Shown: positions 1 through 64,000 of the stretch, piece after piece
Numbering within the stretch: position 1 is the stretch's first letter
How the letters are laid out: each line of letters opens with the position of its first letter
NCBI RefSeq assembly: GCF_018687075.1
Contig: NZ_CP061285.1
Coordinates: 1,860,001-1,924,000 of the forward strand
Direction of reading: 5' to 3'
From: Polynucleobacter sp. MWH-UH35A
Lineage (GTDB): Bacteria > Pseudomonadota > Gammaproteobacteria > Burkholderiales > Burkholderiaceae
DNA: 64,000 bases
The notes under the pieces: generated by a model
What the model saw: only the letters and a program-made list of their open reading frames with translations
What the model was told of the DNA's origin: nothing
Database searches by the model: none
Translations under genes and position numbers: made by a program

Positions 1-217
1 GAACACTCACGTAACCTAACTGATTAAAAGCGCGCGCCATAGTTTGAGCTACCTTATTGTCCATGGTTCCACCCATCAATGGATGAGGATGCGCAACAAG
101 AGCTAAACCACGCACTGCGAATGTAGGGTCATTTTTTAATTCGTCTGGAAGATCAATAGACATTTCCATCGACCCAACAATGCCTTGTATATGAATTACT
201 TTTGTACGACTATTCAT
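1..217 (-). CDS. Alpha/beta hydrolase, partial (C-terminus outside window)
   Basis: This is the N-terminal 72 codons of a gene that runs off the left edge. The start ATG is the complement of 215-217, and the reading frame is open to base 1. The visible peptide contains an HPHPLMGGTMDNKV block near residues 43-56, followed by a stretch typical of the small serine hydrolases of the COG2945 (dienelactone-hydrolase-like) group, whose conserved early histidine-rich loop precedes the nucleophile elbow. The catalytic serine itself would lie beyond the window. It is the last of three same-strand genes (VanZ-like, ferredoxin, this one) with gaps of 15 and 35 bases, so cotranscription is likely. The substrate is unknown. 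Confidence 0.75.
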   Translation of the reverse strand, partial: MNSRTKVIHIQGIVGSMEMSIDLPDELKNDPTFAVRGLALVAHPHPLMGGTMDNKVAQTMARAFNQLGYVSV

Positions 218-252
218 AAAAAACTTTCAAATCTCTTTCAACTTTTAAGTGA

Positions 253-561
253 CTAGGTCAATTGCAAGCGCTCAACTGGGCGCCCCTCAATTAAGTGTGA
301 TTGAATAATTTCTTCAACGTCATCCACATCCACTAAGGTGTACCAAATACCATCTGGGTAGACCACCATTACAGGTCCATCAGCACAGCGATCTAAGCAT
401 CCTGCTTTATTTACCCGAATTTTTCCAGGGCCCGAGAGACCAAGCTCTTTCACTCTTTTTTTGGCGTAGTCAAATAAAGCAAAGGCATTGTGCTGATCGC
501 AGCACTCCTCGCCATTGCTGCGTTGATTTAAACAAAAGAAGAGGTGGTGTGAAAAACTCAT
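253..561 (-). CDS. Thioredoxin-like [2Fe-2S] ferredoxin
   Basis: This 102-residue protein has four cysteines arranged as in thioredoxin-fold 2Fe-2S ferredoxins: C10, C20 (with C21 beside it), C55 and C59, the last pair in the motif AGCLDRCADGP. Members of this family are small soluble electron carriers; their partners in betaproteobacteria are mostly undefined. The acidic C-terminal half (DVDDVEEI) is the usual family pattern. It lies between the VanZ-like gene, 15 bases upstream, and the truncated hydrolase, and is probably cotranscribed with both. The family call is firm; the redox partner cannot be read from the sequence. Confidence 0.88.
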   Translation of the reverse strand: MSFSHHLFFCLNQRSNGEECCDQHNAFALFDYAKKRVKELGLSGPGKIRVNKAGCLDRCADGPVMVVYPDGIWYTLVDVDDVEEIIQSHLIEGRPVERLQLT

Positions 562-576
562 AAAAAATTATATTCA

Positions 577-1671
577 TCAATGCTTTGGTTTGGGGTCTGT
601 GACACTGCGAATCATCCAAATAAGTGCCAGAGGTAACCATACTACTGAAACCCACTGCATTAGTTCATTAAAGTGCAACAGACGCCCTTGATACCAGTGC
701 CGTAGTGTCATTATGAAATAGGGATTGTCCGGCAAAACATTGACTGCGATTGTGGTGCCGAGCAAACAAATCAAAGCCAACCAAAACTTCGTCATTTGCT
801 TTAGCCTCAAGGCCCATCTTAATAGGATGCTGCCCAGTACCATACCCCAAAGAGCACCGGCAGTAAGCCAAATTAAACTGAACTCAGCGCCAAATTGAAG
901 GGCAGTGAACAAGTTTTTAATTAACACTGTCAGACCAAGTAAGCCATTCAGAATGCGCCACTGCGGAGCTTTAGTCCGCAACCCTAGTGAAAGCAGCAAT
1001 GCAACGCCAAGCCAACATAATGTGGTGATGACTGTTTCTTGAATAACATGATTGATTACCAAAGTGCCCCAGTCTACTGAGCCAAAGATGGCGTGCCCCC
1101 AAACCCCCGTCCCCAGCCAAGAGCTTTGTGGATAAATTTGTGACCATGGAAATAAAAGAAATAAGGCGCACGCTGCCCAATTCAGACCAAACCATTGATC
1201 AAAACGCCTGCGAATTGCACTTCCAGACAGCCATTGAGGCCCAAGAGGAATGGCTAACAAGCCTCCCAATAGCCCACCCAAAATATTGGCCCACCAATCC
1301 ATCTGACTAGGTATTCGGGTGGGGAGCCAAGACTGCAAAGTCTCCACACTCAGCGCCAAGGTTGCACTTAAGACCAAGGCAATTCCAAGTGCCACATAGT
1401 TGCGCCAACGGGGATAGGCCGCAAACATCACCAAAAACCCAAATGGGATATATGCCAAGATATTGGCCAATACATCAAATAGCGTAATAAAACGGGGTAA
1501 TGGGGCATTCACCCAAGCCCATGCAGCGATGCCATTCTTAAAATCGAAGTCAAAGGGGTTCAGACTGACATATAAGATCAATAGCGCATAGCTTAGGCTC
1601 ATAGCCCTTGCCAATGGCATAGCCTGAAGAGGCCATACCAACTTTCGAGGTCGCTGATCTTTTTGATCCAT
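577..1671 (-). CDS. VanZ-like integral membrane protein
   Basis: This 364-residue, strongly hydrophobic protein has about nine or ten predicted membrane segments. The N-terminal half carries the VanZ signature: a first helix ending in LNPFDF (about 35-41), then a helix with FDVLANILAYIPFGF (about 64-78), a helix ending in SVETLQSWLPTR, and DWWANILGG. VanZ-family proteins are named after the teicoplanin-resistance accessory protein, but most chromosomal members have no assigned function. Here it heads a three-gene minus-strand group and is divergent from birA, with only 37 bases between the two starts. I would not infer glycopeptide resistance from the name. Confidence 0.82.
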   Translation of the reverse strand: MDQKDQRPRKLVWPLQAMPLARAMSLSYALLILYVSLNPFDFDFKNGIAAWAWVNAPLPRFITLFDVLANILAYIPFGFLVMFAAYPRWRNYVALGIALVLSATLALSVETLQSWLPTRIPSQMDWWANILGGLLGGLLAIPLGPQWLSGSAIRRRFDQWFGLNWAACALFLLFPWSQIYPQSSWLGTGVWGHAIFGSVDWGTLVINHVIQETVITTLCWLGVALLLSLGLRTKAPQWRILNGLLGLTVLIKNLFTALQFGAEFSLIWLTAGALWGMVLGSILLRWALRLKQMTKFWLALICLLGTTIAVNVLPDNPYFIMTLRHWYQGRLLHFNELMQWVSVVWLPLALIWMIRSVTDPKPKH

Positions 1672-1696
1672 CCCACAATTCTAGGTCAGACCTTTC

Positions 1697-1702
1697 TACA
1701 AT
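1697..1702 (+). promoter_or_regulatory. Possible -10 box placing birA transcription start at its ATG
   Basis: TACAAT lies seven bases before the birA ATG (1709). If it is a -10 element, transcription would begin at or next to the start codon and give a leaderless or nearly leaderless mRNA. There is no convincing -35 box at 17 bases, and a weak GCGGA Shine-Dalgarno-like stretch is also present, so the call is tentative. Confidence 0.3.
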
Positions 1703-1708
1703 GGCGGA

Positions 1709-2494
1709 ATGACTGCAAATTGCATCCTTGAACGCGTTAGCGAGACCAAATCCACCAACGACGATCTATTGATACGCTGGCGTGCGGGCGAGCTTATCGA
1801 CCCTGTGGCACGAATTGCACACAAACAAACTGCTGGCAAAGGAAGGGCTGGTCGAACTTGGTTAGCGAATCCAGAGGATTCCCTTTGCTTTTCTCTAGCA
1901 TTTCCATTTAAGCGACGCCCTGCTGAACTCAGTGGATTAAGCTTGTTGGTTGGCTTAGCGGTGATTGCTGGAATTTCGCAGGCTTGCGATCTGAGTGAGG
2001 CAGCACTTCATGCTGCTGGGCTACACCTGAAATGGCCCAACGACTTACTCCTCAACAACAATAAGCTCGGCGGCATTCTCATTGAAGGTGGCCAAGCCAA
2101 AGCAGATGATCCAACTTGGATGATCATTGGGGTTGGTATTAATTTACGCAATCCAGAAGCAATTGAAGCAAATCTAGACGCTGGAGTGAAGGCAAGCTCG
2201 CTCTCACAGATTACTAAGACACTTCCTGATGTTGAATACCTTTGGCTTAAATTAATTGCTTCGCTAGAAAACCATCTCACAGAATTTGATCTGCATGGAT
2301 TTAAGTCATGCAAGGACTCATGGATGAAGTGGGATGCCTATCAAAATAAGCCTGTATGTATTTCTGGCACTGGCAAAGATCCTATTTATGGGATCGCAAA
2401 AGGTGTTGATGAAACAGGGGCATTACTATTGCAGCAAGATAACAAAACCATTGCTATCCATGCGGGCGATGTTTCATTACGGATTCAATCATGA
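1709..2494 (+). CDS. birA: Biotin-[acetyl-CoA-carboxylase] ligase, catalytic-only form
   Basis: This enzyme activates biotin with ATP to biotinyl-5'-AMP and transfers it to the lysine of biotin carboxyl carrier protein. The 261-residue protein shows the adenylate-binding loop GKGRAGR at 43-49 (GRGRRGR in E. coli), KWPNDL at 108-113 and NKLGGILIE at 118-126. It starts directly with the ligase domain, so the N-terminal helix-turn-helix of the bifunctional E. coli repressor-ligase is absent; this copy should not repress biotin genes. Its stop overlaps the coaX start by four bases (ATGA), so the two cofactor genes are translationally coupled. The pairing of birA with coaX is common in betaproteobacteria. 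Confidence 0.93.
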   Translation: MTANCILERVSETKSTNDDLLIRWRAGELIDPVARIAHKQTAGKGRAGRTWLANPEDSLCFSLAFPFKRRPAELSGLSLLVGLAVIAGISQACDLSEAALHAAGLHLKWPNDLLLNNNKLGGILIEGGQAKADDPTWMIIGVGINLRNPEAIEANLDAGVKASSLSQITKTLPDVEYLWLKLIASLENHLTEFDLHGFKSCKDSWMKWDAYQNKPVCISGTGKDPIYGIAKGVDETGALLLQQDNKTIAIHAGDVSLRIQS

Positions 2495-3303
2495 GCCTCT
2501 ATTTATTTTTTGATGTTGGTAATACGCGTCTTAAATGGGCTGCTGTAGAGCCGACCCAAAATCCGAGTGATCAACAAAAGAAATTGTGGGCTTACTCTGG
2601 ATCAATTAGCAGCAAATCTTTACAGTCTGCAGAGCATCGAGCTGAGTTAGCAGACTATATTGCCAAAACGCTCCCAAAGCCTGCAGCTATTGGGTTCTGC
2701 TGTGTTGCGGGTCAAGAAGCCATTGCCAATCTCAAATCACTTTTTCCTCAATGGAATGATGTTGAGTGGAAGCAACTAAAAGGCGATAGCGCTTACGCAG
2801 GAATGCGGAGTCTTTACAAAGACGTCAGCAAACTTGGTGCCGACCGCTGGTCCGCCCTGATAGGTGCGCGCGCCCTTTCAAATAAAAACACTTTAATTGT
2901 GAATGCCGGTACCGCTACTACCATTGATCTGCTGGGCGCTAATGGCGTGCATTACGGGGGCTGGATTTTGCCTGGCCTAGGGCTAATGCAAGAAAGTTTG
3001 CAAAGTAAAACAGCGCAGCTACCTTTAGCGGTTCGCGAAGAAGCCCAACAAGAATTTGGAATCACAACGAATGAGGCAATTATTGGTGGATGTGATGCAG
3101 CGCAGATTGGCGCAATTCAATTTGCTTTGCTACAAGCCAAAGAAATGAATTTACCTATTGAAAAAATTTGGCTGGATGGTGGCAATGCCAAAATCCTGAC
3201 AAAAGAAATTGCTCGATCCAATCTACCACTCAAGCAAACGCTCGAGGTAACGGAAGGCTTAGTACTGCGTGGTATTTGGGCTTGGTTGCTACAGCAAGTT
3301 TAA
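2491..3303 (+). CDS. coaX: Type III pantothenate kinase
   Basis: This enzyme phosphorylates pantothenate, the first step of coenzyme A synthesis. The 270-residue protein belongs to the ASKHA fold. It shows the phosphate-1 loop DVGNTRLKW at 8-16, GADRW at 116-120 and the NAGTATTID phosphate-2 block at 138-146. Type III kinases have poor ATP affinity, need a monovalent cation and are not feedback-inhibited by CoA (family knowledge). The gene overlaps birA by four bases upstream and converges with the heptose adenylyltransferase gene, overlapping it by four bases at the 3' ends. No second pantothenate kinase is visible in the window. Confidence 0.94.
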   Translation: MSLYLFFDVGNTRLKWAAVEPTQNPSDQQKKLWAYSGSISSKSLQSAEHRAELADYIAKTLPKPAAIGFCCVAGQEAIANLKSLFPQWNDVEWKQLKGDSAYAGMRSLYKDVSKLGADRWSALIGARALSNKNTLIVNAGTATTIDLLGANGVHYGGWILPGLGLMQESLQSKTAQLPLAVREEAQQEFGITTNEAIIGGCDAAQIGAIQFALLQAKEMNLPIEKIWLDGGNAKILTKEIARSNLPLKQTLEVTEGLVLRGIWAWLLQQV

Positions 3304-3788
3304 GAGCGAATCTTGCCCAATAAACTGGTAGTGGAGCGCTCATACAAGAAAGGTATTGCAACAGCTTTACCGCCCCAACTTTTCACCAAATGCGTTTCGG
3401 CTAAGGTATCGATTTCATAATCCCCGCCCTTAACATAAATATCAGGACGAATTTTTTCGATTAAGTTGACTGGTGTTTGTTCGGCAAACAATATGGCCAT
3501 ATCTACACTTTCGAGTGCGGCCAACAAAGCCTGACGATCGGCCTCAGAATTAATAGGCCTGTCATCGCCTTTGCCCAGCATCTTGACTGAAGCATCCGAA
3601 TTCACGCCCACTACCAAACTTGCACCCAAGGCACGCGCTTGTGCCAAATAGCTGGCATGTCCACGGTGCAGGATATCGAAGACTCCATTAGTAAACACTA
3701 ATGGCCGAGGAAGGTTTGCTAGGCGCTCAGTAAGCTGCTCTGGTGGGCAGACTTTAGCCTCAAAAGATGGGGGTGGTAAATGACTCAT
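3300..3788 (-). CDS. rfaE2: D-glycero-beta-D-manno-heptose 1-phosphate adenylyltransferase (single domain)
   Basis: This protein transfers AMP to heptose 1-phosphate to make ADP-heptose for the lipopolysaccharide inner core. The 162-residue protein is a nucleotidyltransferase with TNGVFDILHRGH at 33-44 (the HxGH-type loop), GVNSDASVK near 61-69 and the C-terminal RSTTSLL at 151-157. It corresponds to the C-terminal domain of the fused E. coli HldE; the kinase domain is not adjacent, as is usual in Burkholderiales, where kinase and adenylyltransferase are separate genes. It converges with coaX and is divergent from the glutathione peroxidase gene, with 91 bases between the starts for both promoters. 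Confidence 0.93.
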   Translation of the reverse strand: MSHLPPPSFEAKVCPPEQLTERLANLPRPLVFTNGVFDILHRGHASYLAQARALGASLVVGVNSDASVKMLGKGDDRPINSEADRQALLAALESVDMAILFAEQTPVNLIEKIRPDIYVKGGDYEIDTLAETHLVKSWGGKAVAIPFLYERSTTSLLGKIRS

Positions 3789-3879
3789 GACTCAATATTA
3801 ATGGCAATCTTGCAAGGCCAGCGTTATTACCCAGAATGTCTTAGACTTGGTCTCTATCAAGTGAATTTAAAGGCGCAAT

Positions 3880-4449
3880 ATGCACCGCAATCTAATACAT
3901 TGGCTCTTTGGCTTATTAACCCTCCTGTCTGGACTACAGATTGCCAATGCTGCAACCAACTGCAGCCCACTGCTCTCTCATACCTTTCCTCGCCTCCAGG
4001 ACGAGGCGCCGCAAAATCTTTGCCAATACCAAGGCAAAGTCATTCTGGTTGTAAACACAGCTAGCTTTTGTGGCTTTACAAGTCAATACGAAGGTCTTGA
4101 GAAGCTCTATGCCAAATACAAAGATCAGGGCTTTGTAGTTCTGGGCTTTCCCTCCAATGACTTCGGACAACAAGAACCAGGCACTAATAAAGAAATTGCT
4201 GATTTCTGTAAAAACACTTATGACGTGAAATTTCCAATGTTCGCAAAGAGCGCTGTATCCGGAAACAATCCAAATCCTTTTTTTAAGATGTTGATTGCCA
4301 AGACCGGCACAACGCCAAAATGGAATTTCTATAAATATCTTATAGATCGCAATGGGAATGTCGTTGATTCATTCGGAAGCATGACAAAGCCTAGTAGTAG
4401 CAGCATTACCGGCCCTATAGAAAAGCTTTTAGGAGAAAAGGCGCAGTGA
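3880..4449 (+). CDS. Exported glutathione peroxidase (cysteine type)
   Basis: This enzyme reduces peroxides, probably lipid hydroperoxides, using a thiol donor. The 189-residue protein has a signal peptide at about 1-24 (ending IANA) and then the thioredoxin-like peroxidase fold. The catalytic set is visible: C64 in ASFCGFT, Q97 in FGQQEPGTN and W148 in KWNFYKYL. The catalytic position is a normal TGT cysteine codon, not selenocysteine. I chose the start at 3880 because it gives a complete signal peptide. It is the first gene of a five-gene run and ends in a GTGA overlap with the FAD oxidoreductase, so the peroxidase is built into the lipid-modifying operon. A periplasmic location follows from the signal peptide. 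Confidence 0.9.
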   Translation: MHRNLIHWLFGLLTLLSGLQIANAATNCSPLLSHTFPRLQDEAPQNLCQYQGKVILVVNTASFCGFTSQYEGLEKLYAKYKDQGFVVLGFPSNDFGQQEPGTNKEIADFCKNTYDVKFPMFAKSAVSGNNPNPFFKMLIAKTGTTPKWNFYKYLIDRNGNVVDSFGSMTKPSSSSITGPIEKLLGEKAQ

Positions 4450-5822
4450 GTAAAAAACGAATTGCCATTATTGGAGCAGGGATTTCTGGATTAGGTTGTG
4501 CTTACGCTTTGAGACAACACCCAGATTTTGAAATTACATTATTTGAGGGCGGTGATCATATTGGTGGCCATAGCAACACCGTAGACTTTACTTACAAGAT
4601 TGATGGGAAAGAAACCACCCACGGTGTAGATACTGGCTTCCTAGTATTCAATCGCAAAACCTATCCGCGTCTTGTTCGACTATTCGAAGAAATTCAGGCG
4701 CCAGTAGCCCCCTCGGAGATGTCTTTTTCTGTATCTATTGATACATCCGCAAAATCAATGCTCCATAAAAAAATTGAGTGGGCGGGTAACGACATTAATT
4801 CTTTCTTTGGCCAACGCGCCAATCTGCTCTCGGCATCATTTTGGAGAATGGCTTACGATATTTTGCGCTTTAACCGCTTAGCTACAAAGCTAGCACAGCA
4901 ACAAATTGAGTCAGGTCATTTGTACAAAGAGCCTGATGAGAAGATTGCAGATTTTTTAGAACGCCATCGCTTTAGTCAAAGCTTCAAGGAGAATTATTTT
5001 CTGCCAATGATTGGTGCTATTTGGTCATGCTCAGTGGAGCAAATGCTGGAGTTTCCCATCCAAACGATGGTGCGCTTCTGCCACAACCACGGTCTTTTAC
5101 AAATCCAAAACCGCCCACAATGGCTAACCATCAAGGGTGGCTCACGAGAGTATGTAAAGCGCATTGTTGCCGCCCTAGTAAAACATCAAATCATGATTAA
5201 ACGTGAAAGCGTCCTGCGTGTGAACGCAAATCAAGGTGGTGATGGGGTTGAAGTAATCAGTCAGACAGGTTCGGCGCATTTTGATGAGGTAGTTATGGCG
5301 TGTCACAGCGACCAGACGCTTGATTTACTGCACGGTATTGATCAACAAGCCAGAAATATCCTTGCAGCGGTTCCCTATCAAAAGAATCGGGCAATTTTGC
5401 ATACCGATATCCGCTTCTTGCCTGAAGCAAAGCGCTGTTGGGCAGCATGGAACTACACCGCAAAATCTGGCGACAAACCCAATGCGAAGCAACATGTCAG
5501 CGTCAATTACTTAATCAATCGCTTACAACCTCTTCCGGATCAACTGCAAGATACGCAAATTATTGTGAGCTTAAATCCCTCAGAAGAGCCGAACCCAACG
5601 CTGGTTCATCAAGAGATTCACTATTCACACCCTGTCTTTGATATGAGCGCAATACAAGCGCAAAAAGAACTTCCCTTAATCCAGGGCGCTTCATCAGTTT
5701 GGTATTGTGGTGCTTGGACAGGCTTTGGATTTCATGAGGATGGCTTGCGCTCTGGAGAATTAGTTGCTGAAGCCCTAATTGAAAGTGTTCGCCAACCCAC
5801 ACAAACCAAAGAAGACGTCTAA
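4446..5822 (+). CDS. NAD(P)/FAD-dependent oxidoreductase, amine-oxidase/desaturase-like (COG2907 type)
   Basis: This 458-residue flavoprotein has the dinucleotide-binding motif GAGISG at 10-15 within IAIIGAGISGLGCAYAL. A second FAD block lies near the C-terminus (WYCGAWTGFGFHEDGLRSGE), typical of the COG2907 branch related to phytoene desaturases and amine oxidases. The start is GTG, overlapping the peroxidase stop. In Rhodobacter sphaeroides a homologous gene beside a Cfa-type methyltransferase belongs to the singlet-oxygen regulon, and proteins of this kind have been linked to desaturating methylated fatty acyl chains during furan fatty acid synthesis. That substrate is inferred here from neighbours only. 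Expected location: cytoplasm or inner membrane surface. Confidence 0.85.
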   Translation: MSKKRIAIIGAGISGLGCAYALRQHPDFEITLFEGGDHIGGHSNTVDFTYKIDGKETTHGVDTGFLVFNRKTYPRLVRLFEEIQAPVAPSEMSFSVSIDTSAKSMLHKKIEWAGNDINSFFGQRANLLSASFWRMAYDILRFNRLATKLAQQQIESGHLYKEPDEKIADFLERHRFSQSFKENYFLPMIGAIWSCSVEQMLEFPIQTMVRFCHNHGLLQIQNRPQWLTIKGGSREYVKRIVAALVKHQIMIKRESVLRVNANQGGDGVEVISQTGSAHFDEVVMACHSDQTLDLLHGIDQQARNILAAVPYQKNRAILHTDIRFLPEAKRCWAAWNYTAKSGDKPNAKQHVSVNYLINRLQPLPDQLQDTQIIVSLNPSEEPNPTLVHQEIHYSHPVFDMSAIQAQKELPLIQGASSVWYCGAWTGFGFHEDGLRSGELVAEALIESVRQPTQTKEDV

Positions 5823-5828
5823 TAAATA

Positions 5829-6611
5829 GTGCAAGCAAACATTAACTTTGGAGTAGTAAAACACCAGCGTGTGCGGCCGGCTAAAAATGCTTTTGGCTAT
5901 GGTGTATTTACCGTCTCTATTCCTATGCGTGCGCGCAGCGCTAATCCCATGCTCCTCGATCAAAATGGACTGAGTGATAACCGCTGGGGCCTTTGCGCAT
6001 TCTTTGACAAAGACCATGGCCTAGGAGAATCCAATTGCCTTGCATGGATAGAAAAGATTCTTGCTGCGAATGGCGTACAAAATATTGATGGTGAAATTTG
6101 GCTGCAAACTTTTCCAAGAGTACTGGGCTATGTCTTTAATCCGGTAAGCTTTTGGATTTGTACTCGAGCTAACGGCAAAGTACAAGCAGTGCTTGCTGAA
6201 GTAAATAACACTTTTGGTGAACGTCACTGTTACTTGCTGCACAAAGATTCTGGTGAAGAGCTTTACTCAGGTGAAACGCTTACTAGCAAAAAAGTATTTC
6301 ACGTTTCACCCTTTTGCGAAGTACGAGGGGAATATCACTTCCGCTTCTTATTTCCCAAAGACAGTAGTAGCGGCAAAAATACCGTCTGCCGTATTGAGTT
6401 ACATGAAGATGGCCTTCCACTCATTAATACCAGCATCAGTGGCACCAGTCGAGCACTCACTCGAACCAATATCATCAAGGCGCTTTTACGCTACCCATTA
6501 ATGAGTTTAGGCGTTATCTTTCGCATTCATTGGCAAGCATTGAAATTATGGGTAAAAGGTGTACCCTTTCATTCAAAACCCAAACCCCCAGAACTTGAAG
6601 TTAGCAGATGA
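5829..6611 (+). CDS. DUF1365 family protein
   Basis: This 260-residue protein is of the DUF1365 (COG3496) family. Recognisable family stretches are HQRVRPAKNAFGY near residues 12-24, FPRVLGYVFNPVSFW in the middle and EVNNTFGERHCY after it. The family has no settled biochemical activity but nearly always sits between a COG2907 flavoprotein and a Cfa-type methyltransferase, exactly as here, which points to a role in the same membrane lipid modification. The start is GTG at 5829; an in-frame stop at 5823-5825 rules out an upstream start. Only a weak AAGAAGA-like ribosome site is present, so translation may be coupled to the upstream gene. Confidence 0.88.
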   Translation: MQANINFGVVKHQRVRPAKNAFGYGVFTVSIPMRARSANPMLLDQNGLSDNRWGLCAFFDKDHGLGESNCLAWIEKILAANGVQNIDGEIWLQTFPRVLGYVFNPVSFWICTRANGKVQAVLAEVNNTFGERHCYLLHKDSGEELYSGETLTSKKVFHVSPFCEVRGEYHFRFLFPKDSSSGKNTVCRIELHEDGLPLINTSISGTSRALTRTNIIKALLRYPLMSLGVIFRIHWQALKLWVKGVPFHSKPKPPELEVSR

Positions 6612-7903
6612 ATCGCCCTGGACAACCCCTACTCTCTAGATTAAATTTCTCTCGCCCCGAAGGGCGAGTGAGCACCTCACCTCAACATCAAATTAGCACC
6701 AAAACACTCCTAACACTCTTGAGGCAACTGAACAACGGCTACCTAAAGCTGACTCTGCCAAACGGCGAACAGCGAGAGTTTGGTAATCACAGTGATGCTT
6801 TACACGCAGAAATACATATTTTGGAGTGGTCAGCATTCAAGGAGATCATGTCGCATGGCGATATTGGTTTTGCCGAGAGTTATATTCAAGGCAAATGGAA
6901 TACACCCGATCTCAAAGCGCTACTTGAACTTGCGATTCGTAATCGAACCATTCTAGATAAAGCAATTTATGGCAATTGGTATAGCTCCATTTTTTATCGC
7001 CTAAAACATTGGCTAAGAGACAACAGCAAGGCTGGCAGTCGCAAAAATATTCATGCGCACTATGACTTAGGTAATGCTTTTTATGCGCTTTGGCTTGACC
7101 CCACCATGAGTTACTCTAGCGCCTGGTTTTCAGAAGGTGCCAAGCAAAACTTAGCAGACGCACAAAGAGCAAAGATCGTTCGCATTCTTGACTCCCTACA
7201 AACAAAGACGGGTGATCATATTTTGGAAATTGGCTGCGGCTGGGGTGGAGTTATGGAAGAGGCTCTTCGCAACAATAGATCAATTACCGGCCTGACTTTG
7301 TCTACCGAACAAAAGGCATTTGCGGAAAAACGTTTAGCTGCAATACAAAGACAAATTCCCAATTCCCCTAAATTTGAAGTCCGTCTTCAAGACTATCGCG
7401 ATTGCCAAGAGAAGTTTGATGGCATCGCTTCAGTTGAAATGTTCGAAGCGGTTGGTGAAAAGCATTGGCCTGAATACTTCAAAACAATCGCCCAATGCCT
7501 CAAGGCTGGCGGCAAGGCCTGCGTTCAAACCATTGTTATTGCGGAAGATCTTTTTGATCGCTATCGTCGTAATACCGATTTTATTCAGCAATACGTCTTT
7601 CCTGGTGGTATGCTGCCTTCTCGATCAAGCTTTAAAGCTAGTGCCGCTAAAGCCGGTCTACAAATTGAAGATGAGTTTAATTTTGGGCAAGACTACGCCA
7701 AAACACTATGCCTTTGGCGTGATTCCTTTAATCAAAAACTTCAAGAAGTCCGTCAATTAGGCTTTGATGAGGCTTTCATTCGACTCTGGAATTTCTATCT
7801 CATGTATTGCGCTGCAGGCTTTACTGAACGCAACATCGATGTGGTGCAATTCACTCTGAGTCACCAACCCTCACGAGCATCTTCTGATGCAATCAGCGTA
7901 TGA
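6608..7903 (+). CDS. Cyclopropane-fatty-acyl-phospholipid synthase family methyltransferase
   Basis: This SAM-dependent enzyme methylates or cyclopropanates unsaturated acyl chains in membrane phospholipids. The 431-residue protein has an N-terminal lipid-binding region with the family block GDIGFAESYIQGKW (about 84-97), then HYDLGNAFYALWLD (151-164) and the SAM-binding loop LEIGCGWGG at 206-214. The C-terminal part (RNTDFIQQYVFPGG) is also typical. It overlaps its neighbours by four bases on both sides. Adjacent flavoprotein, DUF1365 and SDR genes make a methylated or furan fatty acid product at least as likely as a simple cyclopropane; which one cannot be told from sequence alone. Confidence 0.9.
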   Translation: MNRPGQPLLSRLNFSRPEGRVSTSPQHQISTKTLLTLLRQLNNGYLKLTLPNGEQREFGNHSDALHAEIHILEWSAFKEIMSHGDIGFAESYIQGKWNTPDLKALLELAIRNRTILDKAIYGNWYSSIFYRLKHWLRDNSKAGSRKNIHAHYDLGNAFYALWLDPTMSYSSAWFSEGAKQNLADAQRAKIVRILDSLQTKTGDHILEIGCGWGGVMEEALRNNRSITGLTLSTEQKAFAEKRLAAIQRQIPNSPKFEVRLQDYRDCQEKFDGIASVEMFEAVGEKHWPEYFKTIAQCLKAGGKACVQTIVIAEDLFDRYRRNTDFIQQYVFPGGMLPSRSSFKASAAKAGLQIEDEFNFGQDYAKTLCLWRDSFNQKLQEVRQLGFDEAFIRLWNFYLMYCAAGFTERNIDVVQFTLSHQPSRASSDAISV

Positions 7904-8676
7904 AACAATCTGGAATTGCAGACTTCTCCGGCAAAAGAGTCTGGGTCATTGGGGCCTCTAGCGGCATCGGAGAGGCATGTGCCAAAGCACTATTACTTAA
8001 AGGCTCGAAGGTAGCACTTTCCAGTCGAAGAGTAGAGCGACTAAATCAAATAGCGATTGCTAGCGGAGTTAACCAAACACTTGTCATTCCATTAGATGTC
8101 ACAAATGATTCGCAATTGCAAGATGGCTACAAAAGCATCATGAGCGCCTGGGGTGGAATTGATCTACTGCTTTTTGTATCTGGTGTATACACACCGCTTA
8201 GAGCAGATAATTTCGATATCAAGATTGCAGAAAAAACGATAGATGCGAATCTTTTAGGGCCCATGAGAGCAGTTTCATTGGTGTTGCCAGAAATGCTCAA
8301 GGCCCACGCAGGGCATATTGCCATTGTTGGCAGCGTTGCTGGTTATAGCGGCCTGCCTAAGGCTTTGGCCTATGGCCCAAGCAAAGCCGCCATCATCAAT
8401 TTTTGTGAAAATCTGTTTTACGACTTACTGCCAACTGGAGTCAGCGTGCACATGATCTCGCCTGGCTTTGTAACTACAGAAGCTACCGCACAGAATGATT
8501 TTGAAATGCCAGCTCTTATCAGCGCAGAGGTAGCAGCAAATGAGATATTAGTGGGTATTCAGAAAGGGGAATTTGATATTCACTTTCCCAAGCGTTTCTC
8601 TAGATTCTTAAAGTTTCTCAGAATCTTGCCCTACCCAATCTACTTTTGGATTGTGCGCCGTTTCGTCAAAATCTAA
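7900..8676 (+). CDS. Short-chain dehydrogenase/reductase
   Basis: This 258-residue SDR shows the cofactor motif GASSGIG at 18-24, the NAG-type position replaced by VSGVYTP (about 89-95), a catalytic serine in VGSVAGYSG and the YGPSK active site. The C-terminus ends in a hydrophobic, basic stretch (FLRILPYPIYFWIVRRFVK), which suggests membrane association, as in SDRs that act on lipid or sterol-like substrates. It is the last gene of the peroxidase-flavoprotein-DUF1365-methyltransferase operon, overlaps the methyltransferase by four bases and is followed by a strong hairpin. The substrate is unknown; a modified fatty acyl chain is the natural guess. Confidence 0.88.
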   Translation: MKQSGIADFSGKRVWVIGASSGIGEACAKALLLKGSKVALSSRRVERLNQIAIASGVNQTLVIPLDVTNDSQLQDGYKSIMSAWGGIDLLLFVSGVYTPLRADNFDIKIAEKTIDANLLGPMRAVSLVLPEMLKAHAGHIAIVGSVAGYSGLPKALAYGPSKAAIINFCENLFYDLLPTGVSVHMISPGFVTTEATAQNDFEMPALISAEVAANEILVGIQKGEFDIHFPKRFSRFLKFLRILPYPIYFWIVRRFVKI

Positions 8677-8693
8677 TGAATGATGAAGGGTGC

Positions 8694-8733
8694 AGTGGTG
8701 TAGCGGTACTGTATTTACTACACCACTTCTTTT
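8694..8733. terminator. Hairpin terminator between the convergent SDR and dsbA genes
   Basis: A perfect 10-bp inverted repeat, AGTGGTGTAG (8694-8703) and CTACACCACT (8718-8727), has a 14-base loop and is followed by TTCTTTT on the plus strand. It begins 18 bases after the SDR stop. It should end the plus-strand lipid operon. On the minus strand, towards which dsbA reads, no clear U-tract follows, so bidirectional action is less certain. Confidence 0.75.
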
Positions 8734-8737
8734 GAAT

Positions 8738-9385
8738 TTACTGCTTGTACTTATCTTTGCGGATTTTCTCTTCTAGATAATCCATTACCGTAATAGCTTT
8801 AGCTTTGGAGCCCGCGATCGACGGTGATGTGACATATTTACCCTGCATCACAATAGTGGGAACCCCATCAATTCGATAAGCTTCGGTCAACTGTTTTGCT
8901 GCACGCGCTTTTGATACCACCGCAAATGAGCGATAGGTTGCTAAGAAAGTGTTCCGATCAATACCCTGAGATGCTACCCAGTCGGCGATCTCTGACTCCG
9001 TCAAGAGGCGCTTGTTTTCCTTGTGCATCGCATACATTACTTTTTCGTTTAGAGCATCAGCCTTACCCATGGATTCAAGCGCATAGTACATTTGACTATG
9101 CGGCAAGAAGTCATCACGAAAGGCTACTGGAACTCTTCTGAAGACTACATCTTTAGGCTGGCGCTTTACCCAGGCACTGAGTTCAGGCTCAAAGTCGTAG
9201 CAATGTGGACACCCGTACCAAAAGAATTCAATAACTTCTACCTTACCTTTGGTTTCTACTGGCTGCGCAATTGGCAAAATGCGGTAATCAAAGCCCTCTT
9301 CAATTTTTTGAGCTTGCGCACCCACTAAACCACTTAAAGAGAAAAGTGCAAATAAGGTAATGAGTCTTTTGCTAGCTGAAATCAT
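8738..9385 (-). CDS. dsbA: Thiol:disulfide interchange protein DsbA/DsbL
   Basis: This periplasmic oxidase introduces disulfides into exported proteins. The 215-residue precursor has a signal peptide (about 1-23, ending VGA) and a thioredoxin fold interrupted by a helical domain. The active site is C59-P60-H61-C62 in WYGCPHC, the same CPHC as E. coli DsbA, and the cis-proline loop is V175-P176-T177. It overlaps the upstream SPOR-domain gene by four bases and lies in the order argS-SPOR-dsbA, a stable Burkholderiales arrangement. DsbB is not in the window. Confidence 0.94.
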   Translation of the reverse strand: MISASKRLITLFALFSLSGLVGAQAQKIEEGFDYRILPIAQPVETKGKVEVIEFFWYGCPHCYDFEPELSAWVKRQPKDVVFRRVPVAFRDDFLPHSQMYYALESMGKADALNEKVMYAMHKENKRLLTESEIADWVASQGIDRNTFLATYRSFAVVSKARAAKQLTEAYRIDGVPTIVMQGKYVTSPSIAGSKAKAITVMDYLEEKIRKDKYKQ

Positions 9386-9969
9386 GATTTATTGGATTTA
9401 ATTAAAGTTGGTTTAATGCCCATGCCACTCAATTTATCGCGTACTGAGTTGCTCTCATCAACACTGTTATACGGACCTACACGCACGCGCCAAAGGGTGT
9501 TGCCATCACTAGTTACCTCACTTAACTGCGCCTGAATTCCTTGAATCGCTAGGTTAGCCTTTTGTGCGTCAGCATCGGCACGCTTGGTAAACGCACCCAC
9601 TTGTAAGAAATAAATAGAATCGGATTTGGCTGCAGGAGATACGTCCGCTGGTTTGTCTGCTGCTTTCTTACCATTCACCAAATCGCCAATCGGATCTGCC
9701 GCAGCAGGGCTAGGTGATTTACCCTGCAGCGGTTTATTAAGGTCAACTGGTTCCGCAGGAGCCGCAGTGTCACCCTCAGCAGGCGCTGCAGAAGGCTTAA
9801 TAGTCAGAGGGAGATTTGGGGCACGCACGCCAGGTCTTTCCTGGGGCGTATTTTTAGACAGATAAAAAGCGATGACAAACGCAATGCCGAGACCAGCGCC
9901 CAGACCCAATATAAAGCCGAGGATGGTGCCGCCGTATTGAGAATTTTGTTGATTCGGTGTTTTCATCAT
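9382..9969 (-). CDS. SPOR-domain membrane protein
   Basis: This 195-residue bitopic protein has a short cytoplasmic head, one membrane helix at about 14-37 and a proline/alanine-rich linker in the periplasm (about 45-115). A C-terminal SPOR domain occupies about 122-190 (FLQVGAFTKRADADAQKANL, then WRVRVGPYNS). SPOR domains bind peptidoglycan strands lacking stem peptides, usually at the division septum, as in FtsN. It might be the FtsN counterpart, but length and linker alone do not prove that. It is encoded between argS (35 bases upstream) and dsbA (4-bp overlap). Confidence 0.88.
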   Translation of the reverse strand: MMKTPNQQNSQYGGTILGFILGLGAGLGIAFVIAFYLSKNTPQERPGVRAPNLPLTIKPSAAPAEGDTAAPAEPVDLNKPLQGKSPSPAAADPIGDLVNGKKAADKPADVSPAAKSDSIYFLQVGAFTKRADADAQKANLAIQGIQAQLSEVTSDGNTLWRVRVGPYNSVDESNSVRDKLSGMGIKPTLIKSNKS

Positions 9970-10004
9970 TTCCTCATCTTACATCTACGCCTCTTACCCC
10001 GCCA

Positions 10005-11732
10005 TTACATCTTTGCTGGTGCGGATACCCCAAGTACTCTTAAGCCATTTTGCAAAACTTGGCGGGTCGCCAGAAGCAGGGCTAAGCGTGCCAACTTTAA
10101 ATTCTGATCATCGACCAATACACGATCAGCGTTATAAAAAGTATGGAAATCACCCGCTAAGTCACGCAAATAAAAAGCAAGTGCATGCGGAGCCAATTCC
10201 TCTGCTGCAGTCGTTAGCATCTCTGGATATTCTGCTAAACGACGCAATAAATGATCAGACGCTTTGCTTTGCAAAAGAGAAAGGTCGGCTTTAGCCAAGT
10301 CTGATGTCTGGCCGCCCCACTGTTGCAAGATAGAACTAATACGCGCATGAGCATATTGAACATAGAACACGGGATTCTCATCGTTCTGCTGCAAAGCTAA
10401 ATCAATATCAAATACGAACTCTGTATCTGCCTTGCGGGAGATCAAGAAAAAACGTACAGCATCACGGCCGCGCTGCAATGCCAATTCTCTTGCTTCAGGC
10501 GTCATTTCTGGAGTAACGCCACCAGACCACTCCACTAAATCACGCACTGTTACATACGAACCAGCGCGCTTAGAAATTTTTACCTCTTCACCATGGCGCA
10601 TCACAGTAACCATCTTATGCAATACATAATCTGGATAAGTTTTAGGAATATCCCAACCGCGCTTTTGCGCTACGCCCTGCAAACCTGAGCGAACACGAGC
10701 AATCGTCCCATGATGGTCGCTGCCCTGCACATTGATCACTTTCTGAAAACCACGATTCCACTTGCTAGTGTGATAGGCAACATCAGGTACAAAATATGTG
10801 AAACTACCATCAGACTTCCGCATTACACGGTCTTTATCGTCACCATCATCCGTCGTTCTTAACCAAAGTGCGCCTTCAGACTCATAGGTCTTGCCAATAC
10901 TTTGGAGATCGTCAACGATTTGAGCAACACTACCGTCGGTATACAAGGAGGACTCGAGGTAGTAGCAATCAAATTTAACGCCAAAGGTTTTTAAATCAAT
11001 GTCTTGTTCATTGCGTAAATAGGCAACTGCGAATTGACGAATCGCTTCGATGTCATCTTTAAATTCTGCAGAAGCTTTAAATGATTCAGCAATCTCTGCA
11101 ATATATTCGCCGTTATAAGCCTGCTCTGGCCACTTCGCATCACCAGGTTTTAAGCCTTGTAAACGTGCCTGCACTGATAAGGCCAAGTTTGCAATTTGTA
11201 CGCCAGCATCGTTGTAATAAAACTCACGATGCACTTTAATTCCTTGAGTAGCTAGCAAATTAGCTAAGGCGTCACCAAGCGCGGCTTGTCTTCCATGTCC
11301 AACATGTAATGGGCCCGTTGGATTGGCAGAAACAAACTCAATCATTGCGTTTGGGGCTGACCCATGGCTAAGGGCTGACTCGCCAAAATGGATGCCTGCA
11401 GAGAGCACTTCCTGCACCACTGCAGTTTTAGCTGCATTACTAAGGCGGAAATTGATAAATCCAGGGCCAGCAATCTCACACGAAGTGATGAGCTCATTAA
11501 AGCCAGCTTGTTGCTGTAGGCGCTCTACCAAAGCTTGTGCTAACTCACGTGGATTGAGCTTCCAAGCCTTTGAAAGCTGGAGGGCAATATTACAGGCAAC
11601 ATCCCCATGATCAACTGCTTTGGGACGCTCTAATCGTGGGGTAGGGGCTTCGCCTAGGCCACGTTCCTGAGCCATTGCTGCAAGAGCAGCGCTCAGCATT
11701 TCAATTAAACGATTTTTATTGGTCAACAACAT
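10005..11732 (-). CDS. argS: Arginyl-tRNA synthetase
   Basis: This class I synthetase charges tRNA-Arg. The 575-residue protein carries the HIGH-type motif as HVGH at 143-146 in [13 protein letters not shown], a KISKRAG stretch in the KMSKS position, and an all-helical C-terminal anticodon-binding domain ending in [11 protein letters not shown]. The N-terminal additional domain ([14 protein letters not shown]) is present, so the protein is full length. It is divergent from the DUF1840 gene with 35 bases between the starts and probably heads the argS-SPOR-dsbA unit. Confidence 0.96.
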
Positions 11733-11767
11733 AGATAAGTGAGTTTATCAGGTGGTAAGCTATCACA

Positions 11768-12085
11768 ATGATCTATCAATTTCGCTCTAAGGCTGGTCCA
11801 GACGTCATCATGCTGGCGGATCTGACTAAGCGAATTTTTGACATTTTAGGGCGCACCCTAGAGCCTCGCGGCATCCTAACGGTAGAGCAACTCCCCAGTC
11901 TCATTACCGCACTAGAAACAGCCATCCTCAAAGATCTTGAGGAGCGAGCTAAAGCAAATGAAGATGCTGATAAGGATTCCGAGAAGCCCAAGTTAGCCGA
12001 CCGTCTTGGACAACGCGCTTACCCATTTCTTGAGCTAATGAAACAAGCTAAGGCCAAAGACGAACCCGTCATGTGGGGTGTTTAG
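11768..12085 (+). CDS. DUF1840 domain protein
   Basis: This 105-residue protein begins [16 protein letters not shown] and continues with an acidic, lysine-rich middle and [15 protein letters not shown] near the end, the pattern of the DUF1840 family found mainly in betaproteobacteria. It has no signal peptide or membrane segment, so it should be cytoplasmic. No function is known. It is a single gene lying between divergent argS and the 3' end of metH, with which it overlaps by four bases. Confidence 0.82.
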
Positions 12086-14832
12086 TCCAATAAGCTCGCC
12101 AGCTGGCGACGGGTGTCTTCAACAGTTTGACCGCGACGTTTAGCCAAGTCTTCAACTTGATCGTCTGAGAGTTTGCCCACATTAAAGTAACGCGCATCTG
12201 GATGAGCCAAATAGAAACCGCTCACACTAGAAGCGGGATTCATCGCCATAGACTCCGTCAGAGTCATACCAATGTCTTCAGATCCTATTACGCGCAATAA
12301 ATCTTCCTTGACTTCATGCGCAGGACAAGCCGGATAGCCAGGCGCGGGACGAATACCACGGTATTCCTCATTAATCATCTGATCATTTGTCAGAATTTCA
12401 TCGCTTGCGTAGCCCCAAAGATCAGTACGAACACGATGATGCATGAGTTCAGCAAACGCTTCAGCCAAACGATCTGCCAAAGCTTTCAACATAATCGCGC
12501 TGTAGTCATCATGCTTTGCCTGAAACTCAGCAACTTTCTTTTCAACGCCATGACCTGTAGTCACAGCAAAACAACCGAGGTAATCAGCAACACCGGAATC
12601 TTTTGGCGCAACATAATCAGCCAAACAACGATTCGGTCTGCGTACCCCATCTATCACAGGACGCTCAGATTGTTGGCGCAAGTTATGCCAGACAAACAAA
12701 GGATGCTCGCGAGCCTCATCACTATATAAAACGATATCGTCACCAATAGTATTGGCCGGATAAAAAGCAACTACTGCATCAGCCTGTAGCCATTGGCCTT
12801 TAATTAGCTTATCCAGCAAAGCTTGTGCATCCGCATAAACCTTACGCGCTTCAATACCAACAACTTCATCATCCAAGATTGCAGGAAATTTGCCTGCTAA
12901 ATCCCAGGTCTGAAAGAATGGCGTCCAGTCGATGTACTGCGCAATATCACTCAGTGCAAAGTTTTTAAATACACGGCGACCAATGAACTTTGGCTTCTCC
13001 GGCACATATATTGACCAATCAATCATCTCGCGATTTTTGCGAGCCGCTTCTAAAGAAATGGTTGGCGCAGCTTTCTTATTAGCGTGTTGCTCACGAATGC
13101 GCACATAGTCATCACGTAAGTCTTGAATAAATTTCTTGGCGCTTTCATCTGAAAGCAGGCTGGAGGCCACAGAAACCGAACGAGATGCATCAGGCACATA
13201 GACCACAGGACCATCGTAGTGCGGAGCAATTTTCACCGCAGTATGTACACGTGAGGTGGTTGCGCCACCAATCATTAACGGAATTTGACGCTCGCGGAAC
13301 CAGTCATCCCGCTGCATCTCTTGTGCCACGTAGGTCATCTCTTCTAGAGACGGCGTAATCAATCCAGACAAACCAACAATGTCAGCATTCTCTTCTTTTG
13401 CACACTTCAGAATCTCTGCACATGGAACCATCACGCCCATATTGGCTACTTCAAAATTATTACATTGCAGAACAACAGTCACAATATTCTTACCAATATC
13501 GTGCACATCGCCCTTCACAGTCGCCATCACAATCTTGCCCTTGGCTTTGGCTTCGCCACCAGCAGCAATATGTTGACGCTTCTCTTCTTCGATATAAGGA
13601 ATCAGAATTGCAACAGCCTGTTTCATTACACGGGCACTTTTAACCACTTGGGGTAAAAACATTTTGCCAGCGCCAAACAAGTCGCCAACGACATTCATAC
13701 CATCCATCAGCGGTCCTTCAATCACTTCGATTGGCCTACCGCCTGCGCCCATAATTTCTGCGCGCAACTCTTCAGTGTCTTCTTCAATGAATGTCGTAAT
13801 ACCGTGTACTAATGCGTGCGTTAAACGCTCGCGTACTGGAGCTTCACGCCACACAAGGTTCTCAACCTGTTTAGCGCCACCACCTTTAAATTGATCGGCA
13901 ATATCTAAAAGTCGTTCTGTTGGAGTTTTGCCATCTTTTTCTTTGAAGCGATTGAGAACAACATCCTCAACTCGTTCACGTAACTCGGGATCTAAGTCTG
14001 CATAAACGCCTAATTGCCCCGCATTCACAATACCCATATCCATGCCAGCTTGAATGGCGTGATACAGGAACACGGTGTGTATCGCTTCACGCACACGATC
14101 ATTGCCGCGGAAGGAGAAACTCACATTGGATACGCCACCGCTGACCTTAGCGCCAGGAAGGTTTTCTTTGATCCAACGTGTGGCATTAATAAAGTCCACC
14201 GCATAGTTATCATGCTCTTCAATACCTGTAGCGATAGCAAAAATATTGGGGTCAAAAATGATGTCCTCAGCTGGGAAACCAATTTCATTTACCAAAATTT
14301 CATAGCAGCGCTGGCAGATTTCAGTCTTACGCTTGAATGTATCGGCTTGCCCCACCTCATCAAAGGCCATTACTACCGAGGCGGCACCATAACGACGAAT
14401 TAAGCGCGCTTGCTTTCTAAACGGCTCTTCGCCTTCTTTCAAGGAGATCGAATTCACGATTGGCTTACCCTGAATGCACTTCAAGCCTGCTTCGATGACG
14501 CTCCACTTAGAGGAGTCAATCATGATGGGGACACGTGCAATATCAGGCTCAGAAGCAATCAAATTTAAGAAGCGAGTCATTGCCGCTTCAGAATCGAGCA
14601 TCGCCTCATCCATATTGATATCGATGACTTGAGCGCCATTCTCAACTTGCTGACGAGCGACGGCAAGCGCCTCATCAAATTGATTATTTAAAATCATGCG
14701 GGCAAATGCTTTTGAACCGGTTACGTTAGTGCGCTCACCAATATTCACAAAGCCAACATCAGCAGTAACATTAAATGGCTCAAGACCCGAAAGTTTCATT
14801 GCTGGCATGACTTTTTTCTCAACATTACTCAT
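12082..14832 (-). CDS. metH: Cobalamin-dependent methionine synthase, folate/B12/activation part
   Basis: This polypeptide carries the last three of the four modules of MetH. It has the methyltetrahydrofolate-binding barrel (about 15-300, starting [13 protein letters not shown]), the cap and B12-binding module with DVHDIG at 442-447 (H444 is the expected cobalt ligand), and the SAM-dependent reactivation domain with [12 protein letters not shown] near residue 845. It transfers the methyl group from 5-methyl-THF through cobalamin to homocysteine, but the homocysteine module is encoded separately in the gene just upstream (4-bp overlap). The 916 residues match E. coli MetH from about residue 350 onwards, so nothing is missing. 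Confidence 0.95.
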
Positions 14833-15893
14833 GCTGCTACCTCAGCATTCTCGCGATAGAAAACACGAGGTTTACGTTTTGCAACAGCATTAGCAATCGC
14901 ACGAATATGGTCGGGCGTTGTACCGCAACAGCCTCCAACCAAATTAACTAGGCCATCTTTTGCAAAACCATCAACCAGACTAGAGGTGATTTCTGGCGTC
15001 TCATCAAAACCCGTATCACTCATAGGATTGGGCAAGCCTGCATTAGGGTAGCAAGAAACAGCAGCATCACAAATCCTTGCGAGCTCGGCGATATAGGGGC
15101 GCATGAGCGCAGCGCCTAGCGCACAGTTCAAACCAAAAGTGAGGGGCTTTATGTGACGCAAGCTGTTCCAGAAAGCTTCAACCGTTTGACCAGACAAAAT
15201 GCGTCCTGATGCATCTGTTACTGTTCCAGAAATCATTACCGGTAAGCGCTCACCAGTCTCTTCAAAAAATTCATCTAAAGCAAAGAGTGCAGCCTTTGCA
15301 TTGAGAGTGTCAAAAATAGTTTCGACCAGAAATAAGTCTACGCCTCCTGCAAATAGCCCTTCGATCTGCTCACGATATGAGGCACGCAAAGCATCAAAAG
15401 TCACATTGCGCGCACCTGGATCGTTTACATCCGGTGAAATGCTGGCTGTCTTCGGTGTTGGCCCAATTGCGCCTGCTGCAAAACGAGGCTTATCTGGAGT
15501 GCTATATTTTTCACAAGCAGCCCGCGCCAATTTTGCTGAGACTACATTCATCTCATGCGCTAAGCTGGCCATTTTGTAATCTTCTTGGGCAACTGAGGTG
15601 GCACCAAAAGTATTAGTTTCTATGATGTCCGCGCCTGCATCCAAATACTGTTCATGGATCTTGCTGATGATTTGAGGCTGAGTCAGCACTAGCAACTCAT
15701 TATTACCTTTGATATCGCCTGGATGGTCGGCAAAACGGGTATTCCCCGGCAAACCACGATAGTCAGCTTCAGTAAGCTTGTATTGCTGAATCATGGTTCC
15801 CATAGCGCCATCTAATATGAGGATGCGCTTCTTTAGCAGATCAGGTAGCGCCTGACCGCGGGTATAGGGCTGGGATAAACCATTAAATTGCAT
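14829..15893 (-). CDS. metH: Methionine synthase, homocysteine-binding part
   Basis: This 354-residue zinc-dependent homocysteine S-methyltransferase barrel is equivalent to residues 1-353 of E. coli MetH. The three zinc-binding cysteines are visible: C257 in GLNCALG and C322/C323 in GGCCGTT. The N-terminal block [14 protein letters not shown] is typical of MetH rather than BhmT. It ends in a four-base ATGA overlap with the gene for the folate/B12 part, so the two chains are translationally coupled and should assemble. The split falls exactly at the domain boundary, which argues for a stable two-subunit enzyme rather than a frameshift. Confidence 0.94.
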
Positions 15894-15968
15894 TGCTCAA
15901 CCGGGAATAGTCTCTAGAATCCCTTATTCTATTGGAAAAGCCACTTTTCATTTACCCCGGAGCCCCTT
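15894..15968. promoter_or_regulatory. Divergent metH / phaM control region
   Basis: The 75 bases between the two divergent starts must hold both promoters. On the minus strand TAGAAT (15927-15932) is a candidate metH -10 box; on the plus strand the overlapping TATTCT is a candidate for phaM. A 6-bp inverted repeat, GAAAAG-CCA-CTTTTC (15935-15949), lies next to them and could be an operator. I see no aptamer resembling a SAM, SAH or cobalamin riboswitch here. Confidence 0.4.
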
Positions 15969-16427
15969 ATGTTTGAAACCATTCCAGAATTCAATCAAAG
16001 CCTAGATATGTTGAGAACAATGTGGGGACAAGGCGCAGCAGCCCAAGCTGGTCAGTTCCCATTCACAGCAGACGCCTCTAAGGCAGCCAGCGGCTTTGCT
16101 TCGGCTTTCCCTGGCTTGGATGTGGATGAGCTTGAAAAGCGTATCAAGGACCTTAAAAGTGTTGAAAACTGGCTTAATTTGAACCTCAATATCCTCAAGT
16201 CCACCATTCAAGGCTTGGAAGTACAGCATGCCACCATGATGGCCCTCAAGTCATTCGGTGATGCTGTTTCAGCCGCAGGCACAGCTGCTACTTCAGCAAG
16301 TGCCCCAAAAGAAAAATCTGGAACTAAGACAACTAGCGCTAGACCGCGGAAAACCGCAACACGCCGTCCTCGCAAAGCTGGCGACGCAACTTACCTCGAC
16401 GAAGTAGGTAATTCAGATGAGCAATAG
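15969..16427 (+). CDS. phaM: PhaM-type polyhydroxyalkanoate granule protein
   Basis: This 152-residue protein starts MFETIPEFNQSLDMLRTMWG, like PhaM of Ralstonia eutropha, which activates PHB synthase and tethers granules to the nucleoid. A central helical region contains LDVDELEKRIKDLKSVENWL (about 53-72). The C-terminal tail (about 105-145) is rich in Lys, Arg, Ser and Thr with a PRKTATRRPRK stretch, consistent with DNA binding. It is shorter than the R. eutropha protein because the basic tail is shorter. It is a single gene with its own terminator hairpin, and its last 89 bases are also coding on the other strand. Confidence 0.8.
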   Translation: MFETIPEFNQSLDMLRTMWGQGAAAQAGQFPFTADASKAASGFASAFPGLDVDELEKRIKDLKSVENWLNLNLNILKSTIQGLEVQHATMMALKSFGDAVSAAGTAATSASAPKEKSGTKTTSARPRKTATRRPRKAGDATYLDEVGNSDEQ

Positions 16428-17424
16428 CCTCACCCATAGCAAATGTGAGCTGATGAATATCTAATTCACGTTTAAACAAAACCGGCACAATCTCTCGAGC
16501 ATGTGCCGGTTTTTTACATGCGCCCAAGGTATCTACCAAGCGCTCATCATGATGTGCCTTCAGTTGTGCAACACGCGGTCTAATTCCAATAAATGGTTTG
16601 CCATGTGATGGAAGTACTAAGGTGTCCTCAGGTAGGGCTAAATATTTTTCAATAGAGTCCAAATACAAACCCAATGGATCAGCATCTGGGTCAGCATCAA
16701 AAACACTGACATTTGTGGATATCCGAGGCAAGAGCATATCCCCGGAAATCAGTAGGCCAAGCTCTTTACAAAAAAGAGAAGCATGTTCTGGCGCATGACC
16801 ATACCCCATCATTACCTGCCAAGTGTGTCCGCCAATCAAAATAGATTCGCCATCAACAATCCGACGGTATTGGCGAGGTACACCGGGAACCATATTGCTG
16901 TAGTAATTGGAGCGCGCCCGAATTTTTTCCAAATCTTCAGGTGCAGTTAAACCATGTTTTTGAAAATGATCGGCGGAACCGCCACTTCCAGCGCGCGCAC
17001 CTACAGCTGCGCCGCCCTCTTTGCAGCTTAACCACTGAGCAGTTAAATAATCTGTCATGGATATCCACATAGGGGCACACCACTTTTCGCACAGCCATTG
17101 GGATAAGCCAACATGATCAGGATGCATGTGGGTCACTATGATGCGTAAGACCGGCATGCCATCAAGCTGGGTGGCAAATACCTGCTCCCATGCAGCTTTT
17201 GTTTCATCGTTGGCAATTCCGCAATCCACAATCGTCCAGCCAGATACGCCATCAATCTCATCGCGCAATAACCAAAGATTGATGTGATCCAACGCAAAAG
17301 GGAGGCGCATTCTGACCCAACGAATGCCCGGAGCAACCTCTATGCTGCTACCTACTTCCGGAAGCGCATCTACTAAGGGATAATGAACTATAGCTTCAAC
17401 ACTTGCTTGGTTTTGAGTGCTCAT
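16339..17424 (-). CDS. MBL-fold metallo-hydrolase
   Basis: This 361-residue metallo-beta-lactamase-fold protein has the metal-binding motif H99-M-H101-P-D103-H104 in THMHPDHVG. Further ligands are expected in GYGHAPEH and LPSHGKP. The C-terminal helical tail (AMGEAIAHLNYLLRRGKL) is the usual winged-helix-like end of the LACTB2-related group of MBL hydrolases, so I take the stop at 16339 as real. That makes it overlap the 3' end of phaM by 89 bases, tail to tail, and also contain the phaM terminator. Members of the group hydrolyse thioesters, lactones or RNA; the substrate here is unknown. Confidence 0.87.
   Translation of the reverse strand: MSTQNQASVEAIVHYPLVDALPEVGSSIEVAPGIRWVRMRLPFALDHINLWLLRDEIDGVSGWTIVDCGIANDETKAAWEQVFATQLDGMPVLRIIVTHMHPDHVGLSQWLCEKWCAPMWISMTDYLTAQWLSCKEGGAAVGARAGSGGSADHFQKHGLTAPEDLEKIRARSNYYSNMVPGVPRQYRRIVDGESILIGGHTWQVMMGYGHAPEHASLFCKELGLLISGDMLLPRISTNVSVFDADPDADPLGLYLDSIEKYLALPEDTLVLPSHGKPFIGIRPRVAQLKAHHDERLVDTLGACKKPAHAREIVPVLFKRELDIHQLTFAMGEAIAHLNYLLRRGKLRRQLCEDGVLRFSAV
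16478..16515 (+). terminator. phaM terminator inside the opposing MBL gene
   Basis: A perfect 12-bp inverted repeat, AAAACCGGCACA (16478-16489) and TGTGCCGGTTTT (16502-16513), has a 12-base loop, and the plus strand ends in a run of six T. It starts 51 bases after the phaM stop. The same bases encode part of the MBL hydrolase on the minus strand, where the hairpin is followed by GTTT. Confidence 0.85.
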
Positions 17425-17471
17425 GGTTTAACGTAATTTCTTTTTATTTTTTCTTTTTTTCTAGGTTCGCT

Positions 17472-17654
17472 TTGACAACAGTTCCATCGCCTTGCATTAA
17501 TTGGTGTGACATTAATCCTGAAAACGGTTACTGTCGTGGCTGCTATCGTACCCTGACTGAAATTGCTGATTGGTCTGATCTAACTAATATCGAGAAACTT
17601 GAGGTATGCGCACAATTACCCAGCCGTAAACCCCAAGTGCCTCAGCATAACTGA
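17472..17654 (+). CDS. DUF1289 small cysteine-rich protein
   Basis: This protein of about 60 residues has the DUF1289 pattern SPCINWCDI, then GYCRGCYRT and an ADWSD stretch. The four cysteines in two CxxxC/CxxC pairs suggest a small metal-binding fold. The family is widespread in proteobacteria with no known function. I prefer the TTG start at 17472, preceded by AGG seven bases upstream, because the in-frame ATG at 17403 lies inside the divergent MBL gene and would add a phenylalanine-rich stretch unlike the family. It converges with the acrylyl-CoA-reductase-like gene. Confidence 0.72.
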   Translation: MTTVPSPCINWCDINPENGYCRGCYRTLTEIADWSDLTNIEKLEVCAQLPSRKPQVPQHN

Positions 17655-17673
17655 GCTTTTAATCTCGCTTGCT

Positions 17674-18657
17674 TTATTTATTTACATCGACGATCAAACG
17701 TCCGCGTACATTACCCGCCATTAATTCTTGAGCATATTTAATCGACTCTTCAAGACTGATTTCATGAGAGATTTCATCTAAAGTTTTTAGATCCACCAAC
17801 TTACTTAATTGCTCATAAGCAGCAACTCGTTTTGCACGTGGCACAGTGACGCTATTGATGCCATACAGCGTCACGCCACGCAAAATAAATGGGGCTACAG
17901 TAGAAGGAAAATCCATTCCTTGAGCTAATCCGCAGGCCGCTACTGCACCATCACTCTTAGTCTGGGCGCAAGCATTAGCTAGGGTATGGCTACCCACGCT
18001 ATCAACCACCGCAGCCCAACGCTCTTTTGCCAATGGTTTTCCAGGAGCAGATAAGGTGGCGCGATCGATTACTTCTGTTGCGCCCAATTTTTTTAGATAA
18101 TCCGCTTCAGCCATACGACCAGTACTAGCGACAACTGTAAAACCCAATTTGTGCAGCAACGTGATCGCAAAGCTACCCACACCTCCAGCAGCACCGGTGA
18201 CCAATACTTCGCCATCACTTGGTTTAAGGCCATGCTTTTGCAGGGCCATGACACAAAGCATCGCGGTGTAGCCTGCAGTGCCAATAGCCAATGCTTGTTT
18301 AGCCGTGAAACCCTTTGGCAAGGGAATGAGCCAATCTGACCTTACTCGAGCTTGCTGTCCTAAGCCGCCCCAATGTCCCTCGCCCACACCCCAGCCATTT
18401 AAAAGCACCATGTCGCCAGTTTTGAAGTCAGGGCTGGAACTTTCTATTACCTCGCCTGCAAAATCGATGCCAGGCACCATAGGAAAGCTTCGCACCACCG
18501 GGCCTTTGCCAGTAATAGCCAAACCATCCTTGTAGTTAAGAGTCGAATACAGCACCTTTACACGTACATCACCCTCTGGGAGGCTGGCCTCATCAACTTG
18601 GGCTAATTCTGTGCGATAGCCTTGATCGTCTTTCTTTACCAATAGCGCTTTAAACAT
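17674..18657 (-). CDS. acuI: Zinc-free medium-chain oxidoreductase, AcuI/YhdH type
   Basis: This 327-residue NADPH-dependent reductase is of the AcuI/YhdH family, which reduces acryloyl-CoA to propionyl-CoA. Visible features are TLNYKDGLAITGKGPV near residues 37-52, GIDFAGEV, the Rossmann loop VTGAAGGVGS near 153-162 and the block ERWAAVVDSVG. The structural zinc-binding cysteines of alcohol dehydrogenases are absent, as expected in this group. It stands alone, convergent with the DUF1289 gene and divergent from the small lipoprotein gene. In freshwater bacteria AcuI homologues are linked with DMSP or 3-hydroxypropionate breakdown, but no such pathway genes are in view. Confidence 0.86.
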   Translation of the reverse strand: MFKALLVKKDDQGYRTELAQVDEASLPEGDVRVKVLYSTLNYKDGLAITGKGPVVRSFPMVPGIDFAGEVIESSSPDFKTGDMVLLNGWGVGEGHWGGLGQQARVRSDWLIPLPKGFTAKQALAIGTAGYTAMLCVMALQKHGLKPSDGEVLVTGAAGGVGSFAITLLHKLGFTVVASTGRMAEADYLKKLGATEVIDRATLSAPGKPLAKERWAAVVDSVGSHTLANACAQTKSDGAVAACGLAQGMDFPSTVAPFILRGVTLYGINSVTVPRAKRVAAYEQLSKLVDLKTLDEISHEISLEESIKYAQELMAGNVRGRLIVDVNK

Positions 18658-18744
18658 GTCTCATCCTTTTAGATCGAGGTATTTCCCCGCAGCAATTGCT
18701 TAATAGGTTTATCCTAACGAGCATTGCTGATTATGGAGGTTTCC

Positions 18745-19041
18745 ATGAAAAAAATTCTACTATTAACTGCGTTTTCTGGCTTAGCGCTTGCAGGATGCTA
18801 TTCAACCCAAATCAATATGTCTATGGGCAATATGCGCCTCATTAGCTCTAGTGCAGCACCACAGGATGTGATGGATTTCGCCACCAAGACCTGTAAAGAT
18901 GATTTTTATGAAGGCGCAAGCTTTCTCTCCAAAGCCGGCAAAGAGTACCGCTTTAAGTGTGTAAAAGCCGAAGAAAATGAAATCTTGATTCCAATTCCTG
19001 GCACAACGATTGCAGATCCTGCAAAAGCCGAAGCTAAGTAA
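18745..19041 (+). CDS. Small predicted lipoprotein, unknown function
   Basis: This 98-residue protein starts at the ATG at 18745, preceded by a clear GGAGG (18735-18739) at five bases. The N-terminus MKKILLLTAFSGLALAGC has a lipobox LAGC with the modified cysteine at 18, so it should be a lipoprotein. The mature part has two further cysteines (in KTCKDDFYEG and FKCVKAE), which could form a periplasmic disulfide, and ends in a polar tail. I recognise no family. It is followed closely by the flavin reductase gene (9 bases), which may be cotranscribed without sharing function. Confidence 0.72.
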   Translation: MKKILLLTAFSGLALAGCYSTQINMSMGNMRLISSSAAPQDVMDFATKTCKDDFYEGASFLSKAGKEYRFKCVKAEENEILIPIPGTTIADPAKAEAK

Positions 19042-19050
19042 GTCAAGTTG

Positions 19051-19551
19051 ATGACCCCATTTACCTCACAAGAACTGCGCAAAGGCTTTGCTTCATTTGC
19101 AACTGGGGTCACTGTCATCACCTGTTTGGATGAAGAAAATCAGCCTCATGGAATCACGATTAGCTCGTTCAACACCGTCTCACTAGAGCCGCCACTGATT
19201 CTATGGAGCCTTAAAAAACATTCACGGCTAATGCCTTGGGTTGAGCTTGGCAAGAAACATCTCATTCATGTTTTAGAGCGTTCTCAAGAAAATTTGGCGA
19301 TGCATTTCGCCACCGTGAAGACTGAGCAATTTAAGGGGATTGACCATAAACTAGCGGCTAGCGGTCTCACCCAAATTGATCATTGCGTAGCCTATTACGA
19401 ATGCGAAACCGTTTGTGTTCACGTTGGTGGCGATCACAACATCATTGTTGCTAAAGTGATTAACCTAAGAAATTATCCTGATCGTGAACCCCTCATTTTT
19501 GCTCGCAGCAAATTTGTTGGCCTTGATTTCACTGAAGCTAAAGCCGGCTAA
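19051..19551 (+). CDS. Flavin reductase-like FMN-binding protein
   Basis: This 166-residue protein is of the flavin reductase domain family (split-barrel FMN-binding fold). Typical stretches are FASFATGVTVITC near residues 12-24, GITISSFNTVSLEPPLILW (about 34-52) and CVHVGGDHNIIVAKV in the second half. Such proteins reduce FMN or FAD with NAD(P)H, usually to feed a monooxygenase partner that is not encoded here. I use the ATG at 19051; a TTG directly before it is also possible. The next gene, a glutathione S-transferase, follows 27 bases later. Confidence 0.87.
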   Translation: MTPFTSQELRKGFASFATGVTVITCLDEENQPHGITISSFNTVSLEPPLILWSLKKHSRLMPWVELGKKHLIHVLERSQENLAMHFATVKTEQFKGIDHKLAASGLTQIDHCVAYYECETVCVHVGGDHNIIVAKVINLRNYPDREPLIFARSKFVGLDFTEAKAG

Positions 19552-19578
19552 TACAAGTCATCTTCCCAGGAAAATACT

Positions 19579-20241
19579 ATGATGCGTTTATGGGGTCGTA
19601 AAAGTTCGATCAACGTTCAAAAAGTATTGTGGTGCCTTGCTGAGCTTGGGTTAAAAGAAGGCAAGGATTTTGAGCGAATTGATGCAGGACTGCAATTTGG
19701 AATCAACAATACACCTGAGTTTTTAAAACTCAATCCGAATGGATTAGTGCCAACGCTAGAAGACAGCGATGTGGTACTTTGGGAGTCCAATACCATCCTG
19801 CGTTACTTAGCGCATCAATACGATAAAGCCGGACGCTTCTCTGGGGATATCAAAACTCAATACGAGTCTGAAAAATGGATGGATTGGCAATTGGGCACAA
19901 TGTGGCCTGCGCTGCGCATTGCGTTTCTTGGGCTCACTAGAACTCCAGAATCCGAACGTAACTACCAAGCGATTTCCAAGGCCTACCAAGAGACCAATCG
20001 ACTGCTAGGCTTACTAGATCAAACATTGGCCAAGCAAAACTATTGCTCCGGCAATCAATTCCAGACCGGAGATATTGTTCTGGCTCTGTGTGTCAGTAGA
20101 TGGATGATGTTACACAATACCTTCCCAGAGCAAACAGGGGAACGTGCAAACCTTGAGCATATTAATGCTTGGATGAAACGCCTAGAAGAAGAGACTTGCT
20201 TTAACGAAATTGCTGAAAAAGAACTCAACATCGTCAAGTAG
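19579..20241 (+). CDS. Glutathione S-transferase family protein
   Basis: This 220-residue protein has an N-terminal thioredoxin-like domain (about 1-82), with the first active-site region RKSSINVQKVLWCLAEL and the glutathione-binding ESNTILRYLA block near 68-77. A helical C-terminal domain ends with an MKRLEEETCF stretch. The substrate is unknown. Two adjacent ATG codons (19579 and 19582) follow an AGGA site; either may serve as the start. It is the last of three closely spaced plus-strand genes and converges with the efflux operon. Confidence 0.88.
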   Translation: MMRLWGRKSSINVQKVLWCLAELGLKEGKDFERIDAGLQFGINNTPEFLKLNPNGLVPTLEDSDVVLWESNTILRYLAHQYDKAGRFSGDIKTQYESEKWMDWQLGTMWPALRIAFLGLTRTPESERNYQAISKAYQETNRLLGLLDQTLAKQNYCSGNQFQTGDIVLALCVSRWMMLHNTFPEQTGERANLEHINAWMKRLEEETCFNEIAEKELNIVK

Positions 20242-20259
20242 TCACCCTGCTTTTAATCT

Positions 20260-23200
20260 CTACTCCTGCTTAAATTTCTTAGCGTGATGATCGGCGCCAA
20301 TCAATAAGTACATCGCTGGTACTACAAAAAGCGTGAACAATGTACCTATCGACAGGCCCGTAAAGATCACAATGCCCATAGATTTACGCCCAGCAGCACC
20401 CGCTCCCGAAGCGATTACTAAAGGCAATACGCCCAGAACCATTGCAGCAGTAGTCATCAAAATTGGGCGTAGACGAACGCTACTTGCCTCAACAATGGCA
20501 TCAAGCTTACTTCGTCCAGCCTCTTGAAGTTCATTGGCAAATTCCACAATCAAGATACCGTGCTTACTAATGAGGCCCATTAGCGTTACTAGGCCAACTT
20601 GGGTGTAAACGTTCAGAGTCGTGAAGCCCAAGTTAATAAAAATCAAAGCGCCAAACAAGGCAAGAGGTACAGAAACCAAAATCACGATTGGATCACGGAA
20701 GCTTTCAAACTGGGCAGCCAGCACCAAGAACACAATCAAGATCGCAAAGAACATGGTGACCAAGAATCCACCTGACTCGGCCATAAACTGACGTGATGGA
20801 CCAGCATAGTCCATGCTGTAACCATTCGGCGCAACTTCCTTCAAGGTCTGGCGCATGAACTCCAATAAATCCGCCTGGGAAATAAATGGTGTACTCACAC
20901 CAGAAATGGTTGCGGAATTCAATTGCTGAAAGTGATTAATAGATTGTGGAACCACTCTTTGCTTAATCGTTGCAATGGTACGTGCTTGAACCATTGCACC
21001 ACTTGGGGTGCGAATGTAATAGTCCAAGATTTGATCTGGGTTCAAACGATCAACCTGTTTCACCTGTGGAATTACTCTGTAAGAGCGTCCCGCCACTGAG
21101 AAATAGTTCACATAACCACCGCCTAATGCTGCAGATAATGCTGCACCCACTTGTTGCTGGGTCATACCCAATGCCGCAACTTTTTCACGATCGATTTCTA
21201 ATACATCTTGCGGCTTATCAATCTTCAAATCAGAGTCTACGAAGAAGAAATTGCCGCTACGGCGCGCTTTGTCTAGTACCGCCTGCGATACTTCATTTAA
21301 CTGAGCATATGGTTCTGTTGTATTAATAACAACCTGCACCGGCAAGCCTTGGGCACCTGGTAAGGCAGGAAACTGGAAGGCTGCAACACGCGCACCAGCA
21401 ATACTGTTCCACTTCTGCTGCATATCTTCTTGAAACTTGGTTGCATTGCGACTGCGCTCGCCCCAGTCTTTTAACAAGATACCGCCAAAACTAGAAGTAG
21501 GACTCGTGATCTGGAATGCCTGTTCGTATTCTGGTTCTGCGGCAGCAATCGCGTAGATTTGATCCGCATAAGTTTGCATTTGTGTCACTGTGCTGTTTGG
21601 AGGCCCAGAGGCCTGCATCAAGACAATGCCTTGGTCTTCTGTTGGCGCTAACTCAGCACGTGCCGTTGCATATAAATAAGCAACCCCACCCAACAAAATG
21701 ACACCCATCACGATGATGACTTGCCACGTGCTCAACAAATCTCGTAGGGTGCTTTGATAACTGTGATGGACCTTATCAAAAATGCGATCAATCTTCTGCA
21801 CAAATGAAGAGGCCTCTTGCTCTTCAGTGAAAATGCGGGAACACATCATCGGCGAGAGCGTTAATGCAATCAACCCAGAAACTGCTACCGCACTAGCCAA
21901 AGTAAACGCAAATTCTGTAAACAGTGCGCCTGTTAACCCACCCTGGAATCCAATAGGGATATACACTGCAATCAACACTACTGTCATCGCCAGAATTGGG
22001 CCGCCTAGTTCACGGGCAGCAATTAAAGACGCCTCAAGCGGAGACTTGCCTTCCTTCATGTGGCGATCAACGTTTTCTACGACGATGATGGCATCATCTA
22101 CCACCAATCCAATTGCTAGCACTAGCGCCAAGAGAGTAAGTAAGTTAATCGAATAACCTAAAACCTGCATTAAGAAAAAGGTTCCAATCAATGACAAAGG
22201 CATTGCAATCACGGGTACAGCAACAGCACGCGCACTACCTAAGAATAGGTAAATCACTACCGTCACAATAACCAGAGCTTCTAGCAAAGTAGACACCACC
22301 TCATCAATAGAGCTAGTAATAAATTTGGTTGAGTCATACACAATCTTGCCAGTCATGCCGATTGGTAATTGCTTTTGAATGTCAGGAACAACGTCTCTGA
22401 CGCGTTGGGCAACATCCAATAGGTTCGCTTGGGGAGCGACTTTAATGGCAATAAATACAGAGCGCTTGCCACTGAAAGCAACGTTGGTGTTGTAGTCCTC
22501 AGATCCCAAAGTAACCGTGGCTACTTGATCCAAGTAAACAATATTCACGCCATCTTTTTTAATGACCAGTTTTCGGAACTCATCTAGCGTATGCAAATCA
22601 GTTCCAGCAACCAAGTCAACCGATACCATATCGCCCTTGGTGCTACCAACGGCCGACAAATAATTATTTGCAGACATAGCGCTATAAACATCATCCGCAC
22701 CCACACCAAGACCAGCCATCTTCTCGCGGTCTAACCATGCGCGCAATGCAAACTTACGGCCGCCAGTAATTTCAGCGTTTTGCACACCCTCAACGGAGTC
22801 TAGTTTTGGCTTTACAACGCGCAACAAATAATCAGTGATGGCATTGTTAGGGATTTCATCGCTATAAAAGCCCATATACATCGCAGCGGTAGATTGACCC
22901 ACCTGCACTGTCAAAATCGGTTGCTGCGCCTGAGGTGGCAACTGATTCTTTACCGCACTAATTTGAGTCTGTATCTGAGTTAACGCTGCATTTGCGTCAT
23001 AGTTCAGCTTGAGCGTTGCAATAATTGTCGAGACTCCGCTAACGCTGGTTGATGATAAGTAATCAATACCCTGTGCCTGAGCAACCGATGCCTCTAAGGG
23101 TTGAGTAATAAAACCAGCAATCGTTTCAGGATCTGCGCCATAGTAAGCAGTCGTGATTGTCACAATCGCATTTTGCGTTTGTGGATATTGATTCACCGGC

Positions 23201-23295
23201 AATGAACCTATCGCCTTTAAGCCAAAAATCAATACCAAAGCGCTCACCACCATGGAGAGCACTGGCCTACGGATGAATATGTCAGTCCAATTCAT
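20260..23295 (-). CDS. RND multidrug efflux permease (HAE1/AcrB type)
   Basis: This is the inner-membrane proton-driven pump of a tripartite efflux system, 1011 residues. It begins MNWTDIFIRRPVLSMVVSAL, the standard first helix of the AcrB/MexB family. Twelve membrane segments and two large periplasmic loops are evident. The proton-relay aspartate pair is visible in GLVVDDAIIVVENVDRHM on helix 4. It is the last gene of an operon running outer-membrane channel, adaptor, pump, with seven bases after the adaptor. The drug range cannot be predicted, and no local regulator gene is adjacent. Confidence 0.93.
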   Translation of the reverse strand: MNWTDIFIRRPVLSMVVSALVLIFGLKAIGSLPVNQYPQTQNAIVTITTAYYGADPETIAGFITQPLEASVAQAQGIDYLSSTSVSGVSTIIATLKLNYDANAALTQIQTQISAVKNQLPPQAQQPILTVQVGQSTAAMYMGFYSDEIPNNAITDYLLRVVKPKLDSVEGVQNAEITGGRKFALRAWLDREKMAGLGVGADDVYSAMSANNYLSAVGSTKGDMVSVDLVAGTDLHTLDEFRKLVIKKDGVNIVYLDQVATVTLGSEDYNTNVAFSGKRSVFIAIKVAPQANLLDVAQRVRDVVPDIQKQLPIGMTGKIVYDSTKFITSSIDEVVSTLLEALVIVTVVIYLFLGSARAVAVPVIAMPLSLIGTFFLMQVLGYSINLLTLLALVLAIGLVVDDAIIVVENVDRHMKEGKSPLEASLIAARELGGPILAMTVVLIAVYIPIGFQGGLTGALFTEFAFTLASAVAVSGLIALTLSPMMCSRIFTEEQEASSFVQKIDRIFDKVHHSYQSTLRDLLSTWQVIIVMGVILLGGVAYLYATARAELAPTEDQGIVLMQASGPPNSTVTQMQTYADQIYAIAAAEPEYEQAFQITSPTSSFGGILLKDWGERSRNATKFQEDMQQKWNSIAGARVAAFQFPALPGAQGLPVQVVINTTEPYAQLNEVSQAVLDKARRSGNFFFVDSDLKIDKPQDVLEIDREKVAALGMTQQQVGAALSAALGGGYVNYFSVAGRSYRVIPQVKQVDRLNPDQILDYYIRTPSGAMVQARTIATIKQRVVPQSINHFQQLNSATISGVSTPFISQADLLEFMRQTLKEVAPNGYSMDYAGPSRQFMAESGGFLVTMFFAILIVFLVLAAQFESFRDPIVILVSVPLALFGALIFINLGFTTLNVYTQVGLVTLMGLISKHGILIVEFANELQEAGRSKLDAIVEASSVRLRPILMTTAAMVLGVLPLVIASGAGAAGRKSMGIVIFTGLSIGTLFTLFVVPAMYLLIGADHHAKKFKQE

Positions 23296-23302
23296 CTGCT
23301 AT

Positions 23303-24634
23303 TTATTCCTGCGGCTTCGGATCTGGTGAGTTTGCTGGCTGCACCTTGTTGTTAATAATGAGTGGCGTGCCATTCTTTAACTTCAACTGCCCACTCGTAA
23401 CAACCGTCGCACCCTCATCAACACCCTTGAGAATCGCCACCTGATCGCCACGGGTGGATCCAGTAGTCACAAAGACCTGCTGCGCTTCAAGAGCAGGATT
23501 GCCTTGCTTGTCTTTTTTACCAGTTGGTTTAGCAATAAAGACTGTAGATCCGTAAGGATTGTAAGTAACCGCTGTTTGTGGAAGCGTTAAATATTTGACC
23601 TGATCACCAAGCTTAATATTCACATTAGCAAACATGCCTGGCAAAATTTTCTTATCGGGATTGGCAAGCTGAGCCTCAACCTGAATGTTGCGGGTATTGG
23701 TATCTACTTTTGGACTAACCGCTGTAATTTTTCCTGTGAAGCTTGCATCCTTAAATGCATCGGTTGTCACCACCACCTCTTGTCCGACCTGAATTTGCTC
23801 GGCATTATTTTGTGGCAAATTGAAATCCACAAAAATAGGGTCCAAGGTTTGTAATGTTAATAACTTGTCGCCAGGATTTACATACTGGCCGGGGTTAATA
23901 GCCACAATGCCAATGCGCCCACTAAATGGTGCCTTCAGATTTTTCTTAGCTACCAATGCAGTCTGCTGCTCTACCTGGGCCTGCTTCGATTTAGCATCAG
24001 CAGCACTCGTATCAAACACATTCTTACTAATTGCCTGAATAGCCAGTTGCTGTCTATCACGTTCATTAATCACTTTAGCTAAATCAGCCATCGCCTTCAA
24101 AGAATTCAATTGGGCAACATCAGAGGCATCATTTAATTTAATTAGCAAATCACCTTCTTTTACATCCTGACCCGACTTAACTGGCACAGTCTGAACTAAG
24201 CCGCCCAGTTCAGTACTGAGCTCAACACCCCTAAAGGCGCGCACATTCCCAACGCTGGTTAACTTCGGCTGCCACTCTGTAGTAGTGATCACCATGGTTG
24301 ATACTGTTGCAGGAGGCAAGCCCATTCCTGCAATGAAATGCTTAATCATGAATGTCTTGAGTTGATTAAAAGCAAAGATCAAGCCTAATAATAAAAATAC
24401 GCCGCAAAGCATGATAGTCATGCGACGTTGTAATGGTTCCATCGCCATTAACTTTGCGTGAACTTTAGTGCCACGCCATTTTTGACCCATGCGCGCCCAA
24501 AATGCTTTTGCCTTTTCCCACAGAGCAATCGCTCTATCGCGCAATTTCCATTCAATCGCTTTGCGCTGCATCCATGCCCACAGGGCAAGAACTAAGGCAA
24601 TGAGCTTGTTCTTAATTATTTCCAGAAGTTTCAT
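23303..24634 (-). CDS. RND efflux periplasmic adaptor with long basic N-terminus
   Basis: This 443-residue membrane fusion protein connects pump and outer-membrane channel. It has lipoyl and barrel-sandwich halves (LSTELGGLVQTVPVKSGQDV; then LKAPFSGRIGIVAINPGQYV), a short coiled hairpin and beta-barrel domains. It is unusual in its first 70 residues or so: they are rich in Lys, Arg and Trp (ALWAWMQRKAIEWKLRDR) and precede a single membrane anchor at about 72-93. Most adaptors have only a short anchor or lipobox. The start overlaps the channel gene by 23 bases, so part of this extension is encoded in the overlap. An internal start near M69 (MEPLQRRM) is an alternative. Confidence 0.88.
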   Translation of the reverse strand: MKLLEIIKNKLIALVLALWAWMQRKAIEWKLRDRAIALWEKAKAFWARMGQKWRGTKVHAKLMAMEPLQRRMTIMLCGVFLLLGLIFAFNQLKTFMIKHFIAGMGLPPATVSTMVITTTEWQPKLTSVGNVRAFRGVELSTELGGLVQTVPVKSGQDVKEGDLLIKLNDASDVAQLNSLKAMADLAKVINERDRQQLAIQAISKNVFDTSAADAKSKQAQVEQQTALVAKKNLKAPFSGRIGIVAINPGQYVNPGDKLLTLQTLDPIFVDFNLPQNNAEQIQVGQEVVVTTDAFKDASFTGKITAVSPKVDTNTRNIQVEAQLANPDKKILPGMFANVNIKLGDQVKYLTLPQTAVTYNPYGSTVFIAKPTGKKDKQGNPALEAQQVFVTTGSTRGDQVAILKGVDEGATVVTSGQLKLKNGTPLIINNKVQPANSPDPKPQE

Positions 24635-26150
24635 TTTGATCTTTGTTCGCTATGTCTTTTGACTTAAAAGCAGGGCCTTCACGATTCCACCAGCCGCCAC
24701 CCAATGCTGCAAATAAAGCTGCCGTATCTGAGAAACGCGTTGCTTGTGCGGCAACTGATTTCACTTTGGCTTGTTGATACTGATTTTGGTAATAGAGCAC
24801 CGCCAAATAACTTGCTGTACCCAACTTATATTGCTGCTGCACTAAATCTAGAGTTTCATAGGCATAGCGTTCTGCATCCGATGCCGCTTTGAGCGCTTGC
24901 GCACCTGTCTCGAGTGCGCGCAAGGCATTCGCCACCTCTTGAAATGCATTCAAGACAGTTGCCTGATATTGAAAAGCCGCTTGTTCATAGTTTGCGATCG
25001 CACCACGACGTTGCGCCAATAAAGCACCACCCTGGAATAGGGGTTGCAAGATGCCCCCACCCAAGGTCCATAAAGCAGAATTAGGACCAAATAAACCGTT
25101 TGAGGTCAAAGAGGCGGCGCCAATCGAACCGGTGATATTAAATTGAGGCAATAAGTTCGCCGTTGCAACACCAACAAAAGCGTTCTGCGCTTTTAACTGC
25201 GCCTCCGCTGCACGCACATCAGGACGTTGACGCACGAGGCTGGAGGGTACTGATAAAGGCAACTTCTCAGGCAAATGTAAATTTGCTAAATCAAACTTGG
25301 CAATATTGGCATTGCTCGGAATTTCACCCACCAGAACTGCGAGTTGATTACGTGCAAACGCAAGATTTCGTTCGTAGTTAAATAAATCTACTTGAGAACT
25401 TGAAACTAATGTGCGCTGGGATGTAACGTCTACCTTAGATACCGTGCCAATGATCAATTGCTTCTCGGTTACTTCGGCAAGATTCGTTTGCGCTTTTAAA
25501 ATTTCTTCTGTAGCTTGCATCTGTGCACGCAGCGCCGCCTCTCTTACGGCGCTAGTCACCACATTTGCCGTTAAAGAAAGGTAGGCTCCCTCCAATTGAA
25601 ACTGCGCAACCTCTGCTTGTGCACGTGCACCTTCAACCGCTCTACGTGCTCCACCAAACACATCTAACTTATAGGTAACGTTGACTGTTGCGTTATATAG
25701 GTTGTAAGTATCTGTACCATAATTCATGCCATACACAGCCGATGGCTGTTTTTGTCTTAATGCGTTTGCGCCAACGCCAATCGCTGGAAAATACTGACCG
25801 CCAATTTGTGCATTGACATTTTCTTGCGCTGCACGCAATGCAGCATCGGCAGCGCCTAAGTTAGGATTCTGCTCAAGCGCTTTTTTAATCAGCGCATCAA
25901 GCTCGGGGGACTTGTATAGCTCCCACCATTGCGCCTCGATATCAGCGCCCTCTACAAACTCCTGATCACTACCGCCAGGTACACCAGGAGCAGTAGTCAA
26001 CTTCTTAGATAAAGCTGTTTCTGTATAAGACGAAGTCTTAGGGGCCTCGGGTTGTTTAAAGTCTGGACCAACTGCACACGCCGAAAGAACTCCCGCACAA
26101 ACGAGCGAGAGAAAATTCAAACGTGAAAACTGGGCAATCGACAGAAACAT
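24612..26150 (-). CDS. Outer-membrane efflux lipoprotein (NodT/TolC family)
   Basis: This 512-residue outer-membrane channel subunit has a lipobox LSAC with the modified cysteine at 25, followed by AVGPDFKQPEAP, the hallmark start of NodT-type factors. Two TolC-type repeats follow, with long coiled helices (ALRAAQENVNAQIGGQYFPA; AEAQLKAQNAFVGVATANLL). It is the first gene of the channel-adaptor-pump operon, transcribed from the gap at 26151-26201. Polynucleobacter-like genomes usually carry several such systems; the export substrate is not inferable. Confidence 0.92.
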   Translation of the reverse strand: MFLSIAQFSRLNFLSLVCAGVLSACAVGPDFKQPEAPKTSSYTETALSKKLTTAPGVPGGSDQEFVEGADIEAQWWELYKSPELDALIKKALEQNPNLGAADAALRAAQENVNAQIGGQYFPAIGVGANALRQKQPSAVYGMNYGTDTYNLYNATVNVTYKLDVFGGARRAVEGARAQAEVAQFQLEGAYLSLTANVVTSAVREAALRAQMQATEEILKAQTNLAEVTEKQLIIGTVSKVDVTSQRTLVSSSQVDLFNYERNLAFARNQLAVLVGEIPSNANIAKFDLANLHLPEKLPLSVPSSLVRQRPDVRAAEAQLKAQNAFVGVATANLLPQFNITGSIGAASLTSNGLFGPNSALWTLGGGILQPLFQGGALLAQRRGAIANYEQAAFQYQATVLNAFQEVANALRALETGAQALKAASDAERYAYETLDLVQQQYKLGTASYLAVLYYQNQYQQAKVKSVAAQATRFSDTAALFAALGGGWWNREGPAFKSKDIANKDQNETSGNN

Positions 26151-26201
26151 GGGTTACAACAAATATCCTCTTTAACAAGAGTTATTTGAACACAAAAATG
26201 C

Positions 26202-26232
26202 AATCAGGGCTTCGTAAAGCCCTGATTTTTCT
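26202..26232. terminator. Terminator after glmS, upstream of the efflux operon
   Basis: A perfect 11-bp inverted repeat, AATCAGGGCTT (26202-26212) and AAGCCCTGATT (26217-26227), has a CGTA tetraloop. On the minus strand it follows the glmS stop by about 50 bases and is trailed by GCATTTTTG. On the plus strand it is trailed by TTTC. It should separate glmS from the efflux operon downstream. Confidence 0.85.
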
Positions 26233-26279
26233 ACTGAATTTTGTACACAACTTTAGCTCAATGTCAAACCGGCAAAAAT

Positions 26280-28112
26280 TTACTCGACCGTGACACTCTT
26301 TGCTAAATTTCTAGGTTTATCTACGTCAGTGCCACGAGCACAAGCAGTGTGATACGCCAATAGTTGCAGAGGAACCACATGCAGAATAGGCGAGAGATTG
26401 CCATAGTGCTCGGGAAGTTTGATGACGTTAATGCCTTCACTATTTGAGATGTGGGTATCTTGATCAGCAAAAACATAAAGCTTGCCACCGCGAGCCTTGA
26501 CTTCTTGCATATTCGATTTCAGTTTTTCTAACAGTACATCATTAGGTGCAACAGTCACAACGGGCATCTTATCTGTCACCAAAGCCAGCGGCCCATGCTT
26601 TAACTCACCAGCTGGATAAGCTTCAGCATGAATATAAGAAATCTCTTTGAGTTTTAATGCGCCTTCAAGTGCAATCGGGTAATGCATGCCGCGACCTAAG
26701 AAGAGCGCGTTCTCACACCTCGCAAACGCATCGCTCCAAGCCATGATTTGTGGTTCAAGAGCCAGAACCGCATGAAGCGCTTTTGGAAGGTGACGCAACT
26801 CACGTAGGAGCTCTTTTTCTCCTTCAGCAGAGAGTCTACCGGCGCGTTTTGCCAATGAGATCGCCAAAAGGTATAGCGCTAAAAGCTGCGTAGTAAATGC
26901 TTTAGTGGAGGCCACACCAATTTCAGCACCTGCTTTAGTTAAGAAGTGCCAATCGGTTTCACGAACCATGGCGCTACTTGCAACATTGCAGATGGCCAAA
27001 GTGTATTGGTGACCCAAGCTCTTTGCATGTCGTAATGCAGCCAAGGTATCAGCCGTTTCACCAGACTGCGACACAACAACAATTAAGGTTTTAGGATTAG
27101 GCACAGTGGTGCGATAACGATATTCGCTTGCAATTTCAACTTGCGTCGGAATACCAGCAATATCTTCCAGCCAATATTTAGCAACGCAAGCAGAGTAGTA
27201 ACTTGTGCCGCAGGCCAAGATCAAAATTTGATCAAATGCATTCCAGTCTTTAGGGTTGGCATTGAACAAGTTGGGGCCAAATTCAGCGATATTGGCTAAC
27301 GTATCACCAATCGCCCTTGGCTGTTCAAAAATTTCTTTTTGCATGTAGTGCTGATAAGGGCCTAAATCAACCGAGTCAGCTTGAGCTGGCATAGGTTTCA
27401 ATTCTCTTTGAACAAACTTGCCCGCCTGATCAATGACCTCAACACCATCCGCCTTAAGGACAGCAACATCTCCTTCCTCCAAATAGAGCATGGAGTGTGC
27501 GCGCCCTGCTAAAGCCAACGCATCAGATGCCAAGAAGTGCTCATGATCGCCAATGGCCACCACCAATGGCGATCCAACCCGTGCACCCACCAGGGTGACT
27601 GGATTATCTTGAGCTATTACACCGATAGCGTATGCACCATGTAATTTAGGGAGTACAGCTCTCACGGATGCCGCGATGTCATTTTGACCACTAGCTACAT
27701 ATTGTTGATGCACTAAATGTGCGATGACTTCAGTATCCGTTTCAGAGGTAAATTCATAGCCAGCAACTTTTAATTCGGCACGAAGAGTTTCGTAGTTTTC
27801 AATAATGCCGTTATGAACTACTGCGATAAGGCCACCAGAAATATGGGGATGCGCATTTTGCGTATCTGGCTTGCCGTGAGTAGCCCAACGAGTGTGAGCA
27901 ATTCCCAAAGTGCCACAAAAGTCTTTGCCCTGTTCGCCTAACTCGGAAACTCGTGCAGTGGTACGAGCGCGCTCTATTGGATGCTTGGCATCATCGCTAT
28001 TAATTACTGCAAAGCCACAAGAGTCATACCCGCGATACTCTAGGCGACGCAAGCCTTCCACCAAAACTTCAACAATATTTTTATGAGAAGCTGCGCCAAC
28101 AATGCCGCACAT
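26280..28112 (-). CDS. glmS: Glutamine--fructose-6-phosphate aminotransferase
   Basis: This enzyme makes glucosamine 6-phosphate, the entry to peptidoglycan and lipopolysaccharide precursors. The 610-residue protein has the N-terminal glutaminase domain with the catalytic C2 in MCGIVGA, two SIS sugar-isomerase domains ([35 protein letters not shown]) and the C-terminal [13 protein letters not shown] tail. The start overlaps the glmU stop by one base (TAATG), so glmU and glmS are coupled. There is no room for a glmS ribozyme, which belongs to Gram-positives anyway. Confidence 0.96.
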
Positions 28113-29656
28113 TATTTTTTACCCTTTGCAGTTGTCTTCACTGCCTTTTTGGCTACCTTTTTTATTGCCGCCTTCTTTATAGCTATCTTCTTTGTAGCCA
28201 CTTTTTTAGCTGCTACTTTTTTTGTGGATGTTTTTTTGGCTAGCGTTTTCTTTTCTTGCTTCACAGGGCGTTGCCACTGCAATGAAATTTGTTTTGCTCT
28301 GGATACAGTTAATTGATTTGCTGGAGCATCTTTAGTGAGCGTTGTTCCAGCACCCAATGTGGCGCCACGACCGACACGCACAGGCGCAACCAGCTGAGTA
28401 TCTGAGCCAATAAATACATCGTCTTCAATAATGGTCTGGTGTTTATTCACGCCATCGTAGTTACAAGTGATGGTGCCAGCACCAATATTCACTCTTGATC
28501 CAACAATGGAATCGCCAACATAAGCTAAGTGATTGGCTTTGCTATTAGCAGCAATTTTGCTGTTCTTCACTTCTACAAAGTTGCCAATATGCACATCGTT
28601 AGATAAATCTGCGCCAGGACGCAAACGAGCATAAGGCCCAATCACTGATTGATTGCCTACTTTTGCGCCATCAATATGGCTATATGCCTGAATTGAAACA
28701 CCTTTACCAATCACGCTATTGCGAATCAGGCAATAAGGGCCAATCTTTGTGCCCGCATCTAAAGTAACGCATCCTTCAAAGACACAGCCCACGTCAATTG
28801 ACACATCTGTACCGCACTCCAATGTGCCGCGCACATCAATACGCGCAGGATCCGCAAGGGACACCCCGGCAGCCATTAATTGGCTGGCAATATTCTGCTG
28901 ATGCACTCTTTCTAGCGCCGCGAGTTGATAACGACTGTTAACGCCAACCGTCTCAAACTCGTCATCCGCTTGTGTTGTGCGGATTGGCACACCGTCTCTG
29001 ACGGCCATAGCGATGACATCCGTTAAGTAGTACTCGCCTTGCGCATTACTTGCACGCAAAGCCTTTAACCATTTCTTTAATGCGTTCGTTGGCAACACCA
29101 TGATTCCAGTGTTGATTTCTTGAATTGCATTTTGTGCAGGTGTTGCATCTTTCTCTTCAACAATCTCTTTCACGGCGCCATCAGCATCACGGACAATGCG
29201 ACCATATCCAGTTGGATTGGCAAGGTTTTGCGTGAGGAGCGCAAGGGCACTATCTTGACCACGCACACCATCAGCCAACTTGACTAATTTAGCCAAGGTC
29301 TTTTGGCTAGTAAGGGGGACATCCCCATACAAAACTAATGTTGGCTCTTGAGTATCTAATTTCGGCAAAGCCTGCAAAAGAGCATGACCCGTTCCTTTTT
29401 GCTCTGCCTGGAGGGCAGTCACTACTTTGCTAAATCTGGAATCCTCTGCGCTTGCATTCACTAGGAATGCCTTGACATCCGCTGCACCATGGCCAACCAC
29501 TACAACAGGGCCAGATTTAGCCTTCTTATCTTGCAGTGAAAGAGCAGTATTGAGAACGTGTTGAAGCAGGGGCTTGCCTGCCAAAGTTTGCAGAACCTTG
29601 GGCAGAGCGGATTTCATCCGCTTTCCTTGCCCAGCAGCCAATATGACGATATTCAT
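28112..29656 (-). CDS. glmU: Bifunctional GlmU with a lysine-rich pentapeptide tail
   Basis: GlmU acetylates glucosamine 1-phosphate and uridylates it to UDP-GlcNAc. The N-terminal pyrophosphorylase domain begins with [17 protein letters not shown] (about 6-22). The C-terminal half is a left-handed beta-helix of hexapeptide repeats with the acetyl-CoA region [17 protein letters not shown]. The protein has 514 residues against about 456 in E. coli. The excess is mainly a 46-residue tail (469-514) built on a five-residue period KKxxx, such as [15 protein letters not shown], resembling the tails of histone H1-like bacterial proteins. It overlaps ttcA by four bases and glmS by one. Confidence 0.95.
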
Positions 29657-30567
29657 AAAGGGGGATTATAAGTCCCCTGAATCATGGTTCCACAGGCTAA
29701 TTCGTCTAGATCAGCCTCATCGATTGCCCTATCACCAGCAGATCTTGCAGCAATTCCAGAGAGTTCAGTGGAAATCTCCAGATTTTTGAAATCAAAGGCC
29801 TCGCCATCCATTAAATGTGATGGGACGATGTGATGCATCGAGCGAAATACGTTCTCAACTCTTCCTGGATGCTTTTTTTCCCACTCGCGTAGCATTTCTT
29901 TCATGACCTGGCGCTGGAGATTGGGCTGACTGCCACACAAATCACATGGAATGATGGGGAAATTCATATCTGCCGCATAGCGCTCAAGCAGTTTCTCAGG
30001 CACATAAGCCAAAGGACGAATCACAATGTGTTTGCCATCATCTGAACGCAACTTAGGCGGCATGCCTTTAAGTTTGCCCGCATAAAACATATTGAGCATC
30101 AAGGTTTCTAAAATGTCATCACGGTGATGACCCAAAGCAATCTTTGTTGCACCTAACTCATCTGCAACGCGATACAAAATTCCGCGACGCAGGCGCGAAC
30201 ATAATCCACAGGTAGTTTTGCCTTCTGGAATAACGCGCTTCACAATGCTGTAAGTATCTTGCTCTTCGATGTGATACTGAATACCTAAGCTCTTTAAATA
30301 ATTGGGCAAAATTTCAGTGGGGAAATTAGGCTGCTTCTGATCTAAATTCACTGCAATGATTTCAAAGTTTATGGGCGCACGCTCACGCAGCTTCATCAAA
30401 ATATCGAGCATGGCATAGCTATCCTTACCTCCAGATAAACACACCATGACTTTATCGCCGTCTTCAATCATGCCGAAGTCGCCAATAGCTTGCCCTACCA
30501 AGCGACAGAGTTTTTTCTCCAACTTGTTTTCTTCGAAGACAACCTTACGAATATCGCCCATAAGCAT
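29653..30567 (-). CDS. ttcA: tRNA 2-thiocytidine(32) synthetase TtcA
   Basis: This enzyme thiolates cytidine 32 of certain tRNAs, using ATP and an iron-sulfur cluster. The 304-residue protein has the PP-loop SGGKDS at 45-50 and two cysteine pairs, C120/C123 in TCGLCSR and C208/C211 in PCDLCG; three of these normally hold the [4Fe-4S] cluster. The ATG at 30567 follows a GGAA site; a second ATG two codons later is possible. It lies between folB and glmU on the minus strand and overlaps glmU by four bases. Confidence 0.94.
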
Positions 30568-30584
30568 TCTTTTCCAATGGCTTT

Positions 30585-30980
30585 TTAAGACACCTTAATA
30601 CGAAACACCTCAACACCTACTGAGTGGCAGTCTGGGTAAACATCCGGTTTAGCAGTACTGACACGTGCAGCCAAGACTTTAGGGTGCAGTAGCATTGCAG
30701 TCACAATGTCATCACAAAAAGTTTCTTGTAGATGAATGTGACCTTGAGAGGCTCTGGCCTTAATGGTCTCACGCATAAAGTCATAATCCACAACCTCTTC
30801 TAACTGGTCGTTAGTCGGTGTGTTCATAGATAGCGGAATATATAAATCTACATTAAGGATAACGCGCTGCTCTGCTTTTTTCTCAAAATCATGAACGCCG
30901 ATGTTGATATAGATTTCATAGTCCCTGAGAAATAAACGGCGACAGTCAACCAAGGCGGGATGAGAAAGAATTGCGTGCAT
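30585..30980 (-). CDS. folB: Dihydroneopterin aldolase
   Basis: This folate-pathway enzyme converts 7,8-dihydroneopterin to 6-hydroxymethyl-dihydropterin. The 131-residue protein of the tunnelling fold has the FolB block [22 protein letters not shown] (given in two parts: [13 protein letters not shown] at 18-30, then DFEKKAEQR), [10 protein letters not shown], and the late [17 protein letters not shown]. It lies 22 bases after a pteridine-reductase-like SDR gene and 17 bases before ttcA, all on the minus strand. The SDR neighbour supports a shared pterin role. Confidence 0.9.
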
Positions 30981-31002
30981 GAATATTTGCTTTTTAAATT
31001 AC

Positions 31003-31824
31003 TTAATTGGTTTTGAACATCACATCACGTGATGAAGGCAATAAATGCTGACCACCATCTACATATAAAGTGGTTCCAGTAATAGCGCTCGAGTCAGCCA
31101 AAAATACGGCCGCTTTGGCAATGTCTGCAGGGGTTGAAGATCTGCCTAGTGGCGTCATTTGATGTGCTTTAGAAAACCCTTCGATAGTTTGATCACCGGA
31201 GGGCAACGAAATTCCAGGGGCCAATCCAACAACCCGCAGGTAAGGCGCAAAATCCATCGCCAATAATTCAACGGAAGAAAGAAGTGCCGCCTTAGATAAT
31301 GTGTAGGACAAATAATCTGGATTGGGGTTAATCAATTTTTGATCAAGCAATTGGATTACTGCTGGGATGACTTCCGACATTTCGCCCGCTTTAGTTGGCT
31401 TGCTTTTTTGATACTCAAACATCAGCTGAGCTAACAAAATAGGCGCGGCTAAATTGACTTGCATATGATCCTGCAAGCTTTTTCCACTTACAGGTGTATT
31501 TGAGTTTGCGCGATCGTACTCAAAGATAGAGGCGCTATTCACCAAACAATCTAAACGAGGAAATACGTTACTCACATCCAGGAAAAGCTTTTGAGTGGCG
31601 TACTCATCAGCCAAATCCGCCTGAAAAGCCTGAGCCATAACCCCCAATTCCTGAATTTTTTCCACAGTTTGGGTGGCTTCTTGGCCGGATCGCCCATAAT
31701 GAACAGCGACGTCCCAACCCTGACGGGCAAACTGCAAGGCAATTTCTTGACCCAGGCGCTTGGCAGCGCCAGTCACTAAAACTGCTTTTCTTTGCTGGGA
31801 TGGGGGCGTTGAACTGGGGTTCAA
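31003..31824 (-). CDS. Pteridine-reductase-like SDR (FolM/PTR1 type)
   Basis: This 273-residue SDR has the N-terminal TGAAKRLGQEIA (18-29) and VAVHYGRS pattern of pteridine reductases, where an Arg/His-rich stretch after the glycine motif favours NADPH. In the active site the usual catalytic serine is replaced by an aspartate (IQLLDQK) ahead of YTLSK, as in PTR1 and FolM. It could reduce dihydropterins or dihydrofolate. Its place next to folB fits a tetrahydropterin or alternative dihydrofolate reductase role. It is divergent from midA with 25 bases between the starts. Confidence 0.78.
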   Translation of the reverse strand: MNPSSTPPSQQRKAVLVTGAAKRLGQEIALQFARQGWDVAVHYGRSGQEATQTVEKIQELGVMAQAFQADLADEYATQKLFLDVSNVFPRLDCLVNSASIFEYDRANSNTPVSGKSLQDHMQVNLAAPILLAQLMFEYQKSKPTKAGEMSEVIPAVIQLLDQKLINPNPDYLSYTLSKAALLSSVELLAMDFAPYLRVVGLAPGISLPSGDQTIEGFSKAHQMTPLGRSSTPADIAKAAVFLADSSAITGTTLYVDGGQHLLPSSRDVMFKTN

Positions 31825-31849
31825 TTAAATTCTCTTAGACTAGCGAGCT

Positions 31850-33037
31850 ATGGATATTACCTTGACCAGCCTTGAAACGGAGCATAGTGCGCTTCTAAAG
31901 GCCAAAATAGCCTCTCAGATCGCCTCCCAACAGGGCTGGCTGCCCTTTTCTCGCTATATGGAAATGGCGCTCTATGAGCCCGGCATGGGTTATTACAGCG
32001 CCGGGGCTCACAAACTAGGAGCTGGTGGTGATTTCACGACCGCCCCTGAATTAAGCCCCCTATTTGGGGCTGCCATTTGCTCCACCCTGCTACCCGTTCT
32101 CGAGGGACTCAAACAAAAGGGGCTTCCCACTCAGATTTTGGAATTTGGCGCAGGCACTGGCAAATTAGCCGCATCCATTCTGACTCGACTACACGATCTA
32201 GGGTTTCATTTAGATCACTACGACATTATTGAAATTTCACCAGACTTAGCTCAACGCCAACAAAAGAGAGTTAACGCGACCGTTCAACAGCTCAACCTCA
32301 AGACCCAATGTCGCTGGCTATCTGAGTTGCCTGAAAATTTCAAGGGCATCATTCTGGCCAACGAAGTAATCGATGCTATTCCTTGTGATGCCATTATTTT
32401 TAAAGATGGCTTTTGGTATTGGTACGGCGTTACATTTGAAAGTGACACGCTCTCCTGGAAAGCTGGGGCACCAGTAGAGCAAAAGTTACTCCCTGAGAGC
32501 CTTCTCAGTGGCAATTTCTCAGAAGGCTATGTCACTGAGTTGCACTCACCAGCAAATGCCTGGATGCAACAAATTGCCAAAAATTTAGATATTGGCCTGT
32601 TTCTCACATTTGATTATGGTTTTCCTGAAAGTGAGTACTACCACCCTCAAAGACTTGGGGGCACCTTGATGGCACACCATCGCCATCATGCCATTCAAGA
32701 CCCTTTTTATCTTCCTGGTCTCTGTGACTTAACAACGCATGTTGAGTGGTCACAGATTGCTCGCAGTGTGCTATCTGAAAATGTGGATGATGTTTATCTT
32801 ACGAATCAGGCTGCATACTTACTTGATGCAGGAATTGGAGATATTGCTCTAGAGATTGGCGATCCAAGTGATCCAGAAACATTTCTTCCGATCTCCAACT
32901 CATTGCAAAAGTTATTGTCCGAGGCGGAGATGGGTGAGCTCTTTAAGGCTTTTGCATTTACTAAGAAATTAGACAGTTTGATGCCAGGCCATACTCTTGA
33001 AGATCTGCCAGGCCTACGCGGCAGAAATAGGCTCTAG
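31850..33037 (+). CDS. MidA/NDUFAF7-family SAM-dependent methyltransferase
   Basis: This 395-residue class I methyltransferase is of the DUF185 (COG1565) family. The N-terminal part has the diagnostic GYYSAGAHKLGAGGDFTTAPELS (GYYSAGAHKLG near 45-55, then GDFTTAPE), the SAM loop LEFGAGTGKLA and the EIIEISPDLAQRQ-type second motif (DIIEISPDLAQRQ). The mitochondrial homologue NDUFAF7 dimethylates an arginine of complex I subunit NDUFS2; bacterial members are less studied. An NDUFA9-like complex I gene lies 1.1 kb away on the other strand, an interesting coincidence. A TAGACT -10-like box ends nine bases before the ATG. Confidence 0.88.
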   Translation: MDITLTSLETEHSALLKAKIASQIASQQGWLPFSRYMEMALYEPGMGYYSAGAHKLGAGGDFTTAPELSPLFGAAICSTLLPVLEGLKQKGLPTQILEFGAGTGKLAASILTRLHDLGFHLDHYDIIEISPDLAQRQQKRVNATVQQLNLKTQCRWLSELPENFKGIILANEVIDAIPCDAIIFKDGFWYWYGVTFESDTLSWKAGAPVEQKLLPESLLSGNFSEGYVTELHSPANAWMQQIAKNLDIGLFLTFDYGFPESEYYHPQRLGGTLMAHHRHHAIQDPFYLPGLCDLTTHVEWSQIARSVLSENVDDVYLTNQAAYLLDAGIGDIALEIGDPSDPETFLPISNSLQKLLSEAEMGELFKAFAFTKKLDSLMPGHTLEDLPGLRGRNRL

Positions 33038-33046
33038 AAAATTATG

Positions 33047-34177
33047 TTAAGAATTTAGCGCTGCAGTAATTGCAGCCAATCTTGCGGATTCAAACGCACT
33101 GCCAATTCGCTCGCCATTTGAGCGGTCCTCTGCTGCGACACCGGCAATAATTTCTGCAGTATTAAATGCTTGCGCATTTCGTATTGCATGGATTAAAGCT
33201 GCAACCGGGAAAGCCAACTTTTCAGCAAGATGCAAAATTGCTTGTGTGCGATCAGGTTTACGCCAAACATCAGCACGGTTAAACCAAGCCAAAACGTCTA
33301 CAGCTTGATAGGAGGTCTTTTGATACTTTTTTATCAAGGCCATCAGATCGCTAAATATTTCAGAGAAATCACGCACCTCGATTGGCATCCGCACACAATC
33401 AGCCCATGAACGAATTTCACTTGCAGGCAAATCCATCAAAGCAATTGCGCAGCGTTCCTCTAGGCTATTTCCCGTTAATGAAAAATGCGCAATCAACTCT
33501 TCGCGAAAGGCTTCCTCAGATAACTTAGTAACTAACGTAGAGGGCAAGAGAGATTTAGCTGCGCCAGTGTTTAGCAACACCTGAAACAGATGCATTGGCT
33601 TCTGCGCAACTAAGCCTCTAGCCAATTCTTGCCAAATGCGCTCTGCTGATAATGCGCTTAACTCACCTGACTGAACAATCGCTTTTAAAGCATTAAGCGT
33701 TTCATCTGCTACGGTAAATTCTGGGAAACGTGCGGCAAAACGGGCGATGCGCAACAGGCGCAGAGGATCTTCTGCAAATGCATCAGACACATGACGAAAT
33801 ACTTTGGCAGCCAAATCTTCTTGGCCGTTATAAGGATCAATAATTGGTCCGAATTGCTTTCCATCGGCACCCACTTCTTGCGCCATTGCATTAATCGTTA
33901 AATCACGGCGCTCTAAATCTTGCTCCAAAGTGACTGATGGATCAGCATAAAAATGAAAGCCTTTATAGCCTTGGCCAGTCTTACGCTCAGTGCGAGCAAG
34001 CGCATATTCAGCTTGCGTCTCTGGATGCAAAAATACTGGGAAATCTTTGCCTACGGGGCGATAGCCCTTAGCAACCATCTCTTCTACGCTGGAGCCCACC
34101 ACAACATAGTCAATGTCGTGCACAGGTAAACCCATGAGGGTATCCCTGATGGCGCCGCCCACTGCGTAGATTTTCAT
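33047..34177 (-). CDS. cca: CCA-adding tRNA nucleotidyltransferase lacking the HD motif
   Basis: This enzyme adds or repairs the 3' CCA end of tRNAs. The 376-residue class II nucleotidyltransferase has GGAIRD (7-12) and the catalytic D-x-D in HDIDYVV (about 20-26), then [25 protein letters not shown] and [11 protein letters not shown]. In E. coli Cca the next part carries an HD phosphohydrolase domain with HDLGKG and a second histidine pair. Here the matching place reads [14 protein letters not shown] and goes straight to the segment equivalent to the end of that domain, so the HD metal site is missing. Phosphatase and 2',3'-phosphodiesterase activities are therefore not expected. Confidence 0.92.
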
Positions 34178-35085
34178 TACTGCATGCCCTCTAGGCTACG
34201 GCGACTCACTTTGAAGACTTCTGTCAGCGCATCAACACCATTTTCTGGCAATGTGTTGGGCAGCTGCATGGAGGCAATATTGTCACGCGACATCAGCGTT
34301 GGGCCTGGAAGAAATTCAAATGCCAGTGCTTGTAAATAGCCTACAAAGGCGGGCACCGGAATGATGACACAAGAGGTATTGGCCTTACGTGAAGCGAGCT
34401 CAACAATCTCTTTCATGGTGTAAACCGTTGGACCCACCAAATCATACGATTGATGAATTGTTTGCGGCATTGATAGTGATTTCACAAAAGCGGATGCAAC
34501 ATCATCCACACTCACCGGCTGAAACTGCGCCTGATGATTTGCTAATGGCATCGCTGGAAATAACTTTGTCAACTTAGAAAACAAGTTAATAAACTGATCT
34601 TGTGCACCAAAGATAACTGATGGCCTAAAGATGGTCCAATCTAAATTGCTTGCTTTTACAGCGGCCTCACCATCACCTTTGCTGCGTTGATACATCGATG
34701 GCCCTTGTGAATCAGCACCTAAGGCACTCATATGTAGGTAACGCTTTAAGCCATGCATCTGCATTGCCGTAATAATATTTTTTGGCAAATCTACATGAGC
34801 AGCCTTAAACACTTTGCCATAAGGCTTGGCAGGTTTATCGTGCAGCACCCCAACCAAATTAATCACAGCACCATTTGACTTTATGCGCCCACATAGATTC
34901 TGCAACTCATCGAAATCATGAATCTCCGCCTCTTCAATATGCACCTTTGGCAACATCCGCAATTCTCGTGCAGTAGATAGGTGGCTAGTAGGCAGCAATA
35001 CCGAATAACCCGCTAACTGAAGTTGCGCAGCAATCACACGCCCCACAAATCCATTGCCACCGATCAGAAGAATGTCATATTTCAT
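34177..35085 (-). CDS. NDUFA9-like NAD-dependent epimerase/dehydratase
   Basis: This 302-residue atypical SDR has the Rossmann loop GGNGFVGR at 8-15. A conserved middle follows, with [22 protein letters not shown] and [16 protein letters not shown], as in the complex I NDUFA9 subunit family. In mitochondria NDUFA9 is a structural complex I subunit; the role of bacterial homologues outside alphaproteobacteria is unclear. The catalytic YxxxK appears as YQRSK. The stop overlaps the cca start by one base (TAATG), so it is probably cotranscribed with slt upstream and cca downstream. Confidence 0.84.
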
Positions 35086-35123
35086 AAAAAATGCTTTCTT
35101 TGCTTAGCGCCTTCATTGGTAGT

Positions 35124-37082
35124 TTATGGAAGCTCAGATTGAGTTGCAGCCTTCGGTGTAATAACCCCTAAGCGCTGTTTTAGAGATTGTGTTTGACCAT
35201 TCATCACTGATGAATAGTAATTTGCATTAGAAAGTACATTCTTCACATAAACCCGTGTTTCTGTAAACGGAATTGTTTCGGCAAAAATAGCGCCCTCGGT
35301 TGGGCCAGACAACTTTTCACGCCAAGCCTTTGATCTCGATGGTCCAGCGTTATAGGCTGCGGAAGCTAAAACCCAAGAGCCGTCAAGATCAATCAGCACC
35401 ATATTTAAATAATTACTACCCAAGGTCAAATTAGTATTGGTGTCGCTCAACTTGTCATTGGTGTAATTGGTCATCCCAATTTTTTTGGCCACATACTTTG
35501 CCGTATTTGGCATTACCTGCATCAACCCAGATGCGCCCACAGAAGAAGCGGCATTCATTATGAAGCGTGACTCCTGACGAATCAAACCATAGGCCCATGC
35601 GAGGTTTAAATCAATTTGGCGCGCAATTGGAGACAGCTCTTCTTTGTATGGAGTTGGGTAGCGCAAGCTAAAGTCATGCTCTTGCTTTGTGCGATCTGCT
35701 GTATTGACAACACGGTCATACAAATTAATGCGTTTTGCATACTCTGCGGCGGCCAACAACTGCTTGTCAGTCATGTTACGCAATTCCCAATTCCACTCGC
35801 GATTGCCTTCGAAGCGAAGATTCATGGCGTATAAACGCTCACCCCGAATAAAGCCCTTACGGCTTGCCATCGCATCAATCTCTTGCTCAGTCACTTTGGT
35901 TTTAGGTGGGGCATGATTAGATTTGCCAAGCTCTTCACGTGCAAGTTGCCCATAAAAGTTATATTGATCCGTAATCAATTCAAAACTATCTTTGGCTTTA
36001 GCTTCTTGACCCTCAGCTTTTAATGCACGGCCATACCAATAGGTCCATGCAGGATCTTTACTGCGAACAGCAGGGTTCATGCCATCAATTGCATTTTTAA
36101 CGAGAGTCCAGTCTTTAGCACGTAAGCCTGCGCGCACTTTCCACTCTTGTGATTCAACCGACAGCAGCTCGTTATATCCAAGCTCTTGCTGCAGACGATA
36201 TGCATCGTCTGCATTTGGGTCTAATTTTTTAGCCAAAAATTGTCCAATCACACCCCAAGCAACAGCTTGATTCTCTTTGCTATAGCGTGATGCACTTTGA
36301 GAAAAATCACGATAAGCTTTAACTGGATCAGACTTGGCTGCTTTAACAATATCGGCAATTGGATCTTCACCACCAAGTCGACGAGCCATGGTGTCATAAC
36401 CTTTTTCGCTTGCAGCACGACCAATTGCTTTTGCTTCACTGGGAGACATACCCCCAGCAGCAACTAAGGAAGGCACCAACTCCTGACAAGCTTGTCCAAA
36501 GTAACTTGGATCCAACAAGACTAAGCGTGAATCGATCGCAAGCTTAGTTGGATTCTCGCCCTGCGATAACTTGGATAGCAAGGAATAACACTTCACTTGC
36601 GTGTCATCATCTAGCACAAACTTGGCATACTCAGCATCAAAGCGCGCCCAGTCCTTACGCTTGCCTAAAACGAGCAGCCAATCATTGCGCATACGATCAG
36701 CTAAAGCTGTACCTTGATATTGATTTAAAAATGCAACTACCTGCGCATCAGCACTGTAATCGTTACGCACACCGCCAGCGCTATCAAATAATTGCGGCTT
36801 AATATGAAAATAGGTTACGTAATCATCAAATGGGTAGTTGGCTAAATTCGATGAAAGCTGCTGGGTGCGAAAGACATCATTCTTTTTGGCAGCTTCGCGC
36901 AAATCGATAAACATGCGATCGGTGTCAGTAATTTCAGCAGGAGCAACTTTGCTTTCATACGACTTAGGCAGGGTGGGCTTTTTTAGCTTTTCTGCAAAGC
37001 TATTAGACATCCCCAAAGCAAGGCCCAAAACCAGAATTTTGGCCAATTGAAGGTATTTACAGTTTAGTGTTGCCGACTTCAT
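35124..37082 (-). CDS. slt: Soluble lytic murein transglycosylase (Slt70-like)
   Basis: This enzyme cleaves peptidoglycan glycan strands and forms 1,6-anhydromuropeptides. The 652-residue precursor has a signal peptide (about 1-30), a long helical superhelix of TPR-like repeats (about 50-480) and a C-terminal lysozyme-like domain with the catalytic glutamate in GLIRQESRF. SSVGASGLMQVMPNTA follows, with AYNAGPSR further on. It fits with ampG at 46 kb, which imports the products of this enzyme class. It is divergent from the 5-FCL gene, with 83 bases between the chosen starts. Confidence 0.92.
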   Translation of the reverse strand: MKSATLNCKYLQLAKILVLGLALGMSNSFAEKLKKPTLPKSYESKVAPAEITDTDRMFIDLREAAKKNDVFRTQQLSSNLANYPFDDYVTYFHIKPQLFDSAGGVRNDYSADAQVVAFLNQYQGTALADRMRNDWLLVLGKRKDWARFDAEYAKFVLDDDTQVKCYSLLSKLSQGENPTKLAIDSRLVLLDPSYFGQACQELVPSLVAAGGMSPSEAKAIGRAASEKGYDTMARRLGGEDPIADIVKAAKSDPVKAYRDFSQSASRYSKENQAVAWGVIGQFLAKKLDPNADDAYRLQQELGYNELLSVESQEWKVRAGLRAKDWTLVKNAIDGMNPAVRSKDPAWTYWYGRALKAEGQEAKAKDSFELITDQYNFYGQLAREELGKSNHAPPKTKVTEQEIDAMASRKGFIRGERLYAMNLRFEGNREWNWELRNMTDKQLLAAAEYAKRINLYDRVVNTADRTKQEHDFSLRYPTPYKEELSPIARQIDLNLAWAYGLIRQESRFIMNAASSVGASGLMQVMPNTAKYVAKKIGMTNYTNDKLSDTNTNLTLGSNYLNMVLIDLDGSWVLASAAYNAGPSRSKAWREKLSGPTEGAIFAETIPFTETRVYVKNVLSNANYYSSVMNGQTQSLKQRLGVITPKAATQSELP

Positions 37083-37165
37083 TCTTACGATCTAATCCTA
37101 TCTTTGTTTGCAAGGCTCCAGCCCTGCAATACTTGATTACTATATCCTTTAATTTTCGCCTGATA

Positions 37166-37792
37166 ATGGTCGATATGCACGGTAATTCACCAAAAACTCT
37201 TCGCCAAGATTTATTAAAACAACGCAAAGAATTTGCTGCTGGGAATGGCTACGCTCAAATTCAGGCTGATCTCATAGATCACTTAAATCAATTGTTATCT
37301 GAACAAGGCAATTCCTGGCAATCTATTGCTCTGTATTGGCCCATTCAAGACGAAGTTGATTTACGGTCTACCTTACTGGCCTGGGCTAAAAAAACCCCCA
37401 ATAGAACCCTCGCACTACCCTTTGCGCGGTCAGACAAACACCTCGATTTCTTTGAGTGGCGCCAAGGTGACCAATTGCTTCCAAGCAAACATGGCGTACT
37501 AGAACCTGATCCCAATAATTCTGCAAGGCCGCAAATCATCCCTGACCTAATCCTCATTCCTTGCGTGGGATGGTCTAGTTCAAAAGTGGGTGACAAAAAA
37601 CATTACTGGCGCTTAGGCTATGGTGGCGGATATTTTGATCGCACCTTAGCCGATCTCAGAAAGAAAAATCCCAAGCTTGTTTGCGTTGGGATTGGTTTTG
37701 ATTGGCAGCAACTAAATGATGGCCAGTGGTCAGCCCAGACTCATGATGAGCCACTCGATATGCTCCTGACGGAGTCAGGCTTACTTCGTTAA
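37166..37792 (+). CDS. 5-formyltetrahydrofolate cyclo-ligase
   Basis: This enzyme converts 5-formyl-THF to 5,10-methenyl-THF with ATP and so returns folate to the one-carbon pool used by metF. With the ATG at 37166 the protein has 208 residues, the normal size. Family motifs are TLRQDLLKQRKEF near the N-terminus, YWPIQDEVDLR, and the C-terminal LGYGGGYFDRTL phosphate-binding loop. Another in-frame ATG at 37175 is possible; the open frame back to 37067 overlaps the slt start and is an unlikely coding region. It converges with metF, overlapping it by 12 bases. Confidence 0.87.
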   Translation: MVDMHGNSPKTLRQDLLKQRKEFAAGNGYAQIQADLIDHLNQLLSEQGNSWQSIALYWPIQDEVDLRSTLLAWAKKTPNRTLALPFARSDKHLDFFEWRQGDQLLPSKHGVLEPDPNNSARPQIIPDLILIPCVGWSSSKVGDKKHYWRLGYGGGYFDRTLADLRKKNPKLVCVGIGFDWQQLNDGQWSAQTHDEPLDMLLTESGLLR

Positions 37793-38611
37793 GTCTAAAT
37801 TATCAGCAATCGCCAAAACGGCATCGGCCTGATTGAGTGAGTAAAAATGAATTCCAGGCGCGCCAGCGGTTAATAGCTGATCACAAAGATCTGTTACAAC
37901 CTCTTCACCAAATGCACGGATAGAGGCAATATCGTCGCCATAGGACTGAAGACGCAAACGAATCCAGCGCGGAATCTCTGCACCGCAGGCATCCGAGAAT
38001 CGCAGCAACTGACTGCTATTCGTAATCGGCATAATGCCGGCAATGATGGGCTGTGTGACACCTAAATCATAAGCCTCATCAACGAAACGGAAGTAAGCAT
38101 CGCTGTTATAGAAATACTGAGTGACTGCAGAGTTTGCGCCCGCCTTCATCTTTTGTACAAAGAAATCAACGTCACTCGCAGGCGACTTTGCCTGTGGATG
38201 CGTCTCTGGGTATGCAGCCACATCAATGTGAAACCAATCACCAGTCTCTGCACGAATAAATTCCACCAATTCATTGGCATGATGAAACTCGCCATACTGA
38301 CCCATGCCAGATGGCAAGTCTCCGCGCAAAGCCACAATTCGCTTCACGCCTAAAGCTTGGTATTGCTTGAGCATCTCACGCACACTTTCACGCGAACTAC
38401 CAACACAAGACAAATGAGGAGCAACTGCTGCACCAGCAGCATGAATGTCACTCACCACTTTTAATGTGCCAGACTGAGTAGAACCACCGGCACCAAAGGT
38501 AACGGAATAAAACGCTGGCTTGAGTGCTTCTGAAAAACGCTCGCGTACCAGATGCAACTTGGTCTCACCTTCAGGTGTTTTTGGAGGAAAGAATTCGACG
38601 CTTAATTCCAT
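37781..38611 (-). CDS. metF: 5,10-methylenetetrahydrofolate reductase
   Basis: This flavoenzyme makes 5-methyl-THF, the methyl donor for MetH. The 276-residue TIM-barrel protein opens with SVEFFPPKTPEGE (4-16), has VTFGAGGSTQSGTL, ALRGDLPSG and QYFYNSDAYFRF, and is full length against E. coli MetF (about 296). It lies 31 bases after ahcY, without the small holin-like gene that often separates the two in Burkholderia, so it is probably cotranscribed with ahcY and sits under the SAH riboswitch. Confidence 0.95.
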   Translation of the reverse strand: MELSVEFFPPKTPEGETKLHLVRERFSEALKPAFYSVTFGAGGSTQSGTLKVVSDIHAAGAAVAPHLSCVGSSRESVREMLKQYQALGVKRIVALRGDLPSGMGQYGEFHHANELVEFIRAETGDWFHIDVAAYPETHPQAKSPASDVDFFVQKMKAGANSAVTQYFYNSDAYFRFVDEAYDLGVTQPIIAGIMPITNSSQLLRFSDACGAEIPRWIRLRLQSYGDDIASIRAFGEEVVTDLCDQLLTAGAPGIHFYSLNQADAVLAIADNLDLTK

Positions 38612-38642
38612 GATTTTGGACCTAGGTTTCTATGTGATTGGA

Positions 38643-40088
38643 TTAATAACGATAGTGGTCAGCCTTGTATGGGCCTTCCTTTGTTACGCCAATATATGCA
38701 GCCTGCTGATCTGACAACACAGTTAACTCCGCATTGAGAGTCTTGAGCTGTAAGCGTGCAACCTTCTCATCCAAATGCTTAGGCAATGTGTAAACACCGA
38801 TTGGATATTTGTCTGTACCTACTGCATTCCACAATTCAATCTGCGCAATCACTTGGTTTGCAAATGAGGAGCTCATTACATAAGAGGGATGGCCTGTGCC
38901 GCAACCTAGGTTGACCAAACGACCTTTAGCCAAAATGATGATGCGCTTTTCAGGCTTGCCATTGGCAGCTGGGAAAATCACATGATCAACTTGCGGCTTG
39001 ATTTCTTCCCACTTGTATTTTTCAATACCTGCAACATCGATCTCATTGTCAAAGTGACCAATGTTACAAACGATGGCTTGGTTCTTCATCTTAACCATGT
39101 GGTCATGTGTGATCACGTGGTAGTTGCCAGTTGCAGAAACAAAAATGTCTGCTTTATCAGCAGCGTAATCCATGGTGACAACACGGTAGCCTTCCATCGC
39201 AGCTTGCAATGCGCAGATTGGATCCACTTCAGTCACCCAAACTTGAGCAGATAAAGCGCGCAATGCCTGAGCCGAACCTTTGCCCACATCGCCGTAACCA
39301 CAAACCACAGCAACCTTGCCCGCCACCATTACGTCAGTAGCACGCTTGATCGCATCCACCAAAGACTCACGGCAACCATAAAGGTTATCGAACTTACTCT
39401 TGGTTACAGAGTCGTTTACGTTAATTGCGGGGAACTTCAGATCGCCTCTAGCAAACATTTGATACAAGCGATGAACACCAGTAGTGGTTTCTTCTGTAAC
39501 GCCTTTTACTTTTTCGAGGCGTGTTGAATACCAAGTTGGATCTTGTGCTAATTTTTTCTTAATAGCGGCAAACAAAATGGTTTCTTCTTCGCTAGTTGGG
39601 TGATTCAAGCAAGCTTGATCTTTTTCCGCGCGGGCACCGAGGTGCAATAACAAAGTAGCATCGCCACCATCATCCAAAATCATATTGGTGTAACCACCAT
39701 CGGCCCACTCAAAAATGCGATGCGTAAAGTCCCAATACTGCTCAAGGGTTTCGCCTTTAATCGCAAATACTGGCGTACCGTTTGCAGCAATGGCGGCAGC
39801 AGCATGGTCTTGTGTGGAAAAAATATTACAAGAGGCCCACTGAACTTCAGCGCCGAGGGCTTCTAGCGTCTCGATCAATACTGCAGTTTGGATGGTCATG
39901 TGCAAAGAGCCTGTAATGCGTGCACCACGCAATGGCTGTTGTGCGGCAAATTCATCGCGAATGGCGATCAATCCAGGCATCTCAGTTTCAGCAATCGCAA
40001 TTTCTTTACGACCAAAGTCAGCCAAAGAAATGTCGGCAATTGCGCAACGAGTTGCTACAAAGTTGTTTAAATCAGAAACGGTATTCAT
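38643..40088 (-). CDS. ahcY: S-adenosylhomocysteine hydrolase
   Basis: This enzyme splits SAH into adenosine and homocysteine, relieving product inhibition of methyltransferases. The 481-residue NAD-dependent protein has [16 protein letters not shown] near residue 60, the NAD loop [12 protein letters not shown] in the middle and the C-terminal [10 protein letters not shown] ending. I place the start at the ATG at 40088, preceded by GGAG (40094-40097). The open frame to 40148 runs through the riboswitch expression platform and should not be coding. The gene is preceded by an SAH aptamer and two hairpins and followed closely by metF. Confidence 0.95.
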
Positions 40089-40093
40089 TAATG

Positions 40094-40122
40094 CTCCAGC
40101 TAAATACGATCCAATGCTGGAG
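40094..40122 (-). promoter_or_regulatory. Hairpin covering the ahcY ribosome binding site
   Basis: Read on the minus strand, CTCCAGC (40116-40122) can pair perfectly over seven base pairs with GCTGGAG (40094-40100) around a 15-base loop. The second arm contains the ahcY Shine-Dalgarno GGAG, so the hairpin should block translation initiation. It lies downstream of the SAH aptamer and is a good candidate for the translational part of the expression platform. Confidence 0.6.
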
Positions 40123-40128
40123 TGGAAA

Positions 40129-40159
40129 CTCGCTAGCCGTTGAACCATGGGTTAGCGAG
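40129..40159 (-). promoter_or_regulatory. Switching hairpin after the SAH aptamer
   Basis: On the minus strand CTCGCTA (40153-40159) pairs with TAGCGAG (40129-40135) and is followed by TTTCC. Its first arm shares bases 40157-40159 with the pseudoknot strand of the SAH aptamer, so the two structures exclude each other. With only three U after the stem it is a weak terminator at best. Confidence 0.55.
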
Positions 40160-40260
40160 CGCGGTTGCAATTAGCAAACTCCAGAGATTTCCTTGGAGCC
40201 CACTCCCTTCAAGCCTGGGGAAGTGCTGGGTCACAGCATTCCTTGCAACGCTCCTTGAAG
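40155..40260 (-). promoter_or_regulatory. SAH riboswitch aptamer upstream of ahcY
   Basis: Read on the minus strand, the leader begins CUUCAAGGAGCGUUGCAAGG and later has CCCCAGGCUUGAAG and UUGCAACCGCGCUCGC, which match the SAH riboswitch consensus (GGAGCGYUGCR, CCAGGCU, GCGCUCGC). P1 pairs 40254-40260 with 40207-40213 over seven bases. A P2 hairpin, UGCUG/CAGCA, lies between. The pseudoknot pairs GAGCG (near 40253) with CGCUC (40157-40161). An extra hairpin, CUCCA/UGGAG, fills the optional P3 position. SAH aptamers are known before ahcY in betaproteobacteria and turn expression on when SAH rises. Confidence 0.9.
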
Positions 40261-40261
40261 G

Positions 40262-40291
40262 TATGCCGTAATTGTAAACAATTACGGCATA
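40262..40291. promoter_or_regulatory. Perfect 14-bp inverted repeat over the predicted ahcY -10 box
   Basis: TATGCCGTAATTGT (40262-40275) and ACAATTACGGCATA (40278-40291) are perfect reverse complements with a two-base AA centre. On the minus strand the repeat contains TACAAT (40271-40276), a good -10 box whose start point would fall near 40264, just before the SAH aptamer. The position suggests a protein operator. A factor-independent terminator for metK is less likely because no U-tract follows on the minus strand. Confidence 0.6.
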
Positions 40292-40329
40292 TTTCGCCTC
40301 AATACATCTACAAACTGCGTATTTCCTAC

Positions 40330-41496
40330 TTATAGACCTGCTGCGGCACGTAATGCAGCCGCCTTGTCAGTTTGCTCCCAAGTAAATTCTGGCTCCTCAC
40401 GACCGAAGTGGCCATAAGCAGCGGTCTTCTTATAAATTGGACGCAAGAGATTCAACATCTTCACAATGCCTTTTGGACGCAAGTCAAAATGCTCAGAAAC
40501 CAATTGAGCAATCTTCTCATCGGAAATCTTGCCTGTGCCAAAAGTACTCACCATTACTGAAGTGGGTTTTGCCACGCCAATCGCATAAGAAATCTGAATC
40601 AAGCACTTGCTTGCCAAACCAGCAGCAACCACGTTCTTTGCAACATAACGACCAGCGTATGCAGCAGAACGATCAACCTTAGATGGATCTTTACCAGAGA
40701 AAGCACCGCCGCCATGAGGAGCAGCACCACCATAGGTATCCACAATAATTTTGCGACCAGTTAAACCGCAATCGCCTTGTGGGCCGCCGATAACGAAACG
40801 CCCCGTTGGGTTCACTAAGAAGTTAATTGCGCCTTTGATCAAATGCTTAGGAAGCACTGGTTTGATAATTTCTTCAATCACTGCTTCGCGCAATTTCTCG
40901 AGAGAAATATCTTCGTCATGCTGAGTGGAGAGCACAACAGTATCAATAGAGTCAGGTTTGCCATCTGCATAACGCAAGGTCACTTGTGACTTCGCATCAG
41001 GACGCAACCAGTTCAAACGACCATCGCGACGCAATTGTGATTGACGCTCCACCAAGCGATGTGACAAGTGGATTGGTAAAGGCATCAATTCCGCAGTCTC
41101 ATCACAAGCGTAACCAAACATCAGACCTTGGTCGCCAGCGCCTTGATCTAAACCATCGTCATGCGCCTTATCAACGCCTTGGGCGATATCAGGACTTTGC
41201 TTGTCGTAAGCAACCAATACTGCACAACCTTTGTAGTCGATACCATAGGCGGTGTTGTCGTAACCGATTTCACGCAAGGTATTGCGTGCAACTTGGATGT
41301 AATCCACGTTAGCGTTAGTAGTAATTTCACCAGCTAAAACAACTAAGCCGGTATTGCACAACGTTTCTGCCGCTACACGTGCAGTTGGATCTTGAGCCAA
41401 GATGGCATCAAGAATCGAATCAGAGATTTGGTCTGCTACTTTATCGGGGTGACCTTCAGAAACCGATTCTGAGGTAAAGAAGTAATCATTTGCCAT
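40330..41496 (-). CDS. metK: S-adenosylmethionine synthetase
   Basis: This enzyme makes SAM from methionine and ATP. The 388-residue protein has the expected motifs: [20 protein letters not shown] at 7-26 with the catalytic histidine, [12 protein letters not shown] (about 117-128) and the phosphate loop [16 protein letters not shown] near 266-281. AGGA, 8 bases before the ATG, is the ribosome site. About 115 bases of predicted 5' leader precede it and contain a SAM-II-like aptamer. It lies upstream of ahcY on the same strand, separated by the ahcY riboswitch region, and is divergent from the first lipid A acyltransferase gene. Confidence 0.96.
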
Positions 41497-41559
41497 TGCA
41501 TATTCCTTTGTTAATTAACACGATCTTGGGACAACTCACGTGCCTGGAACTACAACGGC

Positions 41560-41612
41560 GACGCTTTAGCAGAATTTATGAATCGCTCTGCAAGTTGTCT
41601 TAACTCAGCGAT
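41560..41612 (-). promoter_or_regulatory. SAM-II-like riboswitch aptamer in the metK leader
   Basis: On the minus strand the leader reads AUCGCUGAGUUAAGACAACU, then UUGCAGAGCGAUUCAUAAAU, then UCUGCUAAAGCGUC. It shares with the SAM-II aptamer the order P1 5' strand, GA-UUAA loop, UUGCA, P1 3' strand, AUAAAU and GCUAAA. P1 is AUCGCU/AGCGAU. A GAC/GUC pairing closes the H-type pseudoknot. The part of P2 next to P1 is less well paired than in alphaproteobacterial examples, and SAM-V, which shares the core, is an alternative. The aptamer begins at the predicted transcription start. Confidence 0.68.
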
Positions 41613-41618
41613 GGAAGG

Positions 41619-41648
41619 ATTCTATCCGAAAAGTGGCTAATTCACCAA
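41619..41648 (-). promoter_or_regulatory. metK: Predicted metK promoter
   Basis: On the minus strand TTGGTG (41643-41648) and TAGAAT (41619-41624) are separated by 18 bases and resemble sigma-70 -35 and -10 boxes. Start of transcription would fall at about 41612, the first base of the SAM-II-like aptamer. The coincidence supports both calls, but neither has been tested. Confidence 0.5.
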
Positions 41649-41697
41649 ATCAAACTGAAATCCACACACTTAGAGCGGCATTGAATATCATTGAGGG

Positions 41698-42558
41698 GTG
41701 CGAAAACTTCTTCTCAAGCTCTGCCTGAATCTGATTGCTGTGCTTCCCCTTGCGCCAGTACAGACAATTGGGGCCTTTTTAGGCATGCTGGCATACATTG
41801 GCTCAAAACAATATCGCTCACTTTTTCGCCCTCAATACGAAGCTGTAGTTCATGCTCGGGGTTTGCCATTCAAGCTGTGGGAAGCTATCAGAGCCTCTGG
41901 AATGCTTTTTTCAGATAGCCTGTGGATTTGGCGCAACCCCGCAAAGGCGCTTAACTTGGTTGAGGTACAAAACTGGGATGTCGTTGAAACGGCAATCGGC
42001 GAAGGACATGGCTTGGTAATGCTTACTCCCCATCTCGGTGGCTTTGAAATTATTCCGCGCGTACTAGCTCAACATTTTCCCGCAACCATTCTTTATAGGC
42101 CCTCACGCCAAGAATGGCTCAATGAGGTAGTAGAAGAAGGTCGCGCCTATCCGAATATGCATTTCGTACCGACCAATCTGAATGGTGTGCGTCAAATGAC
42201 TAGAGCACTTAGCAAAGGCGAGGCAATCGGCATTCTTCCAGATCAGGTACCCAGCGGCGGTGAGGGCGTATGGGTGCCATTCTTTGGTCGTCCCGCTTAC
42301 ACAACGCCATTACCAGCTCGTCTTGCCAATCGCAACAACACGCCAGTAATCATGTTTACTGCCAAGCGTAAAGGGCTTGGTCAAGGCTGGTTAATGCAGG
42401 CAACTCGTCTTGCGTCGCTTTCAGAAGATGCTGACACTGCTGCTGCAGAATTAAATATTGCAATTGAAAACGCGGTGCTCGTCGCACCAGAACAATTCAT
42501 TTGGTCTTATAACCGCTACAAGCATCCAGCCGGTGCAGAATTGCCTCCGAGCAATTAA
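41698..42558 (+). CDS. LpxL/HtrB-type lipid A acyltransferase, copy 1
   Basis: This inner-membrane enzyme adds a secondary acyl chain to Kdo-lipid IVA. The 286-residue protein has an N-terminal membrane segment (about 1-28) and the catalytic H-x4-E motif as HLGGFE (about 107-112), then ILYRPSR and GILPDQVPSGGEGVWVPFFG, all typical. A GTG start at 41698 is forced by an in-frame stop at 41692-41694. The only Shine-Dalgarno-like bases directly abut it, so initiation should be weak, leaderless, or from a later codon. It is followed 23 bases later by a second acyltransferase gene. Confidence 0.87.
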   Translation: MRKLLLKLCLNLIAVLPLAPVQTIGAFLGMLAYIGSKQYRSLFRPQYEAVVHARGLPFKLWEAIRASGMLFSDSLWIWRNPAKALNLVEVQNWDVVETAIGEGHGLVMLTPHLGGFEIIPRVLAQHFPATILYRPSRQEWLNEVVEEGRAYPNMHFVPTNLNGVRQMTRALSKGEAIGILPDQVPSGGEGVWVPFFGRPAYTTPLPARLANRNNTPVIMFTAKRKGLGQGWLMQATRLASLSEDADTAAAELNIAIENAVLVAPEQFIWSYNRYKHPAGAELPPSN

Positions 42559-42581
42559 ATAAATTCGTTATCATTTTTGAA

Positions 42582-43481
42582 ATGACCTGGTTACAAAACC
42601 TCTTCAATTTCTTAGCGCTGAGTCTTCTGCGGCTCTTTGCCTTTTTACCATACACCATTACGGTCTATGTAGGTTATGGCCTAGGCTGGCTTGCAGCCCA
42701 TATTCCAAATGGTCGCACCCATGTAGTAAAAACCAATTTACGCCTGTGCTTTCCCAATCTCTCCAAAAAAGAAATTGACGATCTGGCAATTGAACATTGG
42801 AAATTATTTGGTCGTAGCGTACTAGAGAGAAGTCGAATCTGGTTAGGCAGCGGCAAACAAATTACAGACATTGTCACCATCAAATCCGCTATCACCCTCG
42901 GAGATCGCAAGCCCCGCCTTCTGATTAATCCTCACTTTGTTGGGCTTGAGGGTGGCTTCATGGCGCTGTCAGTTTTGGCCAATCAACATGACTGGCCACG
43001 TGGTGCTGGTCTATATCAAAATATGAAGAATCCTTTCTTCAATCAAAAGATGATTGAGTGGCGCAATCGTTTTGGTGGAAAATCCATTGAAAGGCAAAGT
43101 CGCTTGCGAGATCTCATTCGCGAAATTCAAACAGGTAACTTTATTTTTATTGCGCCCGATATTGACTTAGGACCCCGTGATTCAGTTTTTGTGCCCTTCT
43201 TTGGCATCCAAACCAACACCATTACTTCCGTATCCCGCCTAGCAAGGCTCAGTGGCGCAGAGGTATGTCTTATGACCACCACCTTGAATAAAGACCGCAA
43301 GGGATACACCTGCAATATCAGCGAGCCATTGCCAAACTTTCCTAGCGATGATGTTGAAAAGGATACTGCTCGCTTAAATCAATATATCGAAGAGCTTGTT
43401 CGCGAAAGACCAGCAGAGTACTATTGGGTACATAAACGCTTTAAACACAGACCCGCAGGCGAACCCAGCCTTTACGATTAA
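42582..43481 (+). CDS. LpxL/HtrB-type lipid A acyltransferase, copy 2
   Basis: This second lipid A late acyltransferase has 299 residues. An N-terminal membrane segment ([21 protein letters not shown]) is followed by the H-x4-E motif as HFVGLEGG near residue 113. The acceptor-site block reads [20 protein letters not shown]. It is clearly diverged from copy 1, so the pair is not a recent duplication; the two probably add the two different secondary chains, as LpxL and LpxM do. It shares the plus strand with dapF, 11 bases downstream. Confidence 0.88.
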
Positions 43482-43492
43482 ATGGAAATATT

Positions 43493-44395
43493 TTGAGCAT
43501 CAATACCAGCAATTCAATACGCAAGTTGCGCTTCACCAAAATGCATGGTGCTGGGAATGATTTCATTGTGCTCAACGGAATTGAGCAAGATCTCAGCGGT
43601 ATTACACGCGAGCAATGGCAAGCCTTAGCTCATCGTCAATTTGGTATTGGTGCAGATCAAATTCTGCTAGTTGAAAAGGCAACGCGCCCAGATGCTGACT
43701 TTCGATATCGCATTTTTAATGCTGACGGTGGCGAAGTGGAGCAATGCGGCAATGGCTCTCGTTGCTTTGTACGTTTTGTATTGGATCAAGGTCTTTCCAG
43801 CAAGAACCCTTTACGCGTAGAAGTGGCGCACACTGTTCTCACCCTCAAGTCCCACCCAGATGGGCAAGTAGAGGTGGACATGGGTGCGCCTATTTTTGAA
43901 CACAGCCACATTCCCTTTAACGCAAATGGGCTGGCAAGTGTTCAAGAGTTTCAAGAAACACTGTATGCACTACCCTTAAATCACCCTGCTACACACGATA
44001 CTTTGGTTGGCGTTCTATCGATGGGCAATCCACATGCAGTGCAAGTGGTTGGTGATGTTGATAGTGCGCCTGTTTTAGAAGAGGGGCCTGAAATTGAACA
44101 GTTTGCGGCTTTCCCAAATAAAGTAAATGCGGGTTACCTGCAAGTCATCAACCGCAATGAAATTAAATTACGCGTGTTTGAGCGTGGCGCAGGGGAAACC
44201 TTAGCCTGCGGCACCGGTGCTTGTGCAGCCGTTGTTTCTGGCATCCGCAGGGGTCTATTAGATTCGCCAGTAAAAGTACATACTCGTGGTGGAGACCTAC
44301 AAATTACCTGGGCTGGAACCGTTGATGGCGTTGCTCAACCCGTCATCATGACTGGTCCAGCAGTGACTGTTTTTGAAGGTGAAACCGAAATCTAA
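43493..44395 (+). CDS. dapF: Diaminopimelate epimerase
   Basis: This enzyme converts LL- to meso-diaminopimelate for lysine and peptidoglycan. The 300-residue protein has the [12 protein letters not shown] start block and the two catalytic cysteines, C85 in [10 protein letters not shown] and C239 in ACGTGACA. The start is TTG at 43493, with GGA seven bases before it; the nearby ATG at 43482 runs into a stop after four codons. An ATG at M17 would remove sequence outside the core and is a less likely alternative. It converges with pyrE. Confidence 0.94.
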
Positions 44396-44412
44396 GAGAG
44401 AGCGCTCTTAGA
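44391..44412. repeat. Inverted repeat spanning the dapF and pyrE stop codons
   Basis: TCTAAGAG (44391-44398) and CTCTTAGA (44405-44412) are perfect 8-bp reverse complements around AGAGCG. The left arm contains the dapF stop and the right arm the pyrE stop. There is no T-tract on either strand, so simple factor-independent termination is doubtful. Confidence 0.5.
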
Positions 44413-45076
44413 TGCCGTACTTCTCGCGATAAGCTTTTACTGCGGGTAAATAATTGGTTAATTGAGTGTCACTTGATGCGGTCAAGAATGACATCAAGCC
44501 AGCCAGGTTAGCAATCGAAATCACGGGCAATCCAAACTCTTGCTCTACTGCTTGCACAGCAGACTTATCGCCAATATCTACCGCATTGCCAGAGCGCTCC
44601 ATACGATCTAAAGCAATCAATACTGCAGCAGGCTCTGCCCCTGCTTTACGAATGAGATCTACAGACTCTCTTACAGAGGTTCCAGCTGAAATCACATCGT
44701 CAATAATCACGACTCGCCCCTTAACAGGAGCGCCAACCAGAACTCCGCCCTCACCATGATCTTTTGCCTCTTTGCGGTTGTACACATAGGGCACATTGAT
44801 ACCGCTGTCAGCCAAGGCAATGGCAGTTGCCGCCGCAAGTGTGATTCCTTTGTAAGCAGGCCCATAAAGCATATCGAATTGAAGATTGGATTCTTGCAGG
44901 GCTTTGGCGTAATAACGGCCCAAGGCACTCAAGCGAGCACCATCATTAAATTCACCGGCATTAAAGAAATAAGGAGAGAGTCTTCCCGCTTTAGTTTTAA
45001 ACTCCCCGAAGGACAAAACCTTTGCCTCCAAGGCAAAACGAATAAAGTTATCTTGATTTGAATTATTTGAGCTCAT
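44408..45076 (-). CDS. pyrE: Orotate phosphoribosyltransferase
   Basis: This enzyme makes orotidine 5'-phosphate from orotate and PRPP in pyrimidine synthesis. The 222-residue protein has the N-terminal [24 protein letters not shown] block ([16 protein letters not shown] near 19-34), [10 protein letters not shown] and the PRPP loop [17 protein letters not shown] near 122-138. It is full length against E. coli PyrE (213). It is divergent from xth, with only eight bases between the two start codons, so its promoter must lie within the opposing gene. Confidence 0.95.
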
Positions 45077-45084
45077 AGGCCTAC

Positions 45085-45867
45085 ATGTTACGCATCATTT
45101 CCGCTAACCTCAACGGTATACGTTCTGCAGTCAAAAAAGGCTTTTTGCCATGGGCTGTAAAGCAAAAAGCTGACTTCATATGTATGCAAGAGCTCAAGGC
45201 TCAGCGCGATGACCTAGAAGATGCCATCCTTAATCCAGACGGTATGCATGGCTTTTTCCATCACGCCGAAAAGAAGGGCTATAGTGGCTGCGGCATCTAT
45301 ACCCCCCATAAACCCGATGAGGTCTTGTACGGCTATGGCAACGACGAGTTCGATGCTGAGGGGCGCTACGTTGAGGCCCGCTTTAAAGGCTTATCAGTCA
45401 TTTCCGTTTACATGCCATCAGGCTCTAGCTCTGATGAGCGCCAAGAGGCCAAATACCGCTACCTAGACAGCTTTCTACCCCATCTTATTTCCCTTAAAAA
45501 ATCAGGTCGGGAAATCGTCCTGTGCGGAGACGTCAATATTGCCCACCAAGAAATTGATCTGAAAAACTGGAAGGGCAATCTTAAAAATTCTGGTTTCTTG
45601 CCTGAAGAGCGCGCATGGCTAAGCAATCTTTTTAACAAAGTAGGCTATGTGGATGTGTATCGACAACTTGAACCAGAAGCAACCGAAACTTGCTACACCT
45701 GGTGGAGTAATCGAGGCCAAGCCTATGCAAAGAATGTTGGGTGGCGCATTGACTATCACATCACCACCCCTGGCATTGCCGCCACCGCTAAGAAGACGAC
45801 TGTCTATAAAGATGAAAAATTTTCAGATCATGCGCCACTCACCGTGGACTATGACTGGAAGCTTTAA
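45085..45867 (+). CDS. xthA: Exodeoxyribonuclease III
   Basis: This AP endonuclease and 3'-5' exonuclease acts in base-excision repair. The 260-residue protein shows the ordered motifs of the family: [16 protein letters not shown] (4-19), CMQELKAQ with the metal-binding glutamate, [17 protein letters not shown], the active-site [20 protein letters not shown] region and [10 protein letters not shown] with the catalytic histidine near the end. It is divergent from pyrE, an arrangement common in Burkholderiales. Confidence 0.94.
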
Positions 45868-45906
45868 GCAATAAGTCGGGGTGTATTACTCCTCTTTTCT
45901 TGCTTG

Positions 45907-47223
45907 CTACTCTTCTTTTTGGATCTGCACAATCTTGAAATGCATTGTTACCCAAATCAAGATTAAGACTGGGGCGCCAATGATGGCAGTGCCATAAAAG
46001 AATGCTTGATACCCAAAGTGATCGACAAACACGCCCGAGAACCCTGCCAACCATTTGGGCAAGAGCAGCATCATCGAACTAAACAAAGCGTACTGAGTGG
46101 CTGAGTAGCGAATGTTGGTCAGCGATGACAAGAAAGCAATGAAGGCGGCGCTAGCAATACCCGAACTTAAGTTATCAGCAGAAATCACCCAAATCAAACC
46201 ATGTAAATCATGGCCTTGGGTTGCTAGCCACGCAAACAATAAGTTACTGACAGCCGAGAGAACTGCGCCCACAAAAAGAATTCGGAGAACGCCAAAGCGG
46301 AGTGTGAGTACACCACCAACAAAAGCGCCGACCAAAGTCATCACTACACCAAACACTTTACTTACAGCAGCAACCTCATCCTTGGTGTAGCCCATGTCTA
46401 CATAAAATGGGTTGGCCATAATGCCCATCACCACATCGCTAATGCGGTAGACGGCTATCAAAGACAAAATCAGAACTGCATGCCAACGATAGCGCGTAAT
46501 AAATTCTGCAAAAGGCTCAACCAAGGTTTGATAGAGCCATGCTTTGGCAGTCCGCACCTTTGCTAACTCATACTTCACGGGCTCTTTGCTTAATAGGGTT
46601 GTCATTACACCAACGCCAATAGAAGCTGCCATACAAAGATAGGCAAATTGCCATGCGCCGGCATCGTAACCACTACCCGTTTCAGCACGAGCAGCAAGCC
46701 ATAGAACCCCAGCACCAGCCCAAATGAGAGCGAGTCGATAACCAGTTTGATAGGTTGCTGCTAACGCTGCTTGATGATCGCTAGTGGCTGACTCAATTCG
46801 AAATGCATCCAAAGCAATGTCTTGAGTGGCTGATCCAAAAGCTACCAAAAGCGCACACCAAACAATCGAATTGAGTGCAAGCTTAGGATCCAATGTCGAC
46901 ATGCCGACTAGACCCAAAATAATGAGTGCTTGGGCAAAGAGCAACCAACTACGGCGGCGGCCAAATAATTTTGTTAGTAGCGGGATTTGCACACGATCTA
47001 CCAGCGGCGCCCACATCCACTTAAAAGCATAAATTAATCCGACCCAGGTTAAGTAACCAATCGTACTGCGGTCTATTCCAGCTTCACGCAACCAAAAACT
47101 GAGCGTGCCCAAGATAAGCAACAAAGGCAGTCCTGCAGAGAAACCCAAGAACAACATGCGCAAACAAGGCCACTCGAGATAAACCCGAAAGTCTTTTATC
47201 CAAGATTGGACTGCAGTTAACAC
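45907..47223 (-). CDS. ampG: AmpG-family muropeptide permease
   Basis: This MFS transporter imports GlcNAc-anhydromuropeptides for cell-wall recycling. The 438-residue protein has about 12 membrane segments. It shows the AmpG stretches MLFLGFSAGLPLLLILGTL (24-42), YLTWVGLIYAFKWMWAPLVDR (about 58-78) and TQDIALDAFRIE. It matches the presence of slt in this window, whose products it would carry. It converges with xthA and lies just downstream of metW on the minus strand. In some bacteria AmpG also feeds the signal for beta-lactamase induction; no such system is seen here. Confidence 0.9.
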   Translation of the reverse strand: MLTAVQSWIKDFRVYLEWPCLRMLFLGFSAGLPLLLILGTLSFWLREAGIDRSTIGYLTWVGLIYAFKWMWAPLVDRVQIPLLTKLFGRRRSWLLFAQALIILGLVGMSTLDPKLALNSIVWCALLVAFGSATQDIALDAFRIESATSDHQAALAATYQTGYRLALIWAGAGVLWLAARAETGSGYDAGAWQFAYLCMAASIGVGVMTTLLSKEPVKYELAKVRTAKAWLYQTLVEPFAEFITRYRWHAVLILSLIAVYRISDVVMGIMANPFYVDMGYTKDEVAAVSKVFGVVMTLVGAFVGGVLTLRFGVLRILFVGAVLSAVSNLLFAWLATQGHDLHGLIWVISADNLSSGIASAAFIAFLSSLTNIRYSATQYALFSSMMLLLPKWLAGFSGVFVDHFGYQAFFYGTAIIGAPVLILIWVTMHFKIVQIQKEE

Positions 47224-47238
47224 CTTTGTTTTTATACC

Positions 47239-47832
47239 CTAGGCGCGACGGATACGGAATAAGGCAAGACTGCCAAAAAGATTTGGCAATAAGGTAACCC
47301 GGCGACCTTCATGCAAGATACATTGATCGAGCACCTTGAGGCCCAAGCTTGAAGCCAACTTTTCGAAGTCAGCAACCGTTAGAACACGGACGTTTGGAGT
47401 GTTGTACCACTGATAAGGCAGGCTTTTAGAAACTGGCATGCGACCCAAACCAACAGCAAGGCGATGCGACCAGTGGCCAAAATTTGGGAAAGAGATAACA
47501 GACTCTTTGCCTACGCGCACTACTTCACGCAAAATTTTCTCAGTCTGATGAATGGTTTGCAATGTTTGCGATAGCACAACCGTATCAAAACTGTTGTCTT
47601 CAAAAAGAGCCAATCCTCCTTCTAAATCTTGCTGAATGACATTTAAACCTTTTTGCACACAAGACAGTACGCGTGCATCATCAATCTCAACACCATAGGT
47701 ATGAACTGGTTTTTGCTTTTGCAAAAATTCTAGGAAGCTACCATCACCACAGCCAAGATCTAACACTTGGGTATTAGGTGCAATCCAATTGGCTATAGCG
47801 GCAAAATCAGCGCGCTTATTAAAATTAGTCAT
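47239..47832 (-). CDS. metW: Methionine biosynthesis protein MetW
   Basis: This 197-residue class I methyltransferase-fold protein has the loop [12 protein letters not shown] near residues 23-34, [16 protein letters not shown] and [14 protein letters not shown]. MetW is the constant partner of MetX in many proteobacteria and is thought to activate or stabilise it; a methylation reaction has not been settled. I start it at the ATG at 47832, which overlaps the metX stop by eight bases; the longer open frame would run through metX. Confidence 0.92.
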
Positions 47833-48967
47833 GCTTGGCCTCACGCATTTGCATAAAGTAGGCCCTAACCAAATTGTGATAACGCGCATCGTCCAGCAAG
47901 AATGCATCGTGACCGTGTGGCGCATCAATCTCCGCATAAGTAACTTCACTCTTATTACTCAACAAAGACTGAACAATTTCGCGACTGCGATTGGGTGGAA
48001 AACGCCAATCCGTTGAAAAGCTCACTACTAAAAACTTGGCTTGAACCTCTGCAAGGGCGCGATTTAAACTGCCATCGCAGCGACGAGCAGGATCAAAATA
48101 ATCCAAGGCTCGTGTAATAAGCAAATAGGTATTGGCATCAAAATAAGTTGAAAACTTATCGCCCTGATGACGCAAATAGCTCTCAACCTCAAACTCAACA
48201 TCAAAGCTGAAGCGATAGTCGTTGGACTCACCATTGGGGCGCTGCAACTCACGCCCAAATTTTTCTGCCATATCGTCGTCAGATAAATACGTGATGTGGC
48301 CAACCATACGGGCCAACCGCAAACCACGCTTGGGCACTACGCCGTGCTCATAATAGTTGCCACCATGAAAATCTGGGTCCGACAAAATAGCATTGCGCGC
48401 CACTTCATTAAATGCAATATTTTGCGCGCTAAGCTTTGGTGTAGATGCAATCACTACGCAATGGTCTATGCGCTTCGGAAATTGGATAGCCCAAGCCAAA
48501 GCCTGCATACCACCTAAACTACCGCCCATCACCGCAGCGAACTTCCGTATACCCAGCTTATCGGCCAAGCGAGCCTGCGTATTTACCCAATCCTCAACAG
48601 TAACGACAGGAAAGTCTGCGCCATAAGGCTTGCCAGTTTCCGGGTTAATGCTCATGGGCCCAGTCGAACCAAAGCAGGAACCCAAATTATTTACGCCAAT
48701 TACAAAGAAGTGATTAGTGTCTACTGGCTTACCTGGGCCAATCATGTTGTCCCACCAACCAATATCTTCTGGATCTTCAGGGCTTGGGCCCGCTACATGA
48801 TGAGAGGCATTCAGCGCATGACAAACCAATACGGCATTACTTTTATCAGCGTTGAGTTTGCCGTAGGTTTCAATGACTAAGTCATAACCAGACAACATGG
48901 CGCCACTCTGCAAAGGCAGGGGCTCGGCAAAATGAATGGTGTTTCTAGAAAGGTGTAGCTCGCTCAT
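47825..48967 (-). CDS. metX: Homoserine O-acyltransferase (MetX family)
   Basis: This enzyme activates homoserine for methionine synthesis by O-acylation. The 380-residue alpha/beta hydrolase has the nucleophile S150 in [11 protein letters not shown], and the acid-histidine pair in the C-terminal [12 protein letters not shown]. MetX proteins use acetyl- or succinyl-CoA; many that occur with MetW in proteobacteria are succinyltransferases, so the acyl donor should not be assumed from the name. It overlaps slmA by four bases and metW by eight. Confidence 0.93.
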
Positions 48968-49614
48968 TCTGACAAGAGAAGACGCAAACTAACATCGGAG
49001 GCTTCTGTCGGCAACTTCTTAAATCCGCTACGGGCAAAGCGATGCCAACGGCCCAAAACAAAACTCATCAACATGGCAGCTCGGATGCTGACTTCTTCTT
49101 GACCCAGATTTGCCCAGTTACCACCTTGAGTTTGAGCAATACGCAGAGCCTGCTTAAGAGATGCCTCGACACGATCTAGCACCTGAGTAATGCGCTCTTG
49201 TAAACGATCATCTTCTTGTAACAAAGCATCGCCCAATAAAACACGGGTCATACCAGGATTTTTTTCAGCAAAGAATAAAAGCATTTGCAAAATGCCGCGC
49301 GCCTGAGCGAGGCCAGACTCTTCTTTTTGATTGATTTGATTAATCAATCCAAAAACCGTTTGCTCAATAAAAGAAATGAGGCCTTCAAACATCTGCGCTT
49401 TACTTGCAAAATGACGGTACAGGGCTGCTTCTGAGACCTCGATCTTAGCTGCTAAAGCCGCAGTGGTAACGCGTTCACCCTTGGGGTTTTGCAACATCTC
49501 CGCAAGCACTTGCAGAATCTGCAAGCGACGCTCGCCAGGACGAGGACGCTTGCGAGCTTTACCAGCGTCAGCATTGCTGTCGTTAATATCTGCTGGCTCT
49601 GTAGGTTCGCGCAT
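48964..49614 (-). CDS. slmA: Nucleoid occlusion factor SlmA (TetR family)
   Basis: This DNA-binding inhibitor of FtsZ assembly over the nucleoid has 216 residues. An acidic then basic N-terminal arm ([12 protein letters not shown] near 19-30) leads into a TetR helix-turn-helix, [20 protein letters not shown] (about 51-70). The helical ligand/dimer domain opens with [19 protein letters not shown], as in SlmA. It lies between argB and metX; the four-base overlap with metX is a positional habit of the order and does not imply regulation of methionine genes. Confidence 0.85.
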
Positions 49615-49624
49615 GCTGATTTAC

Positions 49625-50527
49625 TTATCTAGAACGGATCATCGTCCCGAACGCTTGCTCGGTCAGAATTTCTAACAATAAAGAATGTTCAATACGGCCA
49701 TCGATGATGTGCACTGAATTCACGCCGCTCTTAGCAGCATCTAGTGCAGAAGAAATCTTAGGCAACATACCGCCAGAAATAGTGCCATCCGCAAAAAGTG
49801 CATCAATTTCTCGCGCAGTTAAGTCTGTCAACAGCTTGCCGTCCTTATCCATCACACCAGGAATATTGGTCATCATGACCAATTTCTCTGCGTGGAGAAT
49901 TTCGGCCATCTTGCCGGCGACTAAGTCTGCATTAATGTTGTATGCCTGACCCTCAGCGCTAAAGCCGATTGGAGAGATCACCGGAATAAACGCATCATCT
50001 TGCAAGGCTTTAACGACCGCAGGGTTAATAGCTTCAATTTCACCAACAAAACCGATGTCTACTTTTTTTCCTGGCTCTGAGTCGCTAGGAATCATCATTT
50101 TCTTAGCGTGGATCAAGCCGCCATCTTTACCGGTTAAGCCAACCGCCTGGCCACCAAAGTGGTTAATCAACATCACAATATCTTGCTGTACTTCGCCACC
50201 GAGAACCCACTCCACAACTTCCATGGTTTCTTCGTCGGTTACGCGCATACCCTGAATAAAGGTTCCGGTCTTGCCAATTTTCTTGAGGGCTTCATCGATT
50301 TGTGGTCCACCACCATGAACCACCACTGGATTCATACCGACCAATTTCAACAAAATCACGTCGCGCGCAAAACTTTCTTTGAGGCGCTCTTCGACCATGG
50401 CGTTTCCACCATACTTAATCACAATAGTCTTGCCGTGATAAGCGCGAATATAAGGTAGCGCTTCGGCAAGAATCTCTGCCTTTAATAAAGGTGAGATATC
50501 ACTTAGAGTTGGCAAATGCTTAGTCAT
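49625..50527 (-). CDS. argB: Acetylglutamate kinase
   Basis: This enzyme phosphorylates N-acetylglutamate in arginine synthesis. The 300-residue amino-acid kinase has VIKYGGNAM near 37-45, [10 protein letters not shown] near 69-78, [23 protein letters not shown] and a [13 protein letters not shown] stretch. The N-terminal extension helix ([21 protein letters not shown]) is of the type found in hexameric, arginine-inhibited kinases, which is a family-based inference. It lies 10 bases before slmA and 12 after dksA on the minus strand. Confidence 0.94.
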
Positions 50528-50539
50528 TACAAGTCTGAT

Positions 50540-51028
50540 TTATTCGCCAAATAATTTTTGGCGGAGTTCGCGACGCTCTTGAGCTTCAAGAGATAAATTG
50601 GCTGTAGGCCTTGCAATTAAACGGTTCAGGCCGATTGGCTCGCCTGTTTCTTCGCACCAACCATAGTCACCAGACTCAATACGCGCTAATGCTTGCTCTA
50701 CTTTTTTGAGCAGCTTACGCTCGCGGTCGCGTGTGCGTAATTCCAATGCATGCTCTTCTTCGATGGTTGCACGATCAGCAGGATCGGGAACCAAAATGTT
50801 TTCACGCAGATGCTCCGTTGTCTCGGATGCATTCTTCAAAATGTCATCTTTAAGAGTAAGCAGTTTTTGACGGAAAAAATCCAACTGCGCAGCATTCATG
50901 TAGTCCTTGTCGGACATCTTGAGAAGTTCTGCCTCAGTGAGTGGAGCACCTTTTGCAACTTTAGTGCTCGCAGCCTTGCTTCCTGCTTTTGCAGCAGTTG
51001 CTGGTTTTGTTGCTGTTTTTACCGTCAT
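50540..51028 (-). CDS. dksA: RNA polymerase-binding factor DksA, without the zinc cysteines
   Basis: DksA works with ppGpp at RNA polymerase in the stringent response. The 162-residue protein has an Ala/Lys/Thr-rich N-terminal arm (about 1-27), the coiled-coil (MNAAQLDFFRQKLLTLKDDI, with DPADRATIEEEHALELRTRDRE holding the tip aspartates; first 20 residues given in parts) and a C-terminal globular end. In E. coli four cysteines (CxxC...CxxC) bind zinc; here the places read WCEET and LSLEA, leaving one cysteine. The fold should hold without zinc, as in several alpha- and betaproteobacterial DksA proteins. Confidence 0.91.
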   Translation of the reverse strand: MTVKTATKPATAAKAGSKAASTKVAKGAPLTEAELLKMSDKDYMNAAQLDFFRQKLLTLKDDILKNASETTEHLRENILVPDPADRATIEEEHALELRTRDRERKLLKKVEQALARIESGDYGWCEETGEPIGLNRLIARPTANLSLEAQERRELRQKLFGE

Positions 51029-51148
51029 CTCATTCTTTCCTGATTTGAAGCATTATTGCCTCATTCTGCCAAACTTTTATTACCCTCGAATCAATATTTC
51101 TCAATATTCATAATATCGACCGTGGCGGCGGATTGTACCCGAATCTCC

Positions 51149-52210
51149 CTAAGCCAAACATCCCTCAAGCCCAGCCAATAGGGTGTCCTTAGGTAAATCG
51201 ATGCCTATAAAGACCATGCGGGTTTGCTTGGGTTCTGCACCCCATGGACCAGCTAAATCGCTGCCCATCATCTGATGAACGCCCTGAAACACCACTTTAC
51301 GAGGGCTTCCCTTAACATAGAGGACGCCTTTATAGCGCAGCATCTTCTCGCCAAAGACCTCCAAAATGCCCCCAAGGAAGTCCTCCAACTTTTTGTGATC
51401 AAAGGGTTTATCACTACGAAAAACGAAGGATTGGATACGATCTGTATGGCCTGCGTGACCATGGTGGTGATCATGACTATGATCGTGGCCACACGTGCTG
51501 TGATCATGATCATGGCTGTGGTCATGACCGCAATTGGCATGATCGTGGTCATCCTGCTCCAAGAAGTGCGGATCAATATCCAACTTGGCATTGAGATTGA
51601 AGCCCTTCAGATCCAAGACTGCATTTAAAGACACCACGCCTTTAGAAATGCCAGCAATAGGCGCCCTTGGGTTCATATGCATTAAGCGATTGCGCAAGGC
51701 ATCCACCTCAGCAGAGCCGACCAAATCTGTTTTGGTAATAAAGATTTGATCTGCAAAGCCAACCTGACGCTGCGCTTCTTCGTGCTCGTTGAGTTGCTGC
51801 TGACCATGTTTGGCATCTACTAGAGTAACCACGGCATCCAAAACATAATGGTCTGCAACATCATCATCCATAAAGAATGTCTGGGCTACAGGGCCAGGAT
51901 TAGCTACGCCCGTGGTTTCAATTACCACACGATCAAAACTAATCTTTTTATCTTTGCGCTGTTCCCATAATGCATTGAGCGCTTCAACAAGATCGCCGCG
52001 AATGGTGCAGCAAATGCAGCCATTACTCATTTGCACAATGTTCTCTTGGTTGTCTTGCACCAAGATATCGTTATCAATGTTTTCTTCGCCGAATTCATTC
52101 TCGATCACCGCAATTTTTTTACCATGCTCCTCAGTGAGAATGTGTTTAAGCAAAGTAGTTTTTCCGCTTCCCAAGAAGCCTGTCAAAATCGTTACCGGAA
52201 TTAATGCCAT
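51149..52210 (-). CDS. CobW/COG0523 GTPase with a histidine-rich metal loop
   Basis: This G3E-family GTPase is a likely metal chaperone. With the ATG at 52210 it has 353 residues. It shows the Walker [11 protein letters not shown] (about 10-19), the GCICC metal-binding motif (about 64-68), the Walker B/TTGVANPG region and the ITKTDL guanine-binding motif. A long His/Asp-rich loop (about 220-255, with [10 protein letters not shown] and [10 protein letters not shown]) binds zinc or a similar metal in relatives. The CobW C-terminal domain follows. A TTG five codons upstream is an alternative start. No cobalamin genes adjoin it, so zinc handling is more likely than cobalt insertion. Confidence 0.88.
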
Positions 52211-52242
52211 GGATGATCCAATCAAAATCTAAAAGCTAACAA

Positions 52243-52257
52243 TTCCCAAAGTGGGAA
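52243..52257. repeat. Short inverted repeat upstream of the CobW gene
   Basis: TTCCCA (52243-52248) and TGGGAA (52252-52257) flank AAG, 33 bases before the start codon and within the expected promoter region. It does not look like a Zur box of the gammaproteobacterial kind. It may be an operator or chance. Confidence 0.3.
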
Positions 52258-52279
52258 ACCTTCTATCTTACCGAGTTCC

Positions 52280-53281
52280 TTAGTCTTTGCCAGCCTTTGC
52301 GCGCGGATGCGCTTTATCGTATGCCTGAGCTAGGTGCTGAAAATCTAAGGACGTATAAATCTGGGTACTAGCGATGCTGGCATGCCCCAACATCTCCTGT
52401 ACTGCACGTAAATCTTGCGAGGATTGCAGTACATGACTTGCAAAACTGTGCCGCATCATATGGGGGTGCACATGGGTTGGTAAACCAGCACGCATCGCTA
52501 AAGTGCGTAATCTTGCTTGCACAGTGCGTGGCGATAGTCGCTTGCCTGTGGTTGATAAAAACAGGGCCATTGATTCTTCGGCATAGCTACCAGCATCACG
52601 CAGCTCTCGCCATGCAGTAAGCGACTTCATCGCTGGTACACCAACCGGTACTGAACGTCGTTTACCGCCCTTACCTAAAACCGTTACCTCGGCAGCATCC
52701 CAATCTAACCAGCCAGCAGATTCATGCTGGCGATCTTTGCTTTGCATCACATCAATGCCGAGAAGCTCCGATAGACGCAAGCCTGAGGAATACAGTAAAT
52801 CAATAATCGCCGCATCGCGGATCGACTCCAAATCTTTCTTTTCTTCAGCTTCTTTGACGGCTTGATTTACGAGGGCCAGCGCTTGCTCAACGGATAGCGC
52901 CTTAGGCAAGGACTTCAATCGCTTGGGCGCCTTCACATCATCCACCGGATTGGCAATCAGATTGCTGGTGACCTTGCCTGCACGCGCATCACGCCTCGCA
53001 TCTTTCTCAGTAAGCCAGTCATACCAACCGCGCCATGCTGACAGCGCCCTTGCAATACTTCTCGCAGATTTGCCTTTGGAATGCAAGCGTCCGGCCCAAC
53101 GACGTACATGACCATTGCTGACTTTTAATAATTCAATGGAGTCTTCAAGTGCAAAATTTTGGAGGTCGCTGAGATCCATGCCATATGCTTTGAGTGTATG
53201 CGGCGAGAGTTGACGCAACACATGCAACTCATGCAAATACTCTTGCATGAGGGGATGAAGTTCAGTCGCCTTTAATTTCAT
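52280..53281 (-). CDS. xerC: Tyrosine recombinase XerC
   Basis: This recombinase resolves chromosome dimers at dif together with XerD. With the ATG at 53281 the protein has 333 residues. It has an N-terminal SAM-like DNA-binding domain (MQEYLHELHVLRQLSPHTLKAY, recognisable from the first 18 residues onward) and the catalytic set: R in SSGLRLSELLG, K in GKGGKRR, H-x-x-R in HMMRHSF, H in LGHASI and Y in TQIYTSL. The longer frame reaching 53371 lies inside the DUF484 gene and is rejected. It overlaps DUF484 by 20 bases, the usual pairing, so this is the housekeeping enzyme and not a phage integrase. Confidence 0.93.
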   Translation of the reverse strand: MKLKATELHPLMQEYLHELHVLRQLSPHTLKAYGMDLSDLQNFALEDSIELLKVSNGHVRRWAGRLHSKGKSARSIARALSAWRGWYDWLTEKDARRDARAGKVTSNLIANPVDDVKAPKRLKSLPKALSVEQALALVNQAVKEAEEKKDLESIRDAAIIDLLYSSGLRLSELLGIDVMQSKDRQHESAGWLDWDAAEVTVLGKGGKRRSVPVGVPAMKSLTAWRELRDAGSYAEESMALFLSTTGKRLSPRTVQARLRTLAMRAGLPTHVHPHMMRHSFASHVLQSSQDLRAVQEMLGHASIASTQIYTSLDFQHLAQAYDKAHPRAKAGKD

Positions 53282-53936
53282 AAGCCTGGATACGATCCAA
53301 AGCTGCAGCAGTGAGTTCGGCGATCTGACGCAAATAGAAAGCGCCCATATCAGCAGTAAAACGTGACTCATCTCTACTTGCTAGCAATAACACCGCCGGC
53401 GATTGAGTGGAGCCAATACTCTTACCCAAAGGCAGGCCAATAGCCACCATACTTTGCCATTCTGGATCGATGGTTGTTTGGCTAGCTAATAGTGCCACGC
53501 TAGCGGCAGCCAACTCTTTTGCTGAGCCACATAGGGGTGTATCCACCCAAGGGCCAAAAGCAGAATTAGGAGCAAGCAATTGCGCAGACTCCACTTCAAA
53601 CACTTCAGCAAGACCAGAGGTAATTGCCGCCTCTACATCAGACTTATTATTTGCCTTCATCAGGCGCAATAACCAAGCAACTAAACTTTGTTGGGTTTTA
53701 TCGTTACGACTACCAAAGTGCAACATCTCACTTAAGCGACGATTGAGTTCTTGATTTTGTGTACGCAACACCGTCATCTGACGCTCTTGCAAAGAGATCG
53801 CGCGATCTTCATGTGGGTGCTTAATACGAATCTCATTTAAGAGATCGGCATAGCGCTCGAAAAAACCTGGGGTTACCCGTAACCACTCGGCAACCAATTC
53901 TTCTTGCTCAGCTTGTTTTGGATCGATTGCACTCAT
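53262..53936 (-). CDS. DUF484 family protein
   Basis: This 224-residue protein has the N-terminal block EEELVAEWLRVTPGFFERYADLL-like (here ELVAEWLRVTPGFFERYADL, about 12-31) and a short coiled-coil with ISLQERQMTVLRTQNQELNR. A GAF-like C-terminal domain follows. DUF484 lies beside xerC in most proteobacteria, in E. coli in the set dapF-yigA-xerC-yigB; dapF is elsewhere here. Function is unknown. It is upstream of xerC on the minus strand with a 20-base overlap. Confidence 0.87.
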   Translation of the reverse strand: MSAIDPKQAEQEELVAEWLRVTPGFFERYADLLNEIRIKHPHEDRAISLQERQMTVLRTQNQELNRRLSEMLHFGSRNDKTQQSLVAWLLRLMKANNKSDVEAAITSGLAEVFEVESAQLLAPNSAFGPWVDTPLCGSAKELAAASVALLASQTTIDPEWQSMVAIGLPLGKSIGSTQSPAVLLLASRDESRFTADMGAFYLRQIAELTAAALDRIQAYEIKGD

Positions 53937-53985
53937 GAATTTCTTTCTCTAATGACTTTTTTATTTACTTGTTTTATAGACTTAG

Positions 53986-55458
53986 TTAGCCAAGTTTTTT
54001 ACGCAAGAGCTCATTCACCTGGCCAGGATTAGCCTTGCCTTGTGAGGCCTTCATGATCTGACCGACTAGGGCATTAAAAGCCTTCTCTTTACCAGAGCGA
54101 AACTCTTCAGCAGACTTCTGGTTGGCGGCCAATACTTGATCGATGATGGCTTCAATAGCACCGCTATCACTAATTTGTTTCAAGCCTTTGGCATCAATGA
54201 CTTGATCAACCGTGCTGATGGCCTTGCCTGCAATAGCTTCTTCCCACAGAATCGCAAAGATATCCTTGGCAATCTTATTGGAGATGGTGCCGTCTGCGAC
54301 GCGAGTCAACAAGGGCGCCAAATGCCCAGCCTGTAGTGGTGCATCTGCCGTTGCAATACCTGCACGGTTTAAGGATGAAGCAAACTCACCAGCAATTAAA
54401 TTAGCGGCTGCTTTAGCCAAAGGCTTGCCAACAATGGCCAACAACTCTTCAAATACTTTTGCAGTATCACGATCTTGAGTGAGCAACTGCGCATCGTATG
54501 CGCTCAAACCAAATTCGCTTTGCCATTGCTCACGCAATTGTGCAGGCAGTGCCGGCATCTTGCTGCGCACATCCGCAATCCATGCATCGTCTATTACCAC
54601 TGGCAACAAGTCAGGATCGGGGAAGTAGCGGTAGTCGTTCGCATCTTCTTTGCTGCGCATGCTGCGTGTTTCACCGCGATCAGGATCGTATAAGCGGGTT
54701 TCTTGAACGACAGTGCCCCCGTCTTCGATCAATTCAATTTGGCGGCGCACTTCATACTGAATGGCCTCTTCCAGAAAGCGGAAAGAATTCAAGTTTTTGA
54801 TTTCGCAACGAGTACCAAATTCAACCTGGCCTTTGGGGCGAACGGATACGTTTGCATCACAGCGGAAAGAGCCTTCTTGCATATTGCCGTCACAAACCCC
54901 CAACCAAACCACCAGGCTATGTAAGGCCTTGGCATAGGCTACCGCTTCGGCCGCACTACGCATGACTGGCTCGGTCACAATCTCGAGGAGTGGTGTGCCG
55001 GCGCGGTTTAAGTCTATGCCACTAGACGGTTCGCCATGGGGACCAATGAAGCCTTCTTCGTGAACTGATTTACCAGCATCCTCTTCCATATGGGCGCGAG
55101 TGAGTTCAACCACCTTCACCTCATCGCCAACTAGGATTTCTACTTGACCGCCGACTACTACCGGGATCTCCATCTGGCTAATTTGATAGCCCTTTGGCAA
55201 ATCAGGATAGAAGTAATTCTTGCGCGCAAAAATACTTGCTGGAGAAATCTTTGCATTCACCGCCAAACCAAAACGAATGGCATGCTCTACTGCTTGACGA
55301 TTCAATACTGGCAATACTCCAGGTAAAGCCAGATCGACTGCACATGCTTGAGTATTTGGCTGCGCACCAAAACGTGTGCTTGCGCCACTAAAAATCTTAG
55401 ACTGCGTTTGTAATTGTGCGTGGGTCTCTAGACCAATAACGACTTCCCATTGCATCAT
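53986..55458 (-). CDS. gatB: Aspartyl/glutamyl-tRNA amidotransferase subunit B
   Basis: GatB binds and phosphorylates misacylated Glu-tRNA-Gln or Asp-tRNA-Asn so that ammonia from GatA can amidate it. The 490-residue protein begins [20 protein letters not shown] (4-23, first 20 residues) and contains [31 protein letters not shown] and [10 protein letters not shown]. The YqeY-like tail domain ends [10 protein letters not shown]. It is the last gene of gatCAB, and the ATGA overlap with gatA couples their translation. Confidence 0.95.
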
Positions 55459-56972
55459 GCCACCTCACTTGCTGGGCGCAAATGCCAATCACTGGCTTGC
55501 TGATATTGATGAGCCACTTGCAACAAGCGCGCTTCCGAAAAGTAATTACCGATAAGCTGCATACCAATAGGTAGATTGCTTGCATTAAATCCACAAGGAA
55601 CGCTCATAGCTGGCAAGCCTGCTAAGTTAGTAGACAGGGTGTAAATATCCTCTAAATACATTTGCACTGGATCTTTTGACTTCTCACCCAAACGCCAGGC
55701 CACATCAGGGGCTACAGGGCCTAAGATGACATCGCACTGCTTAAACGCCGCCTGAAAATCCGCAGCAATAATACGACGTATCTTTTGCGCTTGCAGATAG
55801 TAGGCATCGTAATAGCCATGACATAGAACGTAGGTGCCAATCATGATGCGGCGCTTCACTTCTGCACCAAAACCTTCGGTGCGTGATTTCGCATACATAT
55901 CATTAAGATCACGATATTCATTGGCGCGGTATCCGTAACGCACACCATCAAAGCGACTCAAATTACTAGATGCTTCTGCTGGCGCTAATACGTAATACAC
56001 CGGAATAGATAACTTGGTTTTAGGCAAACTCACTTCAACTAATGTCGCACCCAAGCTCTCTAAAAGCTTGGCAGCTTCATTAACGGATTTAGCAACATCA
56101 CTTGCTAAACCTTCGGCAAAGAATTCTTTTGGTAAGCCAACACGCAAACCTTCCAATGGTTTTGCAGGATTTGTGTTGCCTTCTTTCCAAGCTTGATTCA
56201 GGTAACGACCATAGTCCTCTCCTGAATCAGCCAAAGAAGTGGAGTCACGCGGATCATGTGAAGACATCGCCGACAAGAGAAGCGAGCAATCTTCAGCCGT
56301 CTTACCCATGGGCCCCGCTTGATCGAGTGAAGAGGCGTAGGCAATCATGCCGTAACGGGAAACGCGCCCATAACTAGGCTTAATGCCAGTTAATCCACAA
56401 AATGCTGCTGGCTGACGTATGGAGCCGCCGGTATCCGTTCCGGTAGCAATCGGCGCCAAGCCAGCTGCTACCGCTGCAGCTGAACCGCCGGATGACCCAC
56501 CTGCTACGTGAGCGACATTCCAAGGATTTAAAACCGGTCCAAAAGCAGAGTTTTCATTAGAGGAGCCCATGGCGAACTCATCCATATTGGTTTTACCCAA
56601 ACAAACCATTCCAGCACCATGGGGATTGTGTTCATCTGGAATTCCCAGATTAGCAACTACTGTGGCATCAAAAGGACTTTGATATTCAGACAATATTTTG
56701 GATGCCGCAGTCGACTTCCAGCCCCGCGTTACAAAGACATCCTTGTGGGCAATGGGGATACCCGTTAACTTTCCGAACTTTCCTGATGAAATTAGCTGAT
56801 CTGCTTTATTTGCTTGCTCTAAGCTTAAGTGAGCATTCACATCAAGATAGGCATTCCACTGTTTTCCAGCCTCAATACGGTCCAAAAAGTACTGGGTCAG
56901 CTCAGCACTGGAGACCTCTTTTGCGGCAAGCGCTTTTGCCATTAAGGCGATAGAGGTGTTATGCCAACTCAT
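55455..56972 (-). CDS. gatA: Aspartyl/glutamyl-tRNA amidotransferase subunit A
   Basis: GatA is the glutaminase subunit, an amidase-signature enzyme. The 505-residue protein shows the Ser-cisSer-Lys triad regions: the lysine in [10 protein letters not shown] (near 77), [16 protein letters not shown] (near 155-170) and [13 protein letters not shown] with the nucleophilic serine near 181. It overlaps gatC and gatB by four bases on each side. Together with gatB and gatC it implies indirect charging of tRNA-Gln and/or tRNA-Asn. Confidence 0.95.
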
Positions 56973-57262
56973 TCGATCACCCTCGGAACTAGGAAATAGC
57001 CATCCTGCTGCGCAGGGGCTGACTGCATGTTTTCAGCGCGATGGTCCGACTCGGTAACTTGGTCAACTCTCATTGGTTGGGTCAAATCACGCAAAAAGAG
57101 GATAGGGTGAGCTAAAGGCTCAAGGCCCGTTGTGTCGACAGCCTGCATCTCCTCAACCAAGGAAAAAATGGCCTGCAATTGAGGCAAAACTGCCTCAGCT
57201 TCTGCCTGATTTAACTCAAGCCTAGAAAGGTGCGCAATGCGCTGGACATCATCAAGTTTCAT
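56969..57262 (-). CDS. gatC: Aspartyl/glutamyl-tRNA amidotransferase subunit C
   Basis: This 97-residue subunit holds GatA and GatB together. It has [20 protein letters not shown] near residues 5-24, [12 protein letters not shown] (about 41-52) and the C-terminal YFLVPRVIE, all typical of GatC. It is the first gene of gatCAB and is divergent from mreB, with 63 bases between the starts. Confidence 0.93.
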
Positions 57263-57301
57263 AGGTCGCTAGAGTATCATTCCTATATATTTTTTTATTA
57301 A

Positions 57302-58369
<1,068 letters not shown>

Positions 58370-58393
58370 GCGACATACACGTCGATCAGGGAA

Positions 58394-59329
58394 TTGCAAC
58401 ATAGCGCTCCACCACTTTTCAGACAGGGCATTCCGGCCTTACTTAAACTGATTGTCTGTCTGTCGATCAGCATCGCTCTGATGCTGATCGATTTTCGTTT
58501 CAAAGCACTCGATCCCATCCGCAACAACGTCAATTGGATTTTGCGTCCACTTGAATACGCCATGATAGCGCCACGTAATGCATTTGAGGCAACCTCAGAA
58601 TACTTCACGACAAGAGCAACTCTTGATCAAGAAAACCAAGTAATGAAAGTGCGTCAAGCTGAGCTTTCATTGCTAGCAAACCAATCTGAATTTCTGATGG
58701 TGGAAAACCAAAACTTGCGCGAGCTCATGGCCTTGCAAAAGCAAGTGCCATTTAAAACATTGCCAGTTGAAATTCTGTTTAATCCACCCAATCCCATCTC
58801 TCAGCGCATCGTGATTAATCGCGGCAGCGATGACGGACTCAAGCTTGGCAACCCAATTGCCAATGACTCTGGCATCTTGGGGCAGGTAGTTCGCCTTTAT
58901 GAGCGCTCGGCTGAGGTTTCCTTGCTGGAGGACCGTGATTTTGCAGTCCCAGTACAGGTGGCTCGCAACGGCTTACGTGCCGCCGTTTTCGGGGCTGGGC
59001 GCGGCAACCCCTTGGAGCTGCGCTATTTACCGGTAGCTAGCGACCTAGAGGTGGGCGATATTTTGCTGACCTCCGGGATTGATGGCGTTTACCCCCCAGG
59101 CTTTGCGGTTGCCGTCATTAGCAAAATCGAGCGTAACGTCGACAAGAACTCTTCAAACGTATTCTGCGTCCCAGTAGCCGCAGTCAATCGCTATCGCCAA
59201 GCGCTTGCGCTTTTGTATGACCCCAAGTTTGATGCGAAAGCGCCAACCATTAACAACAAATCTGCTTCTGGCGCGCCTTTAACTAATACGCCAGGCAGAC
59301 GCCAAACTCGCGCGCGAGGAATGCAATGA
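58394..59329 (+). CDS. mreC: Rod-shape protein MreC
   Basis: MreC is a periplasmic scaffold with one membrane anchor. The 311-residue protein has a cytoplasmic head, a membrane helix at about 17-36 (LLKLIVCLSISIALMLIDF), a coiled-coil (about 65-110) and two beta domains with INRGSDDGLKLGNPI and SGIDGVYPPGFAVAVI. The C-terminal 30 residues are polar and low in complexity. The start is TTG at 58394, with AGGGA before it. It overlaps mreD by four bases. Confidence 0.93.
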   Translation: MQHSAPPLFRQGIPALLKLIVCLSISIALMLIDFRFKALDPIRNNVNWILRPLEYAMIAPRNAFEATSEYFTTRATLDQENQVMKVRQAELSLLANQSEFLMVENQNLRELMALQKQVPFKTLPVEILFNPPNPISQRIVINRGSDDGLKLGNPIANDSGILGQVVRLYERSAEVSLLEDRDFAVPVQVARNGLRAAVFGAGRGNPLELRYLPVASDLEVGDILLTSGIDGVYPPGFAVAVISKIERNVDKNSSNVFCVPVAAVNRYRQALALLYDPKFDAKAPTINNKSASGAPLTNTPGRRQTRARGMQ

Positions 59330-59850
59330 TCGATTTCCAGAGCGGCTATATTTTGCGCCCGGTAAATCCGGCATTTATTTACTTCAGCTTGTTTTGTGCG
59401 CTGCTATTAAATTTATTGCCGATTGGCAATTATGGTTGGGTACCAGATTGGCTCATTCTGTGCATTGTGTTTTGGAATATTCATCAACATCGCTACGTCA
59501 ATGTGATTACCGCATTCATCTTTGGATTGATGATGGATGTACACAACTCAGATTTGTTGGGCTTACACGCATTTAGCTATTCACTAGTTGCTTATGTAGC
59601 CATCTCTTGGCATCGACGTATTGTGGCCCTCACGGTGCTTTTACAAGCATTACATCTTCTGCCTATTTTCTTATTGGTGTCACTATTCCCCGTGCTGGCC
59701 CATTGGCTACTGAGTGGCGAGCTCTATTGGTGGGCCCTAACAGGCGCAATACAGGCCTTGATTGAAGCCATACTCTGGCCTTTAGCTACTCGCGTTCTGC
59801 TTGCGCCGCAGCGCCGTCCTATAGATGTTGACCATAATCGACCACTATAA
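59326..59850 (+). CDS. mreD: Rod-shape protein MreD
   Basis: This 174-residue integral membrane protein has about five or six helices. The family block WVPDWLILCIVFWNIHQHR lies near residues 39-57 and is followed by FIFGLMMDVHNSDLLGLHAFSY, whose first residues place the conserved aspartate. MreD links MreC to the elongasome. The C-terminus is basic (APQRRPIDVDHN). It lies between mreC (4-base overlap) and mrdA (8-base gap). Confidence 0.92.
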   Translation: MIDFQSGYILRPVNPAFIYFSLFCALLLNLLPIGNYGWVPDWLILCIVFWNIHQHRYVNVITAFIFGLMMDVHNSDLLGLHAFSYSLVAYVAISWHRRIVALTVLLQALHLLPIFLLVSLFPVLAHWLLSGELYWWALTGAIQALIEAILWPLATRVLLAPQRRPIDVDHNRPL

Positions 59851-59858
59851 GAAGCAAG

Positions 59859-61766
59859 ATGGTTTCTTTTAAAAAGCCGGATCTCGATTCATTCCAAGAG
59901 CGCATTCATATTGCGACTCTTTTTGTCACGTTTTGTTTTTTTCTTCTGATTACCCGACTGGTATGGTTGCAACTGGTTAGTCATGGCAAATACGCCTTAC
60001 TCGCAGAAAGTAATCGCTTTGCACTAGTTCCCGCTCCAGCAAATAGGGGTCTTTTAATTGATCGCAATGGCATCGTCATTGGTCGAAATTATTCTGCCCT
60101 CACCCTAGACGTCAATGCTGAAGAGGTAAAGGGGAATGTAGACCAACTCATCAACGATCTTTCTGAAATTATTGATATTTCCCCTCGAGATCGTCGTAAT
60201 TTCAAGCGCTCACTAGAAGATTCCCGAAATATGGGCACTTTTCCGCTGCGCTCCATGCTCAATGAGACCGAAACAGCCCGCTTTATGGCCAATCGCTACC
60301 GTTTTCCTGGAGTCGAGATTCGCGCTAGAAACTTTCGAGAGTACCCATACAACGAATTAGCATCCCATCTGATTGGTTATATTGGCCGCGTTTCTCAGAA
60401 AGACAAAGAGCGCATGCAGGCAGAAATTGAGGGTGCTAAAGCGGATGATCCCGATGCTTTACAGGCCTCATTTTTGCCAGGCATTCAGTATGTTGGCAAG
60501 ATTGGTTTAGAGCAAAGTTATGAAACTGTTTTGCGTGGCGTTCCTGGATATGATCAAGTAGAAATTACTGCGGGCGGCAAACCTGTGCGCACTCTTTCTA
60601 GCTCACCATCTGTGCCCGGCAAAAATGTTGTTCTATCAGTGGATATCAAGTTGCAATACTTGGTAGAACAACTGTATGGCAATTTCCGTGGTGCATTTGT
60701 AGCAATTGATCCCGAGACAGGCGATGTCTTGGCGTTTGTTTCTAAGCCCAACTTCAACCCAAATGATTTTGTTGAGGGTATTGATTCAGTTACCTGGAAA
60801 GAGCTCAACGACTCTCCGCAAAAACCGCTTTACAACCGCCCACTCAAAGGCATCTATCCACCAGGTTCAACTTACAAACCTTTTATGGCGCTTGCTGCTT
60901 TAGAAAATAAAAAGCGCACACCATCACAAACTATTTCCGATCCAGGTTACTTTGACTTTGGTAACCACACCTTCCGCGATGATAAAAAAGGTGGTCATGG
61001 CATTGTTGATATGCAAAAGTCCATTGTTGAATCTTGTGACACTTACTACTACATGTTAGCGCGTGATATGGGCGTCAACATGATTGCCGATTTCATGAAG
61101 CCTCTTGGCTTTGGTCAAATTACTGGCATTGATTTACAAGGCGAAGCTAGAGGCGTTCTTCCATCAACAGAGTGGAAGAAAAATACTTTCAAAAAGCCTG
61201 AGCAGCAAAAGTGGTACGAAGGTGAAACGATTTCATTAGGCATTGGTCAAGGTTATAACGCATTTACCATCCTGCAATTAGCACATGCAATGGCAAACGT
61301 AGCTAACAATGGCATCGTCATGAAGCCCCACCTGGTTAAAGCAATTGAAGACCCATTTACGCGCAATAGAGTGCTCACCACTCCAAAAGAAAGTTATCGC
61401 ATCGATCTCAATGCGGACAATATTGAAGTCATCAAGAAGGCAATGCTTGAGGTAAACAATTCAGGTACATCTGCCGCCGCATTTAAAGGAACTGGATATC
61501 AAGTTGGCGGCAAGACTGGAACCGCACAAGTATTTAGCTTGAATTCCAAAGAATACAAACATGGTGCCACTGCAGAATTTTTACGTGACCATGCTTTGTA
61601 TATTGCTTTTGCGCCAGTGGAGAAGCCAACCATTGTGATTGCAATGGTCGTAGAGAATGCGGGCTTTGGTGCGCAGTATGCTGCTCCGATTGCACGCAAA
61701 GCATTAGACTTTTACATAGAGGGCAAGTGGCCTAAGGAGATTCCAGAATGGAAAAGAGCCCCTTAA
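59859..61766 (+). CDS. mrdA: Penicillin-binding protein 2
   Basis: This elongation-specific transpeptidase is the target of mecillinam-type beta-lactams. The 635-residue protein has one N-terminal anchor (about 17-37), a pedestal domain with NRGLLIDRNGIVIGRN and FPGVEIRARNFREYPY, and a transpeptidase domain. The catalytic serine is in PPGSTYKPF, the second motif in SCDTYYYM (S-x-D/N position) and the third in GGKTGTAQVF. It overlaps rodA by 19 bases, and rodA's strong AAGGAG site lies inside this gene. Confidence 0.95.
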   Translation: MVSFKKPDLDSFQERIHIATLFVTFCFFLLITRLVWLQLVSHGKYALLAESNRFALVPAPANRGLLIDRNGIVIGRNYSALTLDVNAEEVKGNVDQLINDLSEIIDISPRDRRNFKRSLEDSRNMGTFPLRSMLNETETARFMANRYRFPGVEIRARNFREYPYNELASHLIGYIGRVSQKDKERMQAEIEGAKADDPDALQASFLPGIQYVGKIGLEQSYETVLRGVPGYDQVEITAGGKPVRTLSSSPSVPGKNVVLSVDIKLQYLVEQLYGNFRGAFVAIDPETGDVLAFVSKPNFNPNDFVEGIDSVTWKELNDSPQKPLYNRPLKGIYPPGSTYKPFMALAALENKKRTPSQTISDPGYFDFGNHTFRDDKKGGHGIVDMQKSIVESCDTYYYMLARDMGVNMIADFMKPLGFGQITGIDLQGEARGVLPSTEWKKNTFKKPEQQKWYEGETISLGIGQGYNAFTILQLAHAMANVANNGIVMKPHLVKAIEDPFTRNRVLTTPKESYRIDLNADNIEVIKKAMLEVNNSGTSAAAFKGTGYQVGGKTGTAQVFSLNSKEYKHGATAEFLRDHALYIAFAPVEKPTIVIAMVVENAGFGAQYAAPIARKALDFYIEGKWPKEIPEWKRAP

Positions 61767-62899
61767 TTAAAGTAAAAGGCCTTTTCTTTGGCATCTTTGC
61801 TGGCTTAGACCGCCAGCTAGGCCTTATTCTGCTTGGCTTGGCGGCCGTTGGCTTTTTTACTTTTTTATCTGCTAGTCAAAATACGCCCGTACAAATTGCG
61901 GATGAGTTTCGCAATCTCGTACTGTCGTTTGTAATGATGTGGCTTGTCTCTCGTATTCCACCAAAGTGGCTGGAGATGAGTGCCGTTTGGATTTATGGGC
62001 TTGGTGTTGCTCTTTTAATTGCAGTAGCCGCATTTGGATTAATTAAAAAAGGTGCGCGTCGTTGGCTTAATGCTGGCATAGTGATTCAGCCATCCGAGAT
62101 TATGAAAATTGCGATGCCGCTGATGCTTGCTTGGTACTTTCAAAAACGTGAGGGTATCCAAAAATCCTGGGACTACGGCGTTGCCGCAATCATCTTAGCG
62201 ATTCCCGTTTTTTTAATTGCTCGCCAACCAGACTTGGGCACTGCGCTACTTGTTTTTGCCGCAGGGATGTATGTCATTATTTTGGCGGGGCTACCCTGGA
62301 AGTGGATCCTTCCATTTGTAGGGCTGGGTGTTATTGGCATTTTATTAATCATTGTTTTTGGCGGAACTATTTGTGCTCATGATGTGGTTTGGCCATTTGT
62401 TCATGACTACCAAAAACATCGCATCTGCACTTTGCTTGATCCCACTAGCGACCCGTTGGGAAAAGGGTTTCACACGATTCAATCAATGATTGCCATTGGC
62501 TCTGGTGGCTTCTTTGGCAAAGGCTGGTTCCAAGGAACTCAAGCACACCTGGAATTCATTCCAGAAAAACATACCGACTTTGTGTTTGCCGTTTTTTCAG
62601 AAGAGTTTGGTCTATTGGGTAACTTAGTATTACTAGCACTTTTCTTCGCATTGATTAAAAGAGGTCTGGCCATCTCTGCAAGCGCGCCAAATTTATTCAC
62701 GCGATTACTGGGTGCAGCAGTAACTTTAATTTTCTTTACCTATGCATTCGTAAATATCGGCATGGTAAGCGGCTTATTGCCAGTAGTTGGGGTCCCGCTG
62801 CCATTTATTAGTTATGGAGGTACTGCCCTTGTAACTCTAGGATTTGGGGCGGGCATACTGATGAGCATTCATCGTCATCGCCGATTAGTACAAAGCTAA
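61748..62899 (+). CDS. rodA: Rod-shape SEDS glycosyltransferase RodA
   Basis: RodA polymerises glycan strands with PBP2 as partner. The 383-residue SEDS protein has about ten membrane segments, GARRWLNAGIVIQPSEIMKI near 98-117 (GARRWLN...QPSE), RQPDLGTALLVF with the catalytic-region aspartate, and GGFFGKGWFQGTQAHLEFIPEKHTDF (EFIPEKHTDF near 275-284). The C-terminal part GVPLPFISYGGTALVT is also typical. It closes the mreBCD-mrdA-rodA operon and is followed by a bidirectional terminator. Confidence 0.95.
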   Translation: MEKSPLIKVKGLFFGIFAGLDRQLGLILLGLAAVGFFTFLSASQNTPVQIADEFRNLVLSFVMMWLVSRIPPKWLEMSAVWIYGLGVALLIAVAAFGLIKKGARRWLNAGIVIQPSEIMKIAMPLMLAWYFQKREGIQKSWDYGVAAIILAIPVFLIARQPDLGTALLVFAAGMYVIILAGLPWKWILPFVGLGVIGILLIIVFGGTICAHDVVWPFVHDYQKHRICTLLDPTSDPLGKGFHTIQSMIAIGSGGFFGKGWFQGTQAHLEFIPEKHTDFVFAVFSEEFGLLGNLVLLALFFALIKRGLAISASAPNLFTRLLGAAVTLIFFTYAFVNIGMVSGLLPVVGVPLPFISYGGTALVTLGFGAGILMSIHRHRRLVQS

Positions 62900-62945
62900 T
62901 TAAAAAAGATGTGGTAGTTTTGTTTGCTGAGATTATTGAGGAAAT

Positions 62946-62973
62946 AAAAAAGCCCGGCATGCCGGGCTTTTTT
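62946..62973. terminator. Bidirectional terminator between rodA and the HU gene
   Basis: A fully palindromic hairpin has stem AAAAAAGCCCGG (62946-62957) and CCGGGCTTTTTT (62962-62973) around CATG. It ends in six T on the plus strand and, by symmetry, six T on the minus strand. It lies 47 bases after rodA and 17 bases after the stop of the convergent HU gene, serving both. Confidence 0.92.
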
Positions 62974-62989
62974 ATCAACAAAGGAAGAA

Positions 62990-63274
62990 TTACTTCTTAC
63001 GCTTGTTAACTGAATCTTTAAATGCTTTACCAGCAGAAAACTTAACAGTTTTTGCGGCAGCGATTTTGAGTGGCTCGCCAGTTTTTGGGTTACGGCCCAT
63101 ACGTGCAGCACGTTTGCCAGAAGCGAAAGTACCAAAGCCGATCAGTTGTACTGAGTCACCTTTAGTAACAGCTTTGATGATTGTCTCGATAGCTGAATTC
63201 AATGCGAATTCAGCTTTGGCTTTAGAAATCTCAGCGTCGTCAGCAATCGCTGCGATTAGTTCGGCTTTGTTCAA
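62990..63274 (-). CDS. hupB: HU-family nucleoid protein, TTG start
   Basis: HU is the abundant DNA-bending nucleoid protein. With a TTG start at 63274 the protein is 94 residues and opens [16 protein letters not shown], like canonical HU. It carries the dimer core, [21 protein letters not shown] ([18 protein letters not shown] shown) and the C-terminal [17 protein letters not shown] prefer TTG because AAGGAG stands at the ideal six bases before it. An in-frame ATG 12 codons upstream lies behind this ribosome site and would add residues not seen in the family. Confidence 0.93.
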
Positions 63275-63387
63275 GTGAAGCTCCTTATAGATATTGATGT
63301 CAGCGCACATTACGCTTACATGATTTTAACCACAAAAAATTACAAAAATAAAGTTGCGTTACAGCAATTTTTTACTACGACTACAAA

Positions 63388-63753
63388 TTACTCATCCAAA
63401 ACGGTGATGTCAGAAACAAAATACTCAGTATCGCCAAAACAAGTTGTTGGTAGGCCAATGTGTTGCTCGTACTTTAAGGCAACTTTTTTGCCTAAATTAG
63501 CATTTATTTTTTGCGCTAGAGCATCATCTCGCACCGTAAAGAGGAATTTTTCAGACATCGTGCCCGGCATAGAAACCATCGCCAATTCCCCTTCCCAGGT
63601 TTTGCATATATACCCACGATTGGAGAATTTCTGTACATATCCTGCCCGCTCACCACTGCCATAGCTCCAAGTTAGCATTCCCCATGTATAGACCGAAATA
63701 CCCACTAACCCAATTAAAACAAGGCTTAAGAGCCACTTTATAAAGCTATTCAT
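63388..63753 (-). CDS. Small membrane-anchored protein of unknown function
   Basis: This 121-residue protein starts at the ATG at 63753, which has GGAA eight bases upstream. A single membrane helix (about 7-28, WLLSLVLIGLVGISVYTWGML) is followed by an extracytoplasmic domain. Its middle has RAGYVQKFSNRGYICKTWEGE, in which the first 18 residues are the most distinctive, and two cysteines (in YICKT and TTCFG) could form a disulfide. I recognise a conserved-hypothetical type seen in Burkholderiales but cannot assign a function. It faces the HU gene on the same strand with its own promoter region behind it. Confidence 0.75.
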   Translation of the reverse strand: MNSFIKWLLSLVLIGLVGISVYTWGMLTWSYGSGERAGYVQKFSNRGYICKTWEGELAMVSMPGTMSEKFLFTVRDDALAQKINANLGKKVALKYEQHIGLPTTCFGDTEYFVSDITVLDE

Positions 63754-63904
63754 CAGAATTTCCTTGATAAATCTACACACAAACCCTTAGCGGGTGCTGA
63801 TATTTTCTTTCAGCAGTATATGAGCATCCTAATGGAAGAAATAGTCTATTTAGCGGTGACAGACAAATTAAAATAACTAGAATTACCTCACTTAGACAAA
63901 ACCC

Positions 63905-64000
63905 ATGGAAATTCGCCACATCGTATTTTTTATTTTTGTAGCATCAGCGGTCTATGTTTATTTCAGAGGAAAAGTTCGCTTTGGGGTTGTTAGATCCCTT
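63905..64000 (+). CDS. Probable LpxO-like lipid A hydroxylase, partial N-terminus
   Basis: The last 96 bases encode 32 residues from an ATG at 63905. A hydrophobic helix (IVFFIFVASAVYVYF, about 6-20) runs into RGKVRFGVVRSL. The helix followed by an FRGKVR stretch is how membrane-bound aspartyl/asparaginyl-beta-hydroxylase-type LpxO proteins begin. The catalytic HxD...H domain lies outside the window, so the call rests on a short stretch only. If right, it is a second lipid A gene set in the window besides the two acyltransferases. Confidence 0.5.
   Translation, partial: MEIRHIVFFIFVASAVYVYFRGKVRFGVVRSL

Follow-up and report, generated by a model that had tools for sequence, protein, structure and literature searches.

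The gene for S-adenosylmethionine (SAM) synthetase, metK, has been a gap in the regulatory map of the betaproteobacteria. In the accessible text of their survey, Leyn et al. (2014) report that an Rfam scan of proteobacteria placed the SAM-II family (SAM_alpha) in Rhizobiales and Rhodobacterales only, that no known methionine regulator controls beta-proteobacterial metK, and that a search for a new element there failed (PMC4239095). The metK leader in a window of 64,000 nucleotides (the whole stretch of DNA that was analysed) from Polynucleobacter sp. MWH-UH35A raises the question of whether a riboswitch stands before this gene, to which class it would belong and how it would act. A sequence-only reading had proposed a variant SAM-II riboswitch at 41560..41612; its observation, a SAM-II-like element before metK, is confirmed as real, and comparison across relatives supports its interpretation of that element as a SAM-II variant. 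The element stands beyond chance because the Rfam SAM-II family is the top family for this leader, all orthologous leaders of the genus carry the element and its pairs covary across the order. With a probability of roughly 0.82, the metK leader would begin with an aptamer of the SAM-II superfamily, of a distinct metK subtype, acting as a feedback OFF switch on translation.

On the minus strand from 41613 to 41560 the metK leader has the SAM-II layout of P1, third strand GAGUUAA, UUGC, P1, A-rich loop and GCUAAA. Read in order, its parts are AUCGCU, GAGUUAA, GACAAC, UUGC, AG, AGCGAU, UCAUAAAUU, CUGC, UAAA and GCGUC, and the end of GCUAA lies 69 nt upstream of the metK AUG. The match to our second model (R2) is the sole one in the organism's own genome at E<=0.01. 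The parts of the leader, with the basis for each, are as follows.

41643 to 41648, minus strand: -35-like hexamer TTGGTG (TTG starts the best -35-like hexamer in 37 of 67 genus leaders)
41619 to 41624, minus strand: -10-like hexamer TAGAAT, 18 bp from the -35-like hexamer (sequence; genus comparison)
41560 to 41613, minus strand: SAM-II-type aptamer of the metK variant (74.2 bits and E 7.8e-18 with R2)
41607 to 41612, minus strand: P1 5' strand AUCGCU, partner at 41582 to 41587 (sequence and covariation)
41600 to 41606, minus strand: third strand GAGUUAA, in which 41603 and 41602, each U in all 25 letters, are taken to be U11 and U12 lining the SAM site (SAM-II numbering)
41594 to 41599, minus strand: P2a 5' strand GAC(AA)C, partners GUC and G at 41560 to 41564 (covariation)
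41588 to 41593, minus strand: ligand-site UU, then P2b 5' strand GCAG (covariation, residue conservation)
41582 to 41587, minus strand: P1 3' strand AGCGAU (covariation)
41573 to 41581, minus strand: A-rich connecting loop, with inserts in some relatives
41569 to 41572, minus strand: P2b 3' strand CUGC (covariation)
41565 to 41568, minus strand: UAAA (residue conservation), presumably the SAM-contacting U44 A45 A46 A47 of SAM-II and SAM-V (SAM-II numbering)
41560 to 41564, minus strand: P2a 3' strand GCGUC, alternatively the base of hairpin P3 (covariation)
41539 to 41563, minus strand: P3 hairpin CGU-C-GCC(loop)GGC-ACG, the alternative user of GCGUC (sequence)
41545 to 41556, minus strand: P3 loop GUUGUAGUUCCA, complement of the metK ribosome-binding site (GUUCC with GGAAU)
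41530 to 41535, minus strand: GUUGUC, complement of the aptamer's GACAAC, genus-specific (68 of 68 genus leaders)
41502 to 41508, minus strand: metK Shine-Dalgarno region AAGGAAU (sequence)
40330 to 41496, minus strand: metK, S-adenosylmethionine synthetase (Pfam PF00438, PF02772 and PF02773)

The motifs first reported for this leader, in their order, core bases and coordinates, are all present. The interval given for the element was right in place, and the functional unit runs past its end at 41560: this is where P2a stops, and the expression platform probably extends as far as the start codon. The promoter proposed for it, TTGGTG-18-TAGAAT, is likewise present with the correct spacing, and 41612 is the 7th base after the TAGAAT hexamer. 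Within the genus, the gap between the hexamer (nearest TA-N-N-N-T) and the first P1 base is six bases, as in the window, in 45 of 67 leaders and five to eight bases in 57 of 67, with the hexamer absent in one of 68. As a consensus prediction, transcription could plausibly begin on or close to the first base of the aptamer.

Seventy metK leaders of the genus were read, comprising 68 orthologous leaders (window included) and two of a second metK; the element is present in 68/68 of the former and absent from both of the latter. This diverged second gene, 67-68% identical and without the riboswitch, occurs in two genus members (L077 and L078, in G039 and G008). In the wider order, a sample not picked for the element provided one metK leader each from 99 of 100 genomes, including three genus members (the hundredth leader, at a contig edge, was left out), and 28 of the 99 carried the element, the remaining 71 being without a match to the model used. 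The element is thus widespread in the order yet patchy. An exact-pattern scan of named genomes gave at least 120 stretches and at least 80 loci; among the matches listed, metK follows 61 of 80, a small MYDC/MFDC protein follows 14, and the other five precede different genes or lie too near an end to tell. The genera among those matches are Polynucleobacter, Limnobacter, Sutterella, Dechloromonas, Azonexus and Chromobacterium, with the Chromobacterium copies being of the MYDC kind. Variation in the loop was also seen: one genus member (L013, 2696-2792, minus strand) has a 10-nt tandem duplication (GTTAAGACAA twice) in the aptamer loop, a natural test of loop tolerance, and in five metK-type copies (L360, L398, L363, L188 and L419) large insertions separate the P1 3' side from GCUAAA.

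Comparison of these relatives resolved two subtypes. A model built solely from 28 genus metK leaders (R1) has matches in 262 of 399 order genomes at E<=0.1; 80 stretches from its hits and 23 further non-genus loci gave a parsed set of 103 loci. A regular-expression parse of this set, with identical sequences counted once, yielded 164 candidates, of which nine were dropped (among them L142, a metK copy that the parse put out of register, and the possibly degenerate copy L153), and 88 of the 103 loci contained one or more distinct parsed aptamers. The terminator type reads GAUUUGA...CAGCUUGC, mostly with one base between UUGC and P1, and the metK type, to which the window's copy belongs, reads GAGUUAA...GACAACUUGC, mostly with two. 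By a simple hairpin-plus-T-run test, an intrinsic terminator follows 40/43 terminator-type copies and 2/58 metK-type copies; none was seen by eye in the window leader. Both types serve methionine or SAM genes: metK, by Pfam, in the window, and metZ (L149, L140) and metX (L166) for the terminator-type relatives, where NCBIfam cut-offs were passed, alongside other genes. The two types also occur in tandem, and all 13 pairs in the parse have the terminator type first and the metK type second.

Beyond the order, R2 at E<=0.01 has matches in 175 of 369 genomes of a class sample and 58 of 299 of a phylum sample, counts that include the terminator type; matches do reach outside the order, and a spread of the metK type beyond it is tentative. 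Among fifteen loci read from these searches, three belong to the order and several represent the terminator type. The class sample includes a genome (G737) with ten metK-type model matches, several as close pairs, and in two genomes outside the class (L214, L216) the first SAM-II-like core is followed by another whose P1 differs (~GGGAUUUGAGGGGCAGCUUGC).

The two subtypes bear directly on how the element stands to SAM-II as Rfam defines it. RF00521 (SAM-II, SAM_alpha) was the top of 4,227 Rfam families for a 96-nt stretch of the leader, and in register, yet the window copy scores 12.8 bits (E 0.55), far below the gathering score of 36 bits. A search with the SAM-II and SAM-V models, recommended at the outset as a check, gave that divided answer for the former and no match in the window at E<=10 for the latter, which we take to be RF01826. 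An Rfam scan of 1.2 kb around the leader listed no SAM family, and when RF00521 was run over the organism's own genome the best SAM_alpha matches lay elsewhere and were no better than chance, as was also the case for each of the 14 controls. The missing score is bridged by intermediate copies. R1, which knows only genus metK leaders, finds terminator-type copies before metX and metZ elsewhere in the order, and when 12 R1 loci were compared with Rfam, four terminator-type copies (L151, L149, L167 and L186) passed the SAM-II cut-off, with scores of 44.8, 41.2, 39.2 and 36.9 bits, six more scored 24.8-35.3, and of two metK-type loci L096 scored 17.4 bits and L188 was not listed. Homology to copies that pass RF00521 is thereby reached through R1 loci, and the element is linked to Rfam SAM-II despite its low direct score. 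Across 150 order genomes RF00521 is above cut-off in 26 and at E<=0.01 in 68, and at the latter threshold it found nothing in the 14 controls or in the three genus members of that sample. The Rfam SAM-II model misses a whole subtype, and the element is to be filed as a SAM-II variant and not as a plain RF00521 member because the score test failed.

The structural case was made with two alignments: A2, of 60 metK-type sequences from the parse with at least 4 bp of P1 required, and A3, of 26 of the 28 model-found leaders in the metK sample (the partial matches L365 and L381 were left out). The A3 model was made from A2 and the genomes overlap, so the alignments are not independent; P1 and residue conservation are partly built into both, and P2 pairing was a criterion in neither. 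In A2, pairs of P1, P2a and P2b are formed in 96.7% of cells, with 8/14 pairs changed on both sides, a value reached in 0/500 shuffles, and sliding the partners by one to three columns leaves 28-46% paired. In A3 the figures are 93.4% and 7/14, again with 0/500 shuffles. Next to P1, P2b changes from A-U to G-C (23 and 26 sequences in A2); the outer P2a pair is GC in 45/59 and AU in 12/59; and the P2a strands change together, GAAC or GAGC with GUUC and CAAC with GUUG, with single swaps to GUC/GAC in L113 and AGC/GCU in L143. The H-type pseudoknot proposed from the window's letters is borne out by this covariation in P1, P2a and P2b; the outcome that would have spoken against the assignment, no model match coupled with no covariation in P1 and P2, is at odds with how strong that covariation is. 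The suspicion of a variant with a different P2 was also well founded, with P2b two base pairs longer than in SAM-II and P2a carrying an internal loop.

Set beside RF00521, the element shares its order of parts, P1 with a pseudoknotted P2, the UUGC and GCUAAAG cores, the contact residues and an association with methionine and SAM genes. It differs in that the two extra P2b pairs of the metK type are Watson-Crick pairs adjoining P1, and in the window's P2a (GAC(AA)C/G(C)GUC), its G10, its metK target and an anti-RBS platform without a terminator. By anatomy, the metK-type element should work like SAM-II. SAM-V, whose binding core and pseudoknot are common to SAM-II and which also acts on translation according to the accessible text (PMC6061858), is a poorer fit: it has a short P3 separating P1 from the A-rich strand, which the window lacks, and in the window the Shine-Dalgarno (SD) region lies ~50 nt beyond P2a and would pair with a separate anti-RBS, not being held inside P2a.

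The window might instead hold another copy of the 'metXZ' RNA element of Leyn et al. (2014), which we regard as possible, on balance doubtful. That element comes from the same taxa and pathway, and its pseudoknot (regions 1-4 and 2-6) plus terminator, as described in the accessible text, fits the terminator-type copies, which stand before metX and metZ (L166, L149, L140) and are partly SAM-II by Rfam (PMC4239095). The metXZ element probably is the terminator type seen here, an identity drawn from the description and not from the Figure S2 alignment. The metK type differs in P2 and is mostly without a terminator, whereas the metXZ element was, in that text, reported solely before metX and metZ, with a terminator, with no ligand assigned and without recognition as SAM-II; the same text reports no metK element, its search having failed (PMC4239095). 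Together these points suggest, from the description, that the metXZ element belongs to SAM-II and that a separate SAM-II subtype serves metK.

Other published systems fit less closely or only in part. SAM-II has been described mainly from alphaproteobacteria, and the organisms in a figure legend of the founding paper include Bordetella, Coxiella and Bacteroides; the supposition that a Polynucleobacter copy would extend the range of the class falls away, SAM-II outside alphaproteobacteria being known already and 26 of the 150 order genomes scoring over the Rfam cut-off. The SAM/SAH riboswitch (RF01727) and SAM-Chlorobi are reported to precede metK in the sources as far as accessible; they are different RNAs, and neither was matched in the window. 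Tandem SAM-II arrangements have been described in 44 examples, some of which carry a terminator at the first copy and control the RBS through the second, a mixed order that agrees with the 13 pairs here, although the accessible text mentions neither metK nor a distinct subtype for the second copy (PMC9481103). From their scan of Polynucleobacter necessarius, Brewer et al. (2021) describe other motifs, the word metK being absent from the main text. We found no report of a SAM-II-type element before beta-proteobacterial metK in a literature search that lay mostly outside subscription papers.

How the aptamer would act on metK was approached through the sequence that follows it. A translational OFF switch is favoured because this sequence complements its own metK RBS across the order. 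In 168 usable metK leaders, grouped into 52 clusters, up to 45 nt following GCUAAA (less where the leader is short) were paired with the RBS: the duplex between a leader and its own RBS averages -16.2 kcal/mol, against -11.7 for swapped and -11.6 for shuffled partners, a difference equalled in 0/20000 permutations. Within the genus the P3 loop changes with the RBS, GUUCAAGUU occurring with AACUUGAAU and AUGGAUU with AAUCCAU. This is good evidence for a putative translational platform in the group. The case for the window itself is weaker: its own duplex, at -11.8 against a swapped mean of -12.3, is not distinctive, and its longest listed pairing is GUUCC/GGAAU, five pairs with one G-U.

In the mechanism that we propose, plentiful SAM would bind in the P2 triplex and P2a would take up GCGUC, leaving P3 without its closed base; we infer that P3 and P2a are mutually exclusive. 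The anti-RBS segment could then mask the SD region and reduce translation of SAM synthetase. When SAM is scarce, GCGUC and its neighbours would be free for P3 or, in this genus, GACAAC could pair with GUUGUC, which would work against the aptamer and leave the RBS open. The model is weakest for the SAM-free state. With GCGUC blocked, the computed unpaired fraction of the SD falls, in the expected direction, from 0.225 to 0.201, lower in 11/52, higher in 3/52 and the same in 38/52 (Wilcoxon p 5e-4), a tiny effect because most leaders fold into the sequestor anyway. An antisequestor formed by the P1 3' side with GCGUCGCC is strong in single leaders, with support limited to general conservation, and was set aside as no better than swapped partners, 3585/20000 permutations being as good over 50 clusters. 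GACAAC/GUUGUC as a general switch was also rejected, since outside the genus a 5-nt complement is found in 1/43 clusters; GUUGUC at 41530-41535 is a possible candidate for a genus-specific anti-aptamer strand.

That SAM instead promotes termination, intrinsic or Rho-dependent, would agree with the accessible statement that most SAM-II riboswitches are transcriptional (PMC6061858) and with the terminators behind 40/43 of the related terminator-type copies. We consider it improbable for the metK type, given that a simple intrinsic terminator follows just 2/58 of its copies and that the anti-RBS complementarity is specific to each leader.

The translational OFF switch presupposes that SAM is the ligand, and the residues of its site are largely those of SAM-II. 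The SAM-contact residues (third-strand UU, UU before GC, and UAAA) are present in the window. The regular expression demands the third-strand UU and at least 4 bp of P1, and residue counts were therefore taken from A3, whose model already favours these residues: U11 and U12 are conserved in 25/25 letters each, U20 and U21 in 24/24 each, U44 in 25/26, A45 in 26/26, A46 in 25/26 and A47 in 26/26. The main departure inside the ligand site is third-strand position 10, which is G in the window and in 22/25 A3 letters and U in 3/25, where the SAM-II consensus has U (GAUUU(A/G)); U10 is kept in 15/112 parsed metK-type copies.

This G10, together with a P2 unlike that of SAM-II and the position of some copies before genes without a known SAM link, such as a MoxR-type ATPase, could mean that the fold has been kept and SAM specificity lost or altered, in favour of SAH or methylthioadenosine for example. 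We hold such a change to be very improbable. According to the accessible text on SAM-V, the sulfonium faces a U:A.U triple, the adenine rests on a U, and the core superposes on SAM-II (PMC6061858). Here the residues matching both U:A.U triples are kept, as is the A by which SAM-V holds the aminoacyl group; SAM synthetase is the commonest target (61/80 among the matches listed), and copies with U10 (3/25 in A3 and 15/112 overall) have the same architecture. That the leader is a mere SAM-II look-alike, a conserved structure such as a MetK protein site without any small-molecule ligand, has the window's score under the Rfam cut-off in its favour and is scarcely credible beside the continuous series from Rfam-level SAM-II to metK-type copies, the pseudoknot covariation and the retained ligand-site residues.

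Targets other than metK were noted along the way. A metK-type aptamer, often after a terminator-type one, precedes a ~100-aa orphan protein (MYDC/MFDC) at L087, at L136 and at 14 named loci; two of these proteins were tested and had no Pfam match, and at L086 a MATE transporter follows. At L194 the aptamer stands before a MoxR-type AAA ATPase (PF20030, PF07728) with no obvious SAM link, as it does, judged by eye, at L105, L108, L193, L196 and L283. A bolder proposal, which we think unlikely, would make the metK type a separate translational riboswitch class within a SAM-II/SAM-V superfamily. Such a class would have its own P2 geometry and covarying anti-RBS platform, be widespread in Burkholderiales and beyond, and serve as the second half of tandems (terminator-type SAM-II first) before the orphan small protein, the MATE transporter, the MoxR-type ATPase and others, with a changed third strand that would give it an affinity or ligand range unlike that of SAM-II.

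The genes beside metK place the proposed switch in a wider setting.

40150 to 40262, minus strand: SAH riboswitch (RF01057, Rfam 47.4 bits), preceding ahcY
38643 to 40148, minus strand: ahcY
37781 to 38611, minus strand: metF (MTHFR), after ahcY

In this organism the SAM cycle would stand under two adjacent riboswitches, one of the SAM type on metK and one for SAH before ahcY, followed by metF. For the family, the metK regulator gap of the published survey would be filled for part of the order (28/99 leaders sampled), and the two subtypes offer ready constructs in which one aptamer core is wired either to termination or to masking of the ribosome site. A SAM-II-type element in the metK leader, common to many betaproteobacteria, probably curbs translation of SAM synthetase when SAM is plentiful.
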